Program-made: the position numbers and the translations under genes
Origin: Hypomesus transpacificus
Taxonomy: Eukaryota > Chordata > Actinopteri > Osmeriformes > Osmeridae
Direction: 5' to 3'
DNA length: 64,000 bases
NCBI RefSeq assembly: GCF_021917145.1
Contig: NC_061082.1
Coordinates: 16,657,682-16,721,681 of the forward strand
Shown here: in pieces, positions 1 through 64,000 of the stretch
How positions within the stretch are numbered: the first letter of the stretch is position 1
Layout of the letters: every line of letters begins with the position of its first letter
Notes under the pieces: generated by a model
What the model saw: the letters and a program-made list of their open reading frames with translations, nothing else
Databases searched by the model: none
Told to the model about the DNA's origin: nothing

Positions 1-548
1 CTAGGGTAGTATTAAAAAGTTGATTTCCAATCCAAACTTAAAGATCTGTCATGCCTCGTGTGTTGTGATGGCGGTTTGATATATTGCTATATGAGTTATA
101 AGTATCTTTTTTATTTATTGTGTCTGAAATACTGCTCTGCTTTCATCTGTCCCTATATGTGACTGAACACTGTTGTCGCTGAAGTGATTATCCGATGACA
201 CGAAGGAGACCCATGCTAGAACTAATGCATTACATCGAGACAAAGAGACCATGGGACAAAAACAGGAAACCATCTGATTGCGTCTGAAGAAAGATGACTT
301 GTGGGCCATTTAACAGTATGAGATGACGTGTAAGAATGCCAAAGTCCACTGTTGTAGAAGAGCTTCGTGAGGGCTTATAAAAATAGCTTGTTTTAAATGG
401 TTATTTTAAGCGACACACCGAGAGCCTGCAAGCAGGGAAGCCTTCTGTGTCCGCAGACATTAAAGAGTACCTGACAAGATGGTATTTGCTGTTGAGCCTT
501 AGAGCTCACCTCATGTATCAGTTAAAATAACGTGCTTTTCATTTGAGT

Positions 549-747
549 CTTTTTTTTTTTTCATCGTCTTTTTTCAGCAGACACTTTTATCCAGAGCGAC
601 TTACAGTAAGTACAGGGACATTCCCCCCGAGGCAGATAGGGTGAAGTGCCTTACCCAAGGACACAATATCATTTGGCTCGGCCGGGAATCGAACCGGCTA
701 CTCTCTGAGTAATAGCCCAACTCCCTAGCCGCTCAGCCATCTGACTC
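549..747 (-). mobile_element. tRNA-derived SINE, copy 1
   Basis: Read on the minus strand, the element starts near 747 with a tRNA-like head containing a Pol III A box (TGGCTGAGCGG) and B box (GGTTCGATTCC). A body follows (TGTCCTTGGGTAAGGCACTT, then a CCTCGGGGGGAATGTCCCTG segment), then a tail CTCTGGATAAAAGTGTCTGCTG and a homopolymer A stretch (T run on plus, about 549-560). The tail is the common 3' motif of many teleost SINEs. The same family recurs at 8899-9083. The head looks most like a tRNA-Leu-type sequence, but the exact parent is my inference. I could not define target-site duplications. Confidence 0.85.
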
Positions 748-1029
748 CGTAACTACTACGTGTTGTGGCTTGAATTCCACAACAGTGTTCTTCTGACGAT
801 ACACAGACCCTTTGAAACGTAACGATTGCAGACACAGAAACACTGGGTGAGCTCCTAAAACACAAGGTGTGCAGAGATAAACAGTATATGTACATTAAAA
901 ACAGTACATATGGTACTGTAAACACAGACCAAAAGTAAACACGTGGACCCATATCCTTGAAGCAGATGATGTGATACCATGAATAACAGTATGAAGTACA
1001 GTACATTCTGTGAATGAGCCAGCCAATCA

Positions 1030-1180
1030 TCAATAATAATTATCTCATGACTGGACCATTTAGCCCATGCAATCGGAGCTTAATTTAATTGCTACATGTC
1101 TAATTAGCACAATCCTTTCTCATTAGCATCAGAATATGTGAGAACAGCCTCATCTCCACCCATGCTCATCACTTCTCCCT
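1030..1180. promoter_or_regulatory. candidate conserved non-coding block
   Basis: A simple-repeat-free, A/T-rich stretch with several homeodomain-type cores (TTAATTTAATTG, TAATTAGC, CATTAGCATC) in about 100 bp. That texture is typical of vertebrate enhancers near developmental genes. Only composition supports this; conservation cannot be seen here. Confidence 0.2.
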
Positions 1181-1607
1181 ACCTACTGTCCGGCTGATGG
1201 CGAGAAACGCACTCAGTGTTAAAAATTCTGGGGAGGTTTTGTACATACACTGGCTTGCGCACACACAGACATACATACGCACAAAAGCAAACACACACAC
1301 ACAACGAACGAACAAACACCCGCATGTACAACTGGTGATTGTCCCACGTCTGTGCAAGCACGACCCCTCAAAGACACACAGCACTTTCACATTTGAATAC
1401 ACGCTTCCGAAATAAACAATTTCATCCATTCCCACAGAGGCATTGACAGACAGACACACACACACACACACGCAGCACTGTCTTTGGGAGAACAAAGCCT
1501 TGTGACCTGACAGGAGAGGGAGGTGCTCTGGGTTCAGCTCCTTTCCCCCCAGCAAATCAATTAGTCAGATCAGAGAACCCTCAACCCGCCCAGGGGGTAG
1601 ATGGTGG

Positions 1608-1640
1608 GTGTGTGTGTGTGTGTGTGGGGGGGGGGGGGTT
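1608..1640. repeat. (TG)n followed by a G run
   Basis: A TG dinucleotide tract runs directly into about 13 consecutive G residues, followed by more G-rich sequence to about 1665. It is a compound microsatellite with G-quadruplex potential on the plus strand. Confidence 0.85.
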
Positions 1641-4600
1641 GGAGGTGGGGGGGTGTAGGGGTGAGGTGAAAGGGGATCTGACAGCGAGATGCCCTCAAAA
1701 GACACACTCCTGAAGAGACGAAGAGAGAGATGTGGAAAGAAATGGAAGAGGAGAGGAATATGGACAGACTGAAATGTTGCCATGCCAAGTGTCTTTTTTA
1801 TAGAGACTACACCAAAGGGGCATGCAAGCTTTAATATGAAAAAATACGTATTTTTCTTTCATCAAAAATATGGCAGTCGGTGGCATGTTGTCTGCCACAA
1901 TATCTGAGTCCATAAAGTGGGCCAAACTTTGCAACTTCGGCCTCACCTTTCTGATGATCTTGGCTCTGCCGGCAAGGAGCTGACACCCCAGCCGCTGTCT
2001 CGCGCTTGGCGGGGATGCGAGGGCTGTGATTGGCTGCTGCTCCCTTTCACTTCCTGTGAGGGTGACCCCCGGGTGAACCTGCTGCTCCTCATTTACATAT
2101 GACACGGAACTGACAGCTCATCAGCTTACAGGGTTCATACAGACACCACATGCACACACGTGCACGCACACACACAGCTTTCTCCTTCCCTTCCTTCCTT
2201 CTCCCTCGCTCTCTCTCCCACCTTTTTCGTGCTCTCGCTCTCTCTCTCTCTCTCCTCTCTCCCATGTCTGATGAGCCTCCTCCTCCCCGGGGACCGTGGT
2301 GAGTGACAGTTGGGAATTAGCGATGTGTAAACACTCACGCATCCATTTGCATCCCATCAGTGGGCCGTCATCGAGCTCAAACACTCCCACCTCTCAACGC
2401 ACCTTTTTCTGCTGCCTCCTGCGCTTTTTCCTGTTTGTGGGGGATTTTCACCCTGTTTGTGGACAAAGTGGAAAACGAGGAGGAGGAGGAGGAGGAGGAA
2501 GACGATGTGGAGGAGGACAAGATCGCACCCTGCCGTCTGGATCAAGGTCACCTTCAGAAAGCTGCCGAGGAGGAGGAGGATAGGAAAGCAAAAAGGAGGG
2601 GAGAGGAATCTCTCGAGAAAGTGCTCAATTTCGTCGGCGTGTTGTCATCGATACTGGGGCCGTTTTACGGGCAATGTTAAGAGTTATTGATTGTTCCACA
2701 AGGGTTTGTCAGACCCATGAGAGAAGCCGACATGCGTGTAGTTCAGAGAGGCTGCAGCCGATTCATCTGTTTTGTTGGTGTTGCACGTGTCTGTGCCGAC
2801 GGTACACACAAAGTACCCGCCACCCTCATCATCACATCCCCCCCGCATCTGCACCCCCTCCTCACCCCCCCTCCCTCCGCGTCCTCCTTCCCTTTCCCAA
2901 TCAGACTCCTCAGCCTTGCACGCGCACATGCCCTCACGCACGACACACACACACATTTGCACACATCCGTTTCCCAAGCCGGGAGACGTGATACCGGCAT
3001 TAAAAAGACAGGGAACCGTAAAATAGGCGTGTCTAATTGCCTGGACGACTTCAGTTCTCATTTCTACGCCCATTGTTCTTGCTTTGCAGTGACTCTGTGA
3101 GGCGCAGCAGCATTGATAGGCCTTTAGCCATGCGTGTGAGGAGAGAACACACAGCACCGAGTTTTATAGGCCTATTATCTCCTCTGTGATAATAAGGAAC
3201 AAACCATCTCTCTTCCCAGCCATGACATAAATGCCTAAATGAGCATTAATTAACACTGGCGCAAGGACACACACACACACACACACAACCCGGGTGCACA
3301 CATACAGTAAAAAACAAAGGAAAGATTCCTTGCACCTCTCTTTCTCCCTCTCTCTATCTCTCTCTCATTCTTTCACTCTCTCTCTCTTTTAAAGAAGATA
3401 GATATTTTCTATGGATTAATGAGGCCAAAATGGGATAAGTCTTTTGTGCCTAATCATTTTGTCAGTCCTATTTTTTTATCTGTGCCCATCCATGGATGAG
3501 GAAGTGAAAATATACGGGGTATTTGCATGGGAATATGTAATTGAAAAAGAACAGCAATGGCAAGACATTTCACTACGCTGGAAGTCAACCATACTGATTT
3601 CCCTAATGAATGCTTCGACTGTGGAATCTGCAGACGTGGTCACTGAGCTTGACTCATAACCAACTGGAAAGCTTCGCTCAAGCAAGAGGTCTGCTCACGA
3701 GTGTTTTACTTTCAACTTGCTCTTGACTGCCTGTTTATAGAGCAACATCTCTGTCTAAATCCACTCAAGGGTATTTCTCTGTAAACCAGAGCATGTGTTG
3801 AGATGTGTTGAGCATGACTGTCAACAAGGCTACACGCCATGTGCAAATCAGCACGGCACACAATCCAAACCCGCACATCTGTCGAAATGACGTGGATGAC
3901 TCACTCAAGCACAGTTTGAGTTTTGGAAACTTGACTACAAAACGAAAACTGTACGTTTATTGATCATACCTAGAGAAATCATCCAAGGTGAGGTTACTTC
4001 TTTCTGGATATTAAGTAAAAAAAAAAAAAATCCAGACAAGGTAAAAACTTTGTTAAAACTTTATGAAATAGACTTTCAATCTGGTCATTTATAGATTTTT
4101 TTTTCGAGTGAATACATTATACTTTTTTTTCTTTTTCAGTGTCAGACAATCCCCTGAGTCCTGTCTTCCCTGCGGCAGTCATGGGTGCCACCTAGCAGAG
4201 ACAAAGAGAAACCCTGCACATTGGCAGCTGCGACGCTGCTCAGATATCTCCACACAGGTGGCAGTGATGGAGTAAACACCGTGACAGGACTGATTCACAC
4301 ACGCATGCACACACACACACGCCCAAAATACAAAGGTTAAACAGGGGTCAACCTGTCACATATCCACGTCATAAGTTGCTCTAGTCAGAGATGTTTGTCT
4401 CTCTATTGGAGGCGGCGTTTTCCACCTGTGTGGAACGGGAGATAGGAGTTGTTAAGGACACAGATGGAGAACTCACTCACTGAATCCAGCCACGGAGCGA
4501 TCACGAGGGTTCTACTGTGTTAACGGAGTGTTAGAGAGGATGTGAGACACAGTAGGGGACACCGTCACAGAGGGTTTGAGCTGACGGTGTATTTTCAGAA

Positions 4601-7600
4601 ATATTCAGTTTGAGAGATCATGTTTGTGGGCTACTTCACTAACATCACACGGCAAGCCTAGGTACCATGTCGAAAACTAGCATGCTAGACAAGAAAGATC
4701 ACACACAGCGAATCAGAATGTAATACATGTTAAATGGCTGTTGCTACAAACGGATCAAAAATGCATGGTGTGGCCTTAGGTCCCCTCAATGTCCCCAGTG
4801 CTAGATGATGCCAAATCTACAGATACAGAATTCAGAGCATCTATCCAGCCCCTTCCTACATCGTAGTCAAGAAAGTGTTGCGGAACCACAATGTGTTCCA
4901 CTATCCAAATCAATTAGTATGTTCAGGCACGTATCTGCCTGCATGGTTGTTCCAATCTTTGTCTTTTGTTATACTGAGCATGTGTTGACAGTGCATCAGT
5001 GTATTTTTGCTCTCTGAGTGTGGAGCAATATCTATACTTCAGTGCCACTTAACTGAACCGCTCGCTGAAAGCACATGAGGCCGTGAGATGCTGGAGAGTG
5101 ATTGCTGCAAGTGAGCAGTCCTCTCATCTATTCTGAGCAATCTGAAGACGCCATGCCACCCTCAACAGATGGCACACAACACCAAGACCAAGTGCAAGTG
5201 AATAACAATTTGGTAGACCAAGTGAATACCAATTTAGCACCTCCATCTGTTTTCTCCCGCGTACTTTCAATAACGTGCGCCTTCGCTCCGAAACCTGCCG
5301 CGCGTGTCACAATGTGGGAGTGTGGAGAATCTATCCGTCTCCACGCTCCCTCAATTTGGCTCTTTTTAAACATTGATCTGCGTTCACGGTGATTGCGCCG
5401 TTCTCCGTGATTGCTTAACATTTTGTTCTTTGTAATTTGGAATCCTGTTTACTGTGGGTTTGGCATCTAATGTGGAACATTGAGGGTTCTGCAAGTGTGT
5501 TTGAAGAAGGTCGTTCAGAAACCTTTTCCTTTTTGCTTCTTCTCTCGTCCTTTGGGTCTGCAAATGCCTCCGCTTATCTGAGACAGGTGTTTGTGTGTCT
5601 GTCTCCTCTAAGAAATGACAGAACACGTAGTATTCAGATGTCCCTAGTCTTCTCTTTTGTTAAAGCTATCCTCCTCCCCCTGATCCATCACTGTAGCTCT
5701 CATGACATTACATATCATCAGAATACATTATTCTCCACATCATTTTAGTTGGATGAGAATGACCCTTCTAATGGGTCTACCTTAACCTCCAAAGGGCTCA
5801 TGTCATATCTGTGTTGGGTTTTATGTCCATTTAATGGTTGGGGTCATGTGGGATGGATCTTAACATCGACAGACAGGGCAGGGGGGTAGGAGATGTCATC
5901 CGGACTCGTGTTTGGTATGGAACACACACACACATACACGTGTGACAAGCTCTCTCCATGTGTGGTACTGCCTTGCGGTTGAACGCCGTAAATCATTCAA
6001 GATGTCATCCTCAATCCCCAAAGTCGAAGACGGCACATCATTTGCGTCACATGGACACGAACACAGTCCACACACACCTTCACGTGCCCGTGTGTGTGGC
6101 AGAGGATCTCCCTCTGGGTGTTAATGAGAGCTTTTTAAATGTGAAAAGCCTGAGTGATAGCCACCTGGGTCAAGAGGACCAAACATTGACCTCATGAATG
6201 AAACATCAGTCATTAAACAGGAGGGTAGAAATATCATCTCCTTTGTGACAGAGTTGAAGGGGGTCCCGCCGTATTATCCTTTACTGCAAAACAGCACAGA
6301 AGGGGAGAAGGGCCGTGTGGGCATTGTGTGTTCAGGCCGTTTAATGCAGAGGTGTCTCACTGTGGACGAGCGATGGTGGGTTAGCACGACACAGGCAGAA
6401 CATTTTTAGGGCTTTTGGTTTCTTGTCTACGTAACCATAGCCACCATCAAACTCGATATGTCAATGGCTGGACATCTGTTCGTGTGAATTAGCCTTGCAT
6501 TCCTTCCTGACATTTTGAATTCAATAAAAAAAAAACAGTTTACCCTATTAAATTCTGGGACGGCAGTGTGCAACTTTGCGGGTCCCTTCAGAACACACCA
6601 CAGTGTCAGAATCTCTTACATCAAAGGCCATGTAAAGTGTAAACTTCCTCCCATCCATCCATCCATCCCTCCCTCCATCAGAAGAACCATGAAAATAGCT
6701 TGTGGATTGCTGCGAGGCTGGAGAAATCTCCTGTTGCTAGGCACCGAGTGTGTTCTGTGATGCCATCACATTGCGCGAGGCACTTAAAGGAACATTCCAA
6801 AACTTTTGAGCGCCACAACTCCCAAAACTTCCTTAAGGGCACCCAGCAAGAGGTACAACCTTCAACATCTTGTCTTTTCGGAGAAGTTATATTTATGCTA
6901 ACTGTCAGTCAGTTCCATAGCCGGCTCTGTGGGGAGAACGGAACACGGATCTTCGCTCTGCTCCGGCCTTCCTTAATAACCTCCTCTCCCGTCGCGGGAT
7001 GTGTCTCACCTGTCGCCTGCTCCTCAGGCCTTTCTCTCACCGTCTGAAGTCCGTGCCGCGGCAATGGCCCCAGCCATGTGAAGAGCCTGCAGATGGGCCC
7101 GCCGTGCCCTGATCTAAAGAAGCCTCGAGACACAGGTACGAAGAAACACCCGACCCTCAGGCCGAGTAGACCCTGAGAGGTCCTCCTGACAAGCAACAAG
7201 AATGGGAGAAGAAGAAGAAGGAGAACAATGTGCAGGACTGGCAGGTTGTCCTCACCCTCGGCACCCGGTCCTCCCTCTCTGGCGTGGGTGACTCTCCTCC
7301 CCCTGCAGATAGGCTCCTCCCCCTGCCTCCCTCACCCTCCCTGCTTCACCGGCCAGGTGAGTAAGGACACCCAAGGGAGCTCTGACATGCGCCAGTTGAT
7401 GTGATTGAGAGACCTGAACAGCCGTATACAGTAGAATACGTCAATGGAATTGATAAAGTAATCGTGTTAATGACACTGCGTGTGAATTTACAATGTATTA
7501 GCACACAATTCCATCTTTGCAATTGTAATACAATATCGCTTTAAATGTCAATTGATCTTCAGGGTTGTTTCCTCTGCACACACCTGACACTGCTTCGCTC

Positions 7601-8327
7601 CAGCTCTCTCGTTGCGCTGATTGATTTCTGTTCTCTCAAAAAACTTTCAACCCACACTCCACGCCAAGCTCTGAGGGAGTACAACAGAGGCCTTTGTGGC
7701 ATCCCTCTGTATGGAAACAAGGGGTCGTCGACAGGTCAGCCCAGAGAAGGATCAAAGGCTGTGGTCTCTATGTTCTCAGGCACTAAGAGGAGCACAGGCT
7801 TTCATCTCCCTGATTTCTGGACAGGATGGTGAAATTCAGCCAGCTGCCTCAATCTGTGTTTACTTTACCTCAAGGGTAAAGCTGTTCTCTATAACAGTCT
7901 CCGATGCAGCATCGGAAAAACAGGGAGAGAGCTGGGCTCCTCGAGAGCAGAGGCTCAGATACATACAAATAGTTGGGCTGATGCTAGCATTGAAACTCAG
8001 GATGCTTCAGTGTTTTTGTACTCAAGTGTTAGCAGATTGATCCATCTGAGAAGGCCCTGTCTGTTCTGCTTTCATCATTTAGCAGCCTTATCTACAGCCT
8101 TTTCTACTTGCTGTCAAATCCCAAAACTACATGTGATTAGTCAGATTCACATCCAGTCTAACCACTGTCAAGTGTTTTAAGTAAGCAAAATCAGATCCAA
8201 TACACCTGCCTCTCTGACAGAGCCTGAAATAGAATAGAATGAAAAAAAAAAAGTAGAAAGGGAATAGCATGATCTGAGTTCATGACTCAGTTTCTTATGA
8301 AGTTGAATTCAGTTTCTGTTGTTCCCC

Positions 8328-8453
<126 letters not shown>

Positions 8454-8898
8454 AGATCCTCCCTCTCTCCTCCCCCCCCCTCGTCGTGTCTCTCCCCGCT
8501 CCGCTCGTGGCGCTAGGCAGTCTGAGGAGAAATGTGTGAAGTGCCGAGATGAAAGCTTCTCTCTCGGAGGAAGACGTCTCACTGAAGATGATGTCTTTCT
8601 TTTCTCTCCACTAAGCCACTGTGGATATGCTCCTAATTCTAGGAGCTTGACGAGCTGCCTCTCAGCACAGCAGACGACCTCTCGGCCGACTCAAAAGCCC
8701 CCCTGACCTGGTCTGGTGTTCTCTGTTACACTTTGTTGTTTGTCGGAATGTTTGTTTTGCGTTTGGGTTTTTTGTTGATAGTTTGCCACAAGAACTTGCT
8801 TGACACTATTTAGTTTGCAGCGCCACAGTCAATCTGACATTAAGGCATACATTATTTTCATCCCTTCCATCGTGTCCCTTGAGAATCCAAGCATCATG

Positions 8899-9083
8899 GG
8901 TCAGATGGCTGAGCAGTTAGGGAATCGGGCTGTTAATCAAAAGGTTGCCAGTTCGATTCCTGGCTTTGTAAAATGAGGTTGTGTCCTTGGGCAAGGCATT
9001 TCACCCTACTTTCCTCGGGGGGAATGTCCCTGTACTTACTGTAAGTCTCTCTGGAATAAGAGCGTCTGCTTAATGGAAAAAAA
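8899..9083 (+). mobile_element. tRNA-derived SINE, copy 2
   Basis: Same family as 549-747, in the opposite orientation. The A box (TGGCTGAGCAG) and B box (AGTTCGATTCC) lie in the tRNA-like head at about 8903-8960. The body contains TGTCCTTGGGCAAGGCATTT and GGGGGGAATGTCCCTGTACT. The tail is CTGGAATAAGAGCGTCTGCT followed by an A-rich end. By eye it differs from copy 1 at perhaps a fifth of positions, so neither copy is very young. Confidence 0.87.
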
Positions 9084-9880
9084 TCATGTTGTTTCCACAG
9101 TAGATTTGCTTGTTGCCAGTGACAACAACTTAAAGTGAGTATGGCTGAGATACATGTTTTAGGATATATACTAATTACCCCATGAACACTGCAATCCATC
9201 ATGGTCCCATCCTTGCAGCTGTTCATATAAAGTCGATTATGGGATGTGTGTGTCACCAAGCTTGCCTGTGTGTGAGCCTCTATGAGTGTATGTGTGCACA
9301 TATTGATCTCTGTGTTATTCTATATGTTCTAGATGTTATTCTGCTGTAGTAACGTTCTGTTCTGTTCCTGTTTAATTCCAAACAATGTCAATACAGACAT
9401 GGTCTCTTGTCACGTAACCATGGTACATTTACCAAATAATACAAATAACATTTTTGCTCAGTCCTGCATCCACGTACCATAACAGAGGATGGCGGTCAGA
9501 GCCCAGCAGAAGACGTGGCACGCCGTGACTCGACAGAGCTTATGCAATGTCCCATGGAGAGCAGTGAGAAGGGTCGTGGGACATGTTTAACAGCTCCCTC
9601 TGTCTCTTTCTAAACCCCTTCTCTGCCCTACAGTGGTCCGGGTGGATCCTCAATGCATTCACTTAACATTTGTTGTGCTCCCGCCACTGGAGGGCCGTCA
9701 CCGCCAACGTCGGTGACATTTTGAGGAAAGGCGAGAGCGCTAACCTCCCCCCCCCACCCCCCCATCCATCTGAGGAGGGTCGTTACATCATTCCTTGTCA
9801 CGCAAGCCTCCTTTTTATTTATTATTTCACCCTCTCTCCTCTCTCTCTTGCTCTCTCTGTCTTTTTCTCTTTTTCTTTTT

Positions 9881-10033
<153 letters not shown>

Positions 10034-11118
10034 CCTACCATGGCTACGAAGCAACTATACCTCTCTCTTGCTCTCTATCTCTGTTTCTCTCTCCCTCTCA
10101 GACTCTCTCGTTCTCTTTCACTCCTTGTCTCTATCCCTATCTCCCTTCAGCTTTCCATCTGTGCCATTTTGTCACTTACACGCCAGCCAGGCTCTGTGCA
10201 GAGCCCATGGGAGCTTGTGTCACCGTGGAGCACTGGTCATGAATTTCTAAGGGTATAGATCGGGACTGCGGCTTCTACATACAGCCCTTAAGCCTGACAC
10301 TGGATAGCTAAAGGTACACCATTCTCTGTTAGGACCTGGACCCTGATGTTATGTTCGTCTAAACTGAACAGATTTGCGTTTATCGTAGTTTCTTAATAAA
10401 AAAGACAACAGACTTCCCTCAGTTTTTTTTTCTGCTCGTTAGTAGTATGTCATTCTTTTTAATCAGCATTTTGAAACCATCTCCCCCACTCTAAACGAAT
10501 CACAGTGGATTGGAAGCGCCATCCACACCTCCCTTCCTCCCTCCCCAGCCAGACCTCAAATCCTTTCAGCTCCCCGTTCTCCTCGCCTCTCTCTTCATAC
10601 TGTTGTGATGTTCCTGTCAAAAGACAACCACAGTCGATAGTCGCCAGCCAAAACATACATTAGCCGGGGCGCCTGGCTCCCCTGGACCATCCTTCCACTC
10701 AATCTACCCCAGCGGCGGGCTGTGAACCCAGGCACACGTGCCGCTGGCTCCTGGCTGCTCGCCCCCGGCAGCCAAGTCACCCATAATTAACATTATTTAC
10801 AGACAGCAGACCCCAGGGGTGCTACTGCTATAGTGTAGGTGTACCATAGGCAGAGAGGTGGTGAAAGTAGAGGAAGGGGAGAAGATGGAAATAACTGCCT
10901 GTGTGTTTGTGCTTGCTTGTGACTGTGTGTGTGTGTGCGCCAGTGTGCATATGTGTGTCTGTGTGGTATGCGTGTAAGTGTGCACGTGTGTTTGTGTGTG
11001 TGCTGTATTCAGACGGTGTATTGCTGTCCGGAACGTGAACGACCCAGAGGAGCTTTCCTTATGATGTGATGTCAGAGATGCTTTTGTCTGAGAGCCTTGT
11101 ATGTCTGTCTTCCTGCAA

Positions 11119-11155
11119 GAGAGAGATGGAGAGAGACAGAGACAGAGACAGAGAC

Positions 11156-11247
<92 letters not shown>
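11119..11247. repeat. (GACA)n/(GA)n microsatellite
   Basis: A short GACAGA-type array (about 11131-11163) passes into roughly 80 bp of pure GA. Confidence 0.97.
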
Positions 11248-11248
<1 letters not shown>

Positions 11249-11439
11249 ACGGTGAATTCCACAGCATCCCGATTCTTCAATTTCCATACTTATAGATCTC
11301 CCTCTGACCTTCCGGAATGATCCACTAAACCTTGCACCTTATACATTTTTGTCTTCACTCATTCCAACCTCCTCTCTTCCCTCATTTCTTGTCAGTTAAA
11401 CTCTCCCTCACAGTCGGCTGGACAGGTCTATCTTTGTAA

Positions 11440-11640
11440 CAAGCATCATTTAATCGGGTTTGGAGACTGAGTCTACACAATCCACGGCCTCTAATTGATT
11501 CATGTAACGTAATTAGCTCGTTCTAACACGTCTCATAAACGCCAAACCTGGTCCCAAACTCGCTAATTAAAAACGAACAGGATTTGCAGCTAATATAATT
11601 CATTATTTTCAAATTGGCTCCAGATAAGTTGTCACAACAT
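11440..11640. promoter_or_regulatory. candidate conserved non-coding block
   Basis: About 200 bp free of simple repeats, rich in TAAT/ATTA cores (CTAATTGATT, GTAATTAGCT, GCTAATTAAA, CTAATATAATTCATTA). The clustering suggests a homeodomain-bound enhancer, possibly serving epha6. This is inferred from composition only. Confidence 0.28.
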
Positions 11641-12049
11641 AATGATCGTGCAGTAAAAGCTGTTGTTTACCATTGTGCTCTCGAAGTGCGTTGGGCATGG
11701 CGCACGGTGACACGTTGAAGCTGGCCTGAAGCACCTGCTCTTGTCTCTCCCTTCTCCGCTGGCCTGCTGTCTGGCCCGGCCTGGGGGGAGGCAGGACAAC
11801 CGGAAGGGCTGGTCAGCACCTGACCTTTGACCCTGACCCGAACACGATCTTTACTCCAAACCCCTTGCAATACAAATGTTTATCATGACATACTGTGTCA
11901 TGTGGTGACATTGCATGTGTGTGTGTGTGTCTACACTTACACGCGTGCATGTGCGTGTGTGCATGTCTGTGGGCATGTGTGCGAGAGATCTAATCATGAG
12001 GTAATCCATCTCCAGCCTGGTGTTTGGTGTTTCAGAACAAACAGCCGTA

Positions 12050-12310
12050 GGCTGAGCTGTCAACATTCATTAGCAAGGCTGTCACCGTCCCCAGTCCAAT
12101 AATTACTACGAGTCTCCTGACTGTCACCGTTTCGCATCGCGCCGTAACATGTGATGCCAGCGCCCAGCACACCGAGGGTTACAGCAGCCTGTCAATTAGC
12201 TTGATATGCAGAGGGGAGACTGTCTGGGTAGATTTACCTGCATGCGAGTGTGCTTTTAAGTCGGGAAGAGACTGGCTATTTAGTTAAAGTGGCAGCGGTG
12301 GGGGGTAGTC
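12050..12310. promoter_or_regulatory. candidate conserved non-coding block
   Basis: A repeat-free stretch with CATTCATTAGC, CCAATAATTACTA and TCAATTAGCTTGATATGC motifs spaced between GC-richer sequence. The texture is like vertebrate conserved elements, but no direct evidence of function is visible. Confidence 0.22.
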
Positions 12311-15300
12311 AACAGTGTTGATGCTCTCTCATTTGGCTGTCAGCTCCCATGAGCGCAGTGGTCCGTCACCACGCAATTTTATGGAAATCCATGAAAATCT
12401 CTGATAGTCTTAAAATGTTCCATATTTCATGATGAGTGTCAGAACTTGTACGCCGTTTTTATACAGATGACTGACTGTAATATTGACATTCCTCATTTTT
12501 ACTTTCCAGGAAGAGTTTCACTGACAATGGTGGCTCAGAATGTGCCATTGTTACTCATATATTATGTTTGTATATCTCACAAAGTTTTTCCAAAAGTGTT
12601 TATCAATATCCTTGACAGTGTACGTGCTCATTTGTAAGGTGCACCAGTTTTCCAAAAGATGTGCTAAGTTTCATGTGAACTAACCATTACATTGTCTAAC
12701 TAAGGGCCAAAAAACTCTCTTCATGCAATGTGTCAGATTGTCATCATCGTAATGAATTCTCCATATTTGTTCAACGTTCATGCTCTTTGCTTCTTAATAA
12801 GGAGCCAGTAATTGTCGCAGAGTAAGCTGGCAAAGACCAGCAGTTTTCATCAGTAGAACCTCAGACAATAATCACTGATTAGAAACCTTCAAATAATTGT
12901 CTTATTATTATAATCATTCACTTATAAACACTTAAACAAAAAGGCCAGATAAAATCGATCTGCTTTTCTGCTGCTGATATTTTAACTAGTCATTTACACT
13001 ACTGACTTTTTTTCTATTATTATTTTGCTAACAACCAAGATAACATCTTGTCTTACTGTTGAACCTGTAAAAAACATCATAAAATAATACTACTATTATC
13101 ATTATGTTCAGAATTGTTCACTTGAAAATGTACTTACAGTAAACGATTATTTTCCGACATCAATTTGACCTTTCCAAGAACTAGTGCTGTCAACACCATG
13201 GTGTAGCTGAGAGGAAAAACATTGGTTATGCATTCAGCATTATGAATATGCATTTAGTTATTTGTAATTTTAATACGCATGTTCTGGAATGTTTCAGAGT
13301 AATTGCTTGCTGTAAAATGCAGTCTGGTGTGGGCTCTAATTTGTAATCTATGCAGAGGGTTTGAAGCATAGCAATGCATTCCATTCCCAACACGGTACTC
13401 TCACACACACACACACACAAACACATGCACACACATACACACGTGCACAGTCATAAAATAAATGCTTCCGTCTGTTTGACTGCCTCTATAAAAATTCAAG
13501 GGGCCTCACATGATCAGACCAGACTCATATGTCTTCAACCAGGAAACACCAATTGCACAAAGAAAGTGAAGGTGAGCCATTGATCAGAGTCAAGCAGTTA
13601 TTTTTTTACTAATGGAGAGAGACAGAATGATAAGAGACCCAGATGAATGAGAGAGGCTGGAGGGGCCAGGACAACACAGCGGTGATGAGGAGAGAGGCAG
13701 TCCAGAAGTGAAGAGGCAGGGGAGGGAGGAGAGGCCGGCAAGGCCAGGGGCAGTGAGGCACCCTGTGGGCCACCAGACAGTGATAAGCCTCTAGAAGCCC
13801 GGGGGTTAGGGGGAACACATAGATAATGCCCGAGCAATAGGACACACTGACTCAGCCATGGCAGAGATAAGACACAAGGACTGGACGACCTCATCGCTGA
13901 GTTGGACTAGTTCTACAGTTAAAGCATCAACACTGAGAGGCTTTGCTCTGGCGGCTGCTTCACTTTTTGGGGTCCAATTTGTCAAAAGGTACCGTTTCTT
14001 CTTCTTCTTCGATGGTCAACGGCTGCATGCGACTGCTGGGTGTGTTAAACACTGGGCATGGCCCTGGACATGAAGCAGACAACCCCATGACGGATGACAG
14101 ACACATCTCCAACTGAGTTGAATGAACTCATGCTGCAGGTTAGTCCCGCCTGCTACAGTAGGCGGCACGGCAGCGCTTCATCCTGGCAGCCCTGCTCTCT
14201 GTTTCGCCGGCTTTGAAGCCCACCCATGCCCCCCCCCCCCCCACACACACACACCCCCTGCCACCCCCCCTCTCCCTGTGTATTAGTGTACACATCGGTG
14301 TCACACGGCCCACGGAGCACCAAGGACGACAGAAATGAGGCCCCGGAATGTTCCGTTTAGAACAAAGCCGCTGCTCCCTGATCTCCCTCTCATTTTGCAG
14401 TCCTCTCACGGCCCTCCTCTCATCCTACCCGTCGTGCTCGCTTCCATTTGAAGTTAACCCCGCCAACGACCGCCTTGTTTGCCTAAATAGTTTGGATATG
14501 CAATCTGGGAGTGATTTATCACCAGGCACTAGAAAGCCTTCCTGAGCACGTACACCTACACAGGGGTTGTTGTTTCAGGGTCCTCATAACAGACGGTGTC
14601 CCTACCACCACCCCCCCCCACCAACCCAACCCCACCACCACCACTACACCCCCCCCACCTCCATCCCCACACTAATACACACACACATGCACACACTCAC
14701 CCTCTGAGACAGATTTAACCAGTATCCATGACTGATTGGGAAGCAAATATGCTTGTTCTGCTTACAGAGAAATTGTTCCCTCCTTATGGAGGGACGCAGA
14801 CCACCTTCACAGTTGCTTGCAGCGGATAGAGAAAGGCATTGTTATCTGTTTTTGTGCATGTCAAAGGTGACAAGTTGCTTTTGTGTGGGAAACCACCGTA
14901 ATGGGCAGCATTTCCACAGTCAACGCTGAAGTGTCAAATCAGCCAAACAATCGTTGTGGACCAAACGTCTCAACAGGAACCCGGTGGACATTTCGAAAAT
15001 GATTCCATCTGCACAAATAATGAGATCTGGGTGTCTTTGGGTGTGCACCTGTGTGTATGCACGTGTATATTGTTTTGTCTGTGAGTCCACGTCGCGGCAT
15101 GCGTGTGCTCATAGCGGTGTGCGCCCGTTCGTGGCTGTGTGTTTGCGCATGGTCACATTCATTATGTATCGAAGCGGCATGAATAATGCACCGTAAAGAA
15201 TAGTTTTACAGGAGTAGTTACATCTGATTCATAATTTACATTGTGCCTAGGTGTTTAGGGAGAGCCAGGCACGCAATGAGCCGCCCCGGCTCCACAGAAA

Positions 15301-15607
15301 ACTCAAGAGGAGCACTTCTCCTCACTTTGAAACTTGACAAAAGTTTATTGTCAACATAACTGGACGTGATAAGCGTATACGTGTGTACGGAAGACATGTT
15401 TGGAGTTTCGGGGGGGGGGGGGGGAAATGTCCCTGGGGTTTGTCTAGGTCCTTGCCTCTCGTTTTGCTGTCTCTGTCCTTCCAAAGCCAGCGAGGTGGCG
15501 GGAGCTGTGATCCAGTCGCTGCGTCCATCTGCGTCTATAGGCAGGATGTCCCTCTGGAGTCCAGCCCTCAGTGAACTTCCTTCACTCCAATCTTTATACA
15601 CCAATTG

Positions 15608-15625
15608 CCCCCCCCCCCCCCCCCC
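15608..15625. repeat. poly-C run
   Basis: About 18 consecutive C residues. A second run of about 20 C lies at 15791-15810 and a run of about 15 G at 15410-15424, so three long homopolymers occur within 400 bp. They could form G-quadruplexes on the G strand and are prone to sequencing error. Confidence 0.9.
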
Positions 15626-16859
15626 GCTAAGCTGTTTCAATCTGCCTGGTCGTGCAGGTAAGGGTGCCGGTGCGTGAACGTGTGTAGGCGTGAGTGTGTG
15701 TGTGTGTGTGTACCTATATGTGTGTGTATGTTCTGGCCATGCAGATCCAGCAGATTTCCAATTCCCCATGCAGAGTGCGTCGCCACCCCACCCCCCCCCC
15801 CCCCCCCCCCACCCCTCACCCCAGCGCACCCCCAACCCCCTGCACACACACACATACACACACCCCTCACACCCGGCGGCTGTCAGCAGAAAGCGTTTTC
15901 CGTCTCTTTCCCTCTCTGCCCCGCTGTTCTGGCACCTGGGGGCCTCGCAGGGCCACGCGTTGATTTCAATAATGACAGGAACCTCCACAGCTCTCCCAAA
16001 CACTCTAGTATGGATGACACCGAGTTTCCAAGACCCAGATTTACAGCACACTGCACATACAGTATATTTGTGTACGGGCGTCGAACGTTTGGTTACCGAT
16101 TGGTGATTTCAGATTGAAGATGCTATTTAGCGTTTTGATATGTAGTGAAACACTCTGCCGAGAATCGAACGTGCCTGTGAAGGATGCCGCTTGCTGACAG
16201 CTTGAGGACATGCTGTGGATATGTAAGCAGTCAGCGATGCAGCTCTCAGTGAAAGTCTGAACAGATGACGGGGAAGCATCTCGTTTCATGCCTTTGGATT
16301 TGTCATTTGTCGATTTGTTTTGCCTGGTTTACAAGAAACGGATGTAAAACTCGAAAGCGTTTTTAAAGCAAACCGTAAAAAGTATTCATACGATTCGGAG
16401 TGAAACTGCTGTTAAATGTTGTCGGCTAATAAGTTGGGAGATACTCTGTTAAGTTTTATGGCAAGACCATCGGTGTGAACACAAACAGTCCCATCCATGC
16501 CAAACCTGCTGTGTTGGAAAGTCTTTTAGTCCTGGAGGCACAGGCGTTCTCCTAGGCAGCCTTATAAGGTGAGCAGGGGAGCGATCTATCTTGATTAAAG
16601 GCTGGACACCCCCTTGTGTGTTATCTTTAAACAATTAGACAGCAGTTACCCACCAGCCACCCTCCTCCCCATCTCACTCCGTCCTCGGCTCTCTGAACAC
16701 GCACTTTGTCACGCGCTTTTCTCTCTCGTCATCGTTTTTTCCCCCCCATCCCGCATCCCCTTCCTTCTTTCTTGTTCTGAAGCCCCCCCCCCCTCCTGCC
16801 CTTTTTCCTTTCTCTCTCTGTTTCTCCCCCGCTCCTCTACCTCTTCCGAGTCACCTTCA

Positions 16860-17125
16860 CTCCCCTCCGCTCCTCGGCTGCGTTTTATAGCTAAAAGCTG
16901 TTATTCCGGTTGGCTGAGGCCTGACTCCTCTCTGTAATATTTCATTCATCAGAACAATTAAAGCGGAACATTGGTTTCAAGGGTGATAATTAGAGTGTGA
17001 AGACTGAACCTGAACGGCACCAGGACAAGACAGCTTGATTACTCTCATTTGCTGGGCCTGTGCTATTCCAGGGTTATTATCCATTGTCTTGTCAAGCAAA
17101 TAGAGGACAAAACAGCCATGAAATG
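16860..17125. promoter_or_regulatory. candidate conserved non-coding block
   Basis: Repeat-free sequence with TAATATTTCATTCATCAG, AACAATTAAAGCGG, GGTGATAATTAGAG and GGTTATTATCCATTGTC motifs. Several are homeodomain-like and CATTGTC resembles a SOX site. It is proposed as a possible enhancer on composition alone. Confidence 0.25.
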
Positions 17126-18852
17126 GAGAGAAGGCGAATAGGTGCGAGGGAGTCCGTGCGTGTGTCTGTTGCCACACGTGGGTCTGTGTGTTTGTGCAAG
17201 GACACGTGTGTGGGGCCGCGCGTACACGGGCGTGTGTGTGTGTGTGTCCATGCTGGAGACGAGTGGTTTGTAATGAGAGCAGGTCTTCTGGAGGGTGATA
17301 CACCACATTAACTCTCTCACCTGCTGTGCCCGGATGGGACCTCCTCGACCTTCCCAGCCCACGGCACGCTCGGCTCCCTGGCTCCTAAACTGGCCAACAC
17401 CGCCAACCGTGTTCCCGTTAGTGTTTGATATTCCTATCCAGACCTCTCATGAAACATGGCATCCAATTCGATGTTTATATGAATGGTCTGTTCACCTTTT
17501 CAAATCCGATCCTACGGCATGATACACTGTAGTTGCTACTGTACTGGGGCTCCTCCGGGACTAACACAGGCCTCAGGACTAGCTCCAACTAAGGGTTAGG
17601 TTCCTGTTCAGAGGGACATCTGGATCAATGCGCTGTCAGCCTGTCTACAGTAGCTCCCAAAGACACCCTGTTGTGGTAATTATGTCTAAGTAAAAGCTAT
17701 TATGGGATGTAATGGACCATTCACTGTTGCTGTCACGGAGAAGTCGCTCATCATCTCTGGGTGGTAATTGGGATGGTGCGTGGGATAAAAAAGAAGGATC
17801 CAACAAGTATTTTGAACCTTGCACGTTCTCCGCCTGAACATGGGCCTACTCCAACGCGAATGCGGACACGGGCCACGCTGACTGCATTCACGTCACGCAG
17901 ACCCTAGCGGACCCTCGCATGCCTGCAGACACAGGTTTTACAGTAATATTCAACATATCGCAGATGCAGACTGCAGGGGGTGCATGTGTGTGTGGTGTGC
18001 GTGTGTGTGATTGTGGTCGATAGTGCAGGCATGCGCGTGTGTGCAGCTGTGTCAGTGCTGTTGCTCTTGAGTTCATTTACTATGATTTCCTTCCCTGATG
18101 AATCGATCTGTCCCACATTACCTATTCAAGGTTATGACACCCGAGGATCAACCAATGAAAGAGCCGTTTGATCTTGACCTGAAAACGAACCTTTGGTCTC
18201 TGTGTGTACACTGTGGGAATGGTCAGCTGTCCCAGAGTGCCCAAAATGTCCTCTTTCATGTAAATGTTGTGGACTAGCTGTTTCACAGACTGAGCTGCAG
18301 AATGTGTGTGTGCACATCTGTGTTTGTGTGTGCCTCGAAACACTCTCTCGCACACACAAACGCTTTTACCAGCCAAGTGGAAGTGACCAGCTTCCTATCG
18401 TCTTATAAAAGCAGTCACGTGACATGTCACAGGCAATGGGCCAGCAGCACATCTCAATGGAAATCACCTTAAAAACTGCAACGCTTCATTTGGTTCATCA
18501 TTGAACCCACGGAGAAAGCACAGGCACAAGCCCCTAATTCAATGCTGTGCTGGGGATGGTAATGAGAGGTAAATTAGAACCAACAGTCAGGGTGGAGAGT
18601 CGGTGTTTTTAACTGAATCCAGAACAACAACAACAACAACAACAGGCAAGGCTCTCCAGAAGGGGAGGGGAGGGAGGAAGGCAGGAACAACAGCTATTGC
18701 AATAGGTTCAGACAGTGGAGAACGGTGCAAGCTGGGGTCATTTAGAATGGTGAGGAATGGCCGGATGGAATAATCCACGGGGGGAGGCCTGTGACGTTGA
18801 ACTGGCAGCGACGAAGAAATAGCAAGAGAATAAAGCAGAGAAAAGGGTGGGG

Positions 18853-18854
<2 letters not shown>

Positions 18855-18921
<67 letters not shown>
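18855..18921. repeat. (GA)n microsatellite
   Basis: About 65 bp of pure GA, followed by purine-rich sequence to 19148. Confidence 0.97.
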
Positions 18922-18923
<2 letters not shown>

Positions 18924-19146
18924 GAGGGGAATAGAGACAGAGGAAAATAGTAATGAAAGAGAAAAGAGAGGCAGGCAGAAGAGGGGACACAAACACACCG
19001 TGAAAAAAGAGACTGTAGAACAAAAGGTAAAACAGAAACAGCGAGAGAAAAAGAAAGAGAAGGTGTAAGAAGAGACAGAGGAGGGAGAGAAGGAGGAAGT
19101 TAAGGAGAGCGAAAGAAAGGGGTAGAGGAGGTAGACAGAGAGAGGA

Positions 19147-19148
<2 letters not shown>

Positions 19149-19216
<68 letters not shown>

Positions 19217-19227
19217 CGAGAGCGAGA
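19149..19227. repeat. (GA)n microsatellite
   Basis: Second GA tract in the same purine-rich block, ending in GAGCGAGAGCGAGA variants. Confidence 0.97.
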
Positions 19228-20435
19228 AAGTGGTTTTGTGTGCAGCACTCTGTCTCCTCGGTGTTCACGGTGACTGAGCAGAGTGGAAGACACAGCTGGC
19301 CCACAGGGAGCACTTGGCACGCCATCAGGCTTGCACTGGGCACGCTCACAACCTAACCCAAACACACACGCACCACGATCAAAACAACCCCAAACAAACA
19401 CTGGCCAGAGCACACACATGGACACACATACACGTACACAGACACACGACACACAGAAACACACACAGCACACAGAAACCATGTGGTGTTCAAGCATACC
19501 CCAGCTTGCTAGAAAGACTTGGGCAAGGCTTTTGAAACTAAGTTGGCCCTAATTCTTCATTCTGTTACTTTTAAATGCAATTTTTTTCTCAGAAGCTCTC
19601 ATCTTTCTCATATTTTCCAATAAAGTGTGCAAAATGTCTATTACATTTACTATATTTTATTTATTTTTCTGGTATAATTTCCAGATATAATTTATGGTCT
19701 CTTCAATTCATAGAAACAATATGAATCAATGAGGAGGCCGATGGACCAAAATCACTCTGACACAAAAGTATTTATCTACATATTAATTACAATACATTCC
19801 AACGTTTATGCATATCCATGTTTCACTTCCTTTTCTCTCTCTTCTCGTCCTTAAATGGCTCTTCACTCCCTCCCTTCCCTTTCCCAATCCCCTATCCATC
19901 TTTATATCTCTCTGTTCTCTCTTTCTCTGTCTCTTACGTTCTCTCTTTTCAAGTCTCTCTTTTCCTCTCTTTCCCTCATCTTCCTCCTAATGAATGCCAC
20001 TCGTCCATATGCCAGGGAAACGGAATAAAAGGAAGTATAAATGGCAGCCCCATCTGGTACTCGCCCTGCTGAGGAGAAGGGGGGGGGGGGGGCTTTCCAG
20101 TTGATTTCAATCAGCTCTTTTCCAGCGTAGGAGCCTCTCCATCACCTGCCTCAGGCAGGCTTCTCTCAGGACGCCTTAACGCACAAGCAGAGGCACCCCA
20201 GGAGGCAAAGCCCTGTTCCCAGAGGACCTGTTGATGGACAAACCAGTCTATTTATGTCCTGGTAGAGGAATTCTGCCAGAGGGGGTTTGCGAACCAATGT
20301 GTTATTTCTGGAAGCCAGCTTCAAAACTACAGCAGTAGTGTAGTAGGATCCATCGAGTAGATGGTACAGTGGTTGGTTGATGCAAGGAAACTCAGTCAGC
20401 ACAATCCAGTCAGCGTTTATTTAATATCTACACTG

Positions 20436-21170
20436 TATTTTGCCAAATGTATGTGGACACCTGACCATCACACCTACACGAGCTTCTTGTATATTCCACT
20501 CCAAAGCTACGGGCAATAATATGGAGTAGTCCCCCATGTGGCTACAACAGCTGCCTCTCTTCTGGGAAGGCTGTCTACACGATTTTGAAGTGTGTCTGTG
20601 GGAATTTGTGCCTGTTCAGCCACAAGAGCATTTGGGAGTTTGGGTCCTACTGTTGGGTGATTAGACCTGGCTTGCAGATGGCGTTAGAATGTGTTCCAAA
20701 TGTGTTTGATGGTTTTTAGGTCAGCTGCAGGCCAATCAAGTGTTTCCACAGCAAACTCAACCAAAACTATACAGACCTCACTTTGTTCCTTGGGCGAAAA
20801 TCAATCTAAATTAACAATAGGGGCTGTTTACCGTTCTGTTGGGCTACACCCTTCATTCTACTGATGGATTTATTCATGCTGAAGTATGAAATGTCACTCT
20901 AGACAATACTGTTGCTTCAAACTTTGTGGTAAGATTTTGGGGAAGGCCCTTTCCTGTTCTGGATTGATTATTTCCCATACACAAAGCGAGGTCCATATAG
21001 TTCGATGTGAAAAAACTTGACTGGCCTGCACAGAAGCAAAAACGGCATAAATTTTCCAACATCTATTGTAGACTCTCCAGAAAAGGCAGTTATAGAAACA
21101 AAAGCTGAACCAACTCACAGTCAAGTCCGTATACTGAGTGGTGTCCATGTACTATTGGCCATGTAATCTG
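20436..21170. mobile_element. Tc1/mariner-like remnant, two inverted 3' halves
   Basis: The left part (about 20436-20795) matches my recollection of the 3' half of fish Tc1-like transposons read on the minus strand: an end like ATGTATGTGGACACCTGACC, then TCTTCTGGGAAGGCTGTC and GGGAATTTGTGCC. The right part (about 20880-21170) has the same kind of 3' half on the plus strand (TTGGGGAAGGCCCTTTCCTG, CACAAAGCGAGGTCCATA, CTTGACTGGCCTGCACAGA) and ends in GTGTCCATGTACTATTGGCC. Both outer ends are therefore 3' ends facing outwards. No frame encodes transposase over any useful length, so the element is dead. It could be two nested or abutting copies or a fold-back derivative. Confidence 0.75.
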
Positions 21171-21479
21171 TGTTTTGTATTCATAAACGTTTTGTTTAAC
21201 TTACAAGTAAGGTTTCAAATGTCTAGTATATTGGACCATAGTATACAATGTCTGACACACACAACATTGACAGTAACTGTGTGCCAATCATTGGCTTCCA
21301 AATAGTTCCAAGCTTTATTAAAACTTTACCTGTCTTTCCCTTTAGCCTTCTGGGTCCAGAGTAGCCATGCACTAATCAAGGATGTCCCATCCTCCTATCC
21401 TCCTTCCCCTCAGTCCTCCCCCCCTCCTCTAATTAAACGTCAGGTCATCAGGTGGGAGTCTTCAGTCTGGAGATTTAAA

Positions 21480-21620
21480 CCCTCCACCAAAGGAGACAAA
21501 CCCACACTGTAAGCTTTCATGTAATTAGACAGGTGTGTCCATCCTGATTGCTTTGCTTCACATTAATTAGCCATTCTTAATGAACTAGCATGTATGCTAA
21601 TCTAGAAAGCCCCAGCTCTG
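21480..21620. promoter_or_regulatory. candidate conserved non-coding block
   Basis: A repeat-free stretch with CATGTAATTAGACAGGTG (homeodomain core plus an E-box-like CAGGTG), CACATTAATTAGCCATTC and TATGCTAATCTAG. The dense TAATTA cores suggest an enhancer. Inference from composition only. Confidence 0.27.
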
Positions 21621-22104
21621 AGAAACGCCGCCCACCCTTTCTCTGTTACAGAGGTTACATCTTGAGACCCGCAGAATTACATTGACACTGAGCCGTGGGC
21701 CTGGAGAAAGTCGACATTTTAAATGTCATTTTAGACCAAACTATTGTTGTGCAAGACACGCATGGAAGCAGTGAAGCTATCTTCTTTTAAATTATTCAGT
21801 CATACTGTAGCACATTAGTGCTCTGACTAGGAAATGTATTCTTGCCAACGACAGAGGGGTACACTTACAACTGTTCTGCAACTGTTGTGTAGTTTCCCTT
21901 GCAGTCACAAGTGAGGGAGCTGGATATAAAAAAAATTATGTATGTGTGGTGTGTATGATAAACAGTTGTGTGAATTTTTATGAAGGATTATTAACGGGGG
22001 ATGGTGAAAGTTAATGATGCTGCTGTGGCTCTGTCAGGGGAGTGGAGATGACTCAGGTGGGCAGCTGAAACAGAACGAATGGATTTGGCTAACGAAGGAC
22101 TGGA

Positions 22105-22215
22105 GGAGGAGAGGAGACGAGACGAGAGGAGAGGAGGGGAGAGGAGATGAGAGGGAGGGGAGACGAGAGGAGAGGAGGGGAGGGGAATGGAAAGGGAAGG
22201 TGAGGAGAGGGAAGG
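22105..22215. repeat. (GAGGA)n-like purine tract
   Basis: Degenerate array of GAGGAGAGGA and GAGACGAGA units with almost no pyrimidines, extending over about 110 bp. Confidence 0.85.
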
Positions 22216-22574
22216 GACTGGAGAGGAGAAGTTCACAACATTCATCATCACCTTGGTCTTTTTCAAACTCATCTCTAAGCATTTCAAGATTAAAGAATCC
22301 AATAATAGGAGCAATTATTTGCTCTCACTGCTGAGACCCCCTACTCTTCTACTCAATCAAGGCAACTCCAGCCACACCAAAAAAGAAGGTTAATTTACAA
22401 CTTCAGAACCTCAAGTATATAATTCGCTTCCACTTGTCAACCATTACAAGTAGATGCATGACGTGTAGTGACCGCATTGAAGAGGATAATGAATAATAAT
22501 GAATCACACTCAAATCTGTTTCAAGACATTTGCCCAATCAGCTCATGTGGCAGGAGTACATATGTGAAGTGGAT

Positions 22575-22627
22575 TGGTTTACGCTTTACTTTCTCTCTCT
22601 CCCTCAGTCTATCTATCTATCTATCTA

Positions 22628-22660
<33 letters not shown>

Positions 22661-22690
22661 ATCTATCTCTCTCTCTCTCTCTCCCTCTCC
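22575..22690. repeat. (CT)n with embedded (CTAT)n
   Basis: CT tract interrupted by about five CTAT units at 22608-22630 and a second short set near 22661. Confidence 0.93.
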
Positions 22691-22879
22691 CTCTTCCTGT
22701 GAGTGTTGTGTTTTCGGATTCCCATCCGTCTACCCTGTTCCAGACGCGGTCCTCAGAGTGAAGCCTCAACAGACCCGTCACTTTAGCCCTGACTTCTGCC
22801 TCCTCTCCCCTTCCCGGTAGAGTTCCCAACAGGCCTGCCAGTTGGAGGTGTCGGCGAGGTCGCAGCAAAGTAGGGCTCC

Positions 22880-23100
22880 ATCAGGGCCCATCACCAGAGA
22901 TCACACAGCCATGCAGCACATCAAGGAGTTTAACACCCTCCTGAACCTCCAGGAGGAGCATCAATTAAAGCTAGTGGAGCCAGATATTGTTTAATGATAT
23001 ATTTACATTTTAAAGCTTGATTTAATTACGCTCAGTGCACCCAATGTTCGCTATAAGCCCGCGGCTCACTTCCTGTCATAAACTGAGGAGAGGAAAAAAG
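22880..23100. promoter_or_regulatory. candidate conserved non-coding block
   Basis: Repeat-free sequence with GCATCAATTAAAGC, GTTTAATGATATATTTACAT and CTTGATTTAATTACGCTC. It lies some 20 kb upstream of the epha6 start. Composition suggests a possible enhancer; nothing proves it. Confidence 0.23.
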
Positions 23101-23581
23101 GGAGGATGAACAGACGAGTGCTGAGACGGCGGTGCCTCTTATTAATATGGGGGAGGCTTGGCTAGGGTTGATGGGTTTATATGGGTCCTGCATTACAGCA
23201 AAGAGAGCCATACAGAACCATGTTCTTTTCATATTCATATGTCTAAAGGAAGCATAGCCAATGTCCTCACCTGGGAAGATGCAGTTGATCCCTATGTTTC
23301 CTTTTGAACAATCCTATTTCTTTATTAAAGAATTCTGCGGTGTGTGTCGCATGTTTCATATGTTCAGTGAAGGTATTGAGGTCTGCTTCTAATCATCTAT
23401 CGTTGCTAACCTGGATGTGCACACGCAAACGAAACGGCAATCTCCCTTCGCGAGGTAGTACACTAAAGGCTATTTATATCGTCATGGGAATTAGGGCATG
23501 CGTTGAGAACTGATTGCACTTCTAACAGTTGAGCGACACATTCATGGCACTGCATGTTTTGTTTGCATATGAAAAGAAGTA

Positions 23582-23598
23582 CGTCCCTGGGTGGACTC

Positions 23599-23649
<51 letters not shown>

Positions 23650-23655
23650 AGAGAC
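23582..23655 (-). tRNA. tRNA-Asn (anticodon GTT)
   Basis: Read on the minus strand the 74 nt fold as a complete cloverleaf. The acceptor stem pairs GTCTCTG with CAGGGAC, allowing one G-T pair. The D arm contains the A box GGCGCAATCGGTTAGCGC. The anticodon arm is TTCGGCTGTTAACCGAA with GTT in the loop, and the T arm carries the B box GGTTCGAGTCC. The sequence is essentially the standard vertebrate tRNA-Asn. No CCA is encoded, as expected for a eukaryotic gene, and a short T run follows within about 10 nt as a Pol III terminator. It stands alone, so it is either a dispersed functional copy or a recent retrocopy; intact stems favour a functional gene. Confidence 0.95.
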
Positions 23656-23777
23656 AGCTGCTCTGCCATTAGAGCTATGCCGTCAAACCTGACACGCTTA
23701 GTCTCTGTCCATGGTGCTGAAAGTGTGGACTCTGCACTGTGTGCTTCATCTATGCTGCATTCCTGTGGCTGTCTGAG

Positions 23778-23882
23778 CGTGTGTGTATGTGTGTTTGTTT
23801 GTATGTGTGTGTGTGTGTGTGTGCGTGTGTGTGTGCATGTGGGTGTGTGTGCGCGAGCGTGTGTGTGTGCATGTGTGTGTAT
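23778..23882. repeat. (TG)n microsatellite
   Basis: About 100 bp of TG with interspersed TGTT, CATG and GCGA variants, about 120 bp beyond the 5' end of the tRNA-Asn gene. Confidence 0.95.
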
Positions 23883-24299
23883 ATCTTTACATATATGGTG
23901 AAGACTTCGTCCGTTTGAGGTGGTATAAGTGAAGCTGAAGAGAGAGAGCATGCACACTGCTGCTCTCCAGAGTGTGGTGAACGATCTGAGAGGACGTCAT
24001 GTCTCCTCTTCAGGAAAGTACTGACAGAGTAATTACCGAGAACTCCTCCCACCTGTAACCTCGATGACCACATTTCCTAAAAGTATATGGCTGGGCCACA
24101 GACTCACTGCTCCATTTTGTGTGTGTGTGTGTGTATGTGTGCAGGTTTGTGTGTGTGTGGGCATATTTAATTATTCTTGTGGGGGTTAAAATGTCCCCTC
24201 AAGAACAATAAACTAAGGAAACATTGAACTTGAAAGGACATTTCTTGGTCCTCACAAGTATTTCTAGGGGATATTAGGGGGTTTATAGTTAGAATATGT

Positions 24300-24450
24300 G
24301 TTACAGTTAGACTGACATTAAGGGTTAGGGTTAGGAGCTATTGGTAGTTTTATGGTTAGAGTTGGGAGCTACTGTAGGGTTACCTTTAGGATTGAAGTTA
24401 GGGTTAGAGACAGGGTTAAAGTTAGTGTTAGGGTTAAGGTTTGGGTTAGG
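24300..24450. repeat. degenerate telomere-like (TTAGGG)n repeat
   Basis: The stretch carries repeated GGGTTAGGGTTAGG-type units mixed with variants (GTTAGAG, GTTAAAG, GTTAGTG). It sits inside a longer unit running from about 24110 to 24560, flanked by TG tracts, with CTTGTGGGGGTTAAAATG on the left. I recall this compound structure as a dispersed fish repeat, so a true chromosome end or fusion scar is less likely. Confidence 0.6.
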
Positions 24451-25057
24451 GAATACACGATTTTGAAGGTGATTAAAATACAAATCCCCAAAATAATTTC
24501 CATGCAAACTTGTGTGTATATGTGTGCACATGTGTGTGTGTATGTGTGTGTGTTTGTGTGTGCAGGCTTTCTGTTTCACCACAAAGAGGGGTAAATAATA
24601 TAAAGCAGATTTACTTGAATATTTGACATCATCAAATTCAATCAAGAGAGTTAAAGCAGAAGGGTGGACACTGTGGCGAGTGAGATGGGGACAAAGACAT
24701 ACAGACAGGAAGTTAGAGAACATTTGACAGGATATGAGAAATGGAAGTAAAAACAACAATCGGAAACACTGGCTGTGATCCAGACATTCCTAATTCCTAC
24801 TAATCTGACTGAGGGAGGATTCCTCACTCAATGGGCTAATAATATGTCAAAGCGTGACCAAGCTGTACAAATGGTCTTTCATCATAAACTGTCTTTTATC
24901 ATGAAAAATGTGTCCATTCCCTGACCCTGCAGGCAAATGAACAGGGTGAGGACTCGCAGAAAAATAGTTTCAATTGACTTCTAAGTGGAGTAACATTGAT
25001 TCTTGTTTGAAAATAGAACCCTGAGGCTTAGAGACAAAAAACTGCATAGTGCGCAAA

Positions 25058-25086
25058 CTCTCTCTCTATCGCTCTCTCTCTCTCTC

Positions 25087-25163
<77 letters not shown>

Positions 25164-25195
25164 TTCTCTCTCTATCTCTCTCTCTCTCGCTCTCT
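25058..25195. repeat. (CT)n microsatellite
   Basis: About 138 bp of CT with a few TTTC and CTAT interruptions. Confidence 0.97.
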
Positions 25196-28100
25196 AGATG
25201 TGTAGTATTGGGTTAGAGGGCTTTTATAACCACCAACCTTTTTTACCATGTCATTTAATCAGAAGTGGGTACCCCACTGACTCGCTAGCTCCAGTATCCC
25301 CATGGCAGGTCAAAAACCCCGGCTTGTATTTTCATCCATAGCAAACATCCTGAGACACAAGTTGCTTCACCAAGTGCTAAGGCCTGTGTATCATGCGAGC
25401 AAAAATTGAAACACAACTATAACACAAAGCGAGAAACACTTGATCCTATATATGAGTTTGGCGTAGATTCGATATCTCCCTTCAGATGACAAGGGGACAG
25501 TGCCCCCCTCAGTTCTGACCTAACCCTAATCTTGAACCTTGATGTAGTACTGCGTTCTTCTGGCATGTTGTTGCTATAGCGTGACTGGTGTCCCCTGGGT
25601 CACCATGACGCCCTGAGACCAGTGGTGAGAAGGTAAGAAAGGCTGCTGCCCCTGGCACGCACACAGATAAAGATAGACACAAACTCACACATACACATAG
25701 ACACACACACACACATAAAGGTGTGAATTACCCAAACTTTCTCGTTTTCCAATTCTCAGGAATTTCTGGGAACGAGAAAACAAACTGGATCTTAGGTTAG
25801 ATCATTTGTAAGGCATTTGCAACCCCCCTCGAACTTTACTTTGGATAAAGCATCTGCTACATGAACACGTTATATTCCTATTGTTATAGGAGTAGACATG
25901 TTTACAGTGAAATGGTTTGTTAATGACTATCTGCAATGCCAAAATAGATGTAGTGATGAGTAATCTATTGGGTACCTTTTGGTCATTTTGTAAAAAGAGT
26001 GAAAAATGCAGTGCATCCGGTGAGTGTACCTATGTGCACCTGGGCTTCTTTGACCTCACACAATATAAAGGGGTGAACGTCTGCTAAATGTACAGAATCC
26101 AATGACAGTGAATGTCTTTGCAGATCTAGTCCAGCAGGGATGCCAGAAGCAGTGCATCCTGGGACTTGTAGTATAGATTGGCCCCAACATCTTCTGAATC
26201 ATCTCTCATTTCCTGGGTGTGGGACCTAGCAACTCCAGTCAATACCACCGGACTTGCTGTGTCTCCATAGAGATGTGGCTCTGCACACACACCTCTGCAC
26301 ACACACACAGGATTATGTACACACACACCCAGGTATACACCCACACACACACAGTGACATATATTGACATTTTCTAGGCTGGGAACAGTATTGATTTCCC
26401 AGTCAGAGATACAGACACACAAGCACACAGAGCACAGGGTATCTAAACATCTTTACCACATCTCTATGTACAACTGCTTTCCATTGGTCACCTCTCTGCT
26501 CCTCTAAAAACATGCACTCCAAACAAAGTGTCCCTCCACAGAACAGCACTGTAGGAAAAGTTAATTTGATTCAAGTGACATGCACCTGGGGAGGAAAAAA
26601 AGCTGAGCTACAATTTATTGAAGTACTAGTTTTAAAGCCCGGAAAAATCCATGTCTCTGTATTTCTGTGTGTGTGTGTGTGTCTGTTTGTTTATGTGAGT
26701 GTTCACTAGCTTGTCTTCATGTAACCAGTGTGTACCTGCATAGTTGGCGTGTGTGTGTGTCATATCTAAAGATTTAGTGTTCACCTTGGTCAGGTGCGGA
26801 GAGGTTAATAGTGGCGGTATCAGCTGTGAGTTGAAAGGCGTTTAGCAGCTATAATTGATGATGCAATTACTGTCTGTATAAGCTCAAGCCTTTTTCTTCC
26901 AGCCGTAGAGCAGAGGCCATACATCTCACCCGTGGCCAAGCTCTAAGTCTCATCTGTCCAGTCCTGTCATCTCCTACTGGACCTCCACTGCCTCAAAGAT
27001 CCCCTCTTCCCAGGTTTTCAGTCCATTTTGTGGTGGATCTGTATCATACTGTCATAGTCCACAGACCTGTGCTCTACGCTCACGGTAACAAAAGGCTTTG
27101 AGGACTCAGCGGAAAATCGAAATATATGCGATTGATGTCCAAAATGCTTTTTTTTTTAAATATATACACATTTTAAATAGGTCCCTAGTTACAGTGTTAT
27201 TTTGAGAGAACACTGTTAAGTGTCTATTTGAGAGTCAGCCGCTTTGACCTCCTCTAAGTCATTGTGCCTGCTAAATCCCTTTGTGTTTGTCTGAGATAGT
27301 CTTCACCTAATTACGGCTTGGCCAGGCCACCTGGGCGGACGCTGGCGAGAGCCCGCAGGCTTACATCAACGTGGTCTGTCTGCAGAAGAAGGGTGAGCTC
27401 CGCGGGGGATGGGCGACTTTAACTGTTATTAGAAGGGTCTGTTATGCAGACAGATGTTCACTCAGCAGGAGCGCAGCGAGTGAACCTCACACGCGCACGT
27501 CCTGGGGGGGGGGGCCCAAGGTAACCGCTTGGCATAGCAACTGAGTAATCCGATTCTCTGGTGTTTGGGATTGACACAACAGACTGAAAACACCACCCAC
27601 TGTCAGAAGGATAGGGAGGTAAAGAGGCCCCGAGTTACACTTAGCAACTCACACAGCAGCTGTATGGTTTATGAGAAGTTGGGCGCAAGTGTGTCTTTGT
27701 GTGTGTGTGTGTGTGTGCTGGGAGGCACACAAACACACAGACATCAACAGGACGGACATGAGAGGCCCCATATTGTCTGAAGCAAAAAGGCCTATAGTAA
27801 GGGAGATGGAGAAATAGAGTGGCAACTGTTGCTTGCTGTGATGGCACATTGCTTGGATCTATATTATAACCTTTAGAGAGGGATCCAATACTCTTTTGGC
27901 AATCCATGTCATGTTGGGAAACATGGTTGCAATGCCTGTCTGCCTCCCTACCCGCCTGTCTGCTCGCCTGCCTGTCTGTCTGTCTGATGATATTCAGGTG
28001 TGTGCTAAAGGTGTGAAGCCTGTAATGAAGGGCAACACCTGTCCCAAATTGAAAAAGGAATTGTTCAACTCAGCAGCAGAGGAGATAAGAAACCAGGCAG

Positions 28101-28349
28101 AACCCCAAAAGATTGGAGAGGTGTTACACATGACAGCTGTGAAATGCCAGGCACACACCAGCCACCTTAGTCCCCTTCAAAGTCCCCCTCAAAGACAAAC
28201 TGATTTCCAAATTAGGTTTGGTGTCCGTCTTTTGGAGGCCCTCCCCATAGTGACACCGTTGTCATTGGCGTAGGCCGTTGTCCAGTGTTTGTCATTGGTG
28301 TGTCCTTGTGTGTTCCAGAACAGCTGTTGTGATGTCAGAGTAGGGATAA

Positions 28350-28794
28350 ACATAGATATACATAAACACTAGATGTCTCGTCCGCGTTGCCGGACAACGG
28401 AGTCGAACGTCCGCACATGGCGGCCATCTTGCTAAAGTCAACTCGCTCACCCATAACATTGTTTTGATGCCACATGTACTTTTTAAATGACCACAACTTG
28501 CTAAATTTTTTAACGGTTTGGTTTGTTATCAACGTCAGAGATGTCGTTATGCCACTGCATACTTATGAATATTTTTTTTGAGAATAGAAGTATGCAGTGG
28601 CATAACGACATCTCGTTGATAACAAACCAAACCGTTAAAAAGCTGTTGAAAATTGAGCAAGTTATGGTCATTTAAAAAGTACATGTAGCATCAACACAAT
28701 GTTATGGGTGAGCAAGTTGACTGTAGCAAGATGGCCGCCATGTGCGGACGTTCTAGACTCCGCCGTAAGACATCTAGTCTTTATATATATCTAC
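28350..28794. mobile_element. large palindromic fold-back element (MITE-like)
   Basis: The left arm (28350 to about 28561) and right arm (about 28588-28794) are near-complementary inverted copies separated by a loop of roughly 26 bp with a T run. Paired landmarks include ACTAGATGTCT at 28368 against AGACATCTAGT at 28769, CACATGGCGGCCATCTTGCT against its complement, and CCACTGCATACTT against AAGTATGCAGTGG at the centre. No reading frame of note lies inside. The even arms fit a non-autonomous fold-back DNA transposon or palindromic MITE. The family is not identified, and target-site duplications are obscured by AT-rich ends that also pair. Confidence 0.85.
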
Positions 28795-31700
28795 GGGGAG
28801 AAAGGCGTGTTCCTTAACAGCTGTTCTTGGAGAACTCTAAAATAGATTCAGATTGTGGTTCCTCCTGCTGTGTTTCTAATCATAGCTGCTTCCCCTCAGG
28901 CCAGACAACTGGCCTTCAAAAACAAATACATGATGGCTGCCAGGGAAGTTACCCTCTAGGGTAGTCCTTGTAAACTTCTGAATTGTATTTATCTCCGAAA
29001 CATGCCGAATTCTGCGGGAGAAACAGTACCATCGCCACTGTGCCCAACTCTAGTGCTGATACCGCTAATTAGGTTCAGAGAAAAGTTGCATTCAGTAACC
29101 AAATGTTCAAAAGACACTAAGTGCTTATTCCCAAATATAGTAACATTATGTTTCCCTCATATTATACTTCACCAAGCTGGAAACACTTGAGTTTGAATGT
29201 GTCTTCATGCCTGCCGAAGATGTTCACCGAGGGTGGATATTTCCCTGTTGGGGGTGTGGGAGGGAGGTGGTGCATCTCTCTGTTTCAACAGCCTCTCAGG
29301 CTCCCCTTACACAGATTCTCCTGTTGAAATACTCCCTTATCCACTCATAATCATCTCTGTTCACCGCTTCTGTGAATGGGTGATCAGGCTTGGTTTGAGT
29401 GTCTGACAGTTGGAGTTGAGGAAGTTTAATTAGCTGTATATCTCTGCGTGTGTGTGTGTTTCAGTTGCCATTACCTCAATAAAAGCTGAAAAAGGACCCC
29501 TGCTGGGCTCACAAAAACAAGAAGAAACGAGCTTATTCATCAACATTATAAGTTATAGAAATTACTGTTTTAGAAGTTTTCTTAAAACCAAACATACACA
29601 AGCTATAACAATGTATACAGTAGGATTGTATGGATTATATAATATTCTATGGAGCAGAGGTTGTTTGGAATAATGCCGGAAAAACGTCTGAACATAGCCC
29701 AAACTTTACTTCTTCAGAGAAAGATTGCTTGTTGAATTTCCACCTGTTGCCACCCCTAACACTTTGTCCTAGCGCAGTTGGCCAAAAAAGAAACAATCCA
29801 TAAAAGCCAGGACTAAAATAAATAAATAAGCTGTGATTCATCTTAACAATGAGAAGTAGCTTGAGGCCCAGCAACCAATGAATATACCTGCAACTGCAAT
29901 CCAGCTTCCTGTTTTCTTTTAAAGATCCCCCTTACTTCCTCAACCCAATCACAAGGTCCAATGGGAAGTCAGCATGCACCTTCCAGGATAAACATTTGAA
30001 ACATTTAATTAAAAAGTACTGGGTGCCTTTTTCTTAGTAAGATGATTAACAAAAGAGGCAATACAGTCAGTGAGAAACCAGTGAGTGAAACCAGTGCTAC
30101 CCTCTAGCTATGACAAGATTGATTTTCTCTTCTTTTTCCCTCCCTTTCCCTCTTTCTCTCCTTGTCATAGTCACCCTGTTGCAGGCAGAGAGTGCTAATT
30201 CTTCCAGGTGTCAGTCACTCTGAGCTCTGTAGCCAAGCCCTGATGGATTCACCCTGCTAGGGATAGCAGCATAATCAAGATGAATCATCCTCTTTCCCAA
30301 ATCAAAATAATTCTTTTTTTTCTTCTTCTCACATAATTCTGTTACCTTGCACCTAGATGAGACATCAATTCCACCACGGGTGAGAAATTGCAAATTAGCT
30401 TTGAGTTATCCGTAGAGGACACGGAAGGACAAAAAGGTGGTAGAGAGGTGGGGGTTGGATGAAAATGACACGTCACACACACCAGTAAGAAACCATTTTC
30501 TGTGGGATCTCACAAATTTCAGCCACACGATGTTTTAGAGACCGGATTGTTCTCTTGCCCCAGTCCTGTGCTGGGACTTTAGCACTAAGGCTGTGGACTG
30601 TTCCTGCAGACCCTGATTCCAGTCAGGCAGAAATTAACATGTCACACAGCAGTAGAAGTGGCTTATCGGGGTCAGTTGACTGTAAAATGATGAGCTATGA
30701 GCTAAACATGAGAGTGCACACACAGTGCACACACTGCCTGCCTGCTATCCTCATCCACTCTTAACAGGAGAGAGATGATTATCAACACAACATGTCTACA
30801 ACATGCACTATACAGTATACCATCATCCTTTGCCCTTGATGCAGTATGCATATTTTGGTCGAGTGTCACAATGCTGGCCAATAAATGATCTCCAAAATAT
30901 GAGGAGAGTTCTAAGTGCTTTTTTTCTCTGCCTGTATTGTCAAAAGGTGCCCTCCTAACTCATTCTGGCCCTTGATTTCAGGGCATAATTTCCCCCTGTT
31001 CATTTCACAAAAGGGCAGTCAGGGAGAGATTACATTTCACGGCATAAATAAATATTGTAAAAAGGTCACCTTTCCATCTGTTATTTGTGCAACCTCTAAA
31101 AGTAATTACATCCTGAATGATGTCGGCAAAGCTGTTTTTGTGTTCTCACACCGGAGCTTCAACAAAATGTTTCCTGAGCGGAAAGAGAGTGTTTTTCAGA
31201 TACACCAACTGAGCGCGGAGCTAAGTAAACATGTGCGGTAAACAAGGGTAAACAAACTGTGTTTATACAAAGAGGAACACTCAGGCATATATCAGATTGA
31301 CAAAATATCATATATGGGTACAACGATAAAGAGAGTTAGGTTGATACAAAATATACAGTAACTGAAATCAATGTTCATGCCTCATTGCTGCTTGTTCTTC
31401 AACCAGAGAACCATACTGCATTATGAAAACAAGGCACTCGAATACAGGACTGCACTCGCGTACATAAAGCTTTCATGTCGAATCTGCATAACTTGCTAAA
31501 TGTATTCTGTTTGCTTTTAAGTCCTGGTCGAGTCGCAGGACTATCGGTGAAGCAGTCTTTGGGGCTGTTGAAACAAGACCTCATGAACTCATATGCATTA
31601 ATCCATGTATTATAGATGATATAATAGGCCCTGTCTACCCAGCAGCAGCCTGGGATTGGGCGCCAATGGGAGCCAAGGAGGCGGTGGGGGTGGGGGGTGG

Positions 31701-32504
31701 GGGCGGGGGGCGATATCGCGTGACAGCCTCCTCTCAGAGAAGCCCGAGGAACCAGGTCAGACACGATGACATCACATATAGGAGGAAGGACTAGAGCATC
31801 TCACAGCGCTCTGGGAGCAGGACGTTGTGGAGACCATTCTCACGCATGTCTGGTGGCTTCTCCCGACGAGGTAAATATGACAGGTGACCTTGTTACAAAT
31901 CAACTTTGTTTGGGAAACTTACAAATGTCCACGTGGCCTGCGGAAAGGCAGGGATATTAGAAGTCCTAGGTGGCAAGGGAGGGAGGAAAGTTGCGGAGAG
32001 CATTTTTAGAACAATCTAAAGGAGGACTGTTTCCGAGCTAATTGAGGAGTTTCCCTCGTTGGTTATCTTACAACACAGAGCCATATGGCCAGGGTCCTGT
32101 GTGATATGACGCTCTGCAGAGAGCCAGCTGTGATTACTTCTTTGTTGGCTCCACACCATCTAATGACTCGACAACAGACTCACCGTTAAACTTTACGGCA
32201 TGGGGATGGGGAGGGAGGTCAGATTATTCTGTGTCTATTCACTGTTATTCACACAATCCATAGCTAACCGACGAACATTTCAGAAACAGAACACAATGTA
32301 ACCACCCCCCCCCCTGCTCCAGACCACAGGGCTGACTGATGGGGTAAGATCCACACACACACACATACACACACCCCACCCCTCTCCTCCATTCATATCA
32401 TAATGAAAATTTACTGGGATTTCTCTCACACAGAGAGATAAACAGGCGATTGATAAATCAGGCGTAATGCTCTGGCTTACGGGCACAGACACCACACAGC
32501 CCCT

Positions 32505-32620
32505 CTGTAAATCTGCAGACAGGATCCGATTTCTGCATTAGCTGGGAGGAGATGCTGTTATTTCCCTCTCACCCGGCCTCATAACACCACTGAGCTTCAA
32601 TTACCATGTCTGAGAGGAGA
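32505..32620. promoter_or_regulatory. candidate conserved non-coding block
   Basis: Repeat-free sequence with TCTGCATTAGCTGGG and CTTCAATTACCATG motifs, about 10.8 kb upstream of the epha6 start codon. Enhancer-like composition only. Confidence 0.2.
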
Positions 32621-33159
32621 AGATAATACATGCAAACAGCTCCACTCACAGCCATTACGGACTCACACAGTCTGTACACACATGCACACACACAGCTAGT
32701 TAACTCTCTCACACTGTCAATATTCGGCCTCGCTGAGTGATGTGTCACTACGTGGCGTCAGCAGTTTGTGTGTGTGTTTGAGTGAAACTTTTTGTGTGTA
32801 TATTTCATTTTTTCCACTGAATTTGCATATTTACCGTATCATAAAAATATATGTGAAAGGGAAAGTTAGCTAAGCCTGGCCGACAGCGAATGCATGGATG
32901 TCTGGAATCTATGTTCTCCTTCCAGGTGTACCCAGCAGCACCAGGAGCTGAGCCCCCTGGCAGCGCTCTGAGCCTGGGTCCTCTCCTCGGCAGCTCCCCC
33001 TCCCCTCCTCTCGGCTGCTCTGTCCTCGCCCGCTGCATGTCAGCCCTGGATTGTGTTTTGATGTTTCCACAGACCTACAATTGAGCTCCATTCTCAGCAG
33101 CCAAAACAGACATTTGTCAATTCATATGCATCAAGGCACTTTTTTTTCCCCTCCCATCG

Positions 33160-33160
<1 letters not shown>

Positions 33161-33225
<65 letters not shown>

Positions 33226-33242
33226 TCTCTCTCGCTGTCTCT
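33161..33242. repeat. (CT)n microsatellite
   Basis: About 80 bp of near-pure CT. Confidence 0.97.
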
Positions 33243-33279
33243 CTGCCAGCTCCGGCTCTGCTCCTGCGCTGTAACACCC

Positions 33280-33560
33280 ATTCACTATGAGGTTATGAGT
33301 GGCCGCCGGCCCCCCTGCTGAGAGCTGTGTCACATGTGATTACCATTATTTATAAAACTCAGTCAGGCTCAGTGGCCAGGGCTTTCTGTCCCGGCCCTCA
33401 GCCCCTCGCACTACAGTCAATATTTGCACGCAATGCTGAACTGTTGAGAGTTTCCATGGTGGCGAGAACCTCCATTACATGAAATATTCAGGGCGCGGGG
33501 AGCCTCCCATGAGGCCGAGCGCAGGGTTTTTACTCCGATTTGATTATACGCCATGATTTT
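33280..33560. promoter_or_regulatory. candidate conserved non-coding block
   Basis: A mixed GC/AT stretch without simple repeats, between two long CT tracts. Motifs include GTGATTACCATTATTTATAA, CAATATTTGCACGCAATG and TTTGATTATACGCCATG. It is one of the most structured-looking non-repeat blocks upstream of epha6. Function is inferred. Confidence 0.28.
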
Positions 33561-33645
33561 TTCATAAGCTATGACAGTCCTGTTGAATTAGAGTCAGCTC
33601 CACATCCTTGTGATAGTCACGGAAGCCATGCTCGCCAGAGAGGCT

Positions 33646-33780
33646 TTCCTCTCTCTCTCACTCCCCTTCTTTCTCTCAGTGTCTCTCTCTCTCTCACTTT
33701 ATCACTTTCTATCTCTCAGTCTCTCTCTCTTACCTTACACTTCTTTGTCTCTCTATCTCCGTCTCTCTCTCTCACTCGCA

Positions 33781-33865
<85 letters not shown>

Positions 33866-33900
33866 TCTCTCTCTCTAGTCCTTTGTCCCCTCTCTCTATC
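33646..33900. repeat. (CT)n microsatellite and pyrimidine tract
   Basis: A pure CT core at 33784-33860 lies within a 250-bp pyrimidine-rich block of CT, CTTT and CTCA variants. Confidence 0.96.
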
Positions 33901-34489
33901 CTCCCGATGTAGGTAACGAGAAAGAAGAGCCTTGAGACATAGTTACCACTCCGCATACTTTATACTGTACTTTATACTGTAAGTTATGGTAGATAATGGA
34001 CTTAACCTTAGTCTATTGCTATCATAGCTTTGACCTTATTAATTGTCCAACCTCTGTAATTATGAAGTAATAAAGCTTGACTCTCCATATAATTGTCCTC
34101 GTTAGAGATAATAGCCTGTTTTGTTATTGTATGATATAGTAATAAAATAATTAGGCTTTGTCGTTTTCAAACTAACTTGAAAGAAAGAAGAAAGTGACAG
34201 CGCTGACGCAGTGAATAGGCATGGCAGGCTACAGTGTCACCACATGCATGAAATTGTTATTATGGACTTCTAATGGGTTAAATCAGTCACACCCTAACTC
34301 AGTGTGTCTCATTCCTCATATTGAGCCAGGCTCAATTAACACAGGCTAAGCATATTATCAGCCAGACATTGTTTCAGCATGTTAGAGCTGCATTTATCTT
34401 TTGGAAAGAAGCCTGTTCTTCAGGATGGAAAGGAGGCGTTTCTTCAGCTTCATGTTTGACTCTTGTGTACCTCAGGGCTGTAATCATAT

Positions 34490-34725
34490 TTTTTTTGGGG
34501 GGGACACATCCCCCATTTAAATCTGGTCAAAATGTCCCCCCCAATATATTGATATAAAAATATTAATGTGCTACGCCTCGACAGGCAACCACGCACGCTG
34601 TCCGAAATTATCATAATTTGTTTGATCATATTCATAACTAAACGTAAAAAAAGAAAGAAAGGAAATCTTCCCAGCAGATTTCGTCCCCCCCCCCCCCCCC
34701 CAATGTTGACTCCATGGCTACGACC
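34490..34725. repeat. probable dispersed repeat fragment
   Basis: The block begins with GGGGGGGACACATCCCCCAT and has a second C-rich motif AATGTCCCCCCCAATATATT. Its middle carries GTGCTACGCCTCGACAGGCA, and it ends beyond a 17-base C run with TGACTCCATGGCTACGACCC. I recall similar G/C-run blocks as repeats dispersed in fish genomes, but cannot assign a family. Confidence 0.4.
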
Positions 34726-37700
34726 CTGTACCGTATGTCCATCCTAACTTGGACAGTGAAGGTCATTGACTTGCATCTGGTCCAGTGTTTCAATTGATTT
34801 TCAGCTAAGCCCTAAGTAGTAAATTCAATGTTGCAGTTCACACATTCAATCCTTCCAGGATGGAGCTAAGATTCTACAAGCCAGGAATTGATGTACAGAA
34901 TGTTGGTTTCCAAACAGCCCTTCTGCTCCCCTATGTGCCCCAGCATGTGGCAACACAATTGGCCAGAGCTCCAACAATGCTTCAAAAATGACTTGCGTGT
35001 GTGTGTGTTGTGTGCTGCTTTCTGTAGGAGTGCATGGACACACAAATGCACACACTCCCACAATGCCCCATGATGAGAAAAACTGTGGGAGTTGGCAGCT
35101 TACAGAGAGGGGGACAGGGAAGGTGGGGAATGCACCAGAAACTGCAGTAATGACTTCCGCCTGCCTAATGACCAAGCTAATTGCTTTTCTCAGCTCTCTG
35201 TTGTGGCTGTTGTCAGGGACTTACTATGCTCCTGATGGGAGGGAATAACAGGAAGCTTGTGTTTCTGGGGTTAAGGAACAATGCATTGAGTGCCACAGAA
35301 AGACAAGGAAAGTGTGCAGTGCAGACTATTCTTGGTTTGCTGTAACTCCAGTCTTAAAAAGGGAATATATAGTATGGTTGTATATTAGGAAGGAGTGTGT
35401 GTGTGTACTGTATGTGTGTATCTGTGTGTCTGTCCGTGGCTTGATTACCTCGAGAACCGGATACTTTATGAAGTTGAATCTCGCCCGGTGTATGACCCAA
35501 GGATGTGAAGTGTGGTGTGTGAAGTTGTTTGAACGAGCATTTGCAAGAAATAAATGAACTCGATGTTGAGCTGCTCATAGCGATGGAGGCATGGATTTCA
35601 CCAAAAATCATTAGAAACGTGTAGAGCTGTACTGAGCGATGGAGCTGGATCTTGTAAATAAATATATCCAGGTGTTTGTCGCCAAAAGCTCTGTTTCCCC
35701 CCAGTGCTCACCCCCTCCATCACACTTTAACTGACACCTGTTCCTGATTCCTATTTTTTATGTTGTGGTTATAGGACATCACATTGTACAAGTTTGAGAC
35801 AATAAAACAATACATTTTGCAACCAATTAATGTGCTCGCATATGTCAAATTGTCAACTAAAGTATATAATATAACTAGGCCTATAAGCTATGTAAGTTGG
35901 CTAACCGACTTTAATTTCATCCTGGATTGACTCGACTTGGACAGCAAGAATGTAAGCTTGAGCAATCAAGAAACCAGTGTAACACAGCTGTTAATGTTAT
36001 ACCTAGATAACATGGTAGCTAAATGTACCCACATGTACAGTATATATGCACCACACCTTTCTCTGCAAGTAGTGTGGTTCTGGTTGTAATTCACTCAAGG
36101 TCCATGAGTCAGTAGGACACTGTCCAAAGTGTTAATTGTCTCAAGATAGGTGTAAAGGTCAAAGAGTGAATCATAGAACAAGGATAGTTAATGTTTTCAG
36201 TAGAATTATCATGAGAAGGGAAGGATTTGTAAAACATGTGCCTCCCGTAAGATGGAATTTAAAAACAATGTGCGAAACTAGATGGAAATCTATAGGCATA
36301 TGCATAGCAATGTTCTATGGCAGTTGTGATCTGAGTTATTATAATAATGAGGTTACGTCATCATACTGTAGGGGTATGTGTTCCTCTGTGCCTCTATACG
36401 TGTCTCTCCGCCGTACGCATGCATAATGTGTGTGTGTGTGAAAAAACATACAATGAGCGTCAAAGGTGTCGCAGATGACACAGACCTGGGGGACGTAAAG
36501 AGGTTTAAAATAAGGCAGCTGCCTCTGAACACCCTTACTTTGCCTGCACTCTTTCCAATGAAAAGCAGCAATTACCATGTCTGATGGTTATAATTCTAAC
36601 TTGGGAGAAAATAGCTCCCAGTAATTATTCACTTTCTGCCTCTGTCAGAGTGATACAGGAAATAAAAAAGGAGGGAAAGAAGAAGAGGCCTACGCACAGG
36701 AAGATGAAATTAGATCCAGCAACAACAATCCGTCAATTCAATGAAAGTACTTTTTGGGCTTTTGACCCCTCTAAGCTAGCCCAGTGTACATTGAAGCAGT
36801 ACTGGATTTCAGTGATGGTTACGGTCCTGCGTGTACTTCCATAACCCTCCCATTCAGAATCAGAACCTCCAGGCATGAGATTGAAACTGACTGGGTTTCA
36901 TTGCCAATACATGAATTGTGTCATGTTCTTCTTTCATTTTCTGCTAATGAAACGTTTTACAATTAAACTGGATCGTGTTTTGCTTTGTTTCGCGGACGTT
37001 CCGAAGAAAACGTTGAATCTGCTGATCCCAAATCAAAGCATTTCGGACATTCCCTTTGACCCGTGTTTCTTCATGTTTGAGAGTGCATTTCCTCCATCTG
37101 GGATTGAAGCATGAACAATGTAAATACAGTCCAACATTTGTTTTTCGAGTGGAATTCATTCTAAAGAGTCATATCCAGATTAAATATATACTTTAACCGT
37201 GTCTGTAAATCAGAGAAGCCTTTCTGTAAAACAACCCAGTCCATTGTTCCAGAGTAGCTTGTGACACTGTGTTCCCACAGATGAGTCTGCCAATGTGAGA
37301 ACAGCGCTCGGGTGGTTTAAATATTGATCTATGCTGGTCTACCTTCGCCATCCACACTTAGAACAGTACTCTAATTTGCTCTTAGATCATCTCTGCTATC
37401 CTGCTTACCTTGAAATCATATCTGTTCTCTTACAGTAACAGATGACATAGAACAGATGTATTCATTGCTGATGTATTGATAGGAATAGGTGTGGGCAGGG
37501 CCATGATAGATGCTTTTGAGTTCTCTGGTTCTCTGTTCTCCAGTTTGTGCAGTTCTCTGGTGCAGAGTTCCCATGGTTGCTGCTTTTCAGTGATGGGCAC
37601 AAGCAGCAGTACAAACACATCTCAATAAATTATTCATTAAGCTGCAGCAGCACTCGGCCAACTATTATTAAGGCTCACTCTGCCTCCACACGCACACGTA

Positions 37701-39228
37701 AAACGCACAGGCACACACACACACCTAGACGCACACGTGCACACACATGCACACACACACACCCCAAAACACACCTACACACAAATGTGTAACAGATCTT
37801 GACAGACTGAGAATTTTGCCGCGTCATTGTTTGTGGCCCTGACACTGATGCCATTGATTTAATTGTGTTGGACGGTGTCCATAATCCCCATGGTTACAGG
37901 GATCTCTGCTCTCACCCTCCGTACATTCCAAGCACTGAAGGTGCACGGGCACATCTGACAGGGTCGGGAAGCACACATATGGACAGAACAGATGTCAGGA
38001 GTAAGGAATAAGAATTTGCTTTACCTCGATAACAAAAGAACGGTTTTACTGTAAGAGTCCATTCACAGTGTGAGGTTAGATGTTTGGTCAGGATTACTGC
38101 TTTGTTGATAAACCAAGGACGCAAATATACTAAATGAGCGGAGCTAGTTCAAGCTTTGGGACTCGGGCAGCGGATAGTCACACACTCACCCCCGGTTGCT
38201 GTATGATCAGTGATGCTGCCGCCCTCCACCATCGCCTTCTCCCCCTTGCTGTCTCTATGTTCGATCTTTCAGAGGGATTATATCTCTATTGCTCCCTGCC
38301 TCATATGTCATGTATGCATGCATAGCATCGAGGAGGCAGGGAGTGCTTCCCTTGGATCATCCACTCTGCCAATGTCAATCCTATTTCCATGTCAGGGTTA
38401 TCAATAAATGCTCAAATCGAATACGTGCGCGTCTTGCCTGAACTACTGTGTATCTCTGTCCTCTCCAATGTGATGAAATAGAGCCTGCCTCTGAGTGTGC
38501 TATAGTAACCCGGAGACCATTAGAGGAACATGGCACAGGGTAGACATGTCTGGCAGAACACTCTGCTCTCTCTACTTAGGCTCTGTGATGGATAGGTCAT
38601 TTTATACACCATTAATCCATTAATTTGTCAGTTACTAATGGAAATTTGGGGAGAAATTGTGAAGTGGCGGAGTGCCACATTGGATTAGTGCTGCCTTAGA
38701 TTAAGGAATCTGTCTTAAAAGTGATAAAGGGACTTTATAAAAAATATAAATGTTCTCCCTTTTTACTTAAAACAATCCGCCTTGTTGATGATGCCGTTGA
38801 TTGAGGGTGACATCTTTTATGTTTCTTAATTGAATAGCAATACAATTACCTCCAATCATATTGTTTTGTTTTCATAAATGTCATCTGTGTGTCTTTTTCG
38901 GCACACTGAATGCATTCAGATGACAAACCAATCACATCAGTTCTCCATGGTGAAAAAGCAACGAAAACATGCGGGAGCTGGGCCATCCTCCGACACTTCT
39001 CACAAACCTCCTTTGTGGAACTAATTGAAAAGGTACAGTAATTGGTGCAGACACACTTATTAACAGCGTATTGTGGCAGCAAGAGGCTATTATGTTGTCC
39101 TGGTGTCTTTTTCTTAAGTGTTTGGTGCCAAACCAGAGCATCAGAGCAAAGTAGTGATGGTACAGCCCACGAGGGCCTAGAAGTCGCTGAGAGAGAGAAA
39201 TAAAGGGAGAAAAGGGGGAGAGAACAAA

Positions 39229-39254
39229 AGAAAGAAAGAAAGAAAGAAAGAAAG
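39229..39254. repeat. (GAAA)n microsatellite
   Basis: Six to seven GAAA units. Confidence 0.93.
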
Positions 39255-40479
39255 AGGGGTGGATTGCCTAAATGGCTGAATGGGTGTTTACACATGACGT
39301 TTATGAGAAGCTATGTTCTGTCAGCCCTTCCATTATCTAGCCACAGCGAGTCTCTTATCAACACGCGGGCCCCTTCTCTCATCTCTGAGCGATGGCTAAT
39401 GTCTCTTTAACTGCCGGGGTTACGGCCACCCTGGCTCCTGAGCTGATGAGCTCTCCTGTATTTGCTCTGTTCATTCTCCACAGTATTGCCACATTCCACA
39501 TCAGAACCATCGGCCCATTAGGCAGCCAGGGAGGTGAGCCAAACCAGGAACAGGTATGCGTGTGTGTGTGTGTGTGTGTGTGTGAGTGTGTGTGGTTGTG
39601 TTTGCTGTACGTTCAAATCTCTTAACACAATTGAAAGCATTTTTCTTGAACACAAGAGATCTGGGTTATTGGAAAAGCATTAAAGAGGTATTAAGCTCTT
39701 TCATGTTTGGTCGTAGGGGACTTTGGCAGGTTTTAAACAGCTGGCACCAGCCATACACAATAACCTAATCTGGCAGAAAAACTGCAGGAGCTCAACAAAA
39801 GTAGATGTTTGTCATAACAGTTTCTATACTGTATATACCTAACACACACACACACGTGATAAACAATTCCCTCAACTATGTCCTTACCTACAGGGGACTA
39901 TGTGTGATGCACAGTTCCACAAAGCAATGTCATTTAAATCAAGAGCCTTAGATTGACTTTGCCAACAAATTGGAATACACAGTTGACAGTAAATTGCGAG
40001 AGGCAATTTTGGAGTGGTGCAATCACAGTTCATTTTCTAGGATTTTTTTCTCTCTCCCTGAGTCTTTGAATAATACTGTCTGAGATAGTTCAATGTCGCT
40101 CTAGCCTTGAGGGACCAGGGTATTGCTTAGATGCTTCGACAGGCTGTTTTAGCTTTCCTGCCACAACAGACTGGACTCAAAGACATCCTCACAGGTACAG
40201 GGCAGCTGCTGTTAACGTTTCAGTTATGTGCTGTGAAAGGAGGCCCTGTGTTCACAGGACCCCTGTCTAGGTTTAGTTCAAGATTTATTTTCAACACAAA
40301 CACCACAGTTTGACACAGATTGATTTACAATTACAGTAATTCAAGCCTGCCCACAATGGTGTCTTTATGAACATTTTCCCAACCTCACCTCTAAATGTTG
40401 GTGGCCCTGAATGGCACTCCTGCTGCTCTGGGAGTTGATCTGATCTGGGATTATTCACAGAGATGAACGGAAAAATGGA

Positions 40480-40650
40480 CAAACCGACAGACAGAAGTCT
40501 GTCATGCAGGCAGACCCACTGAGGCTAATAGGAAAGCTGACATGCAGACAGATAGAGAAAACCGAAAGGCAGGCAGTCAGAATGGGAGGTAGACAGGCAG
40601 GGAAGCAGACAGGCTGACAAGCAGACAGACAGGTAGCTTGAATGGCAGAC
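40480..40650. repeat. degenerate (GACA/GGCA)n repeat, left part
   Basis: Imperfect array of CAGACAG, GGCAGG and CAGACAGATAG units. The same repeat resumes at 41310 after the MITE, showing that one tract was split by the insertion. Confidence 0.8.
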
Positions 40651-40653
40651 TAA

Positions 40654-41306
40654 GGCCGAATCCCAATACTCCCCCTTACCCCTTCCCCTTCCCGTTAGTT
40701 TTGCGCGTTCCCGTGAGAGCTAGTGGTGTCCCAATACTCTTTTGGAGCTAGGGGAAGGGCTAAGACTAAGGGGTATACACCCCTTAAAACCAAGTAAGAT
40801 CGGGAGCTTACTTTAAACCTAGGGCTATGTGAAAACTGCGCGACCGGCAACAATGGCGACCAAATCATCCAGAGAGTCCGATAAATGTTATATTATCGGC
40901 TTAATTAATTGATAAAAAAATTATGACAGTCTTGTTTTGTGTTATATACAGTCATGAACATATATATTTGCAACCATTTTCCTAATTTGAAACGTTTCTA
41001 AAAATCGCTAGTTTGGTACATTAATGTTACAGTTCTGAATTGCACAACAGTCCCGAATTTCTTTGACTAGCATGTCTACAGTTCTAAGTAAACTCCATTA
41101 GCAGCGAATTTCGTTTAATATCAGTGCATAACGCTACTTGCTTTGGAGATATCGATACGTGCTAGATGACGTACCTGTAACCAAGTGGCGTCCCATTTCC
41201 TAGGGCTATGTAGCCCTTACCCCTTACTTTCGAGGGCCAAGGGGAAGGGGTAAGTTAAGGGGAAGGGGTAAGAGGAAGGGGTAAGGGGGAGTATTGGGAT
41301 TCGGCC
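40654..41306. mobile_element. PIF/Harbinger-like MITE, 653 bp
   Basis: The element has terminal inverted repeats that match for 33 bp by eye. They begin GGCCGAATCCCAATACTCCC on the left and end with the complement, closing in GGATTCGGCC. It is flanked by the direct repeat TAA (40651-40653 and 41307-41309), a 3-bp TWA-type duplication typical of PIF/Harbinger transposons. Subterminal regions carry repeated GGGGAAGGGGTAAG units. There is no transposase frame, so it would be mobilised in trans. It interrupts a GACA-type repeat. TIR identity implies a fairly recent insertion. A different superfamily with a 3-bp duplication remains possible. Confidence 0.85.
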
Positions 41307-41309
41307 TAA

Positions 41310-41450
41310 GAGACGGACAGGCAGACAAACAGACAGACAGACAACGAAGCAGACAGACAAGCAGACTTAGAGGCAGGCAGTGAGGGCAGACACAGAAACA
41401 GACAGGCATATAGACAAAGAGGCAGGCAAGTAGGCCGAAAGGCAAGCAAT
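41310..41450. repeat. degenerate (GACA/GGCA)n repeat, right part
   Basis: Continuation of the repeat at 40480-40650, with CAGACAGACAGACA and GAGGCAGGCA units. Confidence 0.8.
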
Positions 41451-43335
41451 GTCCCTATTAAGGTAAGACAGACCCATGGGTCAGAGTTAGCTCTCTGCGC
41501 AACCAGTCATACCTCATTTCCCCTTTCAGGGGAACAGCCTGGAAATGAGGTAGGTCTTCTCCTCAATTTGTCCAGTTTTAATCATCCTTCTAACTTCTCC
41601 ACAATCCGTCCCCCACCCCTAACTCCCAACAAGCCCACGCCATCAGGGTCAGGACAAGCTTTTTAAAATAAACAATAGTGTTTATACTGATTTTGGTGAG
41701 TTTTTTTGTCACTAGTTTCTTTTCCTTATACATGGCATTCTTAAGAGCACGCTGGTGGATCTCAAGTATCTCTGTAGTGTGTATCTAGCAGTTCTTGTAA
41801 TGGACTATCCACAACATAACTCTTACTGCAGAGCTTCCCTAGTAGCAGAACTTGTACCCACTGTTTTACTGCAGAACGGAGACATAAACCTAGTGGCACA
41901 TCGATAGCTTCTGATCTACATACGGTATAAGTTCGGACAGCTACAGCGGCAGGACAAACAAACACATTAACAGCCCAGGGGTCATACATCATCATCAAGA
42001 CTTCTCCCTCACTGAACTGGACTCTGCTGGCAGCCGCCCTGCTTGCGCTTTTTGATTGGCTGTGCGCTAAGTGGTTGTGACCGATGTGATGGTGATGTAT
42101 TTACCTGACAGCTGGCTGTTCTGCTGGCCTGTTCGGAGGGGGATCAGCATGGGAGGGAGCACAGCTTAGTTTCACCAGGCTTGGGGAAGTTTGCTTACTC
42201 ACTCAATGAGACGCCCATGGAGATGAGAGGAAGACCTTCCCTAATCTTGGCTGACATTGGCGCCTTGGCAGCGATGGAACTGCCTGGAGCCCTATGGAGA
42301 GTGATGGTATACACACTGCAGTTTGATTCCTATAGAGGCCATGGATCCATGAGCAGAGGGTGCCCTCCTTGGTCCTTTGGTCTAATGGTAGTCATGGTTT
42401 GGTGTATGAAGTTCAAGTTCAATCCAGCTCATAAATGCACATTCAATATTAAGATGCATCATTGAGGCTAAAGAAGCCCTTAATTGTGAGAGAATTCCAT
42501 TCAGGAACCTATTGAGCAATGCACGTCCACATGGATAACACACAAACACATAAGGGCAATACCTTGACGATTACATAATACAACTCCTGGTTTTCAACGA
42601 GATTGTTTGTGTGCTTCTGTAACTGTCGCAACCTATACATAAAATTGAACAAAACTGTAACACTAATACGCACCGAAAGCATGTACATACACACGCTGCC
42701 TTTGTGTTGTCAACTAACCCCCTCTAGTGCCGAACGTCCTGCACAGATGCCCTGAGTCTCTCATCTCTCAGCTCTGCCAGTCTGTTCGGTCCCCCTACCG
42801 TTAGTAAGCTACATACTGCTGCAGCAGTCCACCTTACAACAGACCAGCTGCACCGTGCATGTTTCCCTGTTCATCGAGCACGAGCCAGCCGCCACAGGAG
42901 TTTGGACTTGGAGTCCGTCACCCCTTCGAAACTAAAATGCATTGTAGTCGGTGAACAAGATGAGACAGGCTATTTAGGGATTAGTTTGCATCAGTCGTGG
43001 TAAAAAGGCTCTGAAATTTTAAAAAGTTGTAATGATCTGAGAAGTATATTCATTGCTTGTTCAGTGCGACTGGAAGGCTAGATTGAGTCAGTATACTTTT
43101 TAATGTTTTATCACCTTGAGAACTTCACCGAACATCAACGGTGCTCCTCGCTTAGTCACCCGATGGGTCCTTTGCAGTCCAGGTGTTAGCTTATCCAGCT
43201 GGGAGCGGATGTGAGGACGGCAGAGACTCACCGCGGCTCCGCTTTAGAGGGATTCAACAACGCACTCTGTTCTCGGATACCTTGTCTTGGATATCGCGCG
43301 GCGCACAGCTGGGCAATCCAGTGGAGGTTGCAGAG
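41451..43335 (+). other. epha6: proximal upstream region and 5' UTR of epha6
   Basis: This stretch leads into the epha6 start codon. The last 500 bp or so (about 42840-43335) are richer in CpG than the preceding flank, as expected for a 5' UTR or promoter. I see no clear TATA box at a defined distance and cannot place the transcription start. Two short upstream ATGs out of the main context occur at 43163 and 43209, and a reading frame continuous with exon 1 extends back to 43183 but lacks an ATG there. Confidence 0.45.
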
Positions 43336-43414
43336 ATGATCTTTTTAGAAAGATTATTCTTCATTTTCCTTTTCCTACGGATTCTCTTTACGCACTTCAG
43401 TCACGGCAATCAAG
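43336..43414 (+). CDS. epha6: epha6 coding exon 1 (signal peptide)
   Basis: This is the first coding exon of Eph receptor A6, a receptor tyrosine kinase of the plasma membrane that binds ephrin-A ligands in neural guidance. The 79 bp encode 26 residues plus one base. The peptide begins MIFLERLFFIFLFLRILF, a hydrophobic signal sequence, and ends in GNQ. The donor is CAAG|GTGAGC, and the phase-1 end joins coding exon 2 to read GNQ-VVLLDTT, the start of the mature protein as I remember it for EPHA6 (NNQVVLLDTT). The ATG is chosen because it is the first in-frame ATG before the hydrophobic core, with G at -3; the frame further upstream has no ATG. Nothing else of the receptor lies nearby, and the first intron is 6.3 kb. 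Confidence 0.88.
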
Positions 43415-45510
43415 GTGAGCTATTCTCCAAAGATGCGCACGTAAACATATTTTATAAGACAGACATTTTTCTAAACGTTTGATTACATATTGTTAACCTT
43501 GATAATGTGTGTAGGGTGGCGAAATATTCACTTGTGGCACGTGTCGTGACCATTTTCCCCTGCCATATAATGTTTGACCGGTCAGAGATCAAATTCAACT
43601 AGATGTCACTTTAAAATAACCAACGCTCTTTTGCCACAAACAGTAGAATAACACCTTTGAATATTCACTGCGCTTGACTCATTTATTGTCCCAGCGTGCA
43701 TGCTTTTAAGTGTAGAATCATAAACACATCTAAACCTCCAATAGACTGAGATAAATCGTTTACAGCAGTCTTTTCCCGCGTGCGGCCGCAGTCATTGGAA
43801 AGTGAGAAGTTTGTATCGCGCGCACCGTGCTCCAGAATGAAGCTATAATAGTGGCATGATGTAAGGATTGAGTTTACCACAAATTTTGGGAATAATTTGA
43901 GACATAACTGACAGAATGTACGTGGACAACATACATCCCAAAAATTAGTCACTGTAGCCTACTTATTACTCCACATTCTACAGTATGTGCTCTTTACTTC
44001 CTAATCAAAAATACACACATGTAGTATCCTGCAATGCAATAGACTAAAAAATAAAATCAAAAAGCATTTCACACATACTGTATCAGATGTGTGTGTGTGT
44101 GTGTACGTGTGTCTCCTTGTATTCTGTGGTATAAGCTATCAGTCAGGTTTAAAATAGTCCTATTGATTTTTGAGAGACACAGTGGGATCTGACCTCCAGG
44201 TTATATTTTATTGTTCTCTCAGTTCAATAAGACAGATTCTGCTCCTTCTCACAGACAGGTGCACCACCAAACAAAGCTCACTTGGTGTTCATGTTTGCCT
44301 GGCCAGTAATGAATGATGATGTCGCTGATGACTTGTGTCCAGGTCTCATATTGACGGGCCAGTGAAATTATTGTATATGAGTTCACATAATATAGTAAAT
44401 TCTAAATTCTCAGATAATCACATCTAGTCCGTAGGTGGTCGAAATCTCATTTTGACTTCAGTAGACGCTATATATTTGTCCAGAGTATCTTAATATCGAA
44501 CAAACTATTTGTTGGGCTTAGCAAATTCACGCTTAATGAAGAAAAACCATAGTATTTCATTTTTTTGGTTTCTTCCTAAAACAATTTGCACTCAATTGAG
44601 ATCATCTGTGCTGTGATAGTTGTGTATGCGCCAACACAAAGGAGCGGAACGGCGTAGATTGGGAATTTCACAGGAAAAATTGGGCAAGATTTCAGCTGTA
44701 AGAACAACAATAAAAACCAATCACTTCTGTCTCTTCGCCTGTGTGCCTCTCCATTTAGCATGCCAGACAATCCCTAACAACACACACACTCACACTATAT
44801 GCGTTACATGTGCATACACACATACATGTTTACACACACACACATGTTTACACACAGACACACACACACACACGCACACACACTGAAGCGCTGCTGGGAT
44901 CAGGGACAAAAGCGTATGGTTCTATGTGCGCCTTTTTATTGCACTCACCTTAGATTGTTTACGTCTGTGGACCCAAGTCAAGTACAGCTCGAGTGCACAT
45001 CCGAAAAATACAAATTCAAAGGAAAAGTGGGTGTTTTGGTATTTCAAGTATAGCAGTAGGCCTACAGCTCTCTCACTTTACATCAGTGGCACAGACAAAT
45101 ACTGTAGGAATAGAGAGAGAAAAATGTCAGACTGTCCCTTTTTTTCAGCATAATGTCTACAGTGTTCACTTTATGCCATACATGCTTTTGTTAGCAATGC
45201 ATACGAAACCCTAAAGGTCATAGGACAGAAAGCATGACGAGTTTAGGTCACTGAGACAGTTTGAGGCTTAATCTATCATCAAAGCTTGTCTCAGTAGCAC
45301 CATCTACAGCTCGGTCAGTACACTGCGGTGAGGTGGAATGCTGTGGAGAGACCACAGCCGGCACCTGGGGCTTGAATTCTGGACGACTATCGAACCCATC
45401 AACAACACACACACACACACACACCAGTCATGGGAGGTTTGCAATCCCCCTATTTGCAGTCGTCGCCTAGGTTTTCCCAATAAGGCAGTCACTAGTTGGA
45501 AATGACCTTG

Positions 45511-45652
45511 GCTGGGTTTCCCAGATTCGTTAAGAAGATCTTAACGCTCAGAGCTTCTTTGGATCGTTCTAAGAACGCTCTAGAACGCTATTAGAACGTT
45601 CTTAAGAAGCTCTTAGAGTTAAGAGCTTCTTAACGAATCTGGGAAACCCGGC
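45511..45652. mobile_element. palindromic MITE, 142 bp
   Basis: The sequence is an imperfect palindrome: GCTGGGTTTCCCAGATTCGT at the left is mirrored by ACGAATCTGGGAAACCCGGC at the right, and complementarity continues to the centre with mismatches. A possible 5-bp direct repeat CCTTG flanks it (45506-45510 and 45653-45657). It has no coding capacity. It lies in epha6 intron 1 and would form a hairpin if transcribed. The superfamily is uncertain. Confidence 0.82.
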
Positions 45653-46647
45653 CCTTGTTTGTCTCTCTGAGAGAGAACTACCAAGTTACTGAAAAAAAAC
45701 GAAACCCAGGTACAGAAGAAATCCTGTGAATTATAAACCCTAAAAGATGTTGCATACCGGTTTGAGGATGCCTCTCTCATTTGACATTGTCTAATATTCA
45801 TGGCGAGTAATATGTTGTTTAAAACAGTCAGGTCTTCTATCAGATCTAAACAACATCTTTCCCCTGATTTGCTACACTTCTGACATTATGATGTAGAATA
45901 GTGCTGGGTTTCATCTTGAATGACTTGCGTTTCCAGAGCAACACGATCCATGCCTGTCAAATTGCCTTTGCAGTAGATAATTTCACAGCACATCTCATCA
46001 TCAGACAAGAGCAGAGGGTTTATGTTTACCCGAGTAAATGTCAATCTTTTCTCTCCCCTAAATCAATTTACACATCGCTTTGTTCATCACTCAACGACTT
46101 CTGTTTAGTTTTTTGTGTGTATAGATGTTGTTTTTGACTACCGGTATGCACTTTACACCTTGTGTTACATGTAATAATGGAATACATAAAGCAGACTCTT
46201 TAATCCAAACAACCTACATCTTGTCTGGATAAACACCACGTCATGTTCATTTACAATCTAAGCACAAGATAAAAAAAAGATTCTTTGTTTTCCTCATGGT
46301 CTTCAAAAGGAGTTGTCTCAGACATTGTTATGATAGAAATAGAGCAAGTGGGCTTCTAGATTGCATCAGTATCTTCACATAGAGTTTTCCCTTAATGACA
46401 TGTTGTCCATCTATAAAGTCCCATCCCATCCATCAACTGCATGGTGGTTGTTCGGGGCCTCTAGTATGGCTGTTCAGGGTGGACAGTAGATACCATGATT
46501 GTGTAGAAGATCCACATATTCATGAGCTGCCGGCCGGCCGGCAGTGTATTTATACCCCAAGAGAGTCCCAGAGGACCAGCACTCCAGCAGGGGCTACAGG
46601 GGAACTGAGCCTGCTGAGACACAGACTGGTTGAGAGAGTGGTTATTT

Positions 46648-46684
46648 CTCTGCCTCTCTCTTTCTCTCTCTCTCTTTCTCTCTG

Positions 46685-46764
<80 letters not shown>
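46648..46764. repeat. (CT)n microsatellite
   Basis: About 115 bp, mostly pure CT with TTTC and CTGT variants at the left, inside epha6 intron 1. Confidence 0.97.
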
Positions 46765-46767
<3 letters not shown>

Positions 46768-47162
46768 AGACACACAGACACATACACACACAAGCAGACA
46801 CTGTATTTAGGCCATGGTCAGGTGTACATGCTGTGTGTGAGAAATAGAGCCAGACATGGTGATTAGGGCTTTCTCTAGGGTCCAGCTGCTGACCAGCCTA
46901 GTGTTATGGTGTAATAGTACCCATTAACACCAGTGCTACTGGCAGTCCTCCACCCTGCTCTGGCCTGGCACCGGGCTGGCTCAAAGCTGGCCTGGCAGCC
47001 AGAGGCTGGCTGGAAAAGGACCAGCTTGTCTGAATTACAAATGAAACCAAGGCTGGCTCCTGGTTTGTGTTGCACACAAACTATTTCTTGATCCAACAGA
47101 AGTTCAATAAGAAAAGAGGAATGACGATTAATTCTTCCATCCCCTTCCACCCCCACCTCCCT

Positions 47163-47164
<2 letters not shown>

Positions 47165-47208
<44 letters not shown>
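47165..47208. repeat. (CA)n microsatellite
   Basis: About 44 bp of nearly pure CA. Confidence 0.97.
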
Positions 47209-47210
<2 letters not shown>

Positions 47211-49756
47211 AAACACCCTTCTTCTCAGTCTTCTCCAGGAACATGACTTTGTTTTTTAATCTTATGAGTTTTCCACCTGTGCATGTATTCATACATTGCA
47301 CTTCTCTAATGTTACTGTAAAGGTCAGAGAGAATACAGGTTTCCTTTCCTAGATTTCCTCAGGACAGGGAACACGCCAGCTTCATGAGGGCAGTGGTCGA
47401 TGCTGTGCCTTGTTTGGACCCTCCTGACATATGTGTCATGGCGTCCCAAGCTCACCAGGAGTCCTTATTCCATTAATGTGAGCCCAGCATGTTCAGTCCA
47501 CCTCTCTCCTCTTGCTCCATTTCCCCATCTCTTTATTTCGCATAGACGCTCACGGGGGCCGATGAGAGCCGAATTGCATTTGTTTAAACAAAATATGCAT
47601 GAAATTAATGAAATCAACGTTTAACATTTCAGCACTCCAGTTCAGTCGAGCATGCCACAGACATAAATGTTAAGTCGATCAGGGAGCAGTCAGGCAAACG
47701 CTGTGCCGCCAAAGAAACAATTATGAATGGCAGACAGACGGATGCATGGATCATCCACCGGCGTCTCTCTGTTAGGGATGGCCCCATGCGGACTGATGCT
47801 GCTCTCTGAACACACAATACCACACGTCCAGGCCAAACCTGCACACCAGAGACATTTTGACATCTTTTTGGGGGGGGGGGTGAAACTTTTAACAAGCATA
47901 GGTGCATTGAAATTGTTTATCCAGCTCTTCTGGACTGTATTTCGTAGGTAGTTCAACGGACGATATATGCATGCATACGACACACACAGTATGTACTCTA
48001 TACAGTATGGTATGTGTAAGTGTTTGCTTTCAACCAGTAAAGGTGTAAGCTAATGCAGACTTCAAAACCAGCACACTGTTCATTAGGTCTAGGTTTGAAT
48101 GATGCAAAAACTGCTTTTTTAGCTCATCTCTCTGCTTATTGTGCCATCATAGCCCATAGTATTACTCATATTCTCAGGGCCTAGTACCTACAGTATATTC
48201 AATTTCCTGTTACCATACTCCGTCTAGACCCACTATTCTATGTCCTTGGAGGTTGTCACAGTGTAACTGTTCAATGTTTTGACTCAGCCATTGCCTGAGC
48301 CTAAACAGCTGTTGCATTGTGTGTCACTGCAGTTTGTCCCTCTGGCACATCAGGAGATGAAGGGGGAAGTGAAAAGAGCATTTAGCTTGTGACAGACACA
48401 CACACACACAAGGATAGGCAGATGCACACACGCACACACACGCATACACACGTGACATCACACAGACAGTACCCTCAGTCAGAACACACAGGCTGTTCAG
48501 CGACAGTCTTAAGAATTCTGTCAGACATGATCTGTCAACTGATTGTGATGTTGGCTTTAAACCCAGTAACACATGGATTGAAAATGACACGTTAGAACGG
48601 AAAGTGCTATCCTCGTACCGAAGAATAAAGTGGCACACGCATATCTCCATGTGCTGTGACATTGTCCGTGTAAAGACCAGGATTCTTTGGCCATGGGGCT
48701 TTATTAGGATCATTACCTACAGTAAGGTCTATATTTTGCCAATTTGACACAGCTTGCGCTAGTTCTGAACGGCACTGACTGAATGTCACAGCCATGTCAC
48801 GTTGCTAATCGAAAGTTAATGGTGATTGTGGGTTCATGCAGCTAACAGAGAGATGAGGTTTCAGTAATGAGGAGTATGGAGACTGCAGTGACATACTGAG
48901 GACATCAGTGACTGGCCGGCCGGCTTTCAGAGCTTAACAACTGTCCACACATAATACCTTCCCTCATTAAGGGACCACATCCGATTTCCACAGAGTGGCA
49001 TTTTAAACAGGCCATTTAGTGGACTCCCAATAACAATGTGTTTCAAATTGTGCTCTCAATAACAGTGTACTGAGTTGGTATACATTACATTGGTAATGTT
49101 CTGGGTCTGAAAGTGTAGTTGGATTTCATTGGGTGACTGTATTGGTTAGTTGGCAGTGTCTACTACTAGCTAAATAGACGCCATGTAAACATTGCAAAAT
49201 ATTTAAACTGAATTAACCCAAATGCCCTCTTGCAAGGGTCAAATAGGCAGAATCCATCACATATTTCTCACACTATCAATACTCAGAAATTTGGAATTTA
49301 CAGCATGTTATTTATCCCCATATGTGCTCCAGATACACCGTTTTCCATACATTTCCCCTGGTGGAATATTACAGTAAAATGGTTCCTGTTTTGGAATAGA
49401 TATCTGTGATCGTATCTCTGCTCATGCTGCAGCCTGACTCTGGGCACAGGAAGGCCATATTGTCTGACTGAAATTGAAATAAAACTGGGGAATGGGAGAG
49501 GATGGGAGGGAGGAATGTTCTGTTGACAGCAATCTGACTGCAATCTATCAGCACCAAATTGTGTTGTGAGCTCTGAGGCTCTCCTGCTTCACTGTACGTC
49601 CTCATAAATATTCATCAGCAGGAAACCCATTTTTGTTAAGATACAAAAGTATAAATGAGCACATTTATGACCGGTATTTCAATTACTGAATGGGAAATAG
49701 GGTTTTTTGTGTGTTGACAGATTGCTAATGGCTGTATTTGTCTCTTTCCTGTGCAG

Positions 49757-49821
49757 TTGTGCTGTTGGATACCACATCGGTCCTGGGGGAGCTGGGATGG
49801 AAGACCTATCCAATGAACGGG
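49757..49821 (+). CDS. epha6: epha6 coding exon 2 (65 bp)
   Basis: Bounded by TTTCCTGTGCAG on the left and GGG|GTGAGTAGG on the right, this exon is exactly 65 bp, the size I recall for the second coding exon across Eph receptors. With the leftover G of exon 1 it encodes VVLLDTTSVLGELGWKTYPM followed by NG, the start of the ephrin-binding (jelly-roll) domain. The exact wording DTTxVLGELGWKTYP separates EPHA6 from EPHA3, EPHA4, EPHA5, EPHA7 and EPHA8, which I recall as having different residues here. The exon ends in phase 0, where the next exon should begin with WDAIT-like residues. That exon is not found in the remaining sequence before the gap. Confidence 0.93.
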
Positions 49822-50923
49822 GTGAGTAGGGAACCAGCCTTGCCTCCATCACCCGGTGAGGGTTATGACAATCCCTCGCCTCACTCCAAACACATGGCTT
49901 TGAGTGGATCAATATCTAATCAATGGTATTGACTGCAAGAGGTCATTATGAGCAACAGCGATTGGATCCTCAAAATATATCCCCAAGGACCCCGGAGAGA
50001 GAATAAGGGAACATAACTCAGAGACAGATGAACTGGCTTTCAAAAAAGGTTCCTCGCAAAGTTCAATCTACTTTCCTCCTTTAACTCTCATCTCTGCTCT
50101 AGTTTGTAAGGACATTGAGAATTGTAATTGACTCTTTCAGAGTGACTGAAAATGAGTCATTTAGGTTCTTTATCTGAAAGCAGGTTCCTGGCTCTTAGCC
50201 CCTGTTCATGTCTGACTGGCCCAGGGTTTTTTAAGCAGACAGCTGTCGTTCTGTCCATGGTCAGCAGCAGTAATGTGTCTGTTCATATTGCTAGAATGGA
50301 TATTCAACACGTCGGCAAGATACATGTAATATTAATCTTATTTGAGTTTTGAGTTGAACTACTTGAAATAGTTGTTTGGCGTGCATCTTCTTTGCTGTGA
50401 TTGGTCCCTGGTGTACTTCTGTCTAGGTGTTGACTGAGTTGGAAGGCCAATGACTGCTGGGATACCATGACCAGGCCCCTGTTCTGACATGTCAGTACCC
50501 TAATCCAAAAAACTAAGATGTCCTTGGCCATAGTAGATCATCCTCCTGGCAACAGATTGCTTTTAGTTTAGTCTCAGGTTTATACTTTTTTTGAGAGCTG
50601 AAATATTTTCATGAACACTTTTGAGACCAGGCCTAATCTCTGAGCGGGAATTCAGTCATTGTATTTACACATTTTAGTCTTTCTCTCTGTGCTCCGTGGT
50701 TAAACCTAGACCAGTGATTGATTCTGTCTACCTGGGAGCTGTCTGGTTAATATTCAGCTCCAGCCTCCAGTCAATCTTGCCTACTGTATGTCCTGGTGTC
50801 TCTTTATCTTCTTCCTCTAATCTAAGCAGCACTCCACGCTTTTCACACCCAGAGTGTCTTCTCAAAAACCTCCCCAACCTGCTGGAGGCCCTGCACCCGC
50901 CCTACCCACCATCACATCCACCG

Positions 50924-50937
50924 TCTCTATCTCTCTC

Positions 50938-51009
<72 letters not shown>
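50924..51009. repeat. (CT)n microsatellite
   Basis: About 85 bp of CT. Confidence 0.97.
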
Positions 51010-51010
<1 letters not shown>

Positions 51011-51214
51011 TCTCGGCCTCTCCTATCTCTGAGAGGCCTTCTCTGCCCGTGTCAGGGGAGCAGAGGTGATTACATCATGTAGGTCGCTGTGACAGCCGCC
51101 CGCAGCGGAGAGAAGGCCCGTCTGCAGCCCTGACTCCATGATTAAGCTGTCAGCCCTCTCCTCTCCCCTCCATTCCTCTCCTCTCTTTCTCATCTCCTTT
51201 TTCTCTCTGCTTTC

Positions 51215-51321
<107 letters not shown>

Positions 51322-53399
51322 CTGTCTCTCTCTTCTTGTCTCCTCCGCTCCCTTTTCCCTACTCGCCAGGGCAAGTGAATTGCCCATTAATATTTAACAC
51401 AGCGAGGTGAGAGGGCCACAGGGAAGGTGGGAGATCTGGGGAGGTAAAACAGTGTAAATCCCCCAAGCTGCTGCTGGCTGGAAGCATCATGAGAGCCAGG
51501 GAGCCAGGGAGGAGCCTACCTCCTCTAGATTAGACAAGCGCCCGGGTGTCCGACCACCACAGAGAGACGCTGTGACACGGTATCAGACAGCGGTATTACC
51601 GATGGCACCTATGCATACGTGTCAGTCCTATAACAGTCTGGACTGGCAAAGGGAACATTGCATTGAGACACTCATCTCACATTATGATTACTGTATGATC
51701 TCCTGAGATGAGTTGTGCAGGGTGTGTGTGTGTGTGTGTGTGTGTGCACTGGAAGATGTGTATGGTCCTGAAGGTGGCAACGAAGCAAGTGTCTTGATAT
51801 AAATGTTTCTTAAGAGTGTTTCACATACTGTAGGTTGAGCTCACACACTAAAACACACACTGTTCTTTACTGTGTCTCCATGTTACTGGACTGCTCTGGG
51901 TGGTTGTGGGTGTGTGGATGTATGTATGTGTCAACACATCATTTCCCCCCCCATCTTCAGCCTCCTTACATTGTGCAACATCTGTATTGTTTACCTGGAC
52001 AACGTTTTTACTACGATCATTTTCAGTTCAACTCAAATCGGAGAGCTAGACTATGTGTAAGGTTTAGAAGCATACTTTAAAGCTGCAGCCAGCACATGCT
52101 GCTGTCTTACGTAAAGCGAGATAAGGTTTTGTTGAGTAAAACCAGCTCAGCCAAGGATCCCCCATGTTCTAATCTGTAGGGAGGGGAGTGAAAACATCGT
52201 CCAAGCTGACGCTGTAGGCTGCCCTCCAGCCTCTGATGGTGCCAGGGAGGGCTTGCTAGCTGGGCAGGGAAGAAGGAGGGAGAGAGAGATGGAGGCGGAG
52301 AGAGAAAGAGAGAGGAGGAAGAGGGGGTGGGGGCGGGCGGGGAGAGCGAGAGAGAGAACGAGAGAACGAGAGAGAGAATGAGACAGACTCTGGGCTGTGT
52401 TGATTTCCTGTACCAGCTTGGATTGTGCTCCCCTTTACATTCCAGTCCTGCGTCTTAGGGCGGCTTTAGTAAGGATGCAGCATATGAAGTTGATTTAGCT
52501 GTCAGTCTGAAGGCTTGGCTGGGATAGCATTTGGGTAGCACCCAGCTTGGCTACATAAAGATGTGTAGCACGTAGCAAGTAAGACCTGGAAATGTGGTTA
52601 ATTCATTGCTGAGGGCATGTTTGGTGTGATTATCATGGCTACCTGGGAATATTTTTTAATTAAAGTGAAAATTAGGGGAGGTCTCAGTGTGAGACAGCTT
52701 CTATCAATTAATTAATATTGGCTCAGCTCTCTCAGTAGAGCAACACACGTCCTAATGAAAGGCCACATCCTAGCGGCTCACAGACAAAGGTTCAAGTTGT
52801 AGATTTTCATTCTGTTTACACAACAAACTTCAGATTCAGGCCGGGGTACTGTAGAAGCTGGCCCTGAACAGTTGTCAACACTTTAATTAAATATAAGTAG
52901 TCCAGCTCTGGCTGGCTTATTGACAATAGAAAACTGATGAAACTGTCCCACGGGAGACCGTATGTGGAAGGCAAGAAATGGATGTTTTACAGAATCAGGC
53001 GATTAACTAATGATCAGTGGAAGGAACTCATGAAGTTCATCGTTATCTTACAGAATAAGTAAACAATTGGTCAAGTGCACATTTTTTGTTCTTTCATTCC
53101 CTTTCGCAAGACATTTCAGAGCTTTTCGAATCCTTGAGATGTTGCATAACATTCTATTATTTATCTGCGACGGCGGCGTTTGAGGTGTTTGTGAGTCAAA
53201 GGAACGTGTCTCATCTGTTTCGGTCGGCCGTGTTTTGCAACTGCCTGAGAGGACAGACAACGAACAGAGGGTGAGAGGAATGGAGAGGAGAGGAAAAGAG
53301 AGGAGTGGAGTGGAGATGAAATGAGAGGCGGAGAAAAGGGGTGAAGAGACAAATAGAGGAGGACTGCTGATTTGGCGTCAGCCACAATAAGCCCCTCTG

Positions 53400-53545
53400 A
53401 AACCGGCAGACACTCTCTTGAAATATGCATGACTCATATCCCTGGGGAAGATGCAGACAGCCCCAATTTATTTATTAAATTACATAAAACAGCTTTAAGG
53501 GATTAAATTGGCTCATGTTTGCTTTTGTTTTAACCAAACAGTGCA
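53400..53545. promoter_or_regulatory. candidate conserved non-coding block
   Basis: A repeat-free, A/T-rich stretch inside epha6 intron 2 with ATATGCATGACTCAT (octamer-like plus AP-1-like), CCAATTTATTTATTAAATTA and GGGATTAAATTGGCTCATG. Possible intronic enhancer by composition only. Confidence 0.25.
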
Positions 53546-54328
53546 ATAACGGGTCTGGTGCACAGGCAGGTAATGCACCAAGGAATGACAGTTGTCGCTC
53601 ATGAGGCAAAGCGATAATCCAATCTATTGTCAGAACACTCAAGCTGTGAACCAGGGAGGCCAGGAATGTATAAACACCATGTTACACAACCACCCTGCCA
53701 TGCTGTGCTGCATCCAGCTCCCTGCCCAGAATTACCCTCCGAAACTCACTAATGTGCTAGGCATCAATAGACGTGTTTCTTGTCCGTGTTTTCAGCGATA
53801 TTGACTTCCATCAGGCAGGGCTTCCTAGCTGCTGTTACTGTGTGATGGTGTGACATGATAATACCCAAGCTGGTTATTGTGTCCCCAACACAATTGATAG
53901 TCACTCTTAATCTGGACGAAGCCTCCACACGAATCAGCATGTCAGGTTTGAAACGTTTAGGGGATTTCCACTGATGTGACTCCAGACTCAGAGCTTGTAG
54001 GTGGGTAAGGGATTTCAGAGGTTTGGCTTTTACAGGCAAGAAGGGATGGTTATACTGTAAGCCGGAAGGCAGCGAGAGAATAATCTAGAGAACAATAACC
54101 TAGGCGCACACACGCACAAGCACACATACACACACAGACGCACGCACTCACATGCAGGCACACACACACCCACACACATTGTTCTTTTGCACCCTCTTCA
54201 GTCCAGAGCCTTAATCTTTCATTACAATATTTAATCACGGTAATTAATTGCAATTACACTACCTTGGGCTTATCTCTGAGCACTCTTCCCTGTAATGGTA
54301 TTAGGAAGAGCCGTGATGGGGCGGTGGA

Positions 54329-54351
54329 GGGGGGGGGGGGGGGGAGGGGGG
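54329..54351. repeat. G run
   Basis: About 15 consecutive G then GGGGGG after one A. With the surrounding G-rich sequence to 54390 it has G-quadruplex potential and lies 330 bp before the assembly gap. Confidence 0.9.
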
Positions 54352-54680
54352 TGAAAGGAGGCGTTGGTGTGGGGGTGGGGTTGGGGGGTATTTTTCTATC
54401 CCTTATGTAAACGTCCTAAGGAGCCGCGGGGAAGGGAAGGACGTTCCCCCCCGCAGGAAGCAGACCCTGCGTGTCCCCGAGGAGCGGGGGAGAGCGGCGT
54501 CGGGGTGTTTCTGCTTGTGAGTGGCTCCGCTGACCTCTGCCATAACCAGGCCTAAGCAGTGCCAGGGGAAGCCGTAATTGGCTCATATCTTGTCAGGGAC
54601 ACACCGGGGCCAATGCCTAATGGACTCCCACGCCATCAAACTGAGGACCGCGGGACAGGCGCTGACAGGGTTTGTGCAGG

Positions 54681-54780
54681 NNNNNNNNNNNNNNNNNNNN
54701 NNNNNNNNNNNNNNNNNNNNNNNNNNNNNNNNNNNNNNNNNNNNNNNNNNNNNNNNNNNNNNNNNNNNNNNNNNNNNNNN
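54681..54780. other. assembly gap (100 N)
   Basis: Exactly 100 N, the conventional size for a gap of unknown length. It interrupts the first visible 5S-U1 unit a few bases before the 3' end of a U1 gene, so an unknown number of array units may be missing. Confidence 0.99.
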
Positions 54781-54938
54781 GAGCGCGTACGCAGTCCCCC
54801 CACTACCAGAAATTATGCAGTCGAGATTCCCGCATTTGGGGAATTCGCAAAGGTCAGCACAGCCGAAGTGCAATGGCCGAGCCTCGCCCTGGGTGAACCT
54901 CCTTCGTGATCAAGGTGTCTCCCCTGCCAGGTAAGTAT
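54781..54938 (-). ncRNA. U1 snRNA, copy 1 (3' end lost in gap)
   Basis: The RNA 5' end is at 54938 (ATACTTACCTGG on the minus strand) and 158 nt are visible; the last few residues of the 3' hairpin fall in the gap. This copy has one extra C (plus strand) in the run near 54796-54801 compared with the other five. The base next to a gap may be an assembly error, so I do not call it broken. Confidence 0.93.
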
Positions 54939-55201
54939 GAGTTGGAAGGGAGACGGGTCCTCTGACCCTCGTGCCAAGGCTGCCGCAGGCACCCGCGGTA
55001 CGCAGACAGGCTGAAAAAGCTGCCAATGGAAGGGGCGGGCTGAAGGGAGCAAGCCCCACCTCCCACTCACACCCATCCCCCCATCCCCCCCATCCCCCCC
55101 ATCCACCCCCGTGGGTCACCCCTCCTCTCCTCTGCCCTGCCCCTTGAAAGTCCACCTCTGATATTAGAATAGTCCAATGACACCAAGAGAAAGCAGCACA
55201 T

Positions 55202-55214
55202 ATACGTTCAATGA

Positions 55215-55254
<40 letters not shown>
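55202..55254. repeat. (GA)n tract of the 5S-U1 unit
   Basis: About 36 bp of pure GA preceding the 5S promoter. The equivalent tracts are at about 56073-56104, 56922-56959, 57776-57815, 58632-58665 and 59482-59511. Their different lengths account for much of the unit-length variation. Confidence 0.9.
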
Positions 55255-55255
<1 letters not shown>

Positions 55256-55347
55256 GATAACAACACTAAGAATGAAGTCAAACTGACCACAAAAAACTAA
55301 GGAGGAATCCCAAGGCAAACTGAGCTACTGGGCAGAGCGCTGTCATG

Positions 55348-55353
55348 TATAAG
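55348..55353 (+). promoter_or_regulatory. 5S upstream TATA-like element
   Basis: TATAAG lies 31 to 26 bases before the first 5S nucleotide, in the context CATGTATAAGTAGCC, with C at -1. This is the TATA-like element seen upstream of many fish 5S genes. The same hexamer precedes each of the other 5S copies at the same distance. Confidence 0.75.
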
Positions 55354-55378
55354 TAGCCTATGACCCACTCCTTCCTTC

Positions 55379-55498
55379 GCTTACGGCCATACCACCCTGA
55401 ACACGCCCGATCTCGTCCGATCTCGGAAGCTAAGCAGGGTCGGGCCTGGTTAGTACTTGGATGGGAGACCGCCTGGGAATACCAGGTGCTGTAAGCTT
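55379..55498 (+). rRNA. 5S rRNA, copy 1
   Basis: A complete 120-nt vertebrate 5S rRNA, component of the large ribosomal subunit, transcribed by Pol III. It starts GCTTACGGCCATACCACCC and ends GGTGCTGTAAGCTT, so the 5' and 3' ends pair as helix I. The internal control region is intact: A box AGCTAAGCAGGGTCGG, then the C box GGATGGGAGACCGCCTGG. A run of T follows directly as terminator. The upstream TATA-like element and a C at -1 are present. The sequence differs from human 5S at a few positions only. All signals for a working gene are present. Confidence 0.98.
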
Positions 55499-55603
55499 TT
55501 TTTCTTTTTTTTCTCTTCTCTCACCAGCAGGGGGAACTGTTTCCCCATCTCGTGCCACACCGCTCCTCAACCGCTTGGCTTGACTGGTCTCAAGTTTGCC
55601 AGA

Positions 55604-55621
55604 TTATTATTTTTCACAAAC
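55604..55621 (-). promoter_or_regulatory. U1 3' box-like element
   Basis: On the minus strand the sequence just after the U1 3' end reads GTTTGTGAAAAATAATA, close to the snRNA 3' box consensus (GTTT, 0-3 bases, AAA-purine-NN-AGA), which directs Integrator-dependent 3' end formation. It begins about 6 nt beyond the mature end and recurs in every complete unit. Confidence 0.6.
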
Positions 55622-55626
55622 ATGTT

Positions 55627-55790
55627 CGGGGGAGAGCGCGTACGCAGTCCCCCACTACCAGAAATTATGCAGTCGAGATTCCCGCATTTGGGGAATTCGC
55701 AAAGGTCAGCACAGCCGAAGTGCAATGGCCGAGCCTCGCCCTGGGTGAACCTCCTTCGTGATCAAGGTGTCTCCCCTGCCAGGTAAGTAT
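55627..55790 (-). ncRNA. U1 snRNA, copy 2
   Basis: A full-length 164-nt U1 small nuclear RNA, which recognises 5' splice sites in the spliceosome. Read on the minus strand it starts ATACTTACCTGGCAGGGGAG, with the splice-site-pairing ACTTACCTG intact. Stem-loop I retains GATCACGAAGG (U1-70K site). Stem-loop II retains ATTGCAC (U1A site). The Sm site is ATAATTTCTGG, where the human sequence has ATAATTTGTGG. The terminal hairpin is GGGGGACTGCGTACGCGCTC and closes in CCCCCG. A 3' box-like element follows. I cannot point to a convincing proximal sequence element upstream. Everything in the RNA itself argues for a working gene. Confidence 0.97.
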
Positions 55791-56068
55791 GAGTTGGAAG
55801 GGAGACGGGTCCTCTGACCCTCGTGCCAAGGCTGCCGCAGGCACCCGCGGTACGCAGACAGGCTGAAAAAGCTGCCAATGGAAGGGGCGGGCTGAAGGGA
55901 GCAAGCCCCACCTCCCACTCACACCCATCCCCCCCATCCCCCCCCATCCCCCCCATCCACCCCCGTGGGTCACCCCTCCTCTCCTCTGCCCTGCCCCTTG
56001 AAAGTCCACCTCTGATATTAGAATAGTCCAATGACACCAAGAGAAAGCAGCACATATACGTTCAATGA

Positions 56069-56105
<37 letters not shown>

Positions 56106-56228
56106 GATAACAACACTAAGAATGAAGTCAAACTGACCACAAAAAACTAAGGAGGAATCCCAAGGCAAACTGAGCTACTGGGCAGAGCGCTGTCATGTAT
56201 AAGTAGCCTATGACCCACTCCTTCCTTC

Positions 56229-56348
56229 GCTTACGGCCATACCACCCTGAACACGCCCGATCTCGTCCGATCTCGGAAGCTAAGCAGGGTCGGGCCTGGT
56301 TAGTACTTGGATGGGAGACCGCCTGGGAATACCAGGTGCTGTAAGCTT
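56229..56348 (+). rRNA. 5S rRNA, copy 2
   Basis: Identical by eye to copy 1, with the same TATA-like element, internal promoter and T-run terminator. The short spacer after it carries one extra C in TTTCCCCCATC. Confidence 0.98.
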
Positions 56349-56477
56349 TTTTTCTTTTTTTTCTCTTCTCTCACCAGCAGGGGGAACTGTTTCCCCCATC
56401 TCGTGCCACACCGCTCCTCAACCGCTTGGCTTGACTGGTCTCAAGTTTGCCAGATTATTATTTTTCACAAACATGTT

Positions 56478-56641
56478 CGGGGGAGAGCGCGTACGCAGTC
56501 CCCCACTACCAGAAATTATGCAGTCGAGATTCCCGCATTTGGGGAATTCGCAAAGGTCAGCACAGCCGAAGTGCAATGGCCGAGCCTCGCCCTGGGTGAA
56601 CCTCCTTCGTGATCAAGGTGTCTCCCCTGCCAGGTAAGTAT
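56478..56641 (-). ncRNA. U1 snRNA, copy 3
   Basis: Full 164 nt, identical by eye to copy 2. Confidence 0.97.
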
Positions 56642-56917
56642 GAGTTGGAAGGGAGACGGGTCCTCTGACCCTCGTGCCAAGGCTGCCGCAGGCACCCGCG
56701 GTACGCAGACAGGCTGAAAAAGCTGCCAATGGAAGGGGCGGGCTGAAGGGAGCAAGCCCCACCTCCCACTCACACCCATCCCCCCATCCCCCCCATCCCC
56801 CCCATCCACCCCCGTGGGTCACCCCTCCTCTCCTCTGCCCTGCCCCTTGAAAGTCCACCTCTGATATTAGAATAGTCCAATGACACCAAGAGAAAGCAGC
56901 ACATATACGTTCAATGA

Positions 56918-56960
<43 letters not shown>

Positions 56961-57083
56961 GATAACAACACTAAGAATGAAGTCAAACTGACCACAAAAA
57001 ACTAAGGAGGAATCCCAAGGCAAACTGAGCTACTGGGCAGAGCGCTGTCATGTATAAGTAGCCTATGACCCACTCCTTCCTTC

Positions 57084-57203
57084 GCTTACGGCCATACCAC
57101 CCTGAACACGCCCGATCTCGTCCGATCTCGGAAGCTAAGCAGGGTCGGGCCTGGTTAGTACTTGGATGGGAGACCGCCTGGGAATACCAGGTGCTGTAAG
57201 CTT
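57084..57203 (+). rRNA. 5S rRNA, copy 3
   Basis: Complete 120 nt, same as copy 1. Its downstream spacer is the first to carry the GGGGGTACTG and GACCGGTC variants. Confidence 0.98.
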
Positions 57204-57331
57204 TTTTTCTTTTTTTTCTCTTCTCTCACCAGCAGGGGGTACTGTTTCCCCATCTCGTGCCACACCGCTCCTCAACCGCTTGGCTTGACCGGTCTCAAGT
57301 TTGCCAGATTATTATTTTTCACAAACATGTT

Positions 57332-57495
57332 CGGGGGAGAGCGCGTACGCAGTCCCCCACTACCAGAAATTATGCAGTCGAGATTCCCGCATTTGGGGAA
57401 TTCGCAAAGGTCAGCACAGCCGAAGTGCAATGGCCGAGCCTCGCCCTGGGTGAACCTCCTTCGTGATCAAGGTGTCTCCCCTGCCAGGTAAGTAT
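57332..57495 (-). ncRNA. U1 snRNA, copy 4
   Basis: Full 164 nt, identical by eye to copy 2. Confidence 0.97.
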
Positions 57496-57771
57496 GAGTT
57501 GGAAGGGAGACGGGTCCTCTGACCCTCGTGCCAAGGCTGCCGCAGGCACCCGCGGTACGCAGACAGGCTGAAAAAGCTGCCAATGGAAGGGGCGGGCTGA
57601 AGGGAGCAAGCCCCACCTCCCACTCACACCCATCCCCCCATCCCCCCCATCCCCCCCATCCACCCCCGTGGGTCACCCCTCCTCTCCTCTGCCCTGCCCC
57701 TTGAAAGTCCACCTCTGATATTAGAATAGTCCAATGACACCAAGAGAAAGCAGCACATATACGTTCAATGA

Positions 57772-57816
<45 letters not shown>

Positions 57817-57939
57817 GATAACAACACTAAGAATGAAGTCAAACTGACCACAAAAAACTAAGGAGGAATCCCAAGGCAAACTGAGCTACTGGGCAGAGCG
57901 CTGTCATGTATAAGTAGCCTATGACCCACTCCTTCCTTC

Positions 57940-58059
57940 GCTTACGGCCATACCACCCTGAACACGCCCGATCTCGTCCGATCTCGGAAGCTAAGCAGGG
58001 TCGGGCCTGGTTAGTACTTGGATGGGAGACCGCCTGGGAATACCAGGTGCTGTAAGCTT
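57940..58059 (+). rRNA. 5S rRNA, copy 4
   Basis: Complete 120 nt, same as copy 1. The spacer after it adds the CAAATTTGCC variant. Confidence 0.98.
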
Positions 58060-58187
58060 TTTTTCTTTTTTTTCTCTTCTCTCACCAGCAGGGGGTACTG
58101 TTTCCCCATCTCGTGCCACACCGCTCCTCAACCGCTTGGCTTGACCGGTCTCAAATTTGCCAGATTATTATTTTTCACAAACATGTT

Positions 58188-58351
58188 CGGGGGAGAGCGC
58201 GTACGCAGTCCCCCACTACCAGAAATTATGCAGTCGAGATTCCCGCATTTGGGGAATTCGCAAAGGTCAGCACAGCCGAAGTGCAATGGCCGAGCCTCGC
58301 CCTGGGTGAACCTCCTTCGTGATCAAGGTGTCTCCCCTGCCAGGTAAGTAT
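58188..58351 (-). ncRNA. U1 snRNA, copy 5
   Basis: Full 164 nt, identical by eye to copy 2. Confidence 0.97.
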
Positions 58352-58627
58352 GAGTTGGAAGGGAGACGGGTCCTCTGACCCTCGTGCCAAGGCTGCCGCA
58401 GGCACCCGCGGTACGCAGACAGGCTGAAAAAGCTGCCAATGGAAGGGGCGGGCTGAAGGGAGCAAGCCCCACCTCCCACTCACACCCATCCCCCCATCCC
58501 CCCCATCCCCCCCATCCACCCCCGTGGGTCACCCCTCCTCTCCTCTGCCCTGCCCCTTGAAAGTCCACCTCTGATATTAGAATAGTCCAATGACACCAAG
58601 AGAAAGCAGCACATATACGTTCAATGA

Positions 58628-58666
<39 letters not shown>

Positions 58667-58789
58667 GATAACAACACTAAGAATGAAGTCAAACTGACCA
58701 CAAAAAACTAAGGAGGAATCCCAAGGCAAACTGAGCTACTGGGCAGAGCGCTGTCATGTATAAGTAGCCTATGACCCACTCCTTCCTTC

Positions 58790-58909
58790 GCTTACGGCCA
58801 TACCACCCTGAACACGCCCGATCTCGTCCGATCTCGGAAGCTAAGCAGGGTCGGGCCTGGTTAGTACTTGGATGGGAGACCGCCTGGGAATACCAGGTGC
58901 TGTAAGCTT
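58790..58909 (+). rRNA. 5S rRNA, copy 5
   Basis: Complete 120 nt, same as copy 1, with the full set of derived spacer variants. Confidence 0.98.
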
Positions 58910-59037
58910 TTTTTCTTTTTTTTCTCTTCTCTCACCAGCAGGGGGTACTGTTTCCCCATCTCGTGCCACACCGCTCCTCAACCGCTTGGCTTGACCGGTC
59001 TCAAATTTGCCAGATTATTATTTTTCACAAACATGTT

Positions 59038-59201
59038 CGGGGGAGAGCGCGTATGCAGTCCCCCACTACCAGAAATTATGCAGTCGAGATTCCCGCATTT
59101 GGGGAATTCGCAAAGGTCAGCACAGCCGAAGTGCAATGGCCGAGCCTCGCCCTGGGTGAACCTCCTTCGTGATCAAGGTGTCTCCCCTGCCAGGTAAGTA
59201 T
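59038..59201 (-). ncRNA. U1 snRNA, copy 6 (loop variant)
   Basis: Full 164 nt. It differs from the other copies by a single change in the 3' terminal hairpin: the plus strand reads GCGTATGC where others read GCGTACGC, so the RNA has CTGCATACGCGC. The change sits at or near the loop of stem-loop IV and should not destroy the stem. Confidence 0.96.
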
Positions 59202-59477
59202 GAGTTGGAAGGGAGACGGGTCCTCTGACCCTCGTGCCAAGGCTGCCGCAGGCACCCGCGGTACGCAGACAGGCTGAAAAAGCTGCCAATGGAAGGGGCG
59301 GGCTGAAGGGAGCAAGCCCCACCTCCCACTCACACCCATCCCCCCATCCCCCCCATCCCCCCCATCCACCCCCGTGGGTCACCCCTCCTCTCCTCTGCCC
59401 TGCCCCTTGAAAGTCCACCTCTGATATTAGAATAGTCCAATGACACCAAGAGAAAGCAGCACATATACGTTCAATGA

Positions 59478-59512
<35 letters not shown>

Positions 59513-59635
59513 GATAACAACACTAAGAATGAAGTCAAACTGACCACAAAAAACTAAGGAGGAATCCCAAGGCAAACTGAGCTACTGGGCAGAGCGCTGT
59601 CATGTATAAGTAGCCTATGACCCACTCCTTCCTTC

Positions 59636-59737
59636 GCTTACGGCCATACCACCCTGAACACGCCCGATCTCGTCCGATCTCGGAAGCTAAGCAGGGTCGG
59701 GCCTGGTTAGTACTTGGATGGGAGACCGCCTGGGAAT
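59636..59737 (+). pseudogene. 5S rRNA, copy 6, truncated at array edge
   Basis: The first 102 nt of 5S are intact, including the upstream TATA-like element and the internal control region through GACCGCCTGGGAAT. The sequence then changes abruptly to unrelated GGCTCACCTCCCCCCC, so the last 18 nt and the T-run terminator are missing. Helix I cannot form. Pol III could still initiate here, but the transcript would lack the proper 3' end. This marks the right boundary of the array. Confidence 0.95.
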
Positions 59738-59915
59738 GGCTCACCTCCCCCCCAAGTCCCTATTGCTCATCCTGGGATCACGATCACTTCCTGGGATCTC
59801 GTGATGGCGCTTTATTACACATTGTAGTTATTATATATGAATACATGAATTAAAACTCTCCCAAATCTTTTTAATTAATTGAAAAACAACCGAGATTAAT
59901 CTTATTTGTCAGACA
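59738..59915. other. unique sequence between array and minisatellite
   Basis: About 180 bp with no gene. It begins abruptly inside the last 5S gene and contains the near-repeat CCTGGGATCACGATC and CCTGGGATCTCGTGA about 25 bp apart. Confidence 0.6.
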
Positions 59916-60538
59916 GGTTGGATTTAGTAAAAAACAACATCCCCTGCACCAAAGAATTATATTTCTACATGAACCATGCAAGGAAAGTACCACAAAATAT
60001 TCTATTAGAATTGACAGAAAGGTTGGATTTAGTAAGAAACAACAGCTCCTGCACCAAAGAATGATATTTCTACATGAACCATGCAAGGAAAGTACCACAA
60101 AATATTCTATTAGAATTGACAGAAAGGTTGGATTTAGTAAGAAACAACAGCTCCTGCACCAAAGAATGATATTTCTACATGAACCATGCAAGGAAAGTAC
60201 CACAAAATATTCTATTAGAATTGACAGAAAGGTTGGATTTAGTAAGAAACAATAGCTCCTGCACCAAAGAATGATATTTCTACATGAACCATGCAAGGAA
60301 AGTACCACAAAATATTCTATTAGAATTGACAGAAAGGTTGGATTTAGTAAGAAACAACAGCTCCTGCACCAAAGAAGGATATTTCTACATGAACCATGCA
60401 AGGAAAGTACCACAAAATATTCTATTAGAATTGACAGAAAGGTTGGATTTAGTAAGAAACAACAGCTCCTGCACCAAAGACTGATATTTCTACATGAACC
60501 ATGCAAGGAAAGTACCACAAAATATTCTATTAGAATTG
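59916..60538. repeat. 105-bp minisatellite, six copies
   Basis: The landmark GGTTGGATTTAGTAA recurs at 59916, 60021, 60126, 60231, 60336 and 60441, exactly 105 bp apart. Copies are nearly identical, with a few single-base differences in the first and in the AAAGAATGATATTT segment. Because 105 is divisible by 3, stop-free frames run through it on both strands (35-residue repeats), but no start context, splice site or protein family supports coding. The last copy ends in TAGAATTGA before unique sequence. Confidence 0.95.
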
Positions 60539-60664
60539 AGTTAATCATGAGGAGCTGAACAAGATGCAGAGAGTTCGGGTCCTGAGGCACGTGGAAATGC
60601 CAGCTACCTTTCAGGCAGCCCCCCTTGGTCAGAACTTGGAACCTCTGGCTATCTTTGTCCAGTA

Positions 60665-60670
60665 TTTATT
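60665..60670 (-). terminator. candidate poly(A) signal of the transposase-like gene
   Basis: AATAAA on the minus strand, about 210 bp after the stop codon at 60880. It is the first canonical hexamer I find downstream in the gene's orientation. Confidence 0.45.
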
Positions 60671-60734
60671 ACAGTATTCAGTAACTTTGATATATAAACT
60701 TTGGTATAAACATATAAAACATATATAAACATAA

Positions 60735-60805
60735 AATATAAACATATTGAACATATCAAACATATCAAACATATCAAACATATCAAACATATCAAACATA
60801 TAAAC
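60735..60805. repeat. 10-bp tandem repeat (ACATATCAAA)n
   Basis: About six units of ACATATCAAA, bordered by related ATAAACATAT variants from 60700 to 60850. It would lie in the 3' UTR of the minus-strand gene. Confidence 0.9.
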
Positions 60806-60879
60806 AAATTGAACATATCAAACATAATAAAATATAAACCATATAAAATATACAAACTAAAACTGAAATCACAAGTGCA

Positions 60880-61333
60880 CTAAGGTGCTTTCCTTTTTTC
60901 TAATACATCATTAACCACCCTTTTGAAATGCTCAAAACTTTCATACACCACACCTTCAAAACCCAAAGTGGTGGCCTTTCTGGTTACAGGGCAGAACGTA
61001 AAGATTTTCTGGTTGCTTCCAGAAACCGTATCTTTTGAGGGTGTGTATCTCTTACGCTGCCCCCCACAATTGGGTACCTGGCACGCCCCGCATGGCCTCA
61101 AGGATCTATGAGGCTTGGCTGGTTTGGACACAGGTACAGGTGGCGGTGCTGCTGGAATAAAGCCAGCACTGCCCTGACTGCAGGATGTCCCCAGCAGCAT
61201 CATGGATGGAGCCCGTGGCTGTGCCGGGACCACCAGCAGTACTGGCGCTGCAGACACTTGAGGCGGGATGTACGTGGCAGGCTTGGGCTGGATGGGCTTG
61301 TTCCCCTGCTCTGCTGGTTTCTTCATTTCTAGC
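60880..61333 (-). CDS. transposase-like gene, last exon
   Basis: It opens after TTATTGCAG and completes a split Arg codon. The 150 residues comprise a Pro-rich linker, then RPCGACQVPNCGGQRKRYTP and FTFCPVTRKATT (possible zinc-binding cysteines), and end VLEKRKAP with a stop at 60880-60882. Confidence 0.85.
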
Positions 61334-64000
61334 CTGCAATAACATGCGGGGAGTGACAGGATAGTGTAAGCATTCAACTATGTAAATTGGTGGTTAAGTT
61401 TACTTGTGAAAGAATGTACTTACCTTCGCTTTGCACCACGCCTTTCCCCAGCCAGGTGATCCAGGTTTTCGTACTGTACCTGAGCTCGAGCTGGAACCGG
61501 TAGGGTTGTTGGCAGATTAGGTGCCTCTGGCATGGGGTCATAAGACAGTACTCTCTTGTGGACTTTCACCTTGGGCACAACTGTCGCCCAGTAGTTGGCC
61601 TTTTTCTCTTCCTTTCTGATGAAGTTGGAGATTGACTTGGCGTTAAGATTTGGCAGGGGAATGGACAGGTTGCTCAGAATGGGATCGTCCCTAACTTGAT
61701 CCACAATCCTTTTGTACTGCGCCTTTATAGCAGTATTCACTTTACTGGGGCTGGATTGGAGACTGGCTGGTGGACGGTTTTTCAGCATCTTTATGACCAG
61801 GTACAAGAGTCGGGTGTCTTCGGTCACCTGTGCTGCCTGAGGGTAACGCATCCAGCTGAACTTGGTCTTCTGAGCTGCCCTGTTCTCAGGTGTGTCTGCC
61901 CCCAGACACCGTCCAAACAGGGTGAAGCCCCATCTGGACTCGTACTTTTTAACAAAGCTCGAAGCGGTCTTGTCGTGGTCTAGAAGGGAACCAGCAGCAG
62001 CTACAATCTTCTGCCTCAGCTTGGCAGGTACTAGGTGCTGGTCACTATTGTCTGCCAGTTCCAGAAGCAGCAAGGCCAGTGCTTCTACTTCCTCCAATCC
62101 TGGCAGATGCATATGACTCTGTTTCATCAGGACATCCTGCAGTGCAGGGCTATCCTCTTCCTCCACCTGCTCTACTTGTGTGAGGCTGACATGTGCCCTA
62201 CTGATGGTGTCCATGTGATCTTCCCCTGAATCTGACCACAAGTCAACACCCTCATCTTCTGACTCCTCTTTGCTCTGTTCAGCCGACTCCTCACGATCAC
62301 CTTCACGAGACTCCTCAACGTCACGAGACTGCTCTTCTTCAACTGCAAATATGTAACGTATAAACAACAAATGTGTCAGGACAGTTAAAACAGTGTTGAC
62401 AGAAAGGAGTGGGTATGGAAACATGAGTAACATCATTGCTTTATAAGTAAGTGCTGTACTGTGTGACTTTACTCTTTTCTGCATAGTAATCCCCGGCAGT
62501 GAAGTCGGTGGACTGGCATGCGGCATATTCCACGCCGAGAAGTTCCTCCTCCTCTGGGCTGTCGTACTTCTCTGGGTAGGGCAGAGGAGCAAAGAAGTTG
62601 GGCTCCAGCACGTGGTCTTTGCCGAAGAGCAGTTCAGCCTGCCGGTTCATGCGCTGGATCTGCCTAGCATCCATACAGGTCGTCTGCCGCCCCTTGCCAC
62701 CAGCAACACGGAGTGATTCCATACGGCTGTTCCACTGCACAGCAAATGTGATAAGATACACCTGAAACACATGACCATGTATATGTGTTACAGAAAATAT
62801 ATACAATTAGGAGGGATGATGTATCAAAGCTATGGAAAACATGTATAATGGATTATAAATAGAACATTTGCTATGAAGGAGTGTTTATATTTCATAATTT
62901 ACTTGGAATGGCAGAATTCCACATCTCTTTGAAGGAACGGCATTGTACAGGTGTGCATGCAACCCCTCCAAAGAGTTACTGCCTCGTCGGCACCTGTACT
63001 TGTTCAACCGAACACCGTTCAGCACCACTTCCTTCACGGACACATAGAGCTGTATACCAGGAGGATCCTGTAGAACACATCACATTGCCAAGCATGTCAA
63101 GATGATTTTACAATGTCTAGATAAAGAAAGAACTTTAGGGATTAACTACAAAGTCATAAACTCACCTGCATACAACTGAGATGCTTGCTTGCGTTTGTCC
63201 AGTGAGCATCGACTGCCTCTGCTGACTTAAAGAGGTGGATTCCATCAATATCAAGGCCAGCTGGTCCCTTGAACTCGGCAATGATGGCCTCCACCACAGA
63301 CGCAGTCTCCTGTAACATTCAATCCCATTTCAATAATTCAAAATCACATTTCAAAAATTGAAGTTTTGTTGTGCTCATTTCTAATGATTGTATATGTATC
63401 TTTCATGATTAGATTTGATCGTAATTCAGTACAGTAAAAAATATTTTAACAAAAGGTGACAGATGCTTCATACTTATGTTACTCATGCATAGATTTCTTT
63501 AAAACATACCTCAACACCTCGGGTGATGCGTCTGACGTAGGCCTTCACCTGGTGAGGCTTGAGGAAATGGATCATTTCCTCTTCAGCATGGTTGGTATAC
63601 AGGTCAGGGTTACCATTCCTGACTGCCTGGACCAGCAGCATCATGTCATCCCGGTTGTAGGCCATCACTGCCCCTGCCAAGGCACTCATGAAGACGCCGT
63701 ACTTTGCATGGCTCTGTTTGATGACGACTGCTTCCCAGCGGTGCAGCCAGTGTCGGACATCCAGTCTGACCATGGTGCCCTCCTGAACCCAGTCATGGAA
63801 CAGGGTCTCAAGAAACGATGACCCACTGTCACTGAAATGATATCAACGTTTGTTGCATCACATGTACAAAAAGGTCAATGAATTTAAATATCAATTTCCT
63901 CATTAGTGTTATCATTATAAATAATTGTTGTTTAATTTACCGACAGCAGTTGTTGTCTGCATAGATTATTTTGGGCGCTGGGGCCTTGGCACGCCGAAAC
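60880..64000 (-). CDS. transposase-like multi-exon gene, 3' part (DUF6729-like?)
   Basis: Seven exons are visible on the minus strand, and all six introns (90-200 bp) have GT-AG ends. Joined, they give 783 residues without a stop; the 5' part lies beyond the window. The N-terminal part shown (residues 1-230) has the order KIIYADNNCC (Asp15), RLDVRHWLHRW (Asp44-x2-His47) and RGSNSLEGLHAHL (Glu209), resembling the D, C/D-x2-H and E elements of RNase H-fold transposases. An acidic linker follows (about 328-370), then a helical region (about 400-600) and a C-terminal Cys cluster C-x2-C-x4-C-x24-C (714-747) that could bind zinc. I recall multi-copy uncharacterised fish proteins with the same wording (IQLY, LGVEY), which I believe carry the label DUF6729. 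No terminal repeats are seen, so it may be a domesticated gene. Function is unknown. Confidence 0.8.
61424..62342 (-). CDS. transposase-like gene, visible exon 6
   Basis: 919 bp between TTTGCAG and AAG|GTAAGT, the longest exon. It begins with an acidic Glu/Ser/Asp-rich stretch, then a predicted helical region (HLPGLEEVEALALLLLELAD onwards) with KYESRWGFTLFGRC and the basic SNFIRKEEKKANYW, and ends GERRGAKR. Confidence 0.86.
62473..62761 (-). CDS. transposase-like gene, visible exon 5
   Basis: 289 bp between TTTCAG and AGA|GTAAAG, ending in phase 1. It contains VYLITFAVQWN, a basic segment (residues GGKGRQTT...DARQIQRMNRQ) and ELLGVEYAACQST. Confidence 0.85.
62903..63067 (-). CDS. transposase-like gene, visible exon 4
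   Basis: 165 bp, phase 0 at both ends, between CTACAG and CAA|GTAAAT. It starts DPPGIQLYVSVKEV and carries RCRRGSNSLEGLHAHL, the proposed catalytic Glu region. Confidence 0.85.
63166..63309 (-). CDS. transposase-like gene, visible exon 3
   Basis: 144 bp, phase 0 at both ends, between TTACAG and CAG|GTGAGT. It encodes 48 residues ending HWTNASKHLSCMQ. Confidence 0.85.
63510..63831 (-). CDS. transposase-like gene, visible exon 2
   Basis: 322 bp between TTTCAG and GAG|GTATGT. It encodes RDSGSSFLETLFHDWVQEG, then the Asp-x2-His segment LDVRHWLHRW, then a helical stretch including KYGVFMSALAGAVMAYNRDD and ending RRITRGVE. Confidence 0.85.
63941..64000 (-). CDS. transposase-like gene, visible exon 1 (partial)
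   Basis: Twenty residues entering from the right edge, ending KIIYADNNCC with the donor CG|GTAAAT (phase 2). The Asp of YAD is the proposed second catalytic acidic residue. Confidence 0.8.

Follow-up and report, generated by a model that had tools for sequence, protein, structure and literature searches.

The most numerous 5S rRNA genes of Hypomesus transpacificus are kept in a tandem array that carries a U1 snRNA gene in every unit. The stretch of DNA that we analysed, 64,000 nucleotides of contig NC_061082.1 (hereafter the window), is very probably (about 80%, by our estimate) the right-hand part of this array. Its unit of approximately 850 bp contains one 5S and one U1 gene, which lie tail to tail and are encoded on opposite strands.

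The whole 64-kb window was scanned with 4227 Rfam families. The scan returned six 5S matches on the plus strand, with E values from 5.2e-14 to 2.3e-25, and six U1 matches on the minus strand, with E values from 6.9e-36 to 3.3e-41, the array U1 scoring 159.8 bits against the Rfam cut-off of 69.5. Over the array units the scan gave nothing besides 5S and U1, U2 and U5 being absent. The original prediction, made from the letters alone, had placed one gene of each kind in every unit in this orientation and had staked its U1 on the Rfam model; the six U1 matches bear it out. The features of the window, with genes as matched by Rfam, are:

54681..54780, assembly gap, run of 100 N, left edge of the array block
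54781..54938, minus strand, U1 cut by the gap, 158 nt remaining, stem-loop IV with one extra base
55379..55497, plus strand, 5S rRNA gene, complete
55498..55626, tail-to-tail gap of 129 bp, holding the 5S T-run terminator
55627..55790, minus strand, U1 snRNA gene, complete
55791..56228, head-to-head spacer (434-444 bp across units)
56073..56104, plus strand, (GA)n tract of an example unit (other units: starts 55219, 56922, 57776, 58632, 59482)
56229..56347, plus strand, 5S rRNA gene, complete
56478..56641, minus strand, U1 snRNA gene, complete
57084..57202, plus strand, 5S rRNA gene, complete
57332..57495, minus strand, U1 snRNA gene, complete
57940..58058, plus strand, 5S rRNA gene, complete
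58188..58351, minus strand, U1 snRNA gene, complete
58790..58908, plus strand, 5S rRNA gene, complete
59038..59201, minus strand, U1, full length, one substitution disrupting a stem-loop IV pair
59636..59737, plus strand, truncated 5S (the first 102 of its 119 nt), interrupted at GACCGCCTGGGAAT, which has been published as the Dada-5S target
59738..64000, beginning of the first element in a tandem series of four, Dada-5S-like by site, continuing past the window

Successive 5S starts are spaced by 850, 855, 856, 850 and 846 bp, in agreement with the predicted repeat length of 846-856 bp, and the two genes of a unit are separated by 129 bp (130 in one unit) rather than by the 128 bp first given. 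The complete 5S gene is followed by a T-run and preceded, near -30, by the TATA-like sequence TATAAG. On the minus strand after U1, the tail-to-tail gap at 55498..55626 contains a sequence resembling the 3'-box consensus. The head-to-head spacer carries an inverted CCAAT and a GC box on its U1 side, a C-rich minisatellite, and the (GA)n tract, 30-40 bp long, which was predicted and is present in all six units or part-units of the window. The expectation of an intact U1 throughout and of a complete 5S in each repeat was correct for four of the six U1 copies, which are identical to one another, and for five 5S genes; one of the other U1 copies has a stem mismatch, the second is cut by the gap and has an extra base, and the sixth 5S has only its first 102 of 119 nt, giving way to other DNA after 59737.

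Extent and near-identity of the array units

Positions 54781 and 59737 had been taken as the ends of the array. Neither is one, since the first is the edge of the N gap and the second the start of an inserted element, to the right of which damaged unit pieces carry on past the window. More units are found to the left of the window (C23:16595215-16612098), in a block of 18 complete and 2 partial units that lies beyond a 100-kb contig placed between two N gaps. Counted in the assembly, the genome has 47 scored 5S matches, 24 of which belong to the 5S-U1 array and have identical scores.

It is quite conceivable that C23 holds two distinct arrays approximately 100 kb apart, as the blocks stand in the assembly, because these differ in the C-tract, all readable left units showing one pattern and all readable window units another. 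Nevertheless, both blocks break off mid-unit exactly at an N gap and are oriented alike, and no array DNA adjoins either gap on the contig that separates them, which argues for a single array interrupted by a contig placed wrongly in the assembly.

The 22 complete units (18 on the left plus 4 in the window) differ, outside simple repeats, by no more than 3 substitutions and one single-base indel, all of them in the gap between 5S and U1; the count is for complete units, and the U1 changes in two of the four partial units are additional to it. Near-identity of this kind is as expected under joint homogenisation of both RNAs, and in this respect fits the earlier proposal that 5S and U1 are homogenised together. 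Unequal exchange or gene conversion would spread whole units, and a ribosomal and a spliceosomal RNA would thereby be homogenised as one block, so that a single recombination process would set the sequence of both. Pol III would read 5S and Pol II would read U1, if the latter is expressed, with convergent transcription.

Fold and promoter of the array U1

Identity between units alone cannot show selection on U1. Despite 14 differences from the U1 at C89, the array U1 forms 44 of the 46 Rfam pairs. In a control of 5000 trials with 14 random changes each, 0.12% reached 44 pairs and the mean was 38.3; this control takes no account of the fact that transitions, which keep G-U pairs, are favoured. 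The 5' end and the U1A loop are unchanged. A T-A to A-T swap is found among the differences that keep a pair. In view of the 44 pairs formed, we rejected the reading of the array U1 as, in general, a decayed pseudogene. Since 13-14 positions distinguish the array type from the U1 loci linked to U2, its expression could be read directly in RNA data.

The upstream region gives a different picture. In the interval from -75 to -40 of the array U1 there is no U1-type promoter block (located at approximately -60; best score -2.5 bits), a result that counts against our main explanation. Other U1 loci score 22.5-24.2 bits for this block (five sites, leave-one-out), with sites that were picked by eye and a pattern that fitted 6 of the 9 other U1 loci in the scoring set; the block is also visible in C89_2 and C89_5, outside the scored set. 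Upstream of the array U1 we found neither an octamer nor a Staf-like site. The missing octamer says little, since no exact match to it was found in the other U1 loci read either; a Staf-like site is present in three other U1 loci.

The U1 could have been caught in the 5S spacer as a passenger, devoid of a working promoter of its own and kept only through homogenisation of whole units, with working U1 genes beside U2 and at other loci. Besides the absence of the block at -60 that other U1 loci share, similarity of the array U1 to the C7 and C89 genes ends within about 6 bases outside the gene on both sides, as a passenger might show. We regard this alternative as possible but somewhat doubtful: 44 of 46 pairs are retained over 14 differences, the T-A to A-T swap among them, the 5' end and U1A loop are unchanged and the 3'-box-like sequence is present, and the U2 genes of this genome have a different block at approximately -60, so the U1-type block is not the sole promoter form.

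Mobile elements in both genes of the unit

Elements that recognise the genes of the array probably use it as a site of insertion as well. The intact run of units in the window stops where the last 5S is broken at ATTCCCAGGCGGTC, identified as the target of Dada-5S by comparison of the site with the published one. The insertion consists of four tandem elements of 8470, 8105, 8470 and approximately 4720 bp, whose frames matched only a C2H2 zinc finger and DUF6729 in Pfam; a weak Pfam match of a repetitive 264-aa frame was attributed to chance, as no stretch of it passes alone. Dada-5S elements are described as DNA transposons with a 5S target and a 6-7-bp target duplication (PMC8869645). By its site, the insertion is a putative Dada-5S-like DNA transposon. 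It resembles the elements of that report in the break of 5S at the target and in the tandem copies. The 7-bp sequence TGGGAAT stands on both outer sides as a possible target duplication, but the right outer end is preceded by 5S-resembling DNA, and the right copy of the repeat may be a diverged 5S end.

Two array U1 genes are broken by a LINE at the same nucleotide, between nt 39 and 40. One LINE copy is truncated to 3.4 kb and the other measures about 7 kb; at the 5' junctions, a 16-bp duplication in one insertion stands against a loss of 2-7 nt in the other. As lengths and 5' junctions differ and the 3' junction is shared, we consider them separate events. The element encodes a reverse transcriptase (Pfam RVT_1, 2.4e-37; zf-RVT, 5.5e-9) and an APE-type endonuclease (Exo_endo_phos, 5.3e-7), the latter found in copy 2 in a frame of its own. 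Its best named relatives are from Dallia pectoralis (58–73%), and the nearest old named match is a zebrafish pol-like protein (34%). No U1-targeting LINE was found in print, and the U1-inserted retrotransposon seems undescribed.

Specificity of the LINE for U1 is inferred from these insertions. The genome contains four exact LINE 3' ends, two in U1 and two outside it (C33 and C128), plus two with one mismatch, neither in U1; the survey covered these six, and six more ends carry two mismatches. Two-mismatch matches to the LINE-U1 junction were discarded as evidence, since a reversed control gave as many, and the U1 target string had no match in the scanned viral contigs. That the LINE is not U1-specific, the two insertions at one base being a coincidence or copies of one event, is less likely in our view: two of the four exact ends and both one-mismatch ends do lie outside U1, but the U1 insertions, alike in 3' junction and unlike in length and 5' junction, point to separate events, and GGT follows all four exact ends. 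We lean towards a non-LTR family specialised, perhaps loosely, on U1 and nicking between nt 39 and 40, with the 5S-U1 array as a reservoir shared with a 5S-specific DNA transposon, so that linkage of RNA genes would also pool their parasites. Mobile elements of two classes are seen at one locus, in both genes of its repeat unit. A U1-targeting LINE, if true, would fill a gap among the elements living in small-RNA genes and would provide a site-specific endonuclease to study.

Comparison with known linkages and insertions

Linkage of 5S to snRNA genes had been called known in principle, which is supported by reports from a crustacean, Astyanax, Solea, a coral and oysters. The 5S–U1 linkage itself is already in print, for a crustacean (Pelliccia 2001) and for Astyanax fishes, where U1 is associated with 5S (Silva 2015), and our array adds another case. 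The likeness to these two lies in the linkage, judged apart from the orientation and unit structure of the genes in those reports; the H. transpacificus unit is tail to tail and, by Rfam, holds nothing else. Solea senegalensis, with a 5S-U1-U2-U5 unit (Manchado 2006), and the coral Acropora pruinosa, for which a 5S-U1-U2 probe with genes head to tail is described (PMC8167085), likewise carry snRNA genes within the 5S repeat, whereas here U1 is the only one. A GA tract within a 5S-snRNA unit is shared with Crassostrea oysters, whose 5S-U2 arrays contain (CT)n.(GA)n (Cross and Rebordinos 2005), the partner being U2 there and U1 here.

With regard to insertions within U1, Dada-U1 is described as a DNA transposon that produces a 6-8-bp duplication at CTGCGAAT (PMC3706591), whereas the element found here is a LINE at nt 39/40. 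Keno and Utopia are non-LTR elements reported to target U2, Keno with an APE-type endonuclease (PMC4640811). As with these, we find a LINE whose 3' junction is fixed within a gene for an snRNA, the target being U1 in our case and U2 in theirs.

Unit architecture and extent of the array

A cmscan search with Rfam models over the entire window finds six U1 genes on the minus strand and six 5S genes on the plus strand, with 5S starts spaced at 846–856 bp, as originally predicted for orientation and unit length. The tail-to-tail arrangement holds too, at a measured distance of 129–130 bp rather than the 128 bp claimed, and the promoter sides of adjoining genes, which point towards each other, are 434–444 bp apart. 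U1 had been described as intact throughout; this applies to the four of six copies that are identical in sequence, but not to two copies listed below, and the complete 5S expected in each repeat is lacking in the last one, which ends at nt 102. Every unit carries a C-rich minisatellite in addition to its (GA)n tract. Since long (CT)n/(GA)n tracts are also numerous outside the array, at several places within window 8327–52383, the GA tract is not peculiar to the 5S–U1 unit.

Features of the window and of C23, the contig that holds it
Window 23581–23656, minus strand: tRNA-Asn gene (anticodon gtt)
Window 54681–54780: 100-N gap, left edge of the window block of the array
Window 54781–54938, minus strand: U1 cut by the N gap, with 1 extra base
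Window 59038–59201, minus strand: U1 in which 1 substitution disrupts a base pair of stem-loop IV
C23:16595215–16612098: left block of the array, same unit and orientation, longer than the window block
C23:16612099–16612198: 100-N gap, right edge of the left block

In a search of the genome (437 Mb, 376 contigs; window placed at C23:16657682–16721681), the left block shows 20 U1 and 19 5S copies matching the window reference at 100% over full length, in 18 complete units plus a partial unit at either end. It breaks off within a unit at its N gap, and the window block begins mid-unit at the other; the two gaps delimit a 100-kb contig, flanked on either side by an array block. Inside this contig, no array DNA adjoining either gap was found in 54.7 kb of the window, in the first 14 kb after the left gap (extracted loci L033 and L034) or in L047, and the genome-search matches listed include no U1 or 5S at C23:16626001–16648000. 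The contig may be misplaced, in which case a single array, split by it, is possible; two separate arrays on C23 are possible as well.

Across 22 complete units (18 from the left block, 4 from the window block), variation outside simple repeats comes down to three substituted columns and one single-base indel, every one of them in the gap between 5S and U1; four partial units, two of which hold the window's altered U1 copies, were aligned and excluded from this count. Otherwise the units vary in length, in (GA)n (32–42 among the complete ones) and in the C-tract, whose pattern is unlike between the two blocks (one left unit falls outside the search pattern). Such near-identity would be expected if whole units evolve in concert, and cannot by itself demonstrate selection on U1.

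Array genes compared with other U1 and 5S copies

U1 loci outside the array
Other U1: C89, six in succession; C7, one; C73, one; C25, one good copy
Weaker or damaged U1: C25, C197, C19, C3, C23

U2 lies near the U1 loci of C7, C73 and C89 (loci L036–L037, L039, L042). Compared with the array U1, the C89 U1 differs at 14 positions and the C7 and C73 genes at 13. Of the 46 Rfam pairs, 44 form in the array U1, as in the C89 and C7 genes, while 14 random changes to C89 U1, made without transition bias, left a mean of 38.3 pairs and reached at least 44 in 0.12% of 5000 trials. One difference from C89 is a T-A to A-T pair swap, and neither the 5' end (ATACTTACCTG) nor the loop ATTGCAC has changed. 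Downstream stands a 3'-box-like sequence. Against a real U1 speaks the upstream region: the block at −60 common to the other good U1 loci was not found, the best score within −75 to −40 being −2.5 bits (95% of shuffles below −0.2), compared with 22.5–24.2 bits at five other U1 sites under leave-one-out scoring. U2 genes carry a different block. A damaged U1 at C19:517430–517593 (L044 4930–5093) is nearer to the array type than to the C89 type, and its flanks are unrelated.

All 24 of the 24 best-scoring 5S matches sit in the array (47 scored of 12,567 candidates). The array-type 5S, presumably somatic-like, has TATAAG near −30 and a T-run after the gene; the copy at C23:16754900 differs from it by 1 base, a C21 copy by 8 and a C3 copy by 11. 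LINE reading frames (about 30–33% identity) lie near divergent 5S copies at C21:5.99–6.01 Mb, C158:0.79 Mb and C135:0.13 Mb; we suspect that they resemble Mutsu, a named 5S-targeting LINE family, and perhaps target 5S.

A transposon in 5S and a LINE in U1

The last 5S of the window ends with GACCGCCTGGGAAT, the reverse complement of ATTCCCAGGCGGTC, which PMC8869645 gives as the target of the 5S-inserting DNA transposon Dada-5S; a 5S broken at that published target likens the element at the right edge to Dada-5S. From 59738, four tandem elements of 8470, 8105, 8470 and about 4720 bp, the fourth diverged, reach about C23:16747183, as read up to the end of the window and from L045, 319 bp farther on. 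Each later element is preceded by GACCGCCTGGGAAT. Over the 4263 bp within the window (59738–64000), the first element matches the second and third copies at 100%, and the elements contain a 105-bp minisatellite (window 59906–60539). At about C23:16747184, TGGGAAT appears again, followed by ACCAGGTGC of 5S; a 7-bp target duplication at the outer ends is likely, though not certain because the DNA immediately before the recurring TGGGAAT is 5S-like. Among the reading frames there are matches to DUF6729 and to a C2H2 zinc finger, and we call the element Dada-5S-like on its insertion site and tandem habit, not on a transposase.

Array U1 is broken at one same base in two places outside the window, C23:16591794 and C23:16747448, and the same foreign sequence follows.

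LINE copies in array U1
Copy 1, C23:16591794–16595196 (L031 5794–9196): between U1 nt 39 and 40
Copy 2, C23:16747448 to about 16754407 (L035, L067): between U1 nt 39 and 40

Frames of both copies contain reverse transcriptase and a zinc-binding end, and the longer copy 2 also encodes an APE-type endonuclease, in a frame of its own. Copy 1 (3.4 kb) is 5'-truncated, and 16 bp of U1 (nt 40–55) are duplicated; in copy 2 (about 7 kb), U1 picks up on the far side after 2–7 nt lost. Identity between the copies is 98.8% in one aligned piece and 96.6% in another; their 5' ends differ and the 3' junction is the same, which makes them two insertions at the same nick. A search of the genome for the exact LINE–U1 junction string finds it at these two breaks and nowhere else, and matches with two mismatches showed no excess over the reversed control. 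Two of the four exact LINE 3' ends are in U1; the others (C33, C128) lie outside U1 next to a repeat common to both, and the sequence after them likewise begins GGT. Neither of two ends with one mismatch is in U1; the comparison covers ends with up to one mismatch, and six more have two. The best protein matches, among 120 listed of 1622, are a metagenome protein at 94%, one at 61% and reading frames from Dallia pectoralis (58–73%).

Linkage of 5S to U snRNA genes was put forward as a known principle, rightly: published cases include U1 linked to 5S, 5S repeats that carry several snRNA genes, and a 5S–U2 unit containing a GA tract. No description of a U1-targeting LINE was found in the literature searched, which took in few subscription papers and had Repbase outside its scope. 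The 5S–U1 array thus adds to an already published kind of linkage, and the U1 LINE is the part with most novelty.
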